Assembly (NCBI RefSeq): GCF_000321225.1
Contig: NW_004450565.1
Location: forward strand, 1,898,611 to 1,962,610
Origin: Odobenus rosmarus divergens
Lineage: Eukaryota > Chordata > Mammalia > Carnivora > Odobenidae
DNA length: 64,000 nt
Direction of reading: 5' to 3'
Shown here piece by piece: positions 1 through 64,000 of this stretch (positions are counted from its first letter, which is position 1; each line of letters opens with the position of its first letter). The notes beneath the pieces are model-generated. The model searched no databases. It was not told the DNA's origin and saw nothing but the letters and a program-made list of their open reading frames with translations. The translations under genes were made by a program, and so were the position numbers.

Positions 1-80
1 ATGGACCCACTTCACAGATGGAGACACTGAGGTGCAGGCAAGGTTCTTGCTGGGTCCCAGGTCCCACGAGCAGTTAGTGG
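1..80 (+). repeat. MIR-like SINE fragment
   Basis: The opening bases resemble the MIR core: a stretch like 'ttcacagatggagacactgagg' followed by a degenerate 'gggtcccaggtcccacgagcagttag' equivalent of the 'aaggtcacacagctag' part. The match was made from memory of the MIR consensus and is degenerate. The element is cut by the window edge. Confidence 0.4.
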
Positions 81-2469
81 GGACCCCTTCCTCTTCCGTG
101 TCCCGAGTCCCCTCCCACGACCCCGCAGGCAGCCCCTTACACCCTGGTCCCGGCCCTGCCTCCCTCCACCCTCCATGGCCCGGCCTTACGCTCCGGACTG
201 ACCTTCAAAGTGGAAGCAACTGTTTAAATATTAAATGGTCCTTGGAACACCTGGGCTTCCATTAAGACTCTGAATCGAAAGCGGAGACATTTTAAAGATC
301 GCTGGAGTTCTGAAAAGCTGGATTATCGATGTTTGTGCTCCAAGGCCACGTCCATGCCTTTGTCCCCCTGGCCGCGGGCGCCCGGCTGCAGGGAGGCTGG
401 TGGGTCCTCCCTTTGGGGCACACGGGCCAGGAGTGTGCACGGGCGGGGAGGGGACCCGAGCCGGCCTGTCCGTGACGGGCCCGGGGTCCCGATGTGCTCA
501 GCGACAGCCCCACATGAGGAGAGCGCAGGAGCTGGGTCGCTCACGCAGGGGGTCTTCGGGGAGGGCCCAGGCCAGGGCAGCTGCCGGGCATCGGCCAGCC
601 CCACCACAGCAGGAGTGGCTGGGACCAGCACGCGAGCCCCCTGCGTGGGGAGGGGCCTGCACCCCGCCTGGACGGCTTTACCTTCTCTCTCAGATGCTGT
701 CCTGGGAGGGCCGTGCATGGCGCTGGAGGGGGGGCCGGCGCCCTACAGGTGCCTGCCCGGCGTTCATCCGCACATGGGCTGTGAGGAGCCACGGGGAGCC
801 CCTTCTCGGCCATGTGCCGTGCGTCCCAGGAAGAGACACAGGCCACAGGCCCAGCCACCAGCTGGGAGGGCTGCCAGGACCCAGATGATGTGCCTCCTCT
901 GCCCACGGGCCACACCGGGGTCACAATCACCAGGGAGGCCGGGCTGGAGCGGTGTCCCCGGGCCTGGGACCTCATCATACCCGGGCCCACCACGTGGGCC
1001 CGCAGCCTCCTGCGTCCCAGACACACCTGGCACGTGGCACCTGCACCATGAGTAACCAAGCCCACTCCGTCTTGACTGTGGCTGTGTCTCCTTCCCGGAG
1101 CTCAGAACCCGGGGCAAGCCGCCCGGCGCTGTGATTCACCAGCCCCTCAACCTCCCAAGCTCCTCTTGTCCAGTCCTCTTCTGCACCTCCCAGACAGCGG
1201 ACCCTTCCCCAAACCGCTCCACATGTGAGCTCCTGGGACCAGTTTCCCAGGCATCCCCGTCCAGCCCATGGCCTTGGGTAGACACTGTCCCGGGTGTGGG
1301 CACCAAGGACACTTCGCTGGGCCCTGACTCTACCCTCTGACCCCCATCGCCCAGCCCAGAGCGGCTCGATATGAATCTGGGGCTCCTCCAGGTCCTGGGG
1401 CCTGGGCTCTAGGCATGTCCATTGTGACCTCGTCCTGCACCAAGCCAGCCTGCCCTTCCTCCCTGTGGCCGAGGACAAGAAGCGTCTTCCTTGTCCCCTC
1501 CGGGCCTTCAACAACTCGGCCGAGCTGACACAAGGGCCAAAGCTACAAGACCACAAGACCTCAGGTGCCGAGATGCCTGGTGTCCACATGGGAAGCCGTG
1601 CCTCTTCCCGCAGCTCACATTTGGGAAACTGAGGGGGAAGCTCTGGGTTTAGGAAGCACTTTGGCTCGTATGGGGGAGGAGTCTTCCCTTCAAAAACACA
1701 GAGCTCCCCAAAGGAACTCCTGACTGGTGGGCTCCATTTTAGAACCTCACATCAAGAATGCAGATGTGAGACCGCTTTTCAGGAACCTGGCCGCCTGCTG
1801 GGGTGGGAAGCTGGGCGTGTTCGGGGACCAGCCACCCTGCTCCACAGTGTCCCCACATCCCTGCGTGGGGGCAGTAAGCCCTGGGCTTCTAGGCGATGAG
1901 CTCAGAAGATCCCACTGCATGCAAGGACTCTGGGGCACTACAGGGGCTCTGGGGACCCCACCCAGGTCCCGCATCACCCCTGTGATCACCTGTGATCTAG
2001 GGCGTTCCAGAGCCCCTCTTAGATCTTACACCCAAAAAGTCTGCCTAGCTGTTGTGACCTTGGGCAATCACCACACCTCGTCCTCTCTAAGATGGGTAGA
2101 GGAAAGCCAGTCCTTGGGGTGGGAAGGAGAATCAGCCGGCTGTGAAAACATGTCGCCAAGTGGATGCCCAATAAAGAACCAGACAGACAGACAGTTGGAC
2201 AGCTGGCCTCCTCACCGAACATGGAGTTCAGGACCGGCCAGGGCAAAAGCAGAAGGCCAACAGGGAGGGGGCCCCTGACCAGAGCCACGGACGGCCAGCG
2301 GTGCTGAGGTCCAGGGCACAGTCTGTGGAACAGTCTAGCTCCCCGCATGCTGTGCAGGGGGCAGGCACAGCGCCCAGCCGCTCGGAGAGCCAGCCCGGCG
2401 CCAAGCCCCCCACACAGCATCACACACACCACACCGCTTTCGGTGTGGATGCCTGCTTGTCCCGGGAGT
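81..2469. other. GC-rich sequence with no gene recognised
   Basis: Several overlapping open frames occur on both strands here, including one of 240 codons at 333-1055 (+). All have biased Pro/Arg/Gly/Ala composition, no recognisable domain, and equally open shadows in other frames, as expected for GC-rich non-coding DNA. I see no convincing exon, promoter or repeat. Confidence 0.5.
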
Positions 2470-2474
2470 TAAGT

Positions 2475-2840
2475 TCACGCACACACCTCTGATCCATTCT
2501 GAGTTGATTTTCGTGTACAAGGGCCCAACTTCAACCTTCTGCATGTGACTGTCCGGTTTTCCCAACACCATTTATTCAAGAGACTGTCCTTCGCCCTCTG
2601 TGTATTCTTGGCGCCCTTGCCAGAGATCGATGAACAGTGTATGCATGAACCCATTTCTGGGTTCCACATTCTGTTCCCTGGTCTGCATGGTCACCATGTA
2701 GGCAGTGGGCGCCCCGGGGGAGACCAGCAGGGTGCTGCCTGGCCACGTTTGTGCTCAGAGTGGTCTCTCTCGGTCTGTTCCCGCACACTGCTGGGAACAG
2801 ACATGGCCCTATTTTGTCCATATGCCCTATTCGTCCGGCC
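2475..2840 (-). repeat. LINE-1 ORF2 fragment, antisense
   Basis: Read on the minus strand this is the part of L1 ORF2 that encodes the region ending near 'ggaaaactggatatccacatg'. On the plus strand one sees the reverse complement: 'gatccattctgagttgattttcgtgta', then the equivalents of 'gggtccaacttcattcttttgcatgtgg' and 'ttttcccagcaccatttattgaagag', then 'cttggcgcccttgcc'. It is a 5'- and 3'-truncated old copy with many substitutions and no intact reading frame. Confidence 0.75.
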
Positions 2841-3119
2841 CCCCCAAAGCTTGGGTGCAGGGGGCCAGCCCCCTGCCCCACGAGGCCCTTGCATGCACAC
2901 CGTAGCTGGTATCGATGCTTAGGGAGGAGGTTAGGAAGTCAGTCTGAGGACAGTTCTGCAGGACAGAAGGAATTGGTTGCTTTGTTTATCTTGCAACAGA
3001 AATCAGAAGCTGGAAAGTGAAGGGGTAGGAAAGCTAGCGTCTGCGGAGGCTCAGTGAGGACCTCTACCCCGCTGAGCCTGGGCCTGCAGGTGCGCCCCGC
3101 CCTGCCCTACCAGGGGGAG

Positions 3120-3215
3120 CTTACAGCCAGCCCAGTTCGAGGAGGAGGAGGCTGAGGCATGGAGAGGTTGAGTCACTTGCCCCACAGGCCACAGGAAGGC
3201 TCTGACGGGGCAGCA
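3120..3215 (+). repeat. MIR SINE fragment
   Basis: The sequence 'ggctgaggcatggagaggttgagtcacttgcccca' is a good match to the MIR core 'ggctcagagaggttaagtaacttgccca', followed by a degenerate 'aggccacaggaaggc'. This is an ancient mammalian SINE and carries no gene. Confidence 0.6.
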
Positions 3216-5289
3216 CCCAGGACCCAGGACCACCTCCTCTCCCCTGGGGCCGAGGCTGAGGGACACCACGCCGGGGACCCCCAGATGGCTGCTTGCCCGA
3301 CCTCAAGGCGAGCCTGGGGTCCCAGGGGGCAAAGTCTCCAAAGGCAGTGCTCAGGCCCGTGCGCAGCTCAGAGCATGTCAAACAAGAGCCGCACACCCAC
3401 CCCACCCGGGCAGGGAGTGCTAAGGCCTGGTCTCGATGCATTCCAGGTGGAGCCAGCCACTCCCCGGGCTCCGGACAGCCCACCCGGCTTTCAGAAACAG
3501 CCCTGCTTCCTCCTGCTCTGACGGGCTCACTTACCAACTGGGCGAGCACCCAGGAGAGGAGCGAACCCCAGAGCCACCGTCCAACCAGCTCAGACGGCAA
3601 ATCCATCAGCCCGTCAGCCCTTCCCGAGTTCCTAGTGAGAGCAGAGGCCACGTCCCCTTCTACCCGCTGGGAGAAGCCACATGCAGCCCGTGGCCTGAGC
3701 TGGGAGCAGCACTCCCAGTCACTGAGAGGCTCAGATGGGGAGCAGGGCCTGCGGGCGCTCTCCTGGGGACCGAGGCCAACACTAAATGAGGCTCACTGCC
3801 TGGCTTCACCCTCTGGGGATTGCAACCACATTCCCTGGATTGTCGCTGCTCTTTGCCTTCCGGAGGGGCTGCTCAAAGGCAGGGGCAGCTCAAGGGATGG
3901 CTGGCTCCTCGGCTGCAGCTCTCCCTACCACCTGACCGCTGCACCAGCTTCTGGAGAGGGGTGGAGGCGGCTGCCCGGCAAGGAGCATGTGACCCCGAGC
4001 CTCCCGCTGAAGATGGGGTGGCCTCTCCCAGAAGCAGTTCCCTGTGCATGGAGGCAGCAGGCCAGGTCCCCGGGGACAGGAGAGGAGCCACAGCAGGCTG
4101 CGGTTCTGGCTGTGGCCCCCGGAACAGTGCCTTCCAGGCTGCAGGTCCTTTGCACTGGAAGCCTGTCGCCTCTTAGGACCGCAGCAGTGTTCTGTCTGCC
4201 CAGGTAGCCTGGGGCCACCTGGACCTGTGATGGATAAATGCAGCCTGGGGTGTCCTCAGATGGCAGCAACTCAGCAACGCCCCCTCCTCCTGGCTTTCTC
4301 CCTGCCCCTCAGCCCTGCCCTCACCCCTGTCCCTTGGGATCATCCCCCTAATAAGCCACCTGTGCTCTGAATCCTTGTCCTAAGATGACGGTTCTAGGGC
4401 CTCAGAGCCTTAGCAGTTAATTTCAGGCCTAGCTGTCCCTCATTCAGAAGTGACCCAGGGGTTCCAGGGAGCCTTCCCCACACCGCTGAGATCACAGTGT
4501 GCGCTCCCAGCTCTGCTGGGAGACCCTGGCTGCCACGGCCCTGGACTGAAGGCCAAGGTCCCACCAGGCAGCCTCCACAAGGCACCTCTGCCAGGCACGT
4601 GGCTTTGGAAGGGCATGGTACAGGGAGCCCTTGCCCAAGCATTACCCGAGGCCAACGCGTGCTGCCAGCCCGGTGGTCAATCTGGTAAGCAGCCCGTCTG
4701 GAGCAGAGCTCTCGGACGTGGCGAGCCCCTGCCATGGACCTCGCTGTTGGCCAGGAAGACCTGCAGATCAAAGGGAGACCCCACGTATCAAAGGAGTCAG
4801 TGAATGCTGGGCACTGCCGCATAGCAGGCTTTCCTCGCCAGAGCTGCGGGTTGTGGCGGTGGTCGGTGCTAAGGGCAGTGCGTGAATGGTGGTGGTGATG
4901 TTGGGGAGATGTTGCTGGTGGCGCTGAGGAAGTAGATGCATCGGGGTTGGTGTAGATGTTGTTGGCTGTGGTGGCAGCGACATTGGTAGGATGTTTGGGG
5001 AGCCCACTGACCCCAGTCGAGGGGAGGAGTACACAGGGTGTGGACTCAGCTGGACCAACAAGCCCAAACCATCTGGGGCCACCCAGGTAGGATACTGGGC
5101 ATCTGTTTGCTTGAGAAGCCGGTGGCGGGGGGTGGGGGCGGCGGTGGCTAGAGATGCTGGGTGGCCAGCTTGTGCCCAGGGTGGAGACTTCCCAGTGGGT
5201 GAGTTTTGTGGTCTGCCTCCCTTCTGGGCAAGGGCAGGAGGTCACTGGGAGGAGGGATTCTGCATTGCTGGTCAAGTCCATGCCTGCTG
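3216..5289. other. GC-rich intergenic or intronic sequence
   Basis: No gene is recognised. At 4,880-4,990 there is a degenerate GGTGGTGATGTTG-type trinucleotide-rich patch ('gtggtggtgatgttgg...gttgttggctgtggtggc'). The long frames here (for example 3293-4207 plus and 4394-5281 minus) have no domain and overlap one another. Confidence 0.5.
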
Positions 5290-5292
5290 GCC

Positions 5293-5628
5293 ACTGGAGA
5301 AGCTGCTGGCCCTGGAGAAGTTGCTGGCCCTGGAGAAGCTGCAGGCCCTGGAGAAGCTGCAGGCCCTGGAGAAGCTGTAGACCCTGGAGAAGCTGCTGGC
5401 CCTGGAGAAGCTGCAGGCCCTGGAGAAGCTGCTGGCCCTGGAGAAGCTGCAGGCCCTGGAGAAGCTGCTGGCCCTGGAGAAGCTGCAGGCCCTGGAGAAG
5501 CTGTAGGCCCTGGAGAAGCTGCAGACCCTGGAGAAGCTGCTGGCCCTGGAGAAGCTGCAGGCCCTGGAGAAGCTGCAGGCCCTGGAGAAGCTGCTGGCCC
5601 TGGAGAAGCTGCAGGCCCTGGAGAAGCT
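5293..5628. repeat. 18-bp minisatellite, about 18 copies
   Basis: The unit is GGAGAAGCTGCAGGCCCT, with a main variant having CTGCTG in place of CTGCAG and a rarer one having TAGACC. Copies are head to tail and nearly identical. Because 18 is six codons, frames stay open through the array: plus-strand frames read as (ALEKLQ)n, (GPGEAA)n and an Arg/Trp-rich version, and the minus strand reads (ASPGPA)n. At least one plus frame is closed by the TAG variants. The frames run only a little beyond the array, so they are repeat products and not evidence of a protein. Confidence 0.95.
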
Positions 5629-5799
5629 AACACCTCTCACCCTTTCCCTGTCTACCCTAGGAGACCAAGGCCTCTCCAGCTATGACTCCTTGAATCGTAA
5701 GAAGAAAATCATCCCATGTACTAACCGTCTGGGAAAATCAGGACCATTTTGTACAGAGTCAAGTGCAAGAGGAGAAACCCAACGAAGAAGCCCGGTTTC

Positions 5800-6110
5800 C
5801 TACAGCCTTGCTGGCTCTAGAATCTCATGCACCACATCCTTTGAAAAGAATCGGATGAGCTGTGTGGGTGTGACCCCAGCTATATGACATTCTGGAAAAG
5901 GCAAAGTGATAGACACAGCAAACAGATCAGGAACTGCGGGGTGGGGGAGGGGGGTGAATAAGGAGCACAGGGGATTTTGGGGGTGGGGGCTCCTCTCTAT
6001 GATTATGCGATGGGGCACATATGTCATCTACATTTGTCAATACACCCCGAAGAATGAACTGTGCGTGAGCCATGGGCTGCAGTTAATAAGAGTGCATTGA
6101 TATTGGCTCA
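5800..6110 (+). repeat. LINE-1 3' end fragment
   Basis: This matches the non-coding tail of old L1 elements: 'gacattctggaaaaggcaaagtgatagacacagcaaacagatcagg', then a G-rich tract (5,938-5,990), then a degenerate 'ttgtcaatacaccccgaagaatgaactgt' and 'gtgagc' tail. A closely related tail appears at 16,750-17,140, which supports the assignment. Confidence 0.6.
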
Positions 6111-7279
6111 TGGATTGTGAGGAGCATAGCTCACTGAGGCAAGATGTGAGCCACGGGGGAAAGCGGGCTGGGAATCTGTGCTTTCCCCTCAGATTCTCAG
6201 CAAAGGGAAAATTACTACAAAAGGAATTAAAATCTATTAATTTGAAAGCGAATCAGGCTGAGGCCCGGCCACTCTGAACCCGTCCAGCTAGGCTACCCAC
6301 TGCACCCCCCCACCGCCGAGAACCTCCTGCACCCCCACAGACACGGCCCACCCCTGGGAGCCTGGGCTCTGTACAGTTAGTCCGTACGGCCTAACGAGCC
6401 GCCTGGCCGCAGTCCTGGCAGGCAGGCAGGTGTCCCGGGGACACCTTTGCTTTGACAAATCACCACGTGGCTTCGTGGTGCCAGGACCTTGATGTATGGG
6501 GCACAGAAGATTGAGGCTCCTACAGCTCGGCCCCTCGGGGACGCAGTGTTTGGGGCCTCCTGGGTGAGCCTCGCTCCAGGCCGTTGGCAGCCAACCAGGG
6601 CCGTGAGTTCGAAGTGGAGGCGCTGTGTGCCCGGTCTGCCTGCGGGAGCCCCGCGCCTGCAGCGAGCCTGGGGCCAGGGCCCTGTCCTGCTGACTGAGCC
6701 CGAGCCCGGGCCCAGCGCCGCCGCACCCACGGCCGCCCTCGCCGGCTCTTGATAGTAGGGTCTGGGTCAGAAAGCCTCCTTCTTTTTTGCCTAAGGCCCA
6801 TCGTTCTGAGTAAATTCATTTTTTTAAGTGAACAATCCACATTCCCGAATCTCTCCTCCCCAGACCATGCCTTCAGCCAGCTTTTTCTCAACCAGGATGC
6901 CAGACAGAAGGAAGCCCCTACAAAGAAATGACCCAAGTGGCTGGGTTCTGGACTCACCCAGGGTGCTGGGGGGCCGGGATCTTCCCCAGTGGGGGAGAGA
7001 AGGTGATGCGTGGGGGTCCCAGGGCATGGCTTTGCTCCCTCCTGGATCCCAGGGCGTGGACCTCCCGCTCACCCTCCACCGCAAGAACTGCCTGTTTCTT
7101 GTGGTCACGGAGGCAGGCCGGCTGCCTTTGCCCATGGCCTGAGGCCCAAGAAAGTGAAGGACCTCCCGTGGTGCCATTGGTGGCGGCAGGGCAGGCCGAG
7201 AGGAGGCTGTGTGTCCGCCTGCAGTCCCTGAGGGGCCAGCCCCCTCCTGCCCCAGCTCCTGCCGCATCCTGGTAGCAGG

Positions 7280-7426
7280 TGGAGCTGGTCACTTACCCAT
7301 TAAAATGCTGCTGAACTCTGCCAAGGGCGGCAGCTAGACTTACTGTGGAGATTTCCCACAATGTGTGCAAATATCAAGTCCTTTTGTCGTACACCTGAAA
7401 CGAATGTAAAACCTCGATAAAGGTAA
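7280..7426 (+). repeat. Probable LINE-1 terminal fragment
   Basis: The stretch 'gtcgtacacctgaaacgaatgtaaaacctcgataaagg' resembles the common L1 terminus 'gtacacctgaaactaatataa...caataaa'. Only this terminal part is clear, and the upstream boundary is a guess. Confidence 0.45.
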
Positions 7427-7431
7427 GCCCA

Positions 7432-7632
7432 GAGCACCTGGGTGGCTCAGTCGGTTAGGTGTCAGACTTGATTTTGGCTCAGGTCGTGATTGGGTTAGCG
7501 AGAGCAAGTCCCCTCACCCCGTCCAGCTCCGCACTGCGCATGGAGCCCGCTTGGTGCGCTCTCTCTCCCTCTCTCTCTGCCCTTCCAGCCCTTTCTCTCT
7601 CTCTAGAAAAAAAGCTCAATAAAATAATAGAG
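7432..7632 (+). repeat. CAN-SINE (tRNA-Lys derived), diverged copy
   Basis: The tRNA-like head 'gagcacctgggtggctcagtcggttagg' is clear. The CT-rich region 'gctctctctccctctctctctgcc' and the A-rich tail 'aaaaaaagctcaataaaataata' follow. The middle of the head, around the B box, is degenerate ('gtgattgggttagcgag'). It is a carnivore-specific SINE and not a functional tRNA gene. Confidence 0.9.
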
Positions 7633-7829
7633 CGAGGCAGTGATCCCCAGAGGCATCTCAGGTGATCAGGAGGACGATGATGGGAACCTTTGTGGTCATG
7701 GACCTGAGTCCACTGCTCGTGCTCAACCTCTCCAGAGCCGGGGGCACAGGTCTCCGGCTGGGGGAGCACCCCGCCTCTGTGGATGCTGTCCTCACCACAC
7801 GGGAGTGTGTCCAAGCCTCTGCTTTACAG

Positions 7830-8250
7830 GAAACTGGTCTTCGGTTTACAGAAAACTCAGGAACAGAGGGACATGTTCAGTGCCACTCCAGGCCTGCAAT
7901 CACCAAACCCAGAATATAGGACATTCCACTGGAGAAATGGCCAGAAATCGTCAACCAGGGAGGGCAACGGAGGGGAGGGGAAGGGGCAGAGGGGGGAGGG
8001 GAAACCAAGCGTTCAAGGAGCCTTCAGAGTCCCCTCAAGCCATGGACTTTGTATGCAGAGAAACCGACTCTAAATAGTAGGTATTCTGCGTGCTACCTAC
8101 TGAAGTATTTTTCTGATGAGATGAGGTCGGGGGTGGCTCTAAAAGAACCCGGGGAGGGGGAGGGAGGTATTACAAACAAGATTGGCCAGGATACTCTTTC
8201 CTCTACTGTTGATGTTTGAAAAAGACCATAATAAATAGTTTCAAACCTAG
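7830..8250 (+). repeat. Old interspersed repeat, family not named
   Basis: Two blocks match a dispersed mammalian repeat I know by sequence but cannot name with confidence. One is around 7,860-7,960 ('gggacatgttcag...tataggacattccactggagaaatggcc'). The other is around 8,090-8,240 ('tactgaagtatttttctgatgagatgaggtc', 'aaacaagattggccagg', 'gatgtttgaaaaagaccataataaatag'). The final block is the usual end of that repeat. Confidence 0.5.
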
Positions 8251-8379
8251 GACAAAAAATTAACAGCTGCCAAAGCAAGCCTGTCCTTACTGCGAGGCTC
8301 ACGTCTCCACCCCGCTGACTCTAGACTGGGGCCAACAGCAAAGTGAGGCAGGTGCACCCGGGCACGCATGAGGAGAAAG

Positions 8380-8547
8380 CACCAGCATCTGCTCTGTGCT
8401 TGTTTTGTACCTCAGCTTTTTAAAGCATTTAAGATGCCTGTAGTTTATAACACGTAGATACAATATTTTAGTATGCTAGTCCACGTGACATGCAAAAATG
8501 ATGCATATTCATATATCAGAGTATAATATCCAATTCTTATTACTGCT
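8380..8547. other. AT-rich unique-looking block
   Basis: This is a 170-bp AT-rich island in GC-rich surroundings ('cacgtagatacaatattttagtatgc', 'atgatgcatattcatatatcag'). It contains no gene and no repeat that I recognise. It may be an old repeat or conserved non-coding DNA. Confidence 0.3.
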
Positions 8548-8572
8548 TTTTTTTGAAGATTTATTTATTTAG
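8548..8572 (-). repeat. Tail end of an older antisense CAN-SINE, split by a younger one
   Basis: The run of T followed by 'gaagatttatttattta' is the reverse complement of a CAN-SINE A-rich tail. The same element resumes at about 8,764, after the plus-strand SINE. The shared 'aagattatttattt'-like sequence on both sides is consistent with a target-site duplication of the inserted SINE. Confidence 0.7.
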
Positions 8573-8763
8573 GGGCGCCTGGGTGGCTCAGTCGTTAAGC
8601 ATCTGCCTTCGGCTCAGGTCATGATCCCGGGGTCCTGGGATCGAGCCCCACATCGGGCTCCCTGCTCGGTGGGAAGCCTGCTTCTCCCTCTCCCACTCCC
8701 CCTGCTTGTGTTCCCTCTCTTGCTGTCTCTCTCTCTCTGACAAATAAATAAATAATCTTTTTT
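8573..8763 (+). repeat. CAN-SINE, young copy, nested
   Basis: This is a near-consensus carnivore SINE. It starts GGGGCGCCTGGGTGGCTCAG, has the A and B box region ('ggctcaggtcatgatcccggggtcctgggatcgagcccc'), a CT-rich tract at about 8,684-8,738, then AAATAAATAAATAATC and a T/A-rich tail. It serves as the internal reference that shows what was lost in the damaged SINE at 59,193-59,376. Confidence 0.97.
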
Positions 8764-8980
8764 TTAAAAAAAGATTATTTATTTGAGAGAGAGAGAAAGA
8801 AAGAGAGCGAGCACTCACTCGCTCAGGGAGGAGGGGTCGAGGGAGAGAGAGAGAATCCCAAGCAGACTTCATGCTGGGTGCAAGCCTGACGTGGCGCTTG
8901 ATCTCACGACCCTGAGCTCATGACCTGAGCCCAAACCAAGAATCAGCTGCCTAACCGACGAAGCCGCCCAGGCACCCCCA
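8764..8980 (-). repeat. CAN-SINE, antisense, older copy
   Basis: On the plus strand it reads 'aaaaagattatttatttgagagagagag', then a GA-rich tract, 'catgctgggtgcaagcctgacgtggc', 'gatctcacgaccctgagctcatgacctgagcc', and ends 'gccgcccaggcacccc', the reverse complement of the SINE start. Together with the plus-strand copy it forms an inverted pair. Confidence 0.92.
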
Positions 8981-9013
8981 AATACTTCTTATTGTTAAAG
9001 AATGGGATATCGC

Positions 9014-9362
9014 TGTCTTAGCTCAGGCTGCTATAACACCACAGCCTGGGGGCCTCAGACAATAGACTTTCATGTCTCACCATCCTGGGGCCTGGAAGTC
9101 CAGGATCAGGGGCTGGCAGATCCCGTGTCTGCTGAGAGCCCACTTCCCAGCTTGTAGTCGGCATCTTTGTGCCGTGTCCTCGAGTGGCAGAGAGAGAAGT
9201 AAGCTCTCTCTTGTGTCTCTTCTTATAGGGGTGCTAATCCATTCACAAGGACCCCACCCTCATGACCTAAGCCCCTCCCAAAGGCCCCTCCTCCAGATAT
9301 TATCCCATTGGGATTGGGCTTTCCATGTAAGGATTAGGGGGGCACAAACATTCAGAAGTAGC
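9014..9362 (-). repeat. MaLR-type (MST/MLT1-like) solo LTR, antisense
   Basis: The plus strand gives the reverse complement of the LTR: 'tagctcaggctgctataacaccacagcctggggg' at one end, 'gggtgctaatccattcacaaggaccccaccctcatgacctaagcccctcccaaagg' in the middle, and 'ggggcacaaacattcagaagtagca' at the other end. The order and spacing match an MSTA-like LTR of the endogenous ERVL-MaLR group. No internal coding region is present, so it is a solitary LTR. Confidence 0.85.
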
Positions 9363-10810
9363 AATCACGAAAGCTTGGTGACCCTTCTGGAGAATTCACA
9401 CGGAAGAGTGGCTCCAAATGTTCTGCCCTCTTTGGCCCACGGCCGTCCTGCCCTGAGAGTAAGTTCCACGCCCACTGGCAGCCCCGGCCACAGAGAGCAG
9501 GTGGCAGCTGAGCCCCCATGATGTGTGCTTGGTCTCCAACCTGCTCTGATCCACTGCCTGCCGCCGTCACTGGGAATGTTCTTCCACAGGTCACAGTCTT
9601 CCCAGGACCTGCTGGGGGCCCTTGGGGGCTGGGTGCCAGGTCCCCAACAGGACAGAAACGCCAGGCTTGTATTTCCAGTTGTATCTTTCGACTTGACCCA
9701 CCTACAGACGGCTGGGGACTGAAGCCCTCTGACACCATCTAAAAGACCCCCAGGGGAAACCACAGGGTGGCAGAGGGACCCCAGTGAGGTGTCCCCAACA
9801 CACCTTCTTAACTCCACCCACAGAGAGAGTCCTGGGTTCTCTGATTTTCCACTCCGCATTCCGTCTGCAGCAGAGCCACGGGGGGGGGGGCCTGCTGCTC
9901 ACTTTTCCGGGACTGAACATTTCAAAGTTTTTAGAAATGGCAGGAATCACAGATTTCACCCAAAGGATGCACTTTCTTTGATGTCCTGTCAGATCACAAA
10001 TCACAAAGTACACACGTGATTGATCTTTGGAAATATCCAAACACAAGAAGAATGCTGGTGGGTTTGTTTAACCCCAGTGTGGCCTGGTCTTCCAGGAATC
10101 ACTTGGTTCTGTGGGGCCTTGGGCGCCCAGCTCCGGAAGAGGACGGGCTGGCGGGGAAGGACGGAGCCACGGTCCCCCCCCCGGCCCGTGACAGACAGCT
10201 ACTGGTGCCCCCCCTGGCACCGTGGCAAACTGGTTGCAGGGCTGGGGTTCTGTTTAACTCATCAGCCCAGGCAAGAGCATGGGGAACAAGTTAGGGAACC
10301 CCAGGCAGACAGCTCTGGCCCCCGGTGCAGATGCAGGGATGGAGGCCAGCACCCCGGGAGCTCTGTTCCCCCCTTTCCAGGGACGCCGCTGCGCTCGTGG
10401 AGCCTGGCAGGGAGCAGCAGGCTCACCCGGACTCAGGAACACACCCCTTGCATTTCAGTCCCTGATGAAAACTTCCTTAAATCTGCTCCCTGGCTCGGGA
10501 AGAAAACAGAAAGCCGGCTGACATTTCAGGTGTCCGGAACATTCCAGAGCTCTGGTCCGATGGATCAGGGCCAGAAACACATGCTGACCACATCCTGACC
10601 TCAGGACGGCTTCTCGAAGTTAATACTGTTTTTTTTGTAGCTAAATCCTTTGCATTAAAATTTTTTTGAGAGTTCCAATCTTTTCCCTCTTACTTCTGAA
10701 AGCACTCATTTCTCCAAGCTTCCAGCCCCTGAGAAACCCCTTTAGTCTGAACTTGGACCTGGGGATTGGGAGAGCAGGGAGGCTCGTCTCCACGCCTCCA
10801 TCCACAGGAG
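9363..10810. other. Unassigned sequence
   Basis: No gene is recognised. A run of ten G occurs near 9,881-9,890. The stretch 10,620-10,720 is AT-richer. Open frames of 100-190 codons on both strands lack domains. Confidence 0.45.
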
Positions 10811-10814
10811 CTGC

Positions 10815-10922
10815 AAACACACAAACACACACACACACACAGTACGCACACACGCACACACACATACATGCGAACCGCACACACACACACATCTGTCACA
10901 CGCACACTCACTCACACCCGCA
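10815..10922. repeat. (CA)n microsatellite, interrupted
   Basis: The tract is a run of ACACAC with interruptions such as 'agtacgc', 'acacgc', 'atacatgcgaaccg' and 'atctgtcacacg'. This is alternating purine-pyrimidine DNA. Downstream to 11,540 the sequence is C-rich with no recognised gene. Confidence 0.95.
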
Positions 10923-11544
10923 TCTCCCTCAGTCTGCCCTGAGACCGGAGACCCGTCTCCATGAGCCCACACCCCCGTTCCCACCCTCAGTTCCCACGGA
11001 GCCTCCTCCTGTCCCACCCCCCCGTAAGAGCACCATGGGGGGGGGCGTTCTCTTTTTCCTCCCTCCACAGGGCCTGGGGGAGGAACTTTCCTCCTGGCTC
11101 CTCCTTGCCACATCAGGCCCGGGGCCTCCAGCCCCCCTAAAACCTTCCTCCTGAAACACATCCTTGTGCTGTGACACCCCCCCGGGACCCCCGGGACCCG
11201 GCCCTCCCCAAGTCCCCGACACCTGGCACTCTTGCCAACTCCAGGCTGGTCCCTAGAGAAGCCAGCGTCCACCTGGACAAGCCTCCCCACCCCACCTGCT
11301 CAGCCTGCTGACCTCGCCCTAGCCCCATCCCTGCCTGCAGGGCCCCAGACAGAGTCGTCCCCAGGGGCCACCCCTCCTTCCAGCCCCATCTCTCAGGCTC
11401 ACTCCCTCTGGAGCCCAGGACCACGTGCCGGTGACCCCTCCCCTCCTGAGTGTCCTCACCTCCCTCCTGTCCCAACGGGGACGCATTGTAGGGAGACCTT
11501 GGAGGTGGACAGAGTTGAGAAAAGCACAGAGGAGGGGGCATGAG

Positions 11545-12382
11545 AAAGGGCTGGAGTGTGTGTGCACGTGTACGTGTGGTGTGTACATGAGTGTGTGCCT
11601 GTGTATGTGTCTGTGCTGTGTGTGCAGATGTACATGTGGTGTGGGCTTGGGTATGCACACATGCATGTGTGGTGTGTGCACGAGTGTGTGTGCATGCGTA
11701 CATGTGTGCTGTGTGTGCACATGTACATGTGTGTGCTTGAGTATGCACACATGTATGTGTGGTGTGTGCACGAGTGTGTGTGCATGTGTATGTGTGTNNN
11801 NNNNNNNNNNNNNNNNNNNNNNNNNNNNNNNNNNNNNNNNNNNNNNNNNNNNNNNNNNNNNNNNNNNNNNNNNNNNNNNNNNNNNNNNNNNNNNNNNNNN
11901 NNNNNNNNNNNNNNNNNNNNNNNNNNNNNNNNNNNNNNNNNNNNNNNNNNNNNNNNNNNNNNNNNNNNNNNNNNNNNNNNNNNNNNNNNNNNNNNNNNNN
12001 NNNNNNNNNNNNNNNNNNNNNNNNNNNNNNNNNNNNNNNNNNNNNNNNNNNNNNNNNNNNNNNNNNNNNNNNNNNNNNNNNNNNNNNNNNNNNNNNNNNN
12101 NNNNNNNNNNNNNNNNNNNNNNNNNNNNNNNNNNNNNNNNNNNNNNNNNNNNNNNNNNNNNNNNNNNNNNNNNNNNNNNNNNNNNNNNNNNNNNNNNNNN
12201 NNNNNNNNNNNNNNNNNNNNNNNNNNNTGTGTGTGCTTGAGTATGCACACATGTATGTGTGGTGTGTGTGCATGTGTATGTGTGTGCCGTGTGTGCACAC
12301 GTACCTGTGGTGCGTGCATGAGTGTGTGTGCTGTGTGTGTGTGTGTGCACATGTATGTGTGGTGTGCGTGTGCACACGTGCC
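11545..12382. repeat. GT-rich minisatellite (about 90-bp unit) spanning an assembly gap
   Basis: The tract is rich in TGTGTG with a higher-order unit. 'gtatgcacacatg...tgtgtggtgtgtgcacgagtgtgtgtgcatg' starts at 11,651 and again at 11,741, exactly 90 bp apart, and the same start appears at 12,241 after the gap. It has very long open frames on both strands (Cys/Val and His/Thr rich) that are only by-products of the repeat and of the gap. Confidence 0.92.
11798..12227. other. Assembly gap (430 N)
   Basis: There are 430 consecutive N inside the GT-rich minisatellite. The gap is almost certainly collapsed or unspanned tandem repeat. The true length of the array is unknown. Confidence 1.
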
Positions 12383-13300
12383 CTGTGGGACCCGGCCTAT
12401 GGGGGGCTCAAGAGAGGACAGTGCTCCCGGGTGCTGGCTACCCGTCTCTCCTCTAACCAACGCAGACTGGCCAACGGGCCCTGCTGTACAAGAGCCACCA
12501 CAGAGAGTAGGCTCCGGGACACTGAGCCCCTGGGGTCTGCTTGGTTAAGCAATTGGAACTGGCAGGAGCACCGGCGATGTGGGCAGGGGAGGACTTGTTT
12601 CAAAATGAGATCACTGCCCCCCCCCCAGCATGGCACAGAGCCTGTGAGTCCCCCACACAGGTGGGCCTGGCTCAGCGGCCCAGGGGGCGTGTGCGCCCGC
12701 TCAGCGTCCAGGCCTCCCGAGAGGTGGAAAGTGGAGGAGGGCCCGAGCTGGGACAGTGGTGGGGTCCTGGGGTCAATGACGGACTTCTGTCTGCGGTCCC
12801 TGCCTCCGTCCCAGCCGCCCCCACCTGCGTGGGCGCCCTGGCGCCTCCTGCCAACCTCGAAGCCGGGACACAGGAGCCCTCGCCTGAACTCCACCTCCCC
12901 CTGAGCTGCGCGGCGGCGGGCTCTCCTGACACTGCACCCAAACCCCGGCCAGGCCCGGCGCCATTTCCCAGGGGTCTGCGTCGCGGGAGCTCCCGTTCCA
13001 AGTGACGAACACGTGGACTGCACGTCCTCTGAGATACCAGCCTCGCATTCACACGTCTCCGAGTCCTCTCGCTCCCGGAGCGATGACTGGTGTTAGTCTT
13101 CACAGAAATGCCTTCCTGAGGACCACATCCCCGCAAACCTCACTCTACGGAAGCACGGACTTATTTATGATCTTGGCTTGTTCCCGACGTAGCGAGGCCG
13201 CTGTGTCTGCCGCTGAGACCCTCAGAAGCAGCTTCAGACCTGCACTTGAACGCTCGCTGGGATGGGGTCTACCCTGTTCACTGCTCTCCGTGTGGAGTGG
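12383..13300. other. GC-rich sequence with no gene recognised
   Basis: Long frames on both strands (for example 12,397-13,023 minus, 208 codons) lack domains. A CTCF-like core 'cggcccagggggcgtg' lies at about 12,677-12,692 but is imperfect. Confidence 0.4.
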
Positions 13301-13301
13301 A

Positions 13302-13652
13302 GGGGGTGTGTGTGTGAGAACTGACGTGTGTACATGTGTGTGGTGTGTTATTCATGCAGGGGTATGTGCGTACATGTGACCGTGTGTGAGTTCATGTGTG
13401 TGTTACACATGCTACCACGTGTGCAAGTTTGTGTGTGACCATGGGTACATGTGTGAGCACGTATGTGTGCACACTGGTGTATGTGTTCATGCACGAGCAT
13501 GTGTGTAGGTGTGACGGTGTGTGAGTTCACGCCTGTGTGACTGTGGATTCTGTGTGAGCATACGTGTGTGCACACTGTGCTATGTGTGTGCTCGTGTGTG
13601 AGCATGTGTGCACGTGTGACGGTGTATGTGTGTGTGAGTGTGTAAACCACAC
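13302..13652. repeat. GT-rich degenerate tandem repeat
   Basis: The tract is dense in TGTGTG, 'tgtgtgagttcatg', 'tgtgtgagcatgtgtg' and 'gtgtgacggtgtgtgag', with a loose 50-100 bp higher-order repeat. Alternating purine-pyrimidine stretches make it a candidate for Z-DNA formation. Confidence 0.85.
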
Positions 13653-15599
13653 CCAGGCTTGCTCACAGGCTAGTGCATGTGTCTGGAGCATTTCCACTCA
13701 ACAGCATGTGAGCCGTCACACGCTCAGGCTTCTCGGGGCCCGGGGCAAAGCAAACTTTGGTGGGTGTGACCCATGCAAACAGGGCACAAGAGCAGAGTCC
13801 CCTCCCCTCCAGGGGCTCCCGTGGGCACAGACCCGCCGGGGCGGGGTGCACAGGTAACTTCTCAGCTTTCCGTGATGGGCAGCCCACCGGCTGTCCAGGC
13901 CAGGCAGGCCTGGGGCCCGGGCGGACCATGGAGTCAGAAGGACCAGGCCCTTTGCTGCCCTGGACGTGGGAGGCCAGAACCCCTAGGCCCCGAGCAAAGA
14001 GGGGTCCCAGAGTACTCTGTGGTTCCCCAGCTTGGGCAGTGCACTCTGGGCGGCACGGTGCTTCCTGGCACAGCAGGACCAGCTCTGTGTCCTCACAAGG
14101 ATGCCAGGCCCCCATGGGCTCCAGGTTCAAAGTGGAGAGGTCTCTTCCATGCATTTGTTCGCAACTGTACCTTTTCCCACTAAGAAAGTAAAAGGAAACA
14201 GGTTTCTTCCCATTGTGCTGACGGCTGGTGTTCCTCCAAGTTTTGCTCTGCCAAGAGGAAAGCTTGAGGCTTCGGCCCCAGATCAAGGCCCCGTGGCCTC
14301 GGAGGTCTCCCACAGATGCCACTTCCTCATCACCCGGCTTGAGAACGTGCCTGCAGGCCAGGGAAGGACCCGGATGGTGCAGCTGGACCTTCACCCCGCT
14401 TCTCGAGCGGCAGCACTGTCCTCGGGTGACATCCCGGGGTCACACCACACCTCGACCTCCCTCTGCTGCAGCCACCAAGCTGCCCTCCCCTGACCCAGCT
14501 CGAAAACACTCTTCTGCAGGCACCGGCCACACCTGCCCTTGCCCACCCTCCCGCGTGGGCAGATCAGCCAGCTGGATTCGGTCTGCAGCTCCTTCAGCAC
14601 GGCGCCACCCATATCCCCTCCCACGGAGGCAGGAGACGGACGCAGCTCTGCGGGTTGATGTGTTTCCACGGTCAAACGCAGGGTCTGCTTCCTACCGTCG
14701 TCTGGAGCTCAGCTTCTGAACCTCCATCACTACCCCCAACATGTGTTTAGTGTCCACAATGACAAGGACAACCTTGACTCTCCCAAGAGACCAGCTGGCT
14801 CCGGGAGCCTGACCCATGTGAACCCCACCCAACATGCCCGGTAGGACATGAAGCCATGCAGACATGATCCATCTGTCCGGAGCTCCCATTGTGTGGGAGG
14901 ACTTGGGCAGGGATGGAGGGTGGTTATGTAGTGATTTAACCACTATTGATAGGATTTATATGAAAACATACACAAATCTTGGGCTGCAGGACAGGCAGAG
15001 CACCTGTCCCTGTCACGGCACTAACCCCCAGATTCAGGGCAAATGATGGGCTGGGCCAAACCCCACAATCGTCCCAGAGTGCGGGACGGAGCCCACGGGG
15101 AGAGGTCGGCAGCAGGATGCCTGCAGGTCCCGTGCACCCGGCCCGACAGGTGAGCAGGGCTGAAGCTCAGCCGGACACATGAGCTCGTCTCCTGGCCACC
15201 CGCTGCTCTCTGGACTCTGCAGGACTTTAGGAGGGGCAGAGAGCCACGGGGAGCATGACGAGGGCATTTGTGGTCTGGGGGCAGCTCTGTGACTGGAGTC
15301 AAACGCCTCCCAGCTGCAGCCCTGCCCAAGGAGTTGCCTCTAGAGCTGGTGTTTGGGAGGCTGAAACTTCGCAGCCCCCCGTCCCACAGCTATGTCCGGG
15401 CAGCCCAGAAACCCACCAGAGTCACCCACTGACCATCCTATCCCTCTTTACCAGCGAGTCAGGGGAGAAGGTAATCCCAAATGTAATGCTTTAAGATATG
15501 AATGATATAGTTTCCCCAGGTTTGATTAAGATTACACTTCTTGCTATCAGTAGGAATGGAGGAATAACAGCCTAAAAATCTCGTACCAGCCACACCAGT
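13653..15599. other. Unassigned GC-rich sequence
   Basis: No gene is recognised. The largest frame is 13,663-14,394 on the minus strand (243 codons); it has no domain and is overlapped by frames of similar length on the other strand. The 14,900-15,000 and 15,480-15,560 parts are AT-richer and may be old repeat. Confidence 0.4.
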
Positions 15600-16640
15600 G
15601 ACAATGACTTTGTACATTCAGGTGTGGACTTCTGGTCTTGGTGAAGGAGCGGGGAGCCCGGTGCATGTCCAGGCCTCATGGCAGTGGGGGTACAAGCAGC
15701 TACAACTCTGATGGGGACTCCATCCTTCTGAACAGAGGAAGCAGGAAAGGGGTCCTGCTGGGAGAAATCCAGGACAGAGAAGAGCTGGAGAAGACAACCC
15801 TACACAGCCCAGCAAAGGCCCCAAGAGCTGAACTGAGGCAGAAAACGCGGCCCACAGCGGGTGACACAGAACTGTGGTCTGGGCGCAGCTGGACCCATCA
15901 CTTGCAGCTGTAAAATAAAAAAAGAAAGTCAACATTTTCCAGGGGATTTTTAACAAGACCCAGAGCCTACACAACATAATATTGAAAATATTCACGACAG
16001 TCCAAGGAATCCAAAATTACTTGACATACAAGGAGCCACAAAAATGCTCAAGAGAATGACAATCCACAGCCCCCCTGTCCCCCAACATGACCCCAATGCT
16101 GGAATCATCTGATAAAGATTCTGACATACCTGTTATAAATGTGCTCCATGTGGTAAAGGGAAATACACTTGAAGTGAATGGAAAGATAGAAATTCTCTGT
16201 AGAGAAATAGAAACTACAAAAAAAAAAAAAACAACTCAATAGAAACTTTGGAACTGAAAGATAAAATCCCTGAAATTAAAAAAAAAAATCATTAGGTGGG
16301 CTTAGTAGCAGGACAGCAGTGGCAGGAAAGGGGACTGAACTTACAGAGAGATCCATAGAAAATTTCCAACCTATGCAACAGAGGAAAATTCAGCCTGAAA
16401 AAGAAAATGAACAGAAGCTTAGGGACTCATGGCACGGTAGCAAGAGGTCCACCATTCATGCCACAAGAGTCGCGGAGTAGAGGAGGGAAAACAATGGTGC
16501 GGGAAAATAGTTGAAGTGATAATAGCAGAAAATGTCCCAAACTGGGGGAAGGACAAATTTAACAAGCTCAGCAAATCCCAAACAGGCTAAACTGAAAGAA
16601 AATGATGCCCAGCCACATTGCAAACAATCTGCCAAGCAAC
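15600..16640 (+). repeat. LINE-1 5'/ORF1-type fragment
   Basis: From about 15,985 the sequence follows the ORF1 region of old mammalian L1: 'aatccaaaattacttgacatacaaggagcc', 'gctggaatcatctgataaagattctgacatacctgttataaatgtgctc', 'aaatacacttgaagtgaatggaaagatagaaattctc', 'agaaatagaaactac' and 'agcagaaaatgtcccaaactg'. Frameshifts and A-runs (16,217-16,231 and 16,278-16,288) break the frame, so no functional ORF1 remains. The part before 15,900 is assigned only by position. Confidence 0.7.
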
Positions 16641-16749
16641 CCCGCCCCCCCCATGAGCTCATGAACCCGAGAGAAAAGGGATGCATTACCTATTGGGAAG
16701 AGCAATTCAAATGACCATCACTTTCTCCTCCAAACCGAGGCTACAGGAA

Positions 16750-17140
16750 GATGTGGAAGAACCCGAAAGGCACATCGCTAAGTAAAAGAAGTCAGTCTGG
16801 AAAGGCTGCATACTGTGTGCTTCCAACACAGATATTCTGGAAAAGGCAGAACGACAGACAGAAAAAAGGTGGCTGGGGGTGGGGGTGGGGGGGTGGCAGA
16901 GTTCCCAGCAGGGAAGCTACTCTGTGTCATTCTACAGTGAGTCCAAACCACAGAACATACAACACCAAGAGTGAACCCTACTGTAAGCTGTGGTTTTCGT
17001 TAACAGTCATAATGTAGCAACTGTGACAAGTGAATGCGGGTGGGGGGGGCGCTCTGAGCCGGGGAGGGGGGAGCGGAGGCACCTCCCTGGACTTCCTGCT
17101 CAATTTCTCGGCAAACCTAAGTCTACTCTCTAAAAAGGAC
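16750..17140 (+). repeat. LINE-1 3' end with G-rich tract
   Basis: The segment 'gaacccgaaaggcacatcgctaagtaaaagaagtcagtctgg...catactgtgtgcttccaacacagatattctggaaaaggcag' matches the L1 3' segment beginning 'gctaagtgaaagaagccagtcac'. A strong G-quadruplex-type tract follows at 16,875-16,896. L1 3' non-coding regions are known to carry such tracts. This piece lies between two ORF1-type pieces, so it is out of normal L1 order. Confidence 0.7.
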
Positions 17141-17149
17141 TATTAATGA

Positions 17150-17600
17150 AAAAGAAATCAGGCACAAAATAAACAAGTGCAAACATCTTTTCAAACAACA
17201 CGGAGGCAGAAGTCAGTGGGACAATGTCTCTAAAGAGGAAGGGGGAGGTGGCCGGGGGCTCCTACGTGTTAGCTGACGTGGCAACACAGAAGCTGAGCAG
17301 GACGTGGGAGGAGAGGGCAGAATTTCACAGGCTCGAAGCCACCACCACCAAAGACTCACGGAGGCAAAGCCCCAAAGAGCCAAGAGCTAAGCTGAAATGG
17401 AATATGACAAAATGTTGAAGAAGCAGGAAAAGGGAAAGGAGGGGTGGAGCCAGAAGGATGAGCAAAATGAGCGAAACGTCAGACAAAGCCCAGTTCCTTC
17501 CACGGGCACGTCGGGGTCAATGCTTAAACACAGCAGTGGACAAGATGACAGCCAGCATATGTTTTCGGAAAACCATTCCACAGCGAGTCAGCGGTCACGT
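17150..17600 (+). repeat. LINE-1 ORF1 3'-part fragment
   Basis: The sequence 'aacaacacggaggcagaagtcagtgggacaatgtctctaaagagg' corresponds to the L1 segment 'caagccagaagacagtggagcaacatctttaaag' near the end of ORF1. It appears to continue the ORF1 piece that ends near 16,640, as if the 3'-end fragment between them were a later insertion or rearrangement. Confidence 0.55.
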
Positions 17601-17699
17601 TATCCAGAGGCACACGATGTGGGGAACGAGGGGGTCAGCTCTGCGGCATGTGTGTTCTCGGAGAGGACCCAGAGCAGCAGGAGATGGGCCCTGAGCCAG

Positions 17700-18850
17700 C
17701 TTTAATCCAGACTAGAATCAGTGGGCTCTCAGGACGCGGGGAAACTGGCGCTGGTGCTGTTTAGGGGCCCGTGGGTCTCTGGCCACTGCCCTGGGGGTGC
17801 CCTCGCATTCTCCCGTTGGGGGAGCAGCATCCTGGGGCCCCGTGCCCCTCCACTGTGGTGGGGACAAGAGCGGGTTCCCACCACAGAGCTGGAAAGCACA
17901 GGCGGCCCCTGTGAGCACCCCCACTTTCCATCCTGAGTCATTTTTGGCTGCGTGAGAACATTCCCTGTCTGGCCATTTGCTGGGGGTGAAACGTCCAGAC
18001 TCCCTTCCAGCCAGAGAAAGAAGTTGGGACCGGGTGGGGGGGTGGGGGGCTCCTGCTGGCGGGGTGGGAAGGGGTCCAGCACGCCCAAGGCCAGGCCTGG
18101 GCTCTCCCACCCGCAGGCGGCTACCCCAGGGCCTGTTGGTAAGCAGGGCCTGGCTGACCCGTGGGCACCACCCTGGGTAAAGATACTGCCCTGAAAAGGG
18201 AAAGTGTGAGGCCAGGGGGCGGGGGAAATGAGCTCCACACCCCACTGGGTCCTCAGAGGGGACAGGAGCTGTGAGGGCCATACAGCAGCGGGGCGCGGGG
18301 CGCAGGGCACGGCCAGCATGCACAGCCACAAACCTCCACCTGTCTGGCGGCTGAGTCCCAGGAAGCCGGAAGACGGGGCTCGGCTTCCCCAAAGACAAGC
18401 CTGTGGCTTAGAAAGATAGAGCTATTTTTCATCTGCCATCTGGGACAGCCCCAGAGTGGGGGTCCCGGGGGCTTTGGGGCACCGAGCTCGGCCCCCTCAG
18501 AGGAACTCAGCGTAAAACGAACAACATCCTCTTCGTTGGGTCCCCAGGGTCTGTGCTCCCCGCGGCCCCTGCAAGCACCAGACGGGCTGGAGGGACTGGG
18601 GGTGGGCTGCCTGCAGGGGACCTGGGGGTGCTGGGGGACCAGGGCTGGGGGTAGGGCGGGGAAGGAGCTCAAGGCAGGGCAGTGGGGGTCCATTTGGGAT
18701 GGGGCTCCTAGGGCAGGAGCCTGGCTCAGAGAGGTTGTCCTGGCCCCGGCTGGTTTCACCACGTCTGGACGCCTCCAGGAGCCTCCCCAGCTCACAGTAG
18801 AGCCAGGAGATTCAAGGGGCACCTTCCCCTGCCAACCGGAGTGGGGTGAA
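17700..18850. other. GC-rich sequence, no gene recognised
   Basis: A G-quadruplex-type stretch lies at 18,032-18,049. The minus strand is open for 226 codons at 17,718-18,398 and 203 codons at 18,253-18,864, but the composition is that of GC-rich background and no domain is visible. Confidence 0.4.
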
Positions 18851-18854
18851 CGGT

Positions 18855-18990
18855 GGTCCCCCAAACTCTGCCCAGGTCCTGACCACTGGAACCTATGAAT
18901 GAGGCCTTATTTGGAAAAGGGGTCTTTGCAGATGTGACCAAGTCAAGGACCTCAGGATGGGATGTCCCAGGATCCCTGTGGGCCCCAACT
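18855..18990 (+). repeat. MaLR-like LTR fragment
   Basis: The segment 'ccaggtcctgaccactggaacctatgaatgaggccttatttggaaaaggggtctttgcagatgtgaccaagtcaagg' matches a dispersed LTR-type repeat whose consensus reads 'gaccttatttggaaatagggtctttgcagatgtaatcaagttaag'. Only the first part of the element is present. A relative is at 38,415-38,825. Confidence 0.65.
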
Positions 18991-19051
18991 CCAGGTGGGA
19001 AGAGAGCGGCCTGCGCTGACCTCCCCAACCCGATTACGACGGCCGGTCAGC

Positions 19052-19071
19052 CACGCGCGTGCGCACGCGCC
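19052..19071. promoter_or_regulatory. Candidate NRF1 site within alternating purine-pyrimidine DNA
   Basis: CACGCGCGTGCGCACGCGC (19,052-19,070) is perfectly alternating. The part TGCGCACGCGCC (19,060-19,071) matches the NRF1 consensus YGCGCAYGCGCR except the last base. NRF1 sites are typical of CpG-rich promoters, and the next 100 bp are moderately CpG-rich. No transcript is identified, so promoter function is only a possibility. Confidence 0.4.
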
Positions 19072-19129
19072 CTGTGAGCGAGGCCCAGGGTAGGAGGCTG
19101 AGGCCGGCGGCTGGAGCAGGGCTGGGGCG

Positions 19130-20560
19130 GCCACCTGGAGGCTCAGAGCGGAGGCCTCCACGTCCGTCCCTCTGCCCAACCACTTTCTCCTCCAGGGCCA
19201 CCCCACCCAGAGTCCCCTTCCTGCCAGCCGGGGCTTTCCGACCAGTTACTCACCACGTTCCCGGTGTTTGTCCATCTGGGATCCCTGCCCATTTAGGGTT
19301 GTTTTGACCTGCCTGGGGCTTTTCATGTATCTTCACACCACTTATGTAAGGAGTGCTTTATGCAACTGGCAGGCCCCACAGTCCCAGGGAAGCCAGCAAA
19401 GAGAAAGTCTGCACCAGCTCCCCGCAGCGCTGGCCAAAGCACCCAGCCTGCCCTGACCTCCCGATGCACCCCCCTTTCCAGCTCTGCCTTCCTTCCCTGC
19501 CCCCAGTCTCCGGATCAGAGAGCAAGTGGTGGCTTGGCCAAGAGGCAGGCCCACCGTCTGCCCTGGACCGTGATGCTTGAGGGGTCGAGGGAGGGACCCC
19601 TGCTAGGCCTAGCAGGGGATGACGAGGCACCAATGGCAGGCTGGCTGGGGTGGGTCCCCCAGAAGCAGATGCTGAGGCAGGATTCTAGGACAGTTTATGT
19701 GGGAGGTGAGTGGGGGAGGGCAGGAGGTGGGGTTCACCTGTGGGGGCCTTGGGGACACTACAGACACATTCGAGGACTGCCCTGCCCGGAGAGAGAGGGA
19801 AGCTGACTGGCTTCGAGTTGTCTCCGACATCGTGAAGGGCTCCTGGGGCATTAACGAGGGGGGCGCTTCAGGCGGCCCTCAGCGAGCACAGGATGCCAAG
19901 TGCTCGGGGACCCACCATGCCCCAGGCTGGAGGGACAGGAGAAAGAGGGGGTGCTCCAGTGCCCAAGGCCCAGGGCCTTGCTGCCAAAGCTCGGAGCGTA
20001 GAGATGCAGCTGGAGACAGAGGGAGGCAGAGCTACTTGGCTTCTCCCCGGTTCTGCTGCTCGGCGCCCACCAGAGGGTCAGATCTCCCAGGCCGGGGCGC
20101 CGGGGGGCGGGGAACGCTGTAGAGCCTGGGACTGGAGCCTGTGAGCCGAGCTCAGCAAAGGGGTTCCAGGAGCTCACAGGCCCAGCACCCCACGTGCCTC
20201 CCAGAGGCTGAGAAGCAAGGTGTCAGATGGGAGGCCGTGGCCTAGGCCTGCCGCAGGGGAGCGTCCAGCAGACTTGCAGAGCTGAGAGCACCGGGAGGCA
20301 CCTGGGGTGGTCAGGGGAGCCTTAGCCGGGGCCAGGCCTCCCAACGAGGCCCCCAGAAAAGCACCGGCCCAACACCCTCCCCCCCATTTCCTACTGGCAG
20401 GGTCTGCGGGGCCAGGATGTCAATACTCGGGCTGGCCAGCCGCTTCCAGCCCAGGAAGGCCGCGCTCTGACGTGGGCCCTCGGCGGCGCTCAGGCGCCCT
20501 GTCCCTGTTTGTTCTCCTGCCCACTGCTCGGGAAGCCGGGCTCTCCACTTCCTCGACGCG
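19130..20560. other. GC-rich sequence, no gene recognised
   Basis: Nothing gene-like is recognised. A CTCF-like core CCACCAGAGGGTCA lies at 20,067-20,080 and differs from the usual CCASYAGRKGGCRS at one position. Confidence 0.4.
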
Positions 20561-20564
20561 CCAG

Positions 20565-20715
20565 AGGCCCAGCTCCGTTCTATTCCCCAAATAGGAAGTC
20601 TTCTGCAAGCTTCTGGCCAGATCGGTGCGGAGCTGACTTCATTTCGGCCAAGATTAACGGGCAGGAAGTGTCATTACCTAAATGGGCCGATGGGCCGATA
20701 AGAAGCCCAAGGAGA
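20565..20715. other. Candidate conserved non-coding block
   Basis: This is a 150-bp stretch of high complexity and lower GC ('ctattccccaaataggaagtcttctgcaagc', 'gagctgacttcatttcggccaagattaacgggcaggaagtgtcattacctaaatggg') inside GC-rich DNA. It contains ETS-like CAGGAAGT and a CCAAATAGG SRF-like CArG core. It is judged only by texture. Confidence 0.3.
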
Positions 20716-23700
20716 AAGCCCTCCACAGGCCTTGGCCCGGAGAACCCACGGGAAAGGGCCGCGGGCAAGGAGGACGGACCCCAGAGCTCGGGCCCTCCAC
20801 GCCGCCCGGCCTCTGGGACTGCACCTCCCGTGTCCCCTGTGGGCCTCCGTGTTTGGCTCCTGAACACACTGGCCGATCTACAAGGGCAGAAAAGTCCCTG
20901 AACCTCAGAACAAGGGCCCCTCCCTAAAATATTCACACTTAAAAACATTATGATTCAACCTCATACTCCCACGATGGGGAGATTGTTCTAAGAAGAAAAG
21001 GCGTGAGGGCACACGCACAGTTGCGTCATCCTCACCCGTCCAAGCCTCCTCCGTGGGATCCCTCCCCCTGCCCGGGAACACCAGGCCCGGTAGCTGTCAG
21101 GAGCTGAGGTCCCGACGCAGCAATGGCCCTGCATGTCCACACCGGGGGCTGGGGCGGGGGGGGGGACCAGGCCCCGCCCTCAGGGAGACCAGGCCGGTTG
21201 GTCCGCCAGAGCAGTCCCGCTGCCTGACCCGATGATTCCCGGGGCCCCCCCCTTCCCCGGTCCCGCTGCCTGACCCGGAGACACCGCGGGGTCCGGGGGC
21301 CGCAGCCTCCTCACCCCCTCCTCTTGGCATCGAGAGGCACCGCTGGGCCTGCAGGCAGTGGTCCAAGTGCAGGAACCGGTCCTCTCCTCCAGCCAGCCCC
21401 CTCGTTGCTGGAAGGGCTCATGGAGCGCACGCTCCCTGTGCCCCCCCGGAAGCCTCTGGCCACAAGGTCAAGGCCCTGCCCGGCCTGCAGCTCTGGTTCC
21501 TCTCAGATCAGCCGCTGGAGGCCCGGTTGTAGACGGTGCGGAGAATATTCTAGAGTCTGTCTCGTTCCCGGAGGAGGCTGCCTGGGCTGGGGGTGCCCCT
21601 CCCGAAGGGCAGGGACGGGAGTGTCAGCCCTAGACCAGAGGCGGCAGGGGCCGCAGCGCATGGCACGCGGGTGTGGGGAGCCCTGTGAGCACACACGGGA
21701 GCCCCGCGGAGGAGGCGCAGCCATAGGAGGGGGCCCCGGAGGCAGAGGACGGGAGGACGCCCGGGCCGCACGGAGGTCCTACAGGTGCCCCTGTGGCCTC
21801 CAGGGCCAGGCTGCAGGGTTCACGCACACCCGACCATCACCGCCCACAGCAGCCCCGCATGGAGGCCGTGAGGGGGGATTCTGGAGCTGCAGGTGCTTGC
21901 CCAGGCCCACGCCACAGAAGGGGCAAAAACAGGACTCCTCGTTCGCCTGGAGGCTCCAGTGCACCAGCCTCTGGCAGCCCCGTGCCTGCAGAGGAGTTTC
22001 CCCACGTCCCCGTGTCACCATGGCCTGCCCAGCACCACACACCTGGTCGGCGGGGGACGAGGCTGAACAGGAGCCTGTGTGACTCTCTGAAAATCGTGGG
22101 GGCCCGGGAGCAGGTAGGGGCTGAGCCAGGAAGGAAACGCGGGTCCCCGGCTCCCTGGAGGCAGAGGGAGGGTGGGGAGGGGCGTGCGGGTGTCAGGGTG
22201 CAGGCCTGGTAGGCGCTGCTGCAGTTCTAGGGCCGTGGTCTGGGACGGAGAGTCCACAGGTGAGCGCAGGACGGGGGGGCAGTGTGACAAGGTGGCAAGA
22301 GAGAGGGTCGGGGAGGTGACGGCAGCACCCTGGTGGGGGTCAGGAGGCTCCCGGGCCAGGTCAGGGGCCGCAGGGGCCCACGGACAGGCAGGGGAGTGAC
22401 CCCGTGTGGGGAGGTAGCCCACGCCTGCTGCCCGAGGCCACCATGGGATCCGCTCACAGCTGGGAATGTCCCCACATGCCAGACTGAGCCAACACTCGGC
22501 GTGTGCCACCATAACAGACTCTGTCGTCACCCCATTTCCCAAGTGAGGAAACCTGTTGGCCCAGGGGTTCCATGACCAGGGACTTTCCCTTCCATCAGAG
22601 GGACAAGCCCATGGGGACCCGCAGTGACATAGTCACACACAGCTCCCTAGGCCGGAGCCCTGGCCAGGCCCCGGGACCGTCAGGGGTGGGGTGCCAGTCA
22701 CTCCCAAACTACCGGGCCCCGAAGCTCCCTCCAAGCTCCGCCACCAGGCAGGGCAGGGCTGCTGGCTCTAGGCCTGGGTTGGCCGCGGGCCGTCCACGTG
22801 AGGCCCAAGTCCCTGAGCGCAGGACGGGGGGTCAGCTCCAGGCTCAGGCAGATCCTGGACAGCCCAAGTGTGACAGTGCCGGGTCACCGGTCCGACCCCG
22901 TGAGTCACTGTCTCCAGAGCCAGGCCCAGATTATAGGAGGGTGACGCAGTTTCCAAGGAGAGAAGCCCCAGCCTCCGTGCGGAAATGCCCACACCCAGGG
23001 CACACTCCGTGCCCAATCTTCCCCGCAGACAAGCCCTGGCCTGCGTCTGGCCGCCCTACATTCCCAGGGAGGGAGCGCCACCCTGCTCTCAGGTCGGGGC
23101 CGCAGCAGCACCCTGGACTCTGAGCCCTCACTCTGGGCGGCCGCCCCAGGCGCACCCCCACCCCCACGCCAGGGGCTCTAGGCCCGGGCGCTGGTCCCAG
23201 GTGCTGGGCTAGGGGAGCATGGGGAGAAGAGCTTCCACATCTGGCAAAGGGGCCAGGAGTGGATTCCTCCCTCTGCTGGGCCTCCCGGGACCACCGTCCA
23301 CAAGAGGGCACCCGAGCCGAGCAGAAATGTCCCCCATTAACCTCAGACCGGACACGGATGGCACAGCCTTTGGCTGATTTGCCATGTGGGGTGAGTCTTT
23401 ATCGCGCAAGTGGTGGGTGATGGAACCCACCCTGCAGACGATGGCACGGCCCAAGGAGACAGCCCAAGCCATGGGGGTGGATGGTGCGTGTCCCCCGGAG
23501 GACCACGAGGGGCTCGGGGTGGCGGTGGTGCTTAAATCTCGACTGCCAGGTGTGCAAGCGAGCATCTGGGTTTGTCAGCATGCTGCAGTCCCGGGGAGCA
23601 GCCCTGGTCGCTCGGGGCCCCATGGGGCAGGGTCTGCCCACTCTGGGCCCCAGGCGCTTGACTCCAGCGGGCCACTGTGTCCCCCTCAATACTAGAGGTT

Positions 23701-26180
23701 AAGCTGGTCCTTCTTTTAAAGTCAAGGAAAGTCCTCCAGGCGGTCTTTGCCGTGCAAGGGGTCCTGCCCTAGACCCTCTGTTGCCCATGCCGACGAGTGC
23801 CCCCCGCCTACCGCCAACGCTGCTGAGTCACCCTGCCCACCTGTGACCTCCCCCAGTGTCCACGAAGGTCAGAGGCTCAAGGTCATTCCTCACAGCAGAG
23901 CTTGAGCCTGACTGTCAAAGCTTGGGGTGTCCGCGTGAGACCCCAGTCAAGGGCAGGAGGGGGCCTGAGACAGCGTGGCCCCGGGACCCTGGCTGGCGGG
24001 AGGCGGGTGGGGCACGGCTGCTCCCCAACACTGTCAACACCTTTGGATCGTTGCTTAGAAATTTTGTTCTACCTTTTCAACCAGCACTAAGCCCTGTGTG
24101 TGGCTGTGATCGGTTCCTCCTTGTCCCACAGCCTTGCTCACTTTTCTCAGCCGGGTGGCATCTGATGCGTCCTGGCTGTCACCCTGCAAGCCCAGAAACG
24201 CCCTGTCTCCCTCCCACTGAGGCCCCGTGTAGGATGACAGATGACTTCCTCCTGCCCCTGCACTTGCTGGGTGCACGGGGCAGCAGTGGGGTGCCTTCCA
24301 GATCTTGGGTGACATCCGTGGTTTGGGCTTCTTCCTTGCTGTGCTGTTCCGTGGTCTCCGTTAGTCCTGGAGGGTGCTGACGTGGAGGTGCTGGGCGGCC
24401 TGTTGGCCTTCAGCATGCCAGCTTCGGGCTCTAAGCTCCAGTGTGGTCACCGGTCCTCTCTTGTCCCCACCGCGGGTGCTGCTTTCCTGGTCCTGCCCAG
24501 CCATCCTCCCATACCCTGGCCCGCCCATACATGGAGACAGGAGGGGACTTAGATTCCGGGAGAAAAGTCCAGCTCAGAAGCCAACCCAGCCCTCCGAGTC
24601 CCATGTACCAGTGGGGAGTCAAAGCTTGGCCCCCTCAGCAGCCACCCCCCGAGAGGCCAACCTGGGAAGCAGCATGGCTCCCTGATCCTCAGCCTCCACG
24701 TGGCTGGTTCCAGCTCCCCCGCCTGGCACACATCGGGCGTCCCTGCCCGTCCTCCGGGTGCCCAGATCCACCTCCCCCTCTCGGTGGGCACCCCGCTCAC
24801 CCAGTCGTATCCCGGGGTGCCCAACAGCCCCCGGCCAGGGAATTCCTGGAGCTGGCTGACCGACCGGTCCGGGTCCCATGAGCACCCTGGGCTGTCTTCG
24901 TCCAGGCTGGCCCAGGCACCGGCAGCTCCCGCTACAGTCCCTCCCTCCCACCCCTTCCTGCTGGAGCCACGGTCGCGACGGGGGAGGCCAACGTCCACCA
25001 GGCGCACCCCAAGCCCCAGCACCCCAAGCCACCTTCTCTCTCTTCACTCTGCTCCTGCTTGTTCAGCCTGAAAACCCACCTGCACCTTGCAGAGTTGGCC
25101 CAAGCCAGGCTACGCACTTCCTAGAGCCCGAGAGAGCCTGAGGGAGTCCCACACCAGGCCACCCCGGAGACATGAGGGTGGGACGGGAGGTGGGCAGGAC
25201 CCACAGTTCACCTGTCTTGCCAGCCTCCCTGGGCCGCGGCACCCGCGCCTGTACCCACAGGCCTGCTGTGAGCAGAAGTGAGCCCTCGGATGTGGATGAG
25301 CGGCACCCTGCCTGAGGCACAGTGGCGAGGCCCGCCCCCAGCAGGAACGCAGGTGGGACCCGCAGCAGGGGTGGGCACCTCTGAGAAGGGCCGCCTGGCC
25401 TGCCCTGCGCTCTGTGACACCGAGGCACCCGCTGGTCTGGGTCAAGGGAGGGCCTCAGACAACGTCTGCACTTTTCCGCACTTCCACTGGGCAAGCTGGT
25501 CCTGTGCACCGGCCACCCCCGCCCCGCCCCGTGGGTCCTTCCCCTGACTTGAGGACTCCCCCACCTGCGCTTCTGCTGGCCCTCACCTGTCCAGGAGGAG
25601 GCCGAGCAGATGGACCCCAAAAGTCAGCATCTCGAGGCCTCGCCGTGTCCCCATCTTGGGGCTTTCCCTGTAGAGAGGCCGCACCTTGTGCTCTGCACCA
25701 TGGCCCCCCGGGTCTCTCACACCGGCCTAGAGGGAGCCCCGGCATCACTGCACACTCACACGTTCGGGTGCTCGCGTGCCCTGCAGGCCTCCGGCCCCCC
25801 TTCTTACTGTGGATACCTTTCAAAGGCCATCGTTGTAGCCAGTGTTTGAGAGAGAAAACCCAAAACAGTCTACATGTCTGTTGGTAGGGGAGGCTGGTGA
25901 GCGAAGGGCAGCATCCGACAGGGAGGGTGTGCGCCGCCCGGCGGGGGGGGACTGCACGGGACAGCCCGGCGAGCGGCTGAGGAAGAGGCCCCCGGGTGCG
26001 CCGCCCCCACTGCCGTCAGGGGCCCGGACCCCTGCAGGGTCAGTCCTGCAAGGTCGATCCTCGGAGCCCAGGTGCCCGGAGTGGGGAGCCCCTGCAGAGA
26101 CCCTCCGTCGCGCCCTCCTGGGGTCCCCTCCAAGGAACCCGCCTGCGCTCAAGTCCCTGTCCCCAGCTCTGCCTTCAGGG
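20716..26180. other. Long GC-rich gene-free stretch
   Basis: No exon or RNA gene is recognised across 5.5 kb. Visible items are a degenerate MIR-like core near 22,532-22,560 ('accccatttcccaagtgaggaaacc') and a CTCF-like core CCACAAGAGGGCAC at 23,298-23,311. Long frames (up to 252 codons at 21,324-22,082 plus) have no domain. Confidence 0.45.
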
Positions 26181-26189
26181 GACCGCAAA

Positions 26190-28310
26190 CGAGGATCTGT
26201 CTCTTTTATAGAAAACTGTGATGGAAATGCTCCAAACGTGGGTCACGCTTGTGGTGCGCGACTTGGTGAAGTTATCACAGTTCACCCATGATGCCCTTAA
26301 AACAGGTGGATTTCATGGGAGATAAGTTCTCCCTCGACGAAGTTGTTTTTGAACAAAAGGTCCACGATAGGGCCAGAAGTAGTTCAAGCAGGGGGGCAGC
26401 CCGTGGGGGTGGCAGGGGGGCTGGCGGTCCTGGCCCGGCCCAACTGGATGCGGTCACGCCTGCCACGGTCCCACAGCCACAGAGCTCTCCTTTCTCAAGC
26501 TTGTTTCTGTAGCTCAAAGAAGAAAAACCTAAACAAACAACAGAAGTGGCGGGAGCAGCGGCGGCCCGCGGGCTTCCCGGCCGCGGTGGGGACCTTCTGT
26601 CTGGGGCCCCCACGGCTCTCTGTGCAGGGAGGTGGCCGGCCGACAACGCCCACCGCTGCCATCTGGCCCCGCGGGCTCCAGTCCCCCTCAGAGGAGCCAT
26701 GACCCCAGGGGCACCTCTGTGCAGGGGGCCCGGGTGCCAGGCGGCTTCCCGCACCTCCCTGCCGACTCCCCGGGCTGGAGGAAATGCCCAGGAGAGGTTC
26801 ACTGCACCACCCCCGCCCCCCGCCCCATCCCATCCGCTGCTCCAGCCTGGCCTCTGCCGGCCCCGCACCCAGCAGCGCCCACCCCAGCGGCCCAGCAGCC
26901 CGAGCAAACGGGAAGATGAAGAGGTGACGACCGGTCTCAAAAGCGCGTGGGGAAGTGTTAAGCAGGAATGTGAAACGGCATCCTTGTATTTCCTTAATGC
27001 CTTACTTCTCAAACTTAATATAAAAATAAAGGGAACTTTGAAACACTTTTCTTAGCCGTTCAAGGTTTGGTGGTAAGTGTAAGTGGGTCCCCTTGCGCGG
27101 GTACCGGTGGAGCGAGAACGAGCTGCCCAACGTGTCAAGCTTCTCGCACAGCAGACAAAACGTACAAAGTGTCATCATCACCAAGATTATGGCTCCCATC
27201 GCATGAGAACAGGTTTGAAAACATCAGCATTGACTCTCATTTTGTATTGCTTTCTGTCCTTGATTTTAAGCCTTCCTAGCCTATAGCTCTGCTTGCCTTA
27301 ACGTTTTCCCAGAATTTAAGTGGTATTACATTGATCCTTCCTGGGGACCCAACAGGACTCGGTGGCGTTCTTAACCAGCGGTGATGATGGGATGGACAAT
27401 CCACCTGTTGATTGATGGACTGATGTTTGGCTTTTTATTAGGAAATCGTCAGACAGAGGCTAACGTGGAGAGAAAAGCCTGTCACCCCCACAGCCCCTGT
27501 CAACAGCGACCAGTGACCGACGGCCAGGGGCTCCTGGCCACAGCCCACCCACAGCCCAGCTCGGGTTTAGTTCCAAGGAAGTCCCCCACGCCAGGCCAGC
27601 CCCCCGACAGCGCTGCACAAGCATCTCGAAAGACAACTCTTTCTTTACAAATAGTCACACCCAGAAGTGAAATGAGTAATTCCTTCGTACTCTCAGAATT
27701 CACAGATCCCCTTTGTCTCAGGAAAGCTTTAGGAGAGCTTTTGTTTGTTGCTATGCGGGGCTTATTAAAATCGGGTTCACTCCAGATCAGCACGGGGGTG
27801 GTTGCTCTGTTCCACGTGGATGTGGGCGAAGGGCCCTCGCGGAGGAACCAGGACAATCCTCCCTCCTCTGAGCTTCTGGAAACCAGGGATTCCACCGGGA
27901 GGCTGCATCTCATTCTGGTCAACCCCGGCGTGGGAGGGGGTCTGTGCCATCCCTCGGGGCACGGCATCCGGCTGTCCCCGTCCTTGCGACTAGCCGGCTG
28001 GGGATCTGGATGGGGGTCTGGATGGGGTCTGGATGGGGTTGGCGTGCCCCGATCCATCGTGAGGGCCCCCACAGCCCGGTCACCTCCTCACTCCGGGAGC
28101 CACTAGGACCATGCACCATATCCGTATTTCACTGGAAGTTGCAAAATGGCAGTATCTTAATTCCATTGTTTATTTCATTTGTGTTAGCTGACTTTTTAGA
28201 AAGAATTCTCCCTCGTCAACGTTTTGTTTGCCAGGAAAGACAGGATAAATTCTTGATTCTGTCCCCTTATCAGTTGTCAAATAATGAGTCGGTTCCCTAG
28301 CATCCTGCCA
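26190..28310. other. Cluster of AT-richer candidate conserved non-coding blocks
   Basis: Several blocks of balanced, high-complexity sequence are separated by GC-rich DNA: 26,195-26,370, 26,930-27,330, 27,375-27,480, 27,640-27,800 and 28,110-28,310. They contain no repeat I recognise and no long reading frame. Short motifs include CATTGTTTAT and AATTAACC-like AT-rich cores. This texture is typical of enhancer groups near developmental genes, but I cannot measure conservation here. A 12-bp-type tandem (CTGGATGGGGGT) sits at 27,998-28,040. Confidence 0.35.
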
Positions 28311-28329
28311 AGGTGAAGGGCTGAGTAAT

Positions 28330-28760
28330 TAAATGAAAGATAAATAAACAGGATGACAGCACTGGCAGGGACCGCGAAGGGGGGACGTACGGCAGAATGA
28401 GGGTGCGCGCAGGGCCCGTGAGCTGCTGAGGGCACGCGGGACAGGAAACCTCACTTGCGATGCCGGAATAAGGCCAAATGGACCAAATGAACTGAGGGCG
28501 TGAGCCTTGTGGGAATCTGGGGGAAAGCCATCCAGAAAATGGGTGTCGTGTGCAAAGGTCCTGAGGCAGGAAAGAAGCCCATGTGCTCCAGGCTCAGCAG
28601 TAAAGAATGTGTGGCTGCAGAGAAGGGGCTGAGGGCTGGCAGCCCCTGCAGAGCTCAGATCCTTGCAGGCCAGAGTGAATTCAATCAGAAAACACCGCTG
28701 AGGTTGTGCTTTGGGCATGTGGCAGGCCCTGGGAGGCTCTGAGTGGGCCCTGATCTGTGG
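28330..28760 (-). repeat. L2-like LINE fragment, antisense
   Basis: The sequence 'gtgcaaaggtcctgaggcagga' is the reverse complement of the L2 motif 'cctgcctcagggcctttgcac'. The flanks are degenerate and the borders uncertain. A plus-strand relative is at 40,530-40,770. Confidence 0.4.
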
Positions 28761-29430
28761 TACACTATCTGAGTTTACAGGGTAGCAAGGCGAGAGGGCA
28801 GAATAACCCACGGGGATGGGTTAGGTCAGAGACAAGAGTCGGAACTCATATTTGGCTCATCAAGATACGACTGTACTCAGAGAAATAGCTCTGGACGTCT
28901 GCGTGCACACGGGTCAGGCCTGTCTTGCTCTGCCAGCTGACGGGGCCTAGAAGCCGGGACGCCCCGTACCATGAGCCCGCCCAGCCCCGGACCTGGCTTT
29001 CTTAAGCCATCCTCCAGGAAAAGGAGCCAGGCTCCTGAGAAGTGGCCGATTCTCAGATGAGGGCATCAAGTGCCCAAGGGGAGCCCGGAGCGTACCACAC
29101 TGTACCAACCCCACGTCGGTCAATGTGCCCACAGCAGCTCAGCAATCAGCACAAAGCCCGTGGTGATGTCAGCCGCAGGGGCAACCGCGTGCAGACTGCA
29201 TGGGAACTCCGTACTGTCTTTACAATTTTTCTGTAAATCTGAAAGAAAAGTCTATTTAAAAGCAAAAGGGAGCTCAGAGGGCTCTGGGCAGCAGGGGTGC
29301 AGGGGAGGTGGGGCCTCCCGACTCAAGCACTCAGGAAAGGGGGCGGTGGAGACAGGAGTCCAGAGGAGGAGCAGGCTTCCGGGGACGGGGAGAAACCAGG
29401 TGGTTTGGGCGTGAGGTGGGGCGCCCTTCA
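28761..29430. other. Unassigned sequence
   Basis: No gene is recognised. The stretch 29,140-29,270 is AT-richer ('ctgtctttacaatttttctgtaaatctg'). Confidence 0.4.
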
Positions 29431-29439
29431 GACTCCCGA

Positions 29440-29780
29440 GTGGGGACGGGTGTGTTGGACAGCCGAGCCGGGGGTCCCCCAGCTGAGGACAGAAACGTGG
29501 GGGTTGTTGGTGGATAGACACGGGATCTGAAGTCCATATCTGGAGGAGCGAGGGGTCCTGGTCGCCTGTATAGACAGAGGGAGGCCTGTGGACGAGCCCT
29601 GGAGGGGGCAGAGGGAGGCATGGGGACAGTGCAGCAGCCTGTGCGAGAACCAGAGACCCCGGAGCAGGGGAGGGGGCGTGTGGGTCAGCTGAGGACCGGC
29701 CCCACGCACTTCCTCCAGCAAAACGGGGGCCCGTCCTGCCCAGGAGGACAAGAGAACCCAGAGCGTGGTGTAGACGGCTC
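29440..29780 (+). repeat. Ancient interspersed repeat, family not named
   Basis: The order of motifs 'gtgttggacagccgag', 'gtggatagacacgggatctgaagtccatatctggag' and 'ggaggacaagagaacccagagcgtggtgtag' follows a dispersed mammalian repeat I recognise by pattern. Related pieces are at 45,885-45,965 and 46,400-46,570. The family name is not certain. Confidence 0.4.
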
Positions 29781-31950
29781 TCCCAGGACTTGGGGAGACA
29801 TCAGGGCTGGGGGTGGGGGTGGTGCATGACGTCCCGGGGGAAGCAGGGGTGAGGGCCAAAGATCTAATAGAGGGTGGGCAAAGAGGGACGCGGGACACGT
29901 CACCCGGCTGCAGCAAGGGAGGTGGATGAGGCCCAGAGCCCAAGGCTGATGAGGCCAGGCCAGCTCCACCTCCTCCTGCTGCCAGGCCTGGGGTAGGAGA
30001 CGAGACGCCAGGCAGGGCACTGACTGCGAATGGACTGGGGGGCCAGGGGGGGAGCTGAGGGAGGCCGGGCGGGGGCTGCTGTCTGGCGCAGGCAAGGGAT
30101 TTAAGCGGAAGGGTTCCCAGGCAAGTCCAGCGGAAGGAGAGGTTTCCGGCCGAAGAAGTTTCCGGCTAATAGCACGATAGTGAGAAGACGATGTCCTGCG
30201 GCTGCGCCGGGCGAGTGGGCCGTGAGGGTAGGACGGGGTCAGGCACGGGGCCTGGCCTGGCGGTGGTGGCCGAGCTAGGGCAAATGTCAGCGGTGACGTC
30301 CGGTCTGAGGGTGACCCAGAGCGGAGGACTGAGCAGGGTCCGGTTCCAGGAAGGCCAGGGTGGAAGGGGCCTGGGGAGCCCCTGGGCAGCTCCGAGGGGC
30401 GGGGGGCGGGGCAGAGAAGGCAGCCGGGGGTGGCTTTGTGCCCTGAATGGCAGAGTCCCCTCGGAGGGGCCATTCAGGCCCGTCTCCCCTGAGTCTGTCC
30501 AGCCCTGCTCGCCACATCCCATGACCCCCGCCCAACCGCAGGAAGCCCCCATTCCGATACCCCGGCCGGGGTGGGGGCAACATTCGTGCATAACAAAGCA
30601 CCCTGAGAAAGTCCCTACAGCAGCTACCCTTCGTAGCTTCCCCTCACTGACTCCTACCCGGGCCCCCCGCCCACCGGTGGCCCCGTTGTGTAGAAGACTG
30701 GGGCCCGAGGTTGCGCAGCTCCCCAGGACCTCGCGGTGCGTGGTGAGCGTGGAGGGCCCCCAGGTCCGTGTGAGCAGCAGGAACGGCAGCCACCCCTCCA
30801 GCAGAGGCCAGGTCCGGGGGAGCCCGAGCGCCATCACACCCCTCGCCAGCCCCCTACTGCACCCCTAGCACCAGGGATCTGCCCTCCCACGGCGAATGTG
30901 TCTGACTCAGAGGGGAGCGGGGCCGCCAGAGCGCGGCTAGAGGGGCTTCGGAGAGACATGGGGGACTGGCCCTCGGGCATCCCCGCGGGACCTTCCTCTG
31001 GGCAGAATTAGCAGGCGTGGCTTGGCCCTGGTTGCTCCCCTGCCTGCGATGCAGGGTTTCTCTCACTGCACCGCCGCCTCCAGGGTGGTGCTGGCCTTCC
31101 CGCCAGCACCAGGCACACACTCGAGCGGGAGGGAGGGCCCTGGCCCGTGTCTCCTGCCTGTAACGGTCGGGACCCAGGACAGCCAGGGCCTGGGTGGGAA
31201 GAGCACTGCGAGGGCTGCAGGAGGGAGTGGGCTGGGAGCCCTCGGACTGCTCCGGGGTCTCCATCCCAGGCACCCCGTCCAGCCCCATGGCCCTGGTCAA
31301 CTGTGCCCCCTACCCCCCCCCGGTGCCCGGGCCCACAGTCCCCCCACGGCAGCCATGTGGCCTCCTCCAAGGGCGTGCCAAGAGCCAGGCTGGCCCTGTC
31401 CTGCCCACAGAGGAAATGGCAGTCCTTGCAGCTGCCCCCAGAAAGGGGACCAGAGCGTCCATCCTCACGGCTCAGCAGGCCACAGCTCAGACGGCGCGTC
31501 GGAGGGCCACGTGGCTGTGTCTCTAAAACAGAGAGTGCACACGCCCAGTGACAAGAGTCCTGCACCAGGTCACCGGCAGGAGGCACACAGGAGGACGCCC
31601 ACGCGGCCTGTCAGCAGCCTAAATGTCAGTGCCCGGGGGACGGACGGAGAGACACATGGCGCATGCAAACTCAGGCAGCGGGCGAAAAGGACGAGCCAGA
31701 CACTCACAGTCACGGCCCGGCACGAGTGCCGTGACCCACCGCAGGGGGACAAAGTAAGTGGCAAAGGGCACGGAGGGCAGAACCCCGCCCCGCGGACACA
31801 CACCCTGCCTGCACGTACGTGTCGGTGACCAGACGCTGCGCCGCGGCCAGACGGAGCCTGCAAGCGGAGGCGAGCCCCAGGGGGAGGCGGGAAGGACTGA
31901 TTTTTGGTGTGATATTAAGCATTTTGTAAGGGATAGTGCAGGAATGTTTG
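29781..31950. other. GC-rich sequence, no gene recognised
   Basis: Long frames on both strands (262 codons at 29,685-30,473 minus, 268 codons at 31,022-31,828 plus) lack domains and overlap each other. The sequence gives no sign of splice-bounded exons. Confidence 0.4.
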
Positions 31951-31958
31951 GTTTAAAT

Positions 31959-32019
31959 AAAAGCATAAGCGTGGATGTGCTCGCTCCGGCAGCACATATA
32001 CTAAAAGTATAAGCGTGGA
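31959..32019 (+). pseudogene. 3'-truncated U6 snRNA retropseudogene with target-site duplication
   Basis: Positions 31,977-32,006 match the first 30 nt of U6 snRNA (GTGCTCGCTCCGGCAGCACA and on to ACTAAAA) with one C for T difference. The U6 match then stops. The 17-bp flanks AAAAGCATAAGCGTGGA (31,959-31,975) and AAAAGTATAAGCGTGGA (32,003-32,019) are direct repeats with one mismatch, as expected for a target-site duplication. There is no poly-A tail and the rest of U6 is missing. This fits the known class of tailless retropseudogenes mobilised by L1. It cannot make a functional snRNA. Confidence 0.85.
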
Positions 32020-33720
32020 GAAAAAGTGAGCAAAGGCAACAAAGCATGGCCGCTGCTCCGTCCTGGGGTCGGAATCGGGGTAGAGGTCGGAGTAGAAATC
32101 GCCATGGGCTGGGGCCCGCAGGAACTGCCCCGTAGGAACGCCAGCCCGACAAAGCACACACCGGCTGACTCGGACAAGCCTGGCCCCCCGGGACCAAGAC
32201 CCCCGTGCCAGACGAGTGCCACTCATTACCTCTGAACCGCTGCCACGGTCCCTGCCACCGGAGGGGTCCTCAGTGTAGGTACCCAGGGCTCATGTGGACT
32301 TGTGTGTCCGTGCGCCAGTGCTGTTCCCAGGGGCAGGAGAATGGGGACACAGAGGCTGTCATCAGCCGCCGATGAGAGGGGCCTCTGGTGAGGTTCAAAC
32401 AGCCCCCAGAGGTGGGAGGGGCTGGGCGCCCCCGGATATGGGTGCAGGAGGGACGCCGAGCACCACTGGGCTGGGGCGGGAGGCGTCAAGCCGGCCCACC
32501 CTGGACTCACCCACAGACAGGTGCTCTGCAGCCCGAGAGCAGCCAACTCAGATGGGCCAGTACGTGTGGAAGCTGCCAGAACACGGTCCGCCACGTGCTC
32601 CACATGAGATGTCCACAAACGACCAGGGGCCCCGGAAGGTGGGCGGAAGGTGGGAAGCCAGCCTGGTGTACCTGCCCACCCACGGGCGAGCTCAGAGCGG
32701 GAGACAGTGTGGCGGGCACAGCCCCCAAGCACGGGCTCTGGGCAGCTCTGTGTCCATCACCGCAGCACAAACGGGAAAGTGAGGTGCGTGTGGCTCCAGC
32801 AAGGACAGAGAGCAGAGCAGCCCCGGGGGTGGCCGGTGCACTCGCGCCGGCGGGCAGAAGGCTCTGCACGCTGGTCAGAGCAGAACACCGTGTCCCCACT
32901 GGCAGGGCTGTGCCCACGTACGGGCAGGTTACAGGCCCCAGCCTCTCTCCACCAGGCACTGGGCCAGTGTGTCCCATGGGTCCCAAACCCAGTTCAGGGG
33001 AGGGCCCAGTGGGCCGGTGCTCCCGTTGCCCGGGGACCTGGGGCCGCCTCCGTTCACTGTTCTGGAACATGAGCGGTCCCACGGAGCTAGATCATCAGAG
33101 CTTCCCGGAGGCCGACCAACCACTGACCCGGATCGCTTGTGTCCCCCCTCCACCTTGGGTACTTCTGGGGCAGAAGGGGGATGGGCTGATTCCGGAATCT
33201 TCTGAGGGTGGGACCCTGGAACCAAGACGCTTTCAAGAGCAGGAAAACCTTGGCCCAAGGGTGGGGCTTCCCTTCTGGTTCCAAAGTCCTGACAGGCCAG
33301 ACCTGGGACTTATTTGGACCTTCAAAGGGACCTGGAGCTGCCCTGAGTGGTCACCGCCTGGCTGCTCCCTGCCTCTCAGTCCAAGTACAGGAAGGTCTTG
33401 GCTGTAGGATGGACGTAGCCAGATGGTGACCTCTGCGTCGTTAGGGACACATCTGAGGGGTCAGAGTGAGTCTGGATGCTGACTGGCAGTGACCCTCAGG
33501 GCAGCACCCCCCGGCTGTCCACCTGGGGCCTCTCTGCTGGCCGACCCAGACCACCACAGTGGGCCTCCCGACCCTCACCCCGGCCCTCAGCAGGTGGCAC
33601 ATTGTCTGGCCTCAGCGCCTCACCAGCCGAAGCCCCCAGACTCAGCGCCCCTCAGAGCACCGTCAGCCGCAGGCTGAGCCTCAACAGCATTTCACACCAG
33701 ACCTTGTCCCTAAGTGGCCA
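32020..33720. other. GC-rich sequence, no gene recognised
   Basis: A 339-codon plus frame at 32,388-33,407 is the longest here. Its product has no recognisable domain or signal peptide and its composition matches the background, so I do not call it a gene. Confidence 0.4.
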
Positions 33721-33727
33721 GCTTACA

Positions 33728-34558
33728 ACCGTCTGGTTACACCTCAGGAGGTGACACTAAGGACTACCGTCTGGCTAACCCTCAGGGGGTGACACTAAGG
33801 ACAACCGTACGGCTAACCCTCAGGGGGTGACACTAAGGACAACCGTACGGCTAACCATCAGGAGGTGACACTAAGGACGACCATCTGGCTACACCTCAGG
33901 AGGTGACACTAAGGACAACCGTCTGGCTAACACTCAGGAGGTGACACTAAGGACCACTGTCTGGCTAATCCTCAGGAGGTGACACTAAGGACCACCGTCT
34001 GGCTGTCAGAAGGTGACTCCAAGGACGACCATCTGGCTACCCCTCAGGAGGTGATGCCAAGGACGACCGTCTGGCTACCCCCCAGGAGGTGACACCAAGG
34101 ACAACCATCTGGCTAACCCTCAGGAGGTGACACTAAGGACCACCGTCTGGCCACCCCTCAGGAGGTGACACTAAGGACCACCGTCTGGCCACCCAGCAGG
34201 AGGTGACACTAAGGACGACCATCTGGCCACCCCACAGGAGGTGACGCTAAGGACGACCGTCTGGCTAACCGTCAGGAGGTGACGCTAAGGACGACCGTCT
34301 GGCTAACCGTCAGGAGGTGACACTAAGGACCACCGTCTGGCCACCCCTCAGGAGGTGACACTAAGGACCACCGTCTGGCCACCCCTCAGGAGGTGACACT
34401 AAGGACCACTGTCCGGCCACCCCTCAGGAGGTGACACTAAGGATGACCGTCCGGCCACCCCTCAGGAGGTGACACTAGAGACCACCATCTGCCTGACCGT
34501 CAGGAGGTGACATAAGGACGACCGTCAGGCTACCCCTCAGGAGGCGACACTAAGGACG
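33728..34558. repeat. 38-bp minisatellite, about 22 copies
   Basis: The unit is about 38 bp: CAGGAGGTGACACTAAGG followed by ACGACCGTCTGGCTAACCGT, with variants ACCACC, CCATCTGG, CCACCCCT and CTAACCCT. Copies are head to tail. One copy at about 33,985-34,022 is shortened. A degenerate first copy starts near 33,700. The unit is not a multiple of three, so frames close within it. Confidence 0.95.
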
Positions 34559-34559
34559 G

Positions 34560-35480
34560 GGGCCAGTGGGACCAGAGCCACCGCGTCTCACCCCAACCTC
34601 CTGGGCCGGGCAGCCCCATCATGGCAGCTCCTGGGGGGGGCAGGCCCCATTCCCCTCACGGCCTCACCGAGCCCCTGGGCCGTTGCTGAGGGGCCAGCAG
34701 CGCAGCTTCAAACAGCGGGTAGGCGTCTTCTCACCGGGGGGGTTTGCCGCTCGGTGGCGCGTGTCCTGTGGCACAGGCAGGCAGGGCGGCGAGGCAGTCT
34801 GCAAACAGGCCCTTCCCCTCTGGCCTGGGCCGCGGCAGGCCGCGGTGGGACGCGGGCCGGGGACGGCCGGCAGGGGTGCTCTTTTCTTTCTTGCAGAATC
34901 CTGCCTGGGTGGCGGCGAGCCCCCTGCCCCAACGACCTGGGGCCCCCCACCCGCATGGGCCTCCCTGGGGTTGGTGCCGCCATGGGGATAACAAGGAGCT
35001 TCCGAGCCGCAAACCGCCCCCACCGGTTTGGCCAACAAGCGTGGCGGAAAGCCAACAGTGCCCGACGGGGGGACCCCAGGCCCACGTCCGCTCCAGCCTG
35101 GAGAAGCAGGCGCCTCACCTCCTGGCGCCCAGCACGCGCACGCGGGGCAGGCCTCACGGGGCCGTGAGATGACCATGCGGGGCAGGGGTGGGCCGGGGGT
35201 CTTCCCTGAGCAGCGGCCTGCCTGGACAGCCTCCGTCCGGCTCCTGGGACTGGAGGACGCGCGGGGCGGCGGTCAGTCTCAGCCGAGCGCTGTGTGCAGT
35301 AAACAGAGCCCCAGGCCCGGGGGCGCTGCCTGGAGGGGGTCAGCAGGAGACCTCCGATCCACAAGTGACCCGGTGGGGCGGTCCTGCGGGGGCTGAGTCT
35401 GTAAACCGCCACGGCGGGTCGTGTGCGGGCAGGGGCCTGCGCTCTGGGTGACGTGACACGCGTGGCTGCTGCTGGTGTGG
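34560..35480. other. CpG-rich segment, possible CpG island
   Basis: The segment has high GC and many CpG, for example 'gccgcggcaggccgcggtgggacgcgggccgg', 'cccacgtccgc' and 'cgcacgcggggc'. It lies just after the 38-bp array. The minus strand is open for 418 codons (34,708-35,964) but the product is Arg/Pro/Ala rich with no domain. I see neither a TATA box nor a clear first exon. Confidence 0.35.
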
Positions 35481-36815
35481 AGCATCCGGTCCACAGGGGA
35501 AAGCAGTGTTCAGTCAAGTAGGACTCGAACATCTTTGTGGGGGAACGCAACTCAACTCTAACGATAAATCCCAAGTAAATACCTAAGGTCAAATTTCCAT
35601 GGCAACCAGAGCGACCTAACGAGGCTTCGGATTCAGGAGTGTGCCGTACCAGACCATTCTCGGTTGGGCTTCCTCGCCGTCTGCGGCCTGGATGGCTGCT
35701 TCCCACGTTCTGGGGCCTCACACGGAGGGTTGGGGAGCACAGTCCCAGGAGCCCAGGCAAGGCCCTGCCAGGCTGACAGGCGAGGGCCACAGCGCTGAGG
35801 CCACGAGCTCCTGCTGCTCCAAACCCCCCGGGAGCCCCTGGGTGCCACTCTGACCATCGACCGTCCGTGCCAGGGCCCCACAGACGGCTCCAACCTCGGG
35901 GCCGTGCTGCAGAGGCTCCGGATGCCGGGGGATTCTGGCTTGGATGTTTGGTCCTGCCTGCCATCCCCTGCCATTTCCAGAGACTGCCATGGCCCCCTCC
36001 CAGCCCCCCAGCCCAGGAGTCTGCTCAGGGAGACCTAAACAGCAGGTGGAAGGCAAGTTCCTAACAGTCGTCTTTCCTGGGAGGAAGCACACCTCACGGT
36101 TCCTTCTCCAGCTGCAGAGATGTGGCTCCGAGGTGCCGGGGGGCACAGAGCTCTGGAATGGGACGTGCCCCCCGCCCGGCCAGACTGCAGCCTTGTAGGC
36201 AAGAGGGGGACGAGGTGCGGTGGGGGGATGGGAGGGTGTGGCCAGGACTGGCTTTAGCAGAAACCTATAAGGCTTTGAATCCACTGTGTGGTCACGGGAC
36301 CCTGAGCCTGCACCTGTCCCTGGCAGCCCCTGCTGGGCAAGGGCAGACGGGAGGCCAGGCAGTGCGAGCCCCCACCCTTCTGCAGACGGGGAGGCAGTGC
36401 TCTGCCAAATTCTTTCCCTCAGGATTTGCACCTCCTTGAAATAGCAATGTACCAAATGGGTGGAAGTTTCTGGAAATTAAATATATATATCAAGAGAAAA
36501 CTCAAAGTATTAGGCATGTCCCTTTTTAGGGGCTCCACCACCCCAAGGCTTTCTGAGCCTTGGGACCCCTTGCTCCTGCCTTTCCTCCGTCTCCGCCCCA
36601 ACCCCAGCCGTCTCCCCAAAACCACCACCTGCTTCCTATCACCGCAGATGAGTTCACACTTGTAGAGTGTACAGATGGCGTCACACGGTGGATGCTCTGT
36701 TTTGCCCCCCTTCTGTTCACGACTGATCTCGAGCTCCGTTCCAGCCGTGGCACTCCCTGGCTCACTGCGCCTTTCCCGCGTGGCATGGACGTCCACAGTC
36801 CATCCCTTCACCTCC
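35481..36815. other. Unassigned sequence
   Basis: No gene is recognised. The stretch 35,520-35,640 is lower in GC. The stretch 36,440-36,660 contains 'aaatatatatatcaagag' and a C-rich tract. The part near 36,660-36,815 may already belong to the L1 that follows. Confidence 0.35.
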
Positions 36816-36819
36816 TGGT

Positions 36820-38405
36820 GCATGTTTGTTTTGTTTCCAGTCTGGGGCTATGACAGATGAAGCTGCTAGAACACCTGTGTACAAGTCTTCCCATCGACCA
36901 ATGCTTTCCTTCCTCTAGGAGCGCAACGGTCGGATCATGGGCTTGGCGTGTGTTTGACTTTTAGAGAAACTTCCAGACTGTTTCTCTAAAGTGGGCATCA
37001 ATTCATCCTCTCGCCAGCAAGGAATGCGAATTCCTATTCATTCCCAACCTCGTCCACTCTTGGGATGGCCAGTCGTTTACATTTTAGACTTTCTAATTGG
37101 TGCACAGTGGCATCTCACTGTGGCTCTAATTCGCATTTCCCTGATGACGAATGATGTGAACTTATTTGCTTATTTGCCATCGGTGTGCCTTCTTTGGTGA
37201 AATGTCTATTCACATTTTTTGCCCTTTTTTTTAATTGGGTGGTTTGTTTTCCTGTTTGGGGTTTAGGGAGTTCTCTATATATTCTGGATGTAAATCCTTC
37301 GTCAGGTATGTGCTTGGCAAAGACTTTTCTCCCAGGCTGTGGCTCATCATCCATTTCTTAGTAAAGTCTTTGGAAAAGCAAAAATTCTTAATTTTGATGC
37401 AGTCCAACTTATCCACTTTCTTTTATGATTCATGCTCTTGGTGTTGTCACTAAGAAATCTTTTCCTAACTCAAGGTTACAAATATTTGCTCCTGTTTTCT
37501 TCTAGAAATTTTACAGTTTTAGGCTACATATTTAGGTCTATGATTTTGAGTTATTGTTTAGTATATGTTCAGAGGTATGGGTCAAAGTTCCATTTGTGTG
37601 CCTATGGACACCCAATGTGTGGGAAAGACCCTCCTTTCTCCACTGAATTGTCTCTGCACCTTTGTTGGAAATTGTCCATATATTTCCGGGTCTGTTTCTA
37701 GACTCTCTACTCTATTCCATTCATATGTTGTCTTCCCTAATGTTGACACCTCACTGTCTTGATTGTGATAGTTTTATAATAAGTCGTGAAACCAGGTAAT
37801 ATCTGTCCTCCAAATTCACTCTTTTTTATCCCATTTAGACTGAGTATTGTAGGTTTTTCACATTTCCATATGAACTTGATAATCAGCTTGTCAGCTCCTA
37901 CAAAAGCCTCTGATAGGACTTTGATCGCTTTGAAGGAGCAGATCTATTTGGGGGGAACTGGCATTTTAACAAAACTGCATCTTCCAATCCATGAACATAG
38001 TTCATCTCTCCATTTATTTAATTCACCTTAATTTCCTTCAGCAATATTTTGTAATTTACAGTCAGAACACGCACATTTTTGGTAAGATCTCTCCCTAAAT
38101 ATTTTGCATTTTTGGTGTTGTTTTTTATTTAAATTTTGGATTGTGTGTTGCTTGCAAACAGAATACACTTTATTTCTGCACCATGATCTTGAATTAACCT
38201 TGCTACGTTTACAAGTTCTAGGAGTTTTTTTATACATTTTCCTAAGATTGCCCACACGCTGAATTCTTTCATCGGTGCAGAAAGACAACTTGCTACTTCC
38301 TCTCCAACCTGGATGCTGCGTTTTCTTTTTCCTGCCTGTTGCACTGGGTCGGATGTTCAGAATGCTGTTGAATCAAAGTGGTGACGACAGACGTCCTTGA
38401 CTGTT
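36820..38405 (-). repeat. LINE-1, 3' part of ORF2 and tail, antisense
   Basis: The plus strand reads as the reverse complement of L1: 'gctatgacagatgaagctgctag', 'acttccagactgtttctctaaagtgggcatc', 'catctcactgtggctctaattcgcatttccctgatgac', 'gtctattcacattttttgccc', 'ttctctatatattctggatg', 'cttaattttgatgcagtccaacttatcc', 'gttttagg', then the ORF2 part down to 'gactgagtattgtaggtttttcac'. About 1.6 kb is covered. The frame is broken by many stops on both strands, so this is a dead, 5'-truncated copy. Confidence 0.92.
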
Positions 38406-38414
38406 CCTGACCTT

Positions 38415-38825
38415 CTGGGCTGAATCGTGTCCCCTAACAATTCCTATTATGTTAAAGTCCTAACCCACGGCACCTCAAAAGGTGACCTTATTTGGAAAGA
38501 GGGTCGTGGCAGATGTCGTTACTGAAGATGAGGTCACACTGGAGTAAGGAGCCCCATCCAGTGTGACTGTGTCCTTGTGGACAGAGACATGCACAGAGGG
38601 AGAAGGCAGAGGGGCTGGTGATGCATCTCCAGGCCAAGGCACACTAGAGATGCCAGCAAACACCAGAAGCTGGAGGGAAGGCCTGGCACAGATTCTCCTT
38701 CAGTCTCAGAAGGGGCCAACCTGCCGACACCTGCATTGTAAAGGTCCAGCCTCCAGACTGTGAGACAATCGATGTCTCCTGTTTAAGCCTTCCAGTCTCT
38801 GGTGCTCTGTTACAGAAGCACCCAG
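38415..38825 (+). repeat. MaLR-like LTR
   Basis: Motifs are in order: 'tgaatcgtgtcccc', 'ttatgttaaagtcctaacccacggcacctc', 'gtgaccttatttggaaagagggtc', 'gaagatgaggtcacactggag', 'gtgactgtgtcc', 'gccagcaaacaccagaagctgg', 'gccgacacctgcattg', 'gcctccagactgtgagacaat' and 'gtttaagcc'. This is a nearly full LTR-type repeat of about 410 bp. No internal retroviral genes follow. Confidence 0.8.
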
Positions 38826-40530
38826 TCTTGCACCAGTAAGTGGACATCAGCTGTGGATTTTTCGTAGATGCCCTTTATCCAGTTGAAACCCTTGTACTTG
38901 CAAATAAACAAATAAATAAAATAATTTAATTAAATTTGATTTAAAACGGCGCTAATCAGTGTCCAGGCAGCTTGGCCTGGTAGGTGTGCTCATCCCAGCA
39001 GAGCCTGGGCCGAGCTGGGCAGACCCTTCTGCAGCTGCCCCTCCAGGTGCTGCTCACTCACCCTGCCCACAGGACCCAGCCAGCAGCCGCTCCGTGCGGA
39101 CCCGGCAGCACATGTCCGCTTTGCCTCGAGGAGCTCTTTGGCCTGGGGCAGGGCACTCTCTCTGGCCTCTGTTACCCCAGCTGTGACATGCAGGCGGAGG
39201 CACCCTGGGTTGTAAGCTCTCTGTGGCAGGAATGCCGCTTACCTGTCTGGACAAGGCAAACCCGTGACAGGCGCGGGTGTGAGGTCTGCTCCTCCGGACT
39301 GAGTCTGGACCCGAGTCAGCAAGCAGCAGCCTCCTCAGCCCACACACCCTTGCTGAGAGTGCACTGAGGCTGGGCAAAGGGAGCTCCAGGCCATGGAAGC
39401 AGACCAGTCAGGGGAACGGTGACCGTGGTGCAGGGGCCACGGTGGGCAGGGAGCCTGAGCTGCCCGCTCTGGGGTTGAGAGCCTGCATCATCTGGTGCGC
39501 CAAGTGTCTGAGGAACCTCTCCTAGGACACATCTGCCTGCCCAGGCGGCTCAACAGCTGACCTTGAGAGCATCCCCTGGGGCCCCAGCATGCCAGAGTCC
39601 AGGTGTGGCCCCTCTGCCAAGCCCCAGGGCCCCTTTTGCCCTGACCCTGGTGGAGCCCTGGCTGAGAGACACCAGGGAAGCCTCAGAATGCGGAGGGGCT
39701 GCTTGTCCAGCCTTCCAGAAATCTCACCTCGCCTCCTCCCGTCCAGCCCCCACCCATACAAACCTGACCCGAGACCCTGGGTGGTCCCAGCCTGGGACCC
39801 CCACGCTCTCCCTCCTGCCTTCTGCAGGGGTAAGTGCTTTTGGTTTTGAAAGTAGCCCAGAGCCAGGCAAGGTAAGGGGCAACATGCCATACGGAGGGTC
39901 CCAGGACCCTGGCCCCCCCCATTAGGGCTCCAGAGCAACGCCCCGGACCCCCGTTCTCCGCACTGTGGCCAAACACCTACACCAGTGGAGCAGTTCCAGG
40001 GGGATGTTCATGCGCCCCCCGCCCCATCCAGGGGAGGTGGCACGTGGGGGCGCCTGCCTGGACAGGCAGTGGTGGCTGTCTGCCCAGCCAGGAAGAGCTT
40101 CCTGCCGTACCGAGAGCCGGGCTCCGGCGAGATCACATTGCAGCTGGTACAGAGACCGCTAATGGAGGTGCTTGCCCAGAAATGCCCTTAAAAGGCCAAG
40201 GCCGGCCAGGCTCCTGTTCCCGGGGGGGAGAGCAGGGGCCATGGGGGCGCCGACCGGGGCTGCCCCAGGGGCAGGCACTCTGGTCACCGTGGCGACAGCC
40301 GCTCCGGTCCATTTATAACTCCTGCTGGAGCAGACAGGCCTACCCACAGCCCCCATGCCTGGGAGCCTGGGAGCCAGGAAGGCGGGTCTGCTAGTCACCG
40401 GTCTCCCAATCGGAGAACAGCTATCTTCACCTGCCACTGATCACAGTCCTGGTCACCACTGCCCATCCTGTGTCACCGACCACCGGCTCACTAAGAGATG
40501 GGGTCAGTGGTGATTTCTGGTCTTCATCCC
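38826..40530. other. Unassigned GC-rich sequence
   Basis: The stretch 38,890-38,945 is an A/T-rich 'aaataaacaaataaataaaat' tract. No gene is recognised in the rest. Confidence 0.4.
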
Positions 40531-40531
40531 A

Positions 40532-40775
40532 GTGAGATCCGAATCCTGCACCTTCCCCCAGAGACCCTCCAGCCCTGTTGGCCTCTCTGCTTTGTCCCTA
40601 TGTGCCTGGCTCTCTCCCGCCTCAGGGCCTTTGCACTTGCTGTGCTCTGGCTGTTCCCAGCTAGAGCTGTCCCCTGTGCTGTCGGCGCCCTTCCTAGCTT
40701 TCACCCAGCTGCAGTGTCTTCCGTAATGACCTGTTCCCTTGTTCCCCCAGTCCACTTCTGCCATGCCCTGCCCCT
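40532..40775 (+). repeat. L2 LINE fragment
   Basis: The sequence 'cccgcctcagggcctttgcacttgctgtgctctggctgttcccagctagagctgtcc' is the recognisable L2 segment, followed by degenerate 'cacccagctgcagtgtc...taatgacctgttccc'. It is old and truncated. Confidence 0.6.
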
Positions 40776-43700
40776 CCCCAGTGCTTACAGGGGCCCAGCT
40801 GCGGAAGGACTGGAAGGCGAACGGGGAGAGGAGGAATGGCCGGAGCAGCAGAGGCTCCCCGAGAGAGTGAGATTCCTGGCTCCACGGAGAGGCAATGGCC
40901 TGGCTACCCAAGGGCAGCACCACCGCCAAAGGGCAGGGGCGGGGCTGCTCCCCTGTCGTCAGAGCCAGGGTAGGGCAGGCCCTGCGCTCCCGCTCCCGGG
41001 GCCTCCTCACCCCGGGCCCCTCCCGGCATAGCCTGCACTGTGTCCCCAGGCTCCCGCCTTCATCCAAGCCTAGTTGTCTCCAGTCTGGGCCTGGGGCAGG
41101 TGGAAACCCACGGCTGCCAGACGCCCCTTGACCTCACCGGGGTCCCCCAGGGACCAAAGGACAGCATCCACCAGGGGACAACAGGTGCCACCCACAGCAA
41201 GACCAGTCTCAGGGTAAATGTCTCAAAGCCACCCTCCCCCACGGCCCACATGGTCCCGCCCCACTGGGTACATGCTCAGAGCCCCCAGGACTCAGACACA
41301 GCACCGTTCTGGGAAGGGGCCCCAAATGCCACTCGGCTTCATCTCACAGATGACCAAGGCCTGCGGGGGAGAAGCCAGGCCAAGAATCCTGTTCTGACCC
41401 CACTTAGCTCTTCCTGAGAGGGTTGATCTAGCAGCCTGAGGCCGCAGGCCAGAGCCTGAATTTGACCCTTCCTTTGGGTCCTTTATTGGTTTAATAAATC
41501 AGCAAACTGTGGTGAGCTGGCATTCTCTGGAAGGCCTGAGCATCCTTCTGGGGGACAGATTCCGGCTGCAGGCACACTGCCCACAGCTTTGGCATGGCCC
41601 CAGGCCCTGGCCAGAGCCCCCTCCCTGGGCCAGTTCCTGGAAGCCGGGTCCCTGGGCCTCGCTGGCTCCTTGCTGGGGCCTGGAGCATTCACGGAAGCTG
41701 CCCCCAGCTGTGGCTCCGAGACCGTGGAGGCTGCAGGACTCAGCGGCCTGCTCTCGGCTCTGCAAGGGCCACGGCCCAGGCTCCCCCAGGTTTGCTTCCA
41801 GCATTGGACCCAGGATCCCTGGGGCCTGGCGTGTTTCCTGGCAGAGCTTCCTCAGGAAGCACAGCGAGCAACCCCATTTCCCTTGTTCCCAGAACTGGCA
41901 GGGAGCACAAAGAGGAATGGGCCTTCCCAAGCAGCCGGGGCTTCGAGGACAGCTCAGGGCAAGCCCGGCCCCGCCACACCTCAGTTCCCACAACTACAAA
42001 CAGGGACCCTGCCAAGGCCCCAAAGCCAGCCCCTCTGTGTCCTTCCTGCGGTCCCAAAACCTTCCAGAGAGAACAGCCAAGAGCTCACAGAGCCCGCGTG
42101 GTCTCTGCGTGCTGTTGTCACGGAGGCTAGGCCTGGACAAGGGCTAGGGGGCAGAGAAGCGGGGAGGGCAGCCTTCGGGCCGGGGCTGGGTGAGCGCTGA
42201 CGCCATCCACACCCGGTTGTCAGGAGGATGGAGGATCATGGAAAGCCTCCCTCCGACCCCAGCACCACGGCGATGCTCAGGATACACGGGTGTTGCTGGC
42301 AGGCGGCTGGGGTCCCAGCTGGGCGTCCGCCCCCTTCAGGAGCCCCTGGGGGTTAGAACAGAAGACAGAGGACGGCCCTGTGCCCAGAGCGGCCTCGGTG
42401 AGAAACAGAGGCCGTGTGCCCTCGTGCAGTAAGGGCAGGCAACCGGGGTGGTGCAGGGGGGGAGCATCCCCAGGCTGCGGCCTGCGGCCCGGGCTGTCCC
42501 TCCGCCTCCCTTCTCTCTCCCTTTCTCACAGAACCAGGGGCCCAGACCCTCGCTTCATGCCACACATCCTCCATCTGCCCACGCAGGCCCCCTGCGGCTT
42601 TCACCACGATGCCCTCGGCGAGCCTGGTGGGCGGCCCCACACCCTGTTCATCATTCCGTCTTTCCATCAGAGTTCCCTCGCATGTCCCTCGAAGCCTAAC
42701 AACAATCTACGCGAGTCTGGCTTGGTTCTGAGCTGGGCTGGAGGGATCCCAGCACGTGGTCTCCGGACTCGTTCTCCTCAGCGGGCTCCTAGGACGTGTG
42801 GGTGCAGCGGGCGGAGCCGTGGCTGCCCCTCCCCCCCCGCCCCCCGCACAGAGCTGTCACCTGGAGGATGAATGAGGCTAACCGCCGCTTCCCGTGCTTA
42901 CTAGCCCAACGACCACAGCGCATCTGCCAACGACCGCGGCCCATTTGGCCATCGGCCTGCTGATGTTGTTCTCTCAGGTTTGTAGGATTTCTTTATTTTT
43001 TATGCAACGGTCCTGTCGGTTCAAGGCACTACAGACCCCTCTCCCCAGGGTGTGGCTGGCTCCTACAGCTCCCTAAGGTGGTTTCGGTAAACATGTGTTC
43101 ATAAGTGGTCCACTTTCAGTGTGTAAATCCCATCCTCTGCGCTTAGAGCCCTCTGATCTGGTTTGCGGACCCCCAGCTCGGGGTCTGTAGAGACTCACCC
43201 AGGATGTTCTCCACCAGCCTGAGAGTGGAGGGCGGCGCGGCCCCTTCTCCTCACCTCTGCAAAGGTGATGGCTCCTCCCTCCCGGGGAGGAATCAGTCCT
43301 GGGCAGAGGACCACCAGGAGGAGGTCCCGGCCTTCACTGCTGGCTTCAGGACAGACCACAAGCTGCAAGGGACCCTGCTGCCCGCTGACAGCTAGGGCTG
43401 GGGAAGGTGTTTGGGGCCGGTCACCGTGGATGTGCGCTGGCCTCGGAGCTGGGGGTTTCAGCGGCCCCCTGCGGTCAGACTTGTGCAAAGACTCCCTGCC
43501 TATCTCCCCCCACCCCCCGCAGTGAAACACACCTTCCCAACCACGGGGGTTCCGGCAGCCCCAGGCTTTGAGTGGTGACCTTGTAGCGGGGGGCGAGGTG
43601 GGCACGATGGGGAGGAGACAGCTGTCAGCGAGCACCAGCGAGAGGCAAGTTGGCGGCCTCCACAGAGGACCCGCTCCCCACCCCACCGCAGCAACGGGGC

Positions 43701-43848
43701 CAGGACGCCTGCCAAGGGTGGCACCACAGGGAGAGCCTGGCTGCATCAGCGCACGGGGCCCCATGGGCAGGCAGGTGCCCACTGCAGCCAGGCTGGGCAC
43801 ACAACACCACCTGGGTGGGCGTGCAGGATCCAGCTCGCTCGCAGTCTT
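40776..43848. other. GC-rich sequence, no gene recognised
   Basis: Three kb without a recognised exon. The stretch 41,470-41,515 has 'tttattggtttaataaatc', a possible AATAAA. The stretch 42,950-43,130 is AT-richer. Frames of 150-212 codons (41,499-42,147 both strands) shadow one another. Confidence 0.4.
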
Positions 43849-43849
43849 A

Positions 43850-44225
43850 GTAGGCTCTGGCCTCTGTGACAAACACCACAGACCAGGAGGCTCAAACAAC
43901 AGTTTATTGTCCCCGTCCTGGAGTCGGAGTTCCAAGATCCAGGTGTGGGCAGGGCTGGCTCCTCCCGAGGCCTGTCTCCCAGGCGCGTGGACGCCGTGCT
44001 CTCCCTGTGTCCTCACACAGTCGCCCTCCGTGCGTGTCTGTGTCCTGATCTCCTCCTCTCTTGGGGACACGGGTCAGACTGCATGGGGGCCACCCCAGTG
44101 ACCCTGTTCTACCTTAATCAACTCTCCAAAGGCCCCGTCTCCATATACGCACGTCTTGAGGTGCTGCGGGCTAGAGCTCCAACATATGAATTTGGGGGAC
44201 ATGACAAAGTCCCTGTCACCAACAT
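43850..44225 (-). repeat. MaLR-type (MST-like) LTR, antisense
   Basis: The plus strand reads 'gacaaacaccacagaccaggaggctcaaacaacagtttattg', 'ctggagtcggagttccaagatccaggtg', 'gtgtcctcacacag', 'ccaaaggccccgtctccatatac' and 'gctccaacatatgaatttgggggac', the reverse complement of an MSTA-like LTR. No internal region is present. Confidence 0.85.
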
Positions 44226-45884
44226 TTCCCGGGAGCTCTGTGCTGGGCACCGAGCAGCCCAGGGTCCATGCGCGGTCACCTTTAGTGAAGACCAGACGTC
44301 AGCTCCTCTCGGCTGAGTCCCCAAAGTGCGAGTTCATGTTGGCCCCAGGATGACAGGGCAGAGGGTGTCCAGGCACTGACGGTGTCTGAAATCCGGGGCT
44401 CTGCAGCCCCCTCGCTCCCCGCGGGGCTTCCTAGGCCCTTGTTTCAGTTCTCAGACGGAGCCCCGCCCCGAGAGCCAGAGCAACCGCTAGCAAATGCAAT
44501 TTCAGCGGGCTTCCCCTGCTGGTTGCGGCCCACACTGCTCCGCTCTGCCCCCCACCGCGCACGAGTGGGCCGCCGCAGGCACGGGCGCAGAGCAAGGGAA
44601 CAGCGCCTGGGGGGCCACGCAGGCCGTGGCCGTGGTCCCTGCTCTCCTTCATTGCCCCTCCCAGCGCGTGGGCTGCTGGTGGGAAGCCTGAGCACAGCTG
44701 GGAGGCCCGTTTCCGCCTTGGCCTCCTTGTGAACCAGGTCCCCCTCCCCCCAGCCTCCCTGGGGCCTCACTGGGGTGAGCCCCACTAGCTCCAGGCGGGC
44801 TAGTGCACGGGCTCTGCTGCCCTGGCACTAAGTTCTGGGGGACGGTGTCCCTCTCGTTTCCCAGCAAAGCCAGGAAGCAGCCATCCATCCGTGTGCTCTG
44901 GAGGAGACCCCCAAGAAGGGTTCAGTTGGGCTTTGGACAGAAAACCTGAGAAAGGCAGCATTCCTCGAAGGAGAAAGGAGGGGACAGAGTCCCCACAACC
45001 CACCGAACCGTGCACACGCACAAGTGTGGCCTGCGCCCACCCGAGGGGCCGGGTGCCCAGACACCTGTGAAGTCCCCCTGGAAAGCCTCTCCTGTAAGCC
45101 CAGCAGGGAGGTGCTGGGGGCCCCCTGGGATGGCCTGCCCACCTGTGAGCAACTACAGTGTTCAAGTCACATTTCCAGAACTTTCTTCCTTTGTGTCTTC
45201 TAAGAAAGTCACTTGTTGTCACTCCTGGGGGTAGGAGAGGAGGGGATGGTGGCCCTCTTCAAATATCAGAAACTCTGCCCAGTGTGGGAGGGGACAGATG
45301 GGTCCTCAGCGCCTGGCAGAGCCAGGCGTCTGCAAAGCAATCAGCACGGGAGAGGAGGGAGCCCAGGACCAGCTGCCTGCAGGGGATGCTCCACCAGCCT
45401 CCCCTAGAAGGCGCATGGGGTGGGTGCAGAATACACGGGCAGCTAATGTGCAGAGCCTGGGTGAGGCCCCACGGCAGAGGAGCCAGGGCAGGTGTGGCTC
45501 CAGCAGGGCGCTCGGACTGGCCAGCCGTTCAGTCTACTGCCCTCCACAACCGAGCCCGTGCCTGCTATGGCACAGAATGGACAGGTGTGGAGAGGCAACA
45601 CAAGAGGGGGCTGTGGGAGGTGTCCCCAGATGGTGCAGCCCCATGATTAGGTGACCTGCCTCCTGGCAGGGTTCGCTCATCAAGTATTTCCTGCATCTGT
45701 GTGTCCCAGGCCTGTTCTCGGTCTGGTGGACCTCCAGCCCCCTTCTCACACAGAGAAGGCAAAAGCCAAATCAGCAGCAAGAACCAGGCTGGCTGGGGCA
45801 GGCACCTATGGTGCTGGGGAGCAATGGGCCAGGCCACGACAGGTAGGCTCGGCACACCTGCTCCACGTGCCCCGGGACATCACG
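44226..45884. other. GC-rich sequence, no gene recognised
   Basis: No gene or repeat is recognised with confidence. The stretch 45,140-45,200 is lower in GC. Confidence 0.4.
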
Positions 45885-46570
45885 GAAAAAGTCGAAGCAA
45901 GGGAATTATGTGGCCAGGTTTATGTTTTTAAAAAGATCCAGCTGGCTGCTGGGTGGAGAACTCACTGGGCACGGAGGCCAGAGCTTGGTAAGATGAGGCG
46001 TACTGAGGAGGGAACCAAGGGGCCCACTTTGGCCCTGAGGGTGGCACATGCATGGCCGCACCTGCTTCTCGGCCAAATGCTGCCCCCGGCGTTCCGAGGG
46101 GGTGCAGCCTTTCTTCCTGGCACCAGCCATCTGCCCGGGTGCAGCACAGAGCCCCCAAGCTGTTTCTCTCTTCGGGGTCCAGCTCTGCCAGGGGAGTATG
46201 GCAGTGGGCCGGCGGGCGAGGACTTGCAAGGGGGTGATGCCAACGCCGGCCACGGAAGGAAGTTTTCTAAGAAGGGAAGTGGGGCAGGCTGGGGCAAGCT
46301 CAGGGCCAGTACCCGCTGGTCAGAGTGGGGGTCCTAGAGCAGATGAGCAGGAGTGCGGGTCAGGGCAGGAAGTGATGCCCCAGGGGACCAATCTTTCAGA
46401 GGAATGGCTCGGCCGAGGGTCTGGGTGACTTGGGTGGCAAGCAGGACTAGTGCTGGCTGGCCAGGAACCACGGTGGATGGTTTCGATGGCTGAGCCACGA
46501 AGAGGAAGCAGCGAAGGGGCGGGCCATGTTCGGACAGAAGGTGTCAGAAAGAGATCTGTCAAGCAAGAGC
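45885..46570 (+). repeat. Ancient interspersed repeat pieces
   Basis: 'gggaattatgtggccaggtttatgtttttaaaaagatccagctggctgctgggtggagaa' (45,900-45,960) and 'ggtggcaagcaggactagtgctggctggccagg' (46,430-46,470) fit the same unnamed dispersed repeat noted at 29,440-29,780. The piece in between is not assigned. Confidence 0.35.
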
Positions 46571-49285
46571 TTTACCTCCCTGTGGGACTCCAGTCAACAC
46601 AGGCATATGCACCCATGCCCCGGCCGGCCACAGGGACTCCTGGGAGCAGGGCCCTTCCTCCTGCTCCCTCCTGCTCAGCGCCCAGCTGTCCACGCACCCC
46701 CGCCCACTCTCCGGGATGCCCCAGGCCACGACCGACACCCCCTCAACCTCCTCCAGCTCAGAGGCCCTGCCCGGGTGTGCAGGGCCGGGCAGAACTGAAT
46801 CGGGGAACATGAGGTGGGGGGTCGGGACGTGACCCTGAGATATTGCAATAGCCCTTCCTTGCCCAGCTCGGAACAGGTCTGCAACCCCACCTGTGAGCCC
46901 AGAGGCCAGGGCTAGGATGTTTATGCACACACACACTCCGCCCTCCCAACCGTTTCCCAAGAAGGGATCCAGCCTGAAGGAAAATTCTAGTAACCAGCTT
47001 TCTAGGAAGTGGTGGGAGGTGGGGTGGGGAGGACAATCTCCAGGAAGGACAGGGCTCAGGGAGCAGCTGGCCAAGGGCAGTACGTTGCTGGAACATTCTG
47101 CTGCCAGGGAGCAGGCAGGCCCTGGGTATCCTTGCTCAGACGGCACCCTTAGTGCTGGCCTTCTCTGCCCTCTGACCCCGAACGTCCTGAGGGCCTGACG
47201 CCTGTGTCCACCCCCAGCCAGGCTGCGCCATGGGCTGCTTCCCACCTGCCTGGACCAGCAGGAAAAGCGTTGGTGCCAAGGAGACTTTGCCAAGAAAGAA
47301 CGGCTTCATGGGCCCATTCTCGTCCCTCCTGTCACACCAACGCTGTCAGGGCGTGCCGGCCACAGCCCCCAGGGCTGAGAAGTGCAGGGCGGCGGTGGGG
47401 GGAGGCTGGGGAGCGGGGGTTAGTCTCAGCAGGTTTTGTTTCAGGAGTGTAAACTCTGTGACAAGGTGACCTCCCTTTACTGGCCTGACCTCCCCAAAAC
47501 GACATTCCCCCACAACGTGGTATTACTGTATGGTACACAGCCTACGTGGGCCCAATAATTATCCCCCAAGACTCAGCCTCCCCAGAGCAGTCACTGGCCA
47601 CGTTATAAAATGTAGCTCAGACATTGTCAGAGGCAGGAAGGAAAGGGGGACCCCAGCAGGAGACCGAATGCTGAGCCCAGAGTCCCGTCTTGTTTCCCCG
47701 ACTTCCCTCGGGACATCCTCCCCCCAGAGCCGCCGCAGGCCAGCAGTACCACCAGCAGAGTGTGGCTGGGGGGCCCAGCCACCCCGGCCAGCCTCCCAGG
47801 AACCTGCGTCAGGACAGGCTCGTCCAGCAGCATGACCTGCCTCTGCTGGGCCCCATGTGCAGGAACGTCTGGGTCCCTACCTCCCATCTCTCATGCTGGA
47901 GGCGTGCTCAGGAAATCCAGATTGTAACAGGAGCCCAGACTAAATACAATCAGGAAAAAATGAATCCTAGGACCAAAACCATGGGACATGATTCAAAGTC
48001 AAAAGCGAAACTTGATTTGGGTTGGAACCCGCACCTGGGGTTTTTCTCGGGGGCCCTGCCCCCGCCCGCCACGCTCCTCCAGCAGTTGATGATATTGTAA
48101 GGGTGAACCATGGTGGGATTGCGGAAGGACGCGGGCCCACGGAGGCCTGTCACTGTGGGAACATGCTGTCCTCTGCGATGCAGTACCAGCCCAGGACCCC
48201 ATTCTCCCTGCCTTCCGCAGCTCTGCTGGCCACGCCTCAGCGTGGCCGGCGCTATCTGGTTCCTCCTGCCTGAGAAGGGAGGGCTGCTGCCCGCTGTGAG
48301 GTGGCCGGCCAGCCGCAGGTCTGGGGCCACGAGACAGGCCTGCTGTTTGGTCCAGTACCTGTTTGCAGACTGCTGCGATGGGTAATGTGATCCCCACCCC
48401 TGGAAAGATACTACCTGCAGGTCTGTAAACAACAGAAACAGGATGAAATGTGGTGGGTGTTCTTGGTGTGCACATCCTTTGGTCCCTAGGAACCCCGAAG
48501 CACAAGTGTGGCCCCTCCCCCCAGCCAGCAGCTCAGGCCGTGCTGCCTGGCAGTCTGTTCTGGAAGAGGAGCGTCCGGGAGCCACCACCCCCTCCCCGCC
48601 CCCCAGCTGGAGTGGTAGCCCCGAGCCCTCCCAGCACAGGAACACAGCTTCCTTCTGTTGAAGGTGGAGGCTGCCTCTCCGGAGCAGGGCAGAGCGTAGC
48701 CCAGAGCTCAGGGCTCCAGAAGAGGAAGCACGTGCTGAGCAGGGCAGGGGCTGCGAATGAGTGGGAAAGCGAAGCCATCCGGCCGCCTGAAGTGCCGCTG
48801 TGCCAGCCCCGTGGGCTCCGCCAGCCTGTCATCTCTGGCCCGGGGATTAACATCGGCGCAGATGATGTGTCTTGGCCCAGAATCCGTGTGACTAATTGCT
48901 CAACAAACAGGAAGGCTTTTCACCTGCCCAGAGCTCAGTCAGGGTTTCCTACCAGATGATAGCAATAGGAGCCCCAGAGTACAGGCAGTTTTGTTCCTTG
49001 CCGGGAGTCTCTCGTGCTGATGACGTCACCAGGGCATAAGGCAGTGCCCGGTCTGGCTGGGTGCTGGTCAGCAGGCATCTGGGCCTCGAAGACAGGGATG
49101 CTCAACCCAAAGCCGGGGCGCTGGCCTGAAGAAGAGGGCTTCTCTCCTGGAAATTTCCAGGAAGGGGATTTTTTCCAGCACAGCAGAAAAAACAAGATAA
49201 GGTCATAGGACAATGGGGAGGAGAGGGAGCCGCAGAGAGGGTTCTCCTCAGGTCCCCAATCATTCTGTTGCTGGCTTTTTGTTTT
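46571..49285. other. Mostly unassigned; 47.9-48.4 kb is unusually structured
   Basis: No gene is recognised. Between about 47,950 and 48,430 the sequence is of balanced composition and the minus strand is open over 231 codons (47,950-48,645) and 168 codons in another frame (47,999-48,505), with a good Kozak ATG context (CCACCATGG, plus-strand complement near 48,107-48,115). The inferred products have no domain I can name. Confidence 0.3.
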
Positions 49286-49287
49286 TT

Positions 49288-49488
49288 AAAGATTTTTATT
49301 TATTTGAGAGAGCATGCACACGCGCAAGTGCGAGCAGGGAGGGGCAGAAGGGGAGGGAGAGAGAACCTGAAGCCAACTCTGTATTGAGCACAGAGCCTGA
49401 CATGGGACTCAATCCCATGACCCTGAGACCATGACCTGAGCCAAAACCAAGAGTTGGACGCTGAACCAACGGAGCCACCCAGGCCCCC
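49288..49488 (-). repeat. CAN-SINE, antisense
   Basis: The plus strand begins 'ttaaagatttttatttatttgagagagcatgcac', has a GA-rich tract, then 'actcaatcccatgaccctgagaccatgacctgagcc', and ends 'ggagccacccaggcccccc', the reverse complement of the SINE head. It is moderately diverged. Confidence 0.92.
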
Positions 49489-50235
49489 CTGTTGCTTGTT
49501 TTAAGAGCAAATGCAAGCCTGACCTGAGCCAGCCCCGGATGAGGAGGGAGTTTCAGGTTTGTCCTGCCAGGCTCAGAGACAGCTTCTGTCACCTGTCACC
49601 ATCTCCCTAGGCCTAACCAAATGTCGGACCACAAGTACACTTGGCAGATACACATCCCCAGAAATGTGGGATGTAAGTGCCTTCGGTGTCATTGGGAGTC
49701 CTGCACCCACACAAACCCCAGACTCCATCCAACATGGGGGCTCAAGATGAGGGGGAAAGGAGGAGACACGTGCACTTCGAACCCTAGTCCAGCCCCCTCA
49801 GTGGGGGGCCATGTTTGCCCAGGAAAACCTTACTATGGACTTCCTTAGCTCCGTGCATGAAAGCTGGAACACAGCATCAGACAGGAAATGATCACCCCTT
49901 TGTGACCAGTCTCTCCTGTCAAGACACAGGTCAGGAAAGGCAGCGCCAGGCCAGCCTCACGAGCAGTCCTCAGTGACCCAGCCCTCTCCTCCCCGCTGTT
50001 TGCTTGACAATGCAGCCAAGCCCATGTCCTAGAGGACGATCTCCCACGATGCTGCTGCTTCTGGATTTTTACTCTTCCATGTGCTCCCCTTGCCCTCCTA
50101 GGAAGAAATCTACACACGGAGGCTTGGGTTTTCTTACTTGTAGCCAAACCGCCACCAGGGTTTCACAGGCTTAGAGAACAGACGTAACAGGGTAACCAGC
50201 TGGACGAGAGCCGAGACACAGGCTCAGCGGTGAAG
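49489..50235. other. Unassigned sequence
   Basis: No gene or repeat is recognised in this stretch of average composition. Confidence 0.4.
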
Positions 50236-51740
50236 GCACGACAGACACCCCCCCACGCGCACGCCCGCTCACACACGACAGACACCCCCCCACACGCCCG
50301 CTCACACACGACAGACACCCCCCCACACACACACNNNNNNNNNNNNNNNNNNNNNNNNNNNNNNNNNNNNNNNNNNNNNNNNNNNNNNNNNNNNNNNNNN
50401 NNNNNNNNNNNNNNNNNNNNNNNNNNNNNNNNNNNNNNNNNNNNNNNNNNNNNNNNNNNNNNNNNNNNNNNNNNNNNNNNNNNNNNNNNNNNNNNNNNNN
50501 NNNNNNNNNNNNNNNNNNNNNNNNNNNNNNNNNNNNNNNNNNNNNNNNNNNNNNNNNNNNNNNNNNNNNNNNNNNNNNNNNNNNNNNNNNNNNNNNNNNN
50601 NNNNNNNNNNNNNNNNNNNNNNNNNNNNNNNNNNNNNNNNNNNNNNNNNNNNNNNNNNNNNNNNNNNNNNNNNNNNNNNNNNNNNNNNNNNNNNNNNNNN
50701 NNNNNNNNNNNNNNNNNNNNNNNNNNNNNNNNNNNNNNNNNNNNNNNNNNNNNNNNNNNNNNNNNNNNNNNNNNNNNNNNNNNNNNNNNNNNNNNNNNNN
50801 NNNNNNNNNNNNNNNNNNNNNNNNNNNNNNNNNNNNNNNNNNNNNNNNNNNNNNNNNNNNNNNNNNNNNNNNNNNNNNNNNNNNNNNNNNNNNNNNNNNN
50901 NNNNNNNNNNNNNNNNNNNNNNNNNNNNNNNNNNNNNNNNNNNNNNNNNNNNNNNNNNNNNNNNNNNNNNNNNNNNNNNNNNNNNNNNNNNNNNNNNNNN
51001 NNNNNNNNNNNNNNNNNNNNNNNNNNNNNNNNNNNNNNNNNNNNNNNNNNNNNNNNNNNNNNNNNNNNNNNNNNNNNNNNNNNNNNNNNNNNNNNNNNNN
51101 NNNNNNNNNNNNNNNNNNNNNNNNNNNNNNNNNNNNNNNNNNNNNNNNNNNNNNNNNNNNNNNNNNNNNNNNNNNNNNNNNNNNNNNNNNNNNNNNNNNN
51201 NNNNNNNNNNNNNNNNNNNNNNNNNNNNNNNNNNNNNNNNNNNNNNNNNNNNNNNNAAAAAAAAAAAAAAAAACACGCCCGCTTACACACGACAAAAAAA
51301 AAAAAAAAAAACGCCCGCTCACACACCCCCAAAAAAAAAAAAAAAAACACGCTCACACACGACACCCAAAAAAAAAAAAAAAAACGCTCACACACGAGAC
51401 ACCCAAAAAAAAAAAAAAAAATCACACGCGACAGACACCCCAAAAAAAAAAAAAAAAACACACGCGACAGACACCCCCAAAAAAAAAAAAAAAAACTCTC
51501 ACACGACAGACACCCAAAAAAAAAAAAAAAAAGCTCACGACACCCCCCCACAAAAAAAAAAAAAAAAAAGCTCACACACGACAGACACCAAAAAAAAAAA
51601 AAAAAAGCTCACACACGCACGCCCGCAAAAAAAAAAAAAAAAACTCACACACGCACGCCCGCTAAAAAAAAAAAAAAAAACGCACGCACGCCCGCTCACA
51701 AAAAAAAAAAAAAAAAAGACAGACACCCCCCCACACGAAA
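50236..51740. repeat. Minisatellite (units of 37 and 33 bp seen) flanking the second gap
   Basis: Before the gap the unit ACAGACACCCCCCC followed by ACGCGCACGCCCGCTCACACACG starts at 50,241, 50,278 and 50,311, giving one 37-bp and one 33-bp unit. After the gap, the surviving 20-base windows up to about 51,740 (CACGCCCGCTTACACACGAC, GACAGACACCCCCCCACACG and others) belong to the same array. The post-gap part is overlaid by the A-block pattern described separately. Confidence 0.88.
50335..51256. other. Assembly gap (922 N)
   Basis: There are 922 consecutive N within the minisatellite. The A-block lattice starts on the very next base, 51,257, so this gap marks a contig boundary between normal and damaged sequence. 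Confidence 1.
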
Positions 51741-54700
51741 AAAAAAAAAAAAAAGCAAGATCTGCACCCATATCCACGCACTGACGCCAGGGACGCCATT
51801 ACAAAGGCTTGAAAAAAAAAAAAAAAAAAGTCCAGCACCACGTGTTTGAAAAAAAAAAAAAAAAAGTGGGAAGGTCCCGTGGCGGTGTGTATGTGGGAGG
51901 GAGGGAGGCGGCACGGGGCAGCTCAGCAGCAGGATCAGGTGCCACGGGAAAGTGGCAGCAAAAAAAAAAAAAAAAAGCATCCCTGGCCATCCAGGAAAAA
52001 AAAAAAAAAAAAAGAGGGTAAAGCCCAGAGCACAAAAAAAAAAAAAAAAAAGGGCCTCCACCACCACCCTAAAAAAAAAAAAAAAAACTCACTCCCTGGG
52101 AGCCTGGAAAAAAAAAAAAAAAAAACGGCACAGAAGCAAGGAGAAAAAAAAAAAAAAAAAAGGCGGGGGAGGGGGGCCCAGAAAAAAAAAAAAAAAAATT
52201 CCACCCAAGGGCAAACCTAAAAAAAAAAAAAAAAAGGAGGGGCTCCACCAGAGGCAAAAAAAAAAAAAAAAAGCTTGTCAAAGGCACCGTCTAAAAAAAA
52301 AAAAAAAAATGAGGAGAGAACCCCGGGGTAAAAAAAAAAAAAAAAACAGGCTGCTGTCCTGGTGGGAAAAAAAAAAAAAAAAAGCAGAAGGCCCCACCAG
52401 CCCAAAAAAAAAAAAAAAAACAAACAGAAAGCACCTCTGAAAAAAAAAAAAAAAAAACACCATATGTACCCCTGCCCAAAAAAAAAAAAAAAAAGGTACA
52501 CGTAGGCAAGAACCAAAAAAAAAAAAAAAAAACAGCCTCCTACTCTCATAGAAAAAAAAAAAAAAAAAAAATGCTACCGTGCCGCTCTAAAAAAAAAAAA
52601 AAAAAGAGGCGGGCGGGGAAACACTAAAAAAAAAAAAAAAAAGCAACATGCCGAGTACGACAAAAAAAAAAAAAAAAAATGCGATATGTTTATAAAGATT
52701 GCCATGAAAACGGTTCACCTCAAAAAAGCAGCTTCGATGCTTAAGAGGTGAGTTTCCGGTCTTGGGAAAATGCAAAAAAAAAAAAAAAAATTTGCCAACG
52801 GGATAGCCTTAAAAAAAAAAAAAAAAAGTGGTACTTTCCAAGCTGCCAAAAAAAAAAAAAAAAACCCCGTGGGCACCTAAAGACAAAAAAAAAAAAAAAA
52901 AGCACCGGCCCTTCTGCACGGAAAAAAAAAAAAAAAAACCCCCACCGCCCTGCCCAGTAAAAAAAAAAAAAAAAAAAGCCTGGCCTCTGGGAGCCAAAAA
53001 AAAAAAAAAAAACAGGCAGGAATGTCTGTCACAAAAAAAAAAAAAAAAATCAGCTCTAGGGGATCTCAAAAAAAAAAAAAAAAAAAGAAATACTCCATTT
53101 TCCCAGGCAAAGGTAAGACAGATGGCAGTGACCCCAGAACAATAAAAAAAAAAAAAAAAAAGGAAATAATTTTGTAAACTAAAAAAAAAAAAAAAAACAG
53201 AATCTTTTAAAAATCAAAAAAAAAAAAAAAAAAAATGAATCTAGGTCTCTCCCTAAAAAAAAAAAAAAAAATACCATGTGATTGGGCAGCCAAAAAAAAA
53301 AAAAAAAAATCCACATGTACCATCCAAAAAAAAAAAAAAAAAAAAGGCAGAAGGTGCCGCTGGTGAAAAAAAAAAAAAAAAATCTACTCCCCACCTCCCT
53401 CCAAAAAAAAAAAAAAAAACTAGTGGTGTCCAGAGCATGAAAAAAAAAAAAAAAAAGAAGGATGGAAACCACCGGTAAAAAAAAAAAAAAAAACCCAAGA
53501 GCAGGACCAGGCCAAAAAAAAAAAAAAAAATGAGCACAGATGAGGATGGAAAAAAAAAAAAAAAAAAGAGGTGATGTCAGGCTGTGAAAAAAAAAAAAAA
53601 AAAAAGGCAAGCAGCTCAACGGCCAAAAAAAAAAAAAAAAATGCAGACAGCGAGTGTGAGCACCAAGCTGGAGCAACGTGGACACAAGCCCTGACTGCAA
53701 AAAAAAAAAAAAAAACAGGGCCAGCGTGCATGTGGAAAAAAAAAAAAAAAAACAGAAATCATGGTACTATCAAAAAAAAAAAAAAAAAATCATCACGGGC
53801 CTGGCCCTAAAAAAAAAAAAAAAAAACCCACACCCAGGGCAAGGAGAAAAAAAAAAAAAAAAAGTGGGCTCCCCACAGATGCCAAAAAAAAAAAAAAAAA
53901 GGACACGCAGGTGCTTCCATAAAAAAAAAAAAAAAAAAGCTTACCGATTGGCTAAGCAAAAAAAAAAAAAAAAATCACTAAGAATCTCTGACCGAGGTCT
54001 GCAGGCCGGGAGAGAGAGCAGACCTGGGACAGCTGAGGGGCTGACGGTGCAGGTGACTGACAGCAGGGAAAAAAAAAAAAAAAAACTCCTCCTCCCCACG
54101 GGGACAAAAAAAAAAAAAAAAACCCATGCTCTGCACGACACAAAAAAAAAAAAAAAAAACGGGGGCAGGGTTGTGGGAGAAAAAAAAAAAAAAAAAGGAA
54201 GGCCTGTGTCTCACCAAAAAAAAAAAAAAAAAACTCCAGAGGCTTACAGTGGTAGGGCTGGCAGGCGACCCCCAGGCTCAAGTCAGAGAGAAAAAAAAAA
54301 AAAAAAAGCCAAAAACTACATCTATTTAAAAAAAAAAAAAAAAAAAAAATCAGGTATTGCTCCTAAAAAAAAAAAAAAAAAAACACGCCACCACACAGAG
54401 CAAAAAAAAAAAAAAAAACCACGCTTGTGCCCACACACTCCCTGCCATCTTCAAACTCACCCCAAACAAGTGCTCAAAAAAAAAAAAAAAAACGCTTCCT
54501 GCTCCCTGGACTAAAAAAAAAAAAAAAAAAGAGTAACTGTTTGCATAAAAAAAAAAAAAAAAAAAACCTGAGCTACAAATATGCTTAAAAAAAAAAAAAA
54601 AAATAAACTATATGACCGAGAGTAAAAAAAAAAAAAAAAAAGTCTTTTGGGCTAGTATGTAAAAAAAAAAAAAAAAATGCATTCTTGGTGGGAAACTAAA

Positions 54701-54857
54701 AAAAAAAAAAAAAACAACTGGAATGACTTAAAATAAAAAAAAAAAAAAAAACTCATGAAAAACACCAAAGAAAAAAAAAAAAAAAAAAGTATAATATACA
54801 TGAATCTTAAAAAAAAAAAAAAAAATACTTGTAATATTTCCAAATAAAAAAAAAAAA
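51741..54857. other. Damaged sequence with no recognised repeat; weak exon candidate inside
   Basis: Unreplaced patches are 51,755-51,811, 51,866-51,959, 52,680-52,773, 53,087-53,143, 53,642-53,698, 53,975-54,068, 54,234-54,290 and 54,419-54,475. Most are GC-rich and resemble the sequence left of the gap. No gene can be called through the damage, apart from the weak exon candidate listed at 52,680. Confidence 0.5.
52680..52744 (+). other. Possible exon end with splice donor
   Basis: In an unreplaced patch the sequence runs '...cagcttcgatgcttaagag' and then GTGAGTTTCCGG from about 52,746, a good donor (AG|GTGAGT). One frame is open through it (ending ...KKAASMLKR). The upstream boundary is lost in the A-blocks, and a chance donor is quite possible. 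Confidence 0.25.
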
Positions 54858-55694
54858 AAAAAACAAATGGTTGGGAAAACTGAAAAAAAAAAAAAAAAAG
54901 CATGAATTTGGACCCTTACCTCACACCATATCCTAATGCATCGACCTAAACTGCAAAGAGAAAACAATAAAACTCTTAGAACAAAACATAGGGAAAAAAA
55001 AAAAAAAAAACAAATTTGGCAATTATTTCTAAAAAAAAAAAAAAAAACACATGCAACAAAAGAAAAAAAAAAAAAAAAAAAAAACAAATTTAACTCTTCT
55101 ACATAAAAAAAAAAAAAAAAAAGAGTGAAAAGACAACCTACAAAAAAAAAAAAAAAAATGCAAGTCACCTGATAAGGGAAAAAAAAAAAAAAAAAATAAA
55201 GAGCTCCTGGAACTCAAAAAAAAAAAAAAAAAAACCCAATTCGAAAATAGATAAAAAAAAAAAAAAAAAATTTCTCCAAAGGAGATATGAAAAAAAAAAA
55301 AAAAAAATGACAAGATGCTCAACATCAAAAAAAAAAAAAAAAATGAGATACCACCTCACACCCAAAAAGAGAACTCCAATAAAAACAAAGAGAAAATAAG
55401 CAGTGTTGGCGGGGACATGGAGAAACAGGAATCCTTGAAAAAAAAAAAAAAAAAGAACGTAAAATTGTGCAGCTAAAAAAAAAAAAAAAAATGTCAGTTC
55501 CTCCAACAAGTAAAAAAAAAAAAAAAAATGTGATACAGCAATTTCACAAAAAAAAAAAAAAAAAACAGTCGTGAAAGCAGGGATGAAAAAAAAAAAAAAA
55601 AAACCAGTATTCGCTACAGCATAAAAAAAAAAAAAAAAAGGTGGAAACAGCCCAAGTGTAAAAAAAAAAAAAAAAAGATAAACAAAATATGGCA
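54858..55694 (+). repeat. LINE-1 ORF2 3' part (left half, interrupted by Tigger1)
   Basis: The surviving windows fall in L1 order: 'aaacaaatggttgggaaaact', 'gcatgaatttggacccttacctcacaccatatcc', 'actcttagaacaaaacatagg', 'tttggcaattatttct', 'acatgcaacaaaag', 'gagtgaaaagacaaccta', 'cctgataaggg', 'aacccaattcgaaaatag', 'atttctccaaaggagatatga', 'tgacaagatgctcaacatc', 'tgagataccacctcacaccc', 'agcagtgttggcggggacatgg', 'atttcaca' and 'ggtggaaacagcccaagtgt'. In each tested junction the L1 consensus supplies about 17 bases for each A-block. The element is 5'-truncated and coding capacity is lost. Confidence 0.9.
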
Positions 55695-57987
55695 CAAAAA
55701 AAAAAAAAAAAAATGCACTTTGCTTCACAGATAAAAAAAAAAAAAAAAAATTTTAAACAAATTGAACGTTTATGGCCTCCACCAAGTCTATCGGCACTGT
55801 ATTTCCAACAGCAATTTGCTCATTTCATGTCCCTGTGTCACATTAAAAAAAAAAAAAAAAAATTCCACACTTTTTCATTCTAAAAAAAAAAAAAAAAATG
55901 ATCTGTGACCAGTGAGCCTTGATGTTACTTCTGCAGCTATTTGGGGTGCCCTGACAAAAAAAAAAAAAAAAAACAAACTTAACTGATAAGTGAAAAAAAA
56001 AAAAAAAAACTCCACCGACTGGCTGTTCCAAAAAAAAAAAAAAAAACCCCAGGCCTCCCTGTTCCCAAAAAAAAAAAAAAAAAATTAGACCCATTAATAA
56101 TCCAAAAAAAAAAAAAAAAAGTTCACATGAAAGGAAGAGTAAAAAAAAAAAAAAAAAGAATCAAAAGCTAGAAATGAAAAAAAAAAAAAAAAAAGGCATG
56201 TCAAAAGCTGAGATAAAAAAAAAAAAAAAAATCCTTTTTGCACCAAACAGCAAAAAAAAAAAAAAAAAGAAAAAGTTCTTGAAGGAAAAAAAAAAAAAAA
56301 AAAAAGTGAACACACAAATGATAAGAAAAAAAAAAAAAAAAATTGCTGATGTGGAGAAAGTTAAAAAAAAAAAAAAAAAAGGCCAAACCAGCCCCAACAA
56401 AAAAAAAAAAAAAAAACTCCTCCAGAGCAAGGTCCTAAAAAAAAAAAAAAAAATGAAGGCTGAGAGGTGAGGAAAAAAAAAAAAAAAAAATCATGAGGTT
56501 TAAGGAGAGAAAAAAAAAAAAAAAAAATTAAAGTGCCAGGTGAGGTTAAAAAAAAAAAAAAAAAAGCTGCAGCAAGTTCTCCAGAAAAAAAAAAAAAAAA
56601 AATCTAGGAAGGCGTCTCCACAAAAAAAAAAAAAAAAAGTAAAATCTTGCAGAGGAAGAAAAAAAAAAAAAAAAATTTCATAGCTGGAGAGGAAAAAAAA
56701 AAAAAAAAAAAAAAAGCTTCAAAGGACAGGCTAAAAAAAAAAAAAAAAACGAAAGGTGAATTTCATTGGCACCCAACACTCACTGACCATTCCGAAAATC
56801 CTAGGGAAAAAAAAAAAAAAAAATACTAACTCTACTCTGCCCAAAAAAAAAAAAAAAAAAAGCAAAGGCTGGATGGCAGTAAAAAAAAAAAAAAAAAGGC
56901 TTACTGAATGTAGTTAAAAAAAAAAAAAAAAAAATCTGCTCAGAAAAAAAGATTAAAAAAAAAAAAAAAAAGCTCACTGAAAGTGCCCCTGAAAAAAAAA
57001 AAAAAAAACTGGAGATGGACAATGAGAAAAAAAAAAAAAAAAAAATGCCATCACAAAATCCATTCAAAAAAAAAAAAAAAAAAGGAGTCATTTCAACTTT
57101 CCAAAAAAAAAAAAAAAAAAATTCACTTCATAAGGCATAAAAAAAAAAAAAAAAAATTTCTCTGATGGATCTGGGCAAAAAAAAAAAAAAAAATCTGGGA
57201 AGGATTCCTGTTCAAAAAAAAAAAAAAAAAATTTGTGATTCATGGGGAGAAAAAAAAAAAAAAAAAAGAACAGGAGTTTGGAAGAAGAAAAAAAAAAAAA
57301 AAAAGGAGGACTTTGGGGGTTCAAAAAAAAAAAAAAAAAAATCACTGCAGATGTGGTGGAAAAAAAAAAAAAAAAAAAATTAGAAGTGGGGCCTGAAGAA
57401 AAAAAAAAAAAAAAACAATCTCAGGGTCAAACTTGAAAAAAAAAAAAAAAAATTCTCATGGATGAGCAAAGAAAAAAAAAAAAAAAAAAGGATCCACTCC
57501 TGGTGAAGAAAAAAAAAAAAAAAAAAGAATGACAACAAAGGATTTGAAAAAAAAAAAAAAAAAAGTTGATACAGCAGCAGCAGAAAAAAAAAAAAAAAAA
57601 TGTGGGTCAAATGCTATCAAAAAAAAAAAAAAAAAAAAGAGAAATCGCTCATGAAAGAAAAAAAAAAAAAAAAAGGCAAGCGTCATTATTGTTTTATTCT
57701 AAGAGGTTGCCGTGGCCGCCCCAGCCTTCAGCGGCCACCACCCCAAACAGTCAGCAGCCGTCAACATCGAGGGGAGACCTTCCACCAGCAAAAAGATCAC
57801 AACTCAAAAAAAAAAAAAAAAATGGTTAGCATTTTCTAGCAAAAAAAAAAAAAAAAAAAAAGGCATATACATTGTGTTTAAAAAAAAAAAAAAAAAGAAA
57901 CCAGAACAGTAGACTCACTTCATTGCCATATCTGCTTTGTTGTGGGGTATCTGGAACTGAACCTGCAATCTCTCTGAGGTGTGCCTG
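55695..57987 (+). mobile_element. Tigger1 DNA transposon (pogo-like, Tc1/mariner superfamily), nearly full length, inactive
   Basis: Surviving windows follow Tigger1 from end to end. The left part is 'tgcactttgcttcacagat' and 'acaaattgaacgtttatggcc...aagtctatcggcactg'. The transposase region (about 56,120-57,440) includes 'aggcatgtcaaaagctgagat', 'tccgaaaatcctaggg', 'ctctgatggatctgggc', 'ttgtgattcatgggg' and 'aggagtttggaagaag'. The 3' part is 'gtcagcagccgtcaacatcgag', and the right end is 'ctctctgaggtgtgcctg'. Length is about 2.29 kb against about 2.4 kb for the consensus. The right end is followed by TA (57,988-57,989), the expected target; the left flank reads CA, a mutated TA. Tigger1 encodes a DDE transposase with an N-terminal helix-turn-helix DNA-binding part. 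Substitutions and the A-blocks prevent judging its frame, but copies of this age are dead. Confidence 0.92.
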
Positions 57988-58340
57988 TATAAAAAAAAAA
58001 AAAAAAATTATTTAGCCATAAAAAGGAAAAAAAAAAAAAAAAAATACAACATGGCTGAACCTTGAAAAAAAAAAAAAAAAAGAAATAAGCTGGACCCGGA
58101 AAAAAAAAAAAAAAAAAATTCCACTTATAGGAGGGTACAAAAAAAAAAAAAAAAAATAGGCAGAAGTAGAATGAAAAAAAAAAAAAAAAAAAAAGAGGGC
58201 AGCGGGGGAATGAAAAAAAAAAAAAAAAAGGGTACAGAGTTTCTCTTTGGTATGATAGAAAGTTCTGGACATAGACAGTGGTGATGAAAAAAAAAAAAAA
58301 AAAATGTACTTAATGCCACTGAAAAAAAAAAAAAAAAAAA
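57988..58340 (+). repeat. LINE-1 3' end (right half, resumes after Tigger1)
   Basis: After the Tigger1 end the L1 resumes where it stopped: 'ttatttagccataaaaagg', 'tacaacatggctgaaccttgaa', 'gaaataagctggaccc', 'ttccacttatag', 'taggcagaagtagaatg', 'gggtacagagtttctctttggtatgatagaaagttctgg', 'tagacagtggtgatg' and 'aatgccactga'. The join across the insertion keeps L1 order, and exactly 17 L1 bases fit in the A-block at 57,991-58,007. Confidence 0.88.
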
Positions 58341-59192
58341 CTCTGGAGACAATTCTAAATGTGCACATCTCAGAGCAGAGGGACAGCCGTGAGCACGAAA
58401 AAAAAAAAAAAAAAAGATGCAGGCGTACCAGCTGAAAAAAAAAAAAAAAAACTGCGTCTGGCCTGGAAAAGTATCAAAGAGCTTCTGCTGGGTTCGTCAC
58501 TCTGCCTTAAAAAAAAAAAAAAAAAGGGGTGCGGTACCCTATACTAAAAAAAAAAAAAAAAAGGACCTGCCCTCAAGGCCCTAAAAAAAAAAAAAAAAAG
58601 CATCCACATCACAGGAGAAAAAAAAAAAAAAAAAAACTTCAAGTCTTCTCAGGAAAAAAAAAAAAAAAAAAAAGTATTTATATCAACCTTTTCAAAAAAA
58701 AAAAAAAAAATGACAGCAGAGCTCATGGCAAAAAAAAAAAAAAAAAAACAACAGGCATATTTACGACAAAAAAAAAAAAAAAAATTCTGTCCCTGGTCTG
58801 ACAGCCAGCCTTGTGCTGGTTTCAAGCCCCAGACCTGCGATAAAAAAAAAAAAAAAAACATTAATTTTAAAATCCTCTAAAAAAAAAAAAAAAAATGGGG
58901 CTACATATATATCCGAAAAAAAAAAAAAAAAACCCCACTCAGCACCATGTGCAAAAAAAAAAAAAAAAAGCCATCCTCAAAGCCGCAGCAAAAAAAAAAA
59001 AAAAAACGAGGGTCTCCCAGCTCTGTAAAAAAAAAAAAAAAAATGAGCACCCTTGGGGGCAGGAAAAAAAAAAAAAAAAACTGGCGGCTGGCCTGGCAGG
59101 CTCCATGCCTTTACAGACAAACTGACAGCACCAAGGAGAAATAAAGAGTGCCTCAACTTAACATAAGAGGAATTCTTTAAAAAACAAATTTA
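58341..59192. other. Damaged unassigned sequence
   Basis: Visible patches include 58,341-58,397, 58,452-58,508 and the unbroken 59,081-59,192, which contains 'ggagaaataaagagtgcc' (an AATAAA near 59,140). No repeat or gene is recognised. Confidence 0.4.
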
Positions 59193-59376
59193 GGGGCGCC
59201 TGGGTGGCTCAGTCGTTAAGCATCTGCCTTCGGCTCAGGTCATGATCCAAAAAAAAAAAAAAAAAGCCCCGCATCGGGCTCCCTGAAAAAAAAAAAAAAA
59301 AATTCTCCCTCTCCCTCTTGTGAAAAAAAAAAAAAAAAATCTCTCTGTCAAATAAATAAAAAAAAAAAAAAAAAAA
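59193..59376 (+). repeat. CAN-SINE, damaged by A-blocks
   Basis: The head GGGGCGCCTGGGTGGCTCAG and on to CATGATCC is intact (59,193-59,248). Then A17, 'gccccgcatcgggctccctg', A17, 'ttctccctctccctcttgtg', A17, 'tctctctgtcaaataaataa', A17. The intact copy at 8,573 has 17 bases (CGGGGTCCTGGGATCGA) at the first block and 17 (CTCGGTGGGAAGCCTGC) at the second. Flanks 'aaacaaattta' and 'aaataaattta' look like a target-site duplication. Confidence 0.97.
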
Positions 59377-59397
59377 AAATAAATTTAAAAATACATA

Positions 59398-62300
59398 AAA
59401 AAAAAAAAAAAAATTGTTTCTGATTTTAAATTCACAAGAGACCCCAAACACTGCCAAGCACATGCTTTTATTCATACTTTGTTAGAACTCATGTGTCTCC
59501 TTGACCTAAAAAAAAAAAAAAAAAATATTAGAAAGGCTAAGCCAAAAAAAAAAAAAAAAAATAAGTACTTTTCCTATGATAAAAAAAAAAAAAAAAAATT
59601 TATCATGTGTTTCTCCCTAAAAAAAAAAAAAAAAAGGACTCTTGCGATCCCTATAAAAAAAAAAAAAAAAAAGAAATAAAGTATCTTTCTTCAAAAAAAA
59701 AAAAAAAAAATTAGCTAAACTACACAAAAAAAAAAAAAAAAAAAAATTCCGTGTCTCTCTACGCTGAAAAAAAAAAAAAAAAAAGGAAAAGACCCTGCAT
59801 TCTAAAAAAAAAAAAAAAAAATTACACTAGTTTATCTCCCAAAAAAAAAAAAAAAAAATACCCAAAAAGAAAATACCAAAAAAAAAAAAAAAAAAACACA
59901 CAACACCCTCAATTAAAAAAAAAAAAAAAAAGACCTACAGAACCGCAGCACAAAAAAAAAAAAAAAAATGCACCATGAATTGCAAGCTAAAAAAAAAAAA
60001 AAAAATCTGGCTCTGATGAGCGGGCAAAAAAAAAAAAAAAAATGGCTCCTGAGATTCAGCCCAAAAAAAAAAAAAAAAATCGTGGCTTCAGCCTCAGCCA
60101 AAAAAAAAAAAAAAAATATAAAATCGACTTCAGAGAAAAAAAAAAAAAAAAAAACATGCCCCACAGCAGACACAAAAAAAAAAAAAAAAAGAGGCCACCA
60201 CCGTCAGGGGCCGTCAGCACCTTCCTTCACTGGAGAGGGTGCCCAGAGCCCGAGGAGCCGCAGCGTCACCATGAGGGAAGCAGCAAAAAAAAAAAAAAAA
60301 AGTGCTCCCTCATGCGACTTCAAAAAAAAAAAAAAAAAGAACTTCTGGCTCTCACGTGAAAAAAAAAAAAAAAAAAGGAAGTGTGTCCTTCCGTGAAAAA
60401 AAAAAAAAAAAAAGGCGCAGCTGAGAAGGATCAAAAAAAAAAAAAAAAACTGGGACACACCGGCAGACGAAAAAAAAAAAAAAAAACCCAATGGCACGGG
60501 CTCTCCAAAAAAAAAAAAAAAAAATGATATTTCTTATAAGAAAAAAAAAAAAAAAAAAAATATAGTCAAGTGCCCAGAACAAAAAAAAAAAAAAAAATTC
60601 TACCCACCAAGTATCTGAAAAAAAAAAAAAAAAATCCTAATACCAAGTTTATAAAAAAAAAAAAAAAAAAAGTTGTGCACATCAATAACTCAAAAAAAAA
60701 AAAAAAAACAAAAATAAAACAGGCACAAAAAAAAAAAAAAAAAAAGTCCAACGTCACCTGAAATAAAAAAAAAAAAAAAAAATTTAAAGGTAAACTTGAA
60801 TTAAAAAAAAAAAAAAAAAATTACTAGAGAGAGAATGAAAAAAAAAAAAAAAAAAATATCTCAGGAAAATGCTGACCAACGGGGCAGGTGGTTATTTCAT
60901 CCCCTTTGTGCAGGCAAACCCACAGGTCTCGAAAGTCTACTGAGCAGCAGAAAAAAAAAAAAAAAAACCCTCTTCCAGGTACAGGACAAAAAAAAAAAAA
61001 AAAAGATGGATTCTTCCTCAGGCTAAAAAAAAAAAAAAAAAACCAGCCACCCACAGGTACTAAAAAAAAAAAAAAAAAGTTGTGTGGATACATATGCAAA
61101 AAAAAAAAAAAAAAATCACTCACATTCTACCATCTAAAAAAAAAAAAAAAAAGTGATGGTTTCAGAACACAAAAAAAAAAAAAAAAAAAGGGGAAGGGAC
61201 ACACCGAGCAAAAAAAAAAAAAAAAATCCAGGGCGCGGAGGTCCTCCAGGAGCTCCTGGGCCACGGTCTGCAGGTGCGGGTTGAAAAAAAAAAAAAAAAA
61301 CAGGATGCGCTGCCGGGGCAAAAAAAAAAAAAAAAAAGAGGCCGACCTGGAGAAGACAAAAAAAAAAAAAAAAACAGACTGGACGAGTCGCAGTGCATGA
61401 AGACACACCTCTGCATCCGGGTCTGGGGGAGAAAAAAAAAAAAAAAAATTAGAACGAGACTCTACAGAAAAAAAAAAAAAAAAAATCCCTCAAGAGCTCT
61501 CGGCCAAAAAAAAAAAAAAAAATGACCGTTCAGTAACTGCCAAAAAAAAAAAAAAAAAAGTCACTTCTTGAGGCAAAAGAAAAAAAAAAAAAAAAAACAC
61601 AACAAACCTCAATGACAAAAAAAAAAAAAAAAACCATCTTCAAATATTACTCAAAAAAAAAAAAAAAAAATGCTGAACAAAAAATATGAGAAAAAAAAAA
61701 AAAAAAATTGCTCCAACTCTGTCCACAAAAAAAAAAAAAAAAAAGTATTACTCCATTTGTACTCCAAGTGCGTCAATCCCTCAGAGGACACATACAGGTA
61801 TAAAAAAAAAAAAAAAAACCCAGGCTCCCCAGAGTCATAAAAAAAAAAAAAAAAAGTGTTACCATGTCCCTGAGGAAAAAAAAAAAAAAAAACAGAACCT
61901 GGTACCCTGCACAAAAAAAAAAAAAAAAAAAACACAGCTAGACGCAAACAAAAAAAAAAAAAAAAACATTCTTAACTAGGAGGGATAAAAAAAAAAAAAA
62001 AAATTACTCTTCCCTACTGGGAAAAAAAAAAAAAAAAAAAATCCACTTCTTGATTGAATGAAAAAAAAAAAAAAAAACTCAAAATCAGTACCTCTTTAAA
62101 AAAAAAAAAAAAAAACCTTTTAAGAAGTGAGTACAAAAAAAAAAAAAAAAAAAGTAAGTCCTCAGTGAGAAAAAAAAAAAAAAAAAAATGCCCAGAGGCT
62201 CCTGCTGTTGACCCAGGGCCCCCAGGGCCCAGTGAAGACTGCTGTAAAAAAAAAAAAAAAAAGGGCAGGACATCCTGAGCCTAAAAAAAAAAAAAAAAAC

Positions 62301-62798
62301 TACTTTGGGGGAGGAGGGGAAAAAAAAAAAAAAAAAGGGCCTGCCAAAGACCTGGTAAAAAAAAAAAAAAAAACCGGGAGGAGGACAGGGTCGCCGGGAA
62401 GGCCCCACCACCCAGACAAAGATGGACAGGAGCTGAACCAAACACCAGAGAACTCCCTTTGTCCTCCAGCATCAGCCCAGCATACTTCCAGCAGCCAATA
62501 AGAGAAAAAAAAAAAAAAAAAAGGAGCAAAAGGAAGGAAGGAAAAAAAAAAAAAAAAAACGCAAAGGGAAGGCCAACAAAAAAAAAAAAAAAAAAGCACT
62601 GAGGAAGACACTCGGAAAAAAAAAAAAAAAAACTCACTTAGCGCAAGGAAAAAAAAAAAAAAAAAAAAATAATGGTACACAGAAGGCAAAAAAAAAAAAA
62701 AAAAAACCCACACCCATCTCATCCCGCACTGACAGCCCAGCAGAAGAGGAGGCATGGCCATGTCCACAAGTACACACCAGTTACCTCATTCTCTGCTG
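59398..62798. other. Damaged sequence, mostly unassigned
   Basis: Unreplaced patches include 59,414-59,507, 60,191-60,284, 60,857-60,950, 61,227-61,283, 61,375-61,431, 61,745-61,801, 62,189-62,245 and 62,374-62,504. Some parts are AT-rich and some (61.2-61.4 kb) GC-rich. One weak exon candidate is listed separately. Confidence 0.45.
61190..61431 (-). other. Possible protein-coding exon, minus strand
   Basis: Because A-blocks replace bases without shifting coordinates, one minus frame can be followed through them. The visible parts read PDPDAEVCLHALRLVQS, then VFSRSAS, then PRQRIL, then NPHLQTVAQELLEDLRALD, then CSVCPF, with no stop in the real windows. The fourth piece has the look of an amphipathic helix, as in HEAT/ARM-type proteins. 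I do not recognise the protein. GC-rich chance openness is the alternative, and exon borders are hidden. Confidence 0.3.
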
Positions 62799-63012
62799 CA
62801 GAGGCTGGTACACTATGGCCCAGAGACCAAATGCAGCCCAGGAAACATTTCTGTACAGGCTGTAAGCCAAGAGTGATTTTTATATTTTAAAGGGATAGTT
62901 TTTAAAAAAGAGAGAAGGGGGAGAAGAATATGCAGCAGAAACCATATATGGCCCGGCCCTAAAAATATTTACTATCCAGCCCATTACAGAAAAAGTTTGC
63001 TCTATTGCCCTG
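62799..63012. mobile_element. hAT-type (Charlie group) non-autonomous DNA element
   Basis: It begins CAGAGGCTGGTACACTATGG and ends 'ttacagaaaaagtttgctctattgccctg', degenerate versions of the CAGGGGTCGGCAAACT terminal inverted repeats. Inside are 'gaccaaatgcagcccagg', 'ctgtacaggctgtaagcc', 'gaatatgcagcagaaaccatatatggccc' and 'aaaatatttactatccagccc'. It is about 214 bp, with no coding capacity. No clean 8-bp target duplication is visible. It lies in the longest unreplaced patch of the lattice, and the subfamily name is not certain. Confidence 0.75.
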
Positions 63013-64000
63013 CACACGATGTAAAAAAAAAAAAAAAAAATTATGACAAAGCCAGGGAAAAAAAAAAAAAAAAAAAGAGTGATAAAGTAACCAACAAAAA
63101 AAAAAAAAAAAAAGACCCAGCTACAGGAACAACAAAAAAAAAAAAAAAAACTAAATAGGATGAAGAGATGAAAAAAAAAAAAAAAAAGGTTCCTACAGTA
63201 CATCTGAAAAAAAAAAAAAAAAAATAAACATTAATTAAAGGCTGAAAAAAAAAAAAAAAAACAAATCATAAAAAAGTTTTTAAAAAAAAAAAAAAAAACT
63301 AACAGTATCAATAAAACAAAAAAAAAAAAAAAAAAAACAACAAACAAAAAAAGAGAAAAAAAAAAAAAAAAATATTTTTGTATTTCTTTCTAAAAAAAAA
63401 AAAAAAAAACAGTATAACCACACTGATTAAAAAAAAAAAAAAAAAAAAAACAGCAAGACTTCACTAAAAAAAAAAAAAAAAAAATCCAAGATAAAGACAA
63501 AGGAAAAAAAAAAAAAAAAATATGCCAAACAAACACTAGTAAAAAAAAAAAAAAAAAGCCTATATTATTACCAAACAAAAAAAAAAAAAAAAAAAGAAGT
63601 GTTACCAGGACTACAAAAAAAAAAAAAAAAACGACAGAGAGGTCAACATGGCAAGAAGACAGAACAGTCTCAATTACGTATGTCCTGAATAACAGAGCTT
63701 CAAAAGACCAAAGCAAAATATGATAGAATTCCACGGGCAAATCGATTCACAATTAGAGTTGAAAACTTTAATGTTATTTCCATTCCTGATTTTAAAAAGA
63801 AAAAAAAAAAAAAAAATAAAAACACAGAACCCATGAAAAAAAAAAAAAAAAAATAGCAAGGTCAGCATACAATAAAAAAAAAAAAAAAAATTTCAGTGAG
63901 GATACATTGGAAAAAAAAAAAAAAAAATGTAAGATTGTTGAATCACAAAAAAAAAAAAAAAAAACAAATAATACATTATATGTTAAAAAAAAAAAAAAAA
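63013..64000. other. Damaged AT-rich sequence
   Basis: These are A-rich, T-poor 20-base windows between A-blocks, with one larger clean patch at 63,632-63,799 ('gacagagaggtcaacatggcaagaagacagaacag...tttaatgttatttcc'). The clean patch looks like L1 ORF2-type sequence but is too short to call. No gene is seen. The pattern runs off the window end in mid-block. Confidence 0.4.

Follow-up and report, generated by a model that had tools for sequence, protein, structure and literature searches.

What could place runs of 17 adenines at a spacing of exactly 37 bases across 12.7 kb of otherwise unrelated sequence, as found in the genome assembly of Odobenus rosmarus divergens? The region occupies the end of the window, the 64,000 nt stretch of DNA analysed here (GCF_000321225.1, NW_004450565.1:1,898,611-1,962,610, forward strand). 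The original prediction was that it represents a data fault in one contig, which is supported both by the replacement of 17-base stretches within an exon of HSF2BP and within a SINE, and by the start of the lattice at the contig's first base. We put the probability that a single contig of the assembly suffered a data-processing fault at around 97%; the lattice is a data error, not a biological feature.

The lattice consists of A17 blocks, each followed by 20 ordinary bases (Table 1). A scan of positions confirmed that the blocks start at 51,257 + 37k without slipping as far as the end of the window, which truncates the last block (k = 344, at 63,985) to 16 A. Similarly, when the positions of A-runs of at least 17 were taken modulo 37 within the window, all 287 were found to contain a full lattice block, in a single phase. 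The earlier description of the lattice as perfect is accurate with respect to phase, but not to occupancy, which is only 83%: it omitted the 57 of the 344 complete units in which the block is not all-A. No A-run of 17 or more occurs before 51,257 in the 64-kb window, and only two runs of 10-16 are present there (14 at 16,218 and 11 at 16,278). The pattern of three consecutive blocks with non-A edges has 42 matches in the window, compared with none in 100 dinucleotide-preserving shuffles, and the period-37 composition score of the lattice contig is z = 305.6, whereas no such signal was detected in the window's other two contigs (z = -1.0 and 1.7).

As expected of an artefact, the pattern follows units of data, namely a contig edge and a fixed phase, rather than units of biology. 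The units of a tandem repeat would be alike over their whole period; here, except in the minisatellite at the start, inspection showed the 20-base pieces to be unrelated ordinary sequence, and in register they read as a gene (HSF2BP) and a SINE. The two bases that immediately follow an A-block (phases 17 and 18) are slightly enriched in T, and slightly depleted in A or C, relative to the remainder of the 20-base pieces; T occurs there in 77 and 78 of 287 cases, compared with a mean of 21.6%, a difference that is borderline and uncorrected for 20 positions. Elsewhere in the window, a tandem array of a short unit, roughly CTGGAGAAGCTGCAGGCC, was observed by eye at about 5290-5630.

Phase 0 of the lattice coincides with the first base of its contig, an agreement expected by chance in 1 of 37 cases. 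The gap immediately upstream was probably caused by a GC-rich minisatellite that flanks it on both sides, closing the previous contig and recurring at 51257-51757. That the repeat is alike on the two sides makes it plausible that these contigs are correctly ordered and oriented.

Table 1. Coordinates of the lattice and of associated features within the window.
Feature	Position	Strand	Description
Lattice	51257..64000	+	Period of 37: A17, then 20 ordinary bases; of 344 complete units, 287 are overwritten and 57 spared
Assembly gap	50335..51256	.	922 N; directly precedes lattice; phase 0 is first base after gap
Minisatellite at end of previous contig	50238..50334	+	Similar repeat opens lattice contig
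Intact SINE copy outside lattice	8567..8771	+	Yardstick; 61 bases identical to 59188-59248
SINE copy inside lattice	59188..59379	+	Blocks at 59249 and 59286 each equal exactly 17 bases of intact copy
Part of HSF2BP exon	61226..61405	-	C-terminal region of protein; frame kept across three A-blocks
Longest spared run	62727..63022	+	Eight consecutive units (k = 310-317) of ordinary sequence

The blocks take the place of real bases and leave length unchanged, as an artefact would. That 17 bases are replaced in each case, as originally claimed, is borne out by three blocks in the exon and two clean blocks in the SINE. The exon belongs to the gene for heat shock factor 2-binding protein (HSF2BP), located at 21q22.3 in humans, and contains A-blocks at 61284-61300, 61321-61337 and 61358-61374. 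The 60 residues read from this part of the exon on the minus strand align without gaps to human-type HSF2BP, at residues 152-211 of Protein Data Bank entry 7bdx_A and residues 191-250 of 7ldg_A, with an E value of 1.6e-16 when the blocks are represented by X (the final residue of this masked query having been entered by hand) and 4.6e-14 with the actual letters, the blocks being read as phenylalanine. The lattice exon encodes the C-terminal region of the same protein as these entries, but differs from them in that three 17-base stretches are overwritten and translated as phenylalanine runs. Since both frame and length are kept, each of these blocks stands for exactly 17 bases; when the blocks were deleted, inspection of the translations found the matching pieces split among frames, none of the three reading through the whole. 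A Pfam search with the exon peptide returned no family.

The alignment of the SINE copy inside the lattice to the intact copy scores 200 with the blocks treated as N, but 122 either with the blocks deleted or with the letters unchanged. The SINE is of a type that points to a carnivore genome. Only the first two blocks are counted as clean, because a 4-base gap adjoins the third and gaps of 8 and 1 bases fall within the 20-mer before it. Replacement had been said to be evident from three independent repeats; this holds for the SINE, which was tested formally, but the minisatellite gave no clean answer. When neighbouring 20-mer pairs were sought in the previous contig, allowing up to 4 mismatches each, 12 pairs were found, spaced by 14, 16, 15, 16, 14, 15, 11, 17, 3, 36 and 3 bases in the minisatellite and by 17 in the single SINE pair. 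With spacings ranging from 3 to 36, and the value 17 occurring just twice overall (once for the SINE), the minisatellite was dropped as evidence for 17-base replacement, being unsuited to judging register because the repeat itself varies in length. Judged against the Tigger1 consensus, a block near 57,800 likewise appears to replace 17 bases. As the blocks substitute and add no bases, coordinates, reading frames and repeats all stay in register.

The 57 spared units are each spared whole, and form runs of 1, 2, 3, 4 and 8 units on 15, 10, 2, 2 and 1 occasions, respectively. They are clustered, with 27 adjacent pairs compared with a mean of 9.2 and a maximum of 20 in 20,000 shuffles, and comparison of a two-state chain with independence gives a likelihood ratio of 37.7 (transition counts 256/30/30/27). 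Within the 57 spared blocks, A-prefixes and A-suffixes extend to at most 5 bases, hence no half-overwritten block is evident. Sparing was predicted neither by the flanking bases at 40 positions (smallest raw p 0.029, non-significant after 40 tests) nor by the GC (p 0.21) or CpG (p 0.76) content of the following 20-mer, and a tally by eye of unit index modulo 2 to 11 revealed nothing clear. These units, the clustering of which is first recorded here, offer the strongest pointer to whichever program introduced the error.

In favour of a data-processing fault, then, are the strict phase from the contig start, the all-or-none overwriting by unit, the substitution of bases and the absence of the pattern from the window's other two contigs; against it stand the clustered sparing of 57 of 344 units, which a simple fault does not explain, and the fact that 37 bases in a two-bit code correspond to a non-integer number of bytes. 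Such a fault would involve a program that took the contig 37 bases at a time, beginning with its first base, and that for the majority of units lost the leading 17 bases and output A instead, while the trailing 20 were kept. The unit may have been a 37-base record, of which the 20 kept bases would make up 40 bits, or 5 bytes, or else a 17-mer visited at a stride of 37. Because, counted from the contig edge, each unit begins with its block, processing probably ran in the orientation given here, with A itself as the filler, probably as the zero value of a two-bit code. Zero-filling of two-bit memory, the cause originally suggested, is unproven: A as the filler agrees with a code in which A = 0, but the 74-bit period and the 57 untouched units fit poorly. 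Block edges do not fall at multiples of 4 bases, as neither 37 nor 17 is such a multiple. Since 74 bits are not whole bytes, a fault per record or per 17-mer fits better than plain zero-filled memory; this period and the untouched units together suggest a fault acting on logical 37-base units, not memory words.

Several routes to this outcome can be distinguished. It is quite possible, if short of even odds, that a masking step, whether deliberate or accidental, overwrote with A those 17-mers at stride 37 that failed some test, with 57 passing. Overwriting is all-or-none for each 17-mer and the spared units cluster, as a regionally dependent test would give, and such a test explains the clustering more easily than does truncation of records; nevertheless, the flanking positions and the GC and CpG content of the following 20-mer do not separate spared from overwritten units, and that we know of no program masking 17-mers at stride 37 also counts against this proposal. 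Copy number alone does not appear to have been the test: the SINE contains a spared 17-mer followed by two overwritten blocks, and its intact copy suggests that a common repeat 17-mer was among those overwritten. Rather more doubtful is the truncation of consecutive 37-base records, each stored in a 40-bit field whose highest place was taken by the first base, such that the leading 17 were zeroed and printed as A. The 20 kept bases are exactly 40 bits, it is the leading bases that are lost, and a common two-bit code assigns zero to A, but the spared units are left unexplained. It is unlikely, if compatible with everything in the window, that the fault was planted as a test or arose after deposition, when the sequence was copied, served or prepared. 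The phase starts at the contig edge, and stops there on the left, which points to per-contig handling; splitting at N runs would do likewise. That the A-blocks are real DNA, formed as a tandem array or by repeated poly-A insertion, is vanishingly improbable: the letters are indeed present in the sequence, but they replace bases within a coding exon and a SINE, and hold phase without slip over 12.7 kb of unrelated sequence from a contig edge.

Assemblers and converters are known to generate artefacts in which unknown bases come out as whichever letter a two-bit code assigns to zero. A data-processing fault of the kind favoured here resembles these in having a fixed letter in place of real bases, but differs in the strict 17/20 lattice with whole units spared, for which a literature search, judged by titles, found no describing paper. 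The triple-block pattern, at period 37 and at looser spacings, was absent from viral_contigs and genome_contigs; as these consist of viral and prokaryote sequence, and may exclude the window's own genome, this says little about other animal assemblies. There is a speculative case for a recurrent bug, as yet undescribed, by which an assembly or conversion program would silently overwrite, at record level, 17 of every 37 bases while keeping length and frame; it would also affect other contigs, and perhaps other assemblies, and would pass checks because nothing shifts.

The lattice is a warning about data quality rather than a discovery. Within its complete units, 4,879 of 12,728 bases are not data. 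Because the overwriting does not alter length, gene models remain in frame, and stretches of phenylalanine or lysine would enter them with no frameshift to raise the alarm; likewise, sequence models, or surveys of poly-A, low complexity or repeats, would pick up a spurious pattern if trained on a contig like this.
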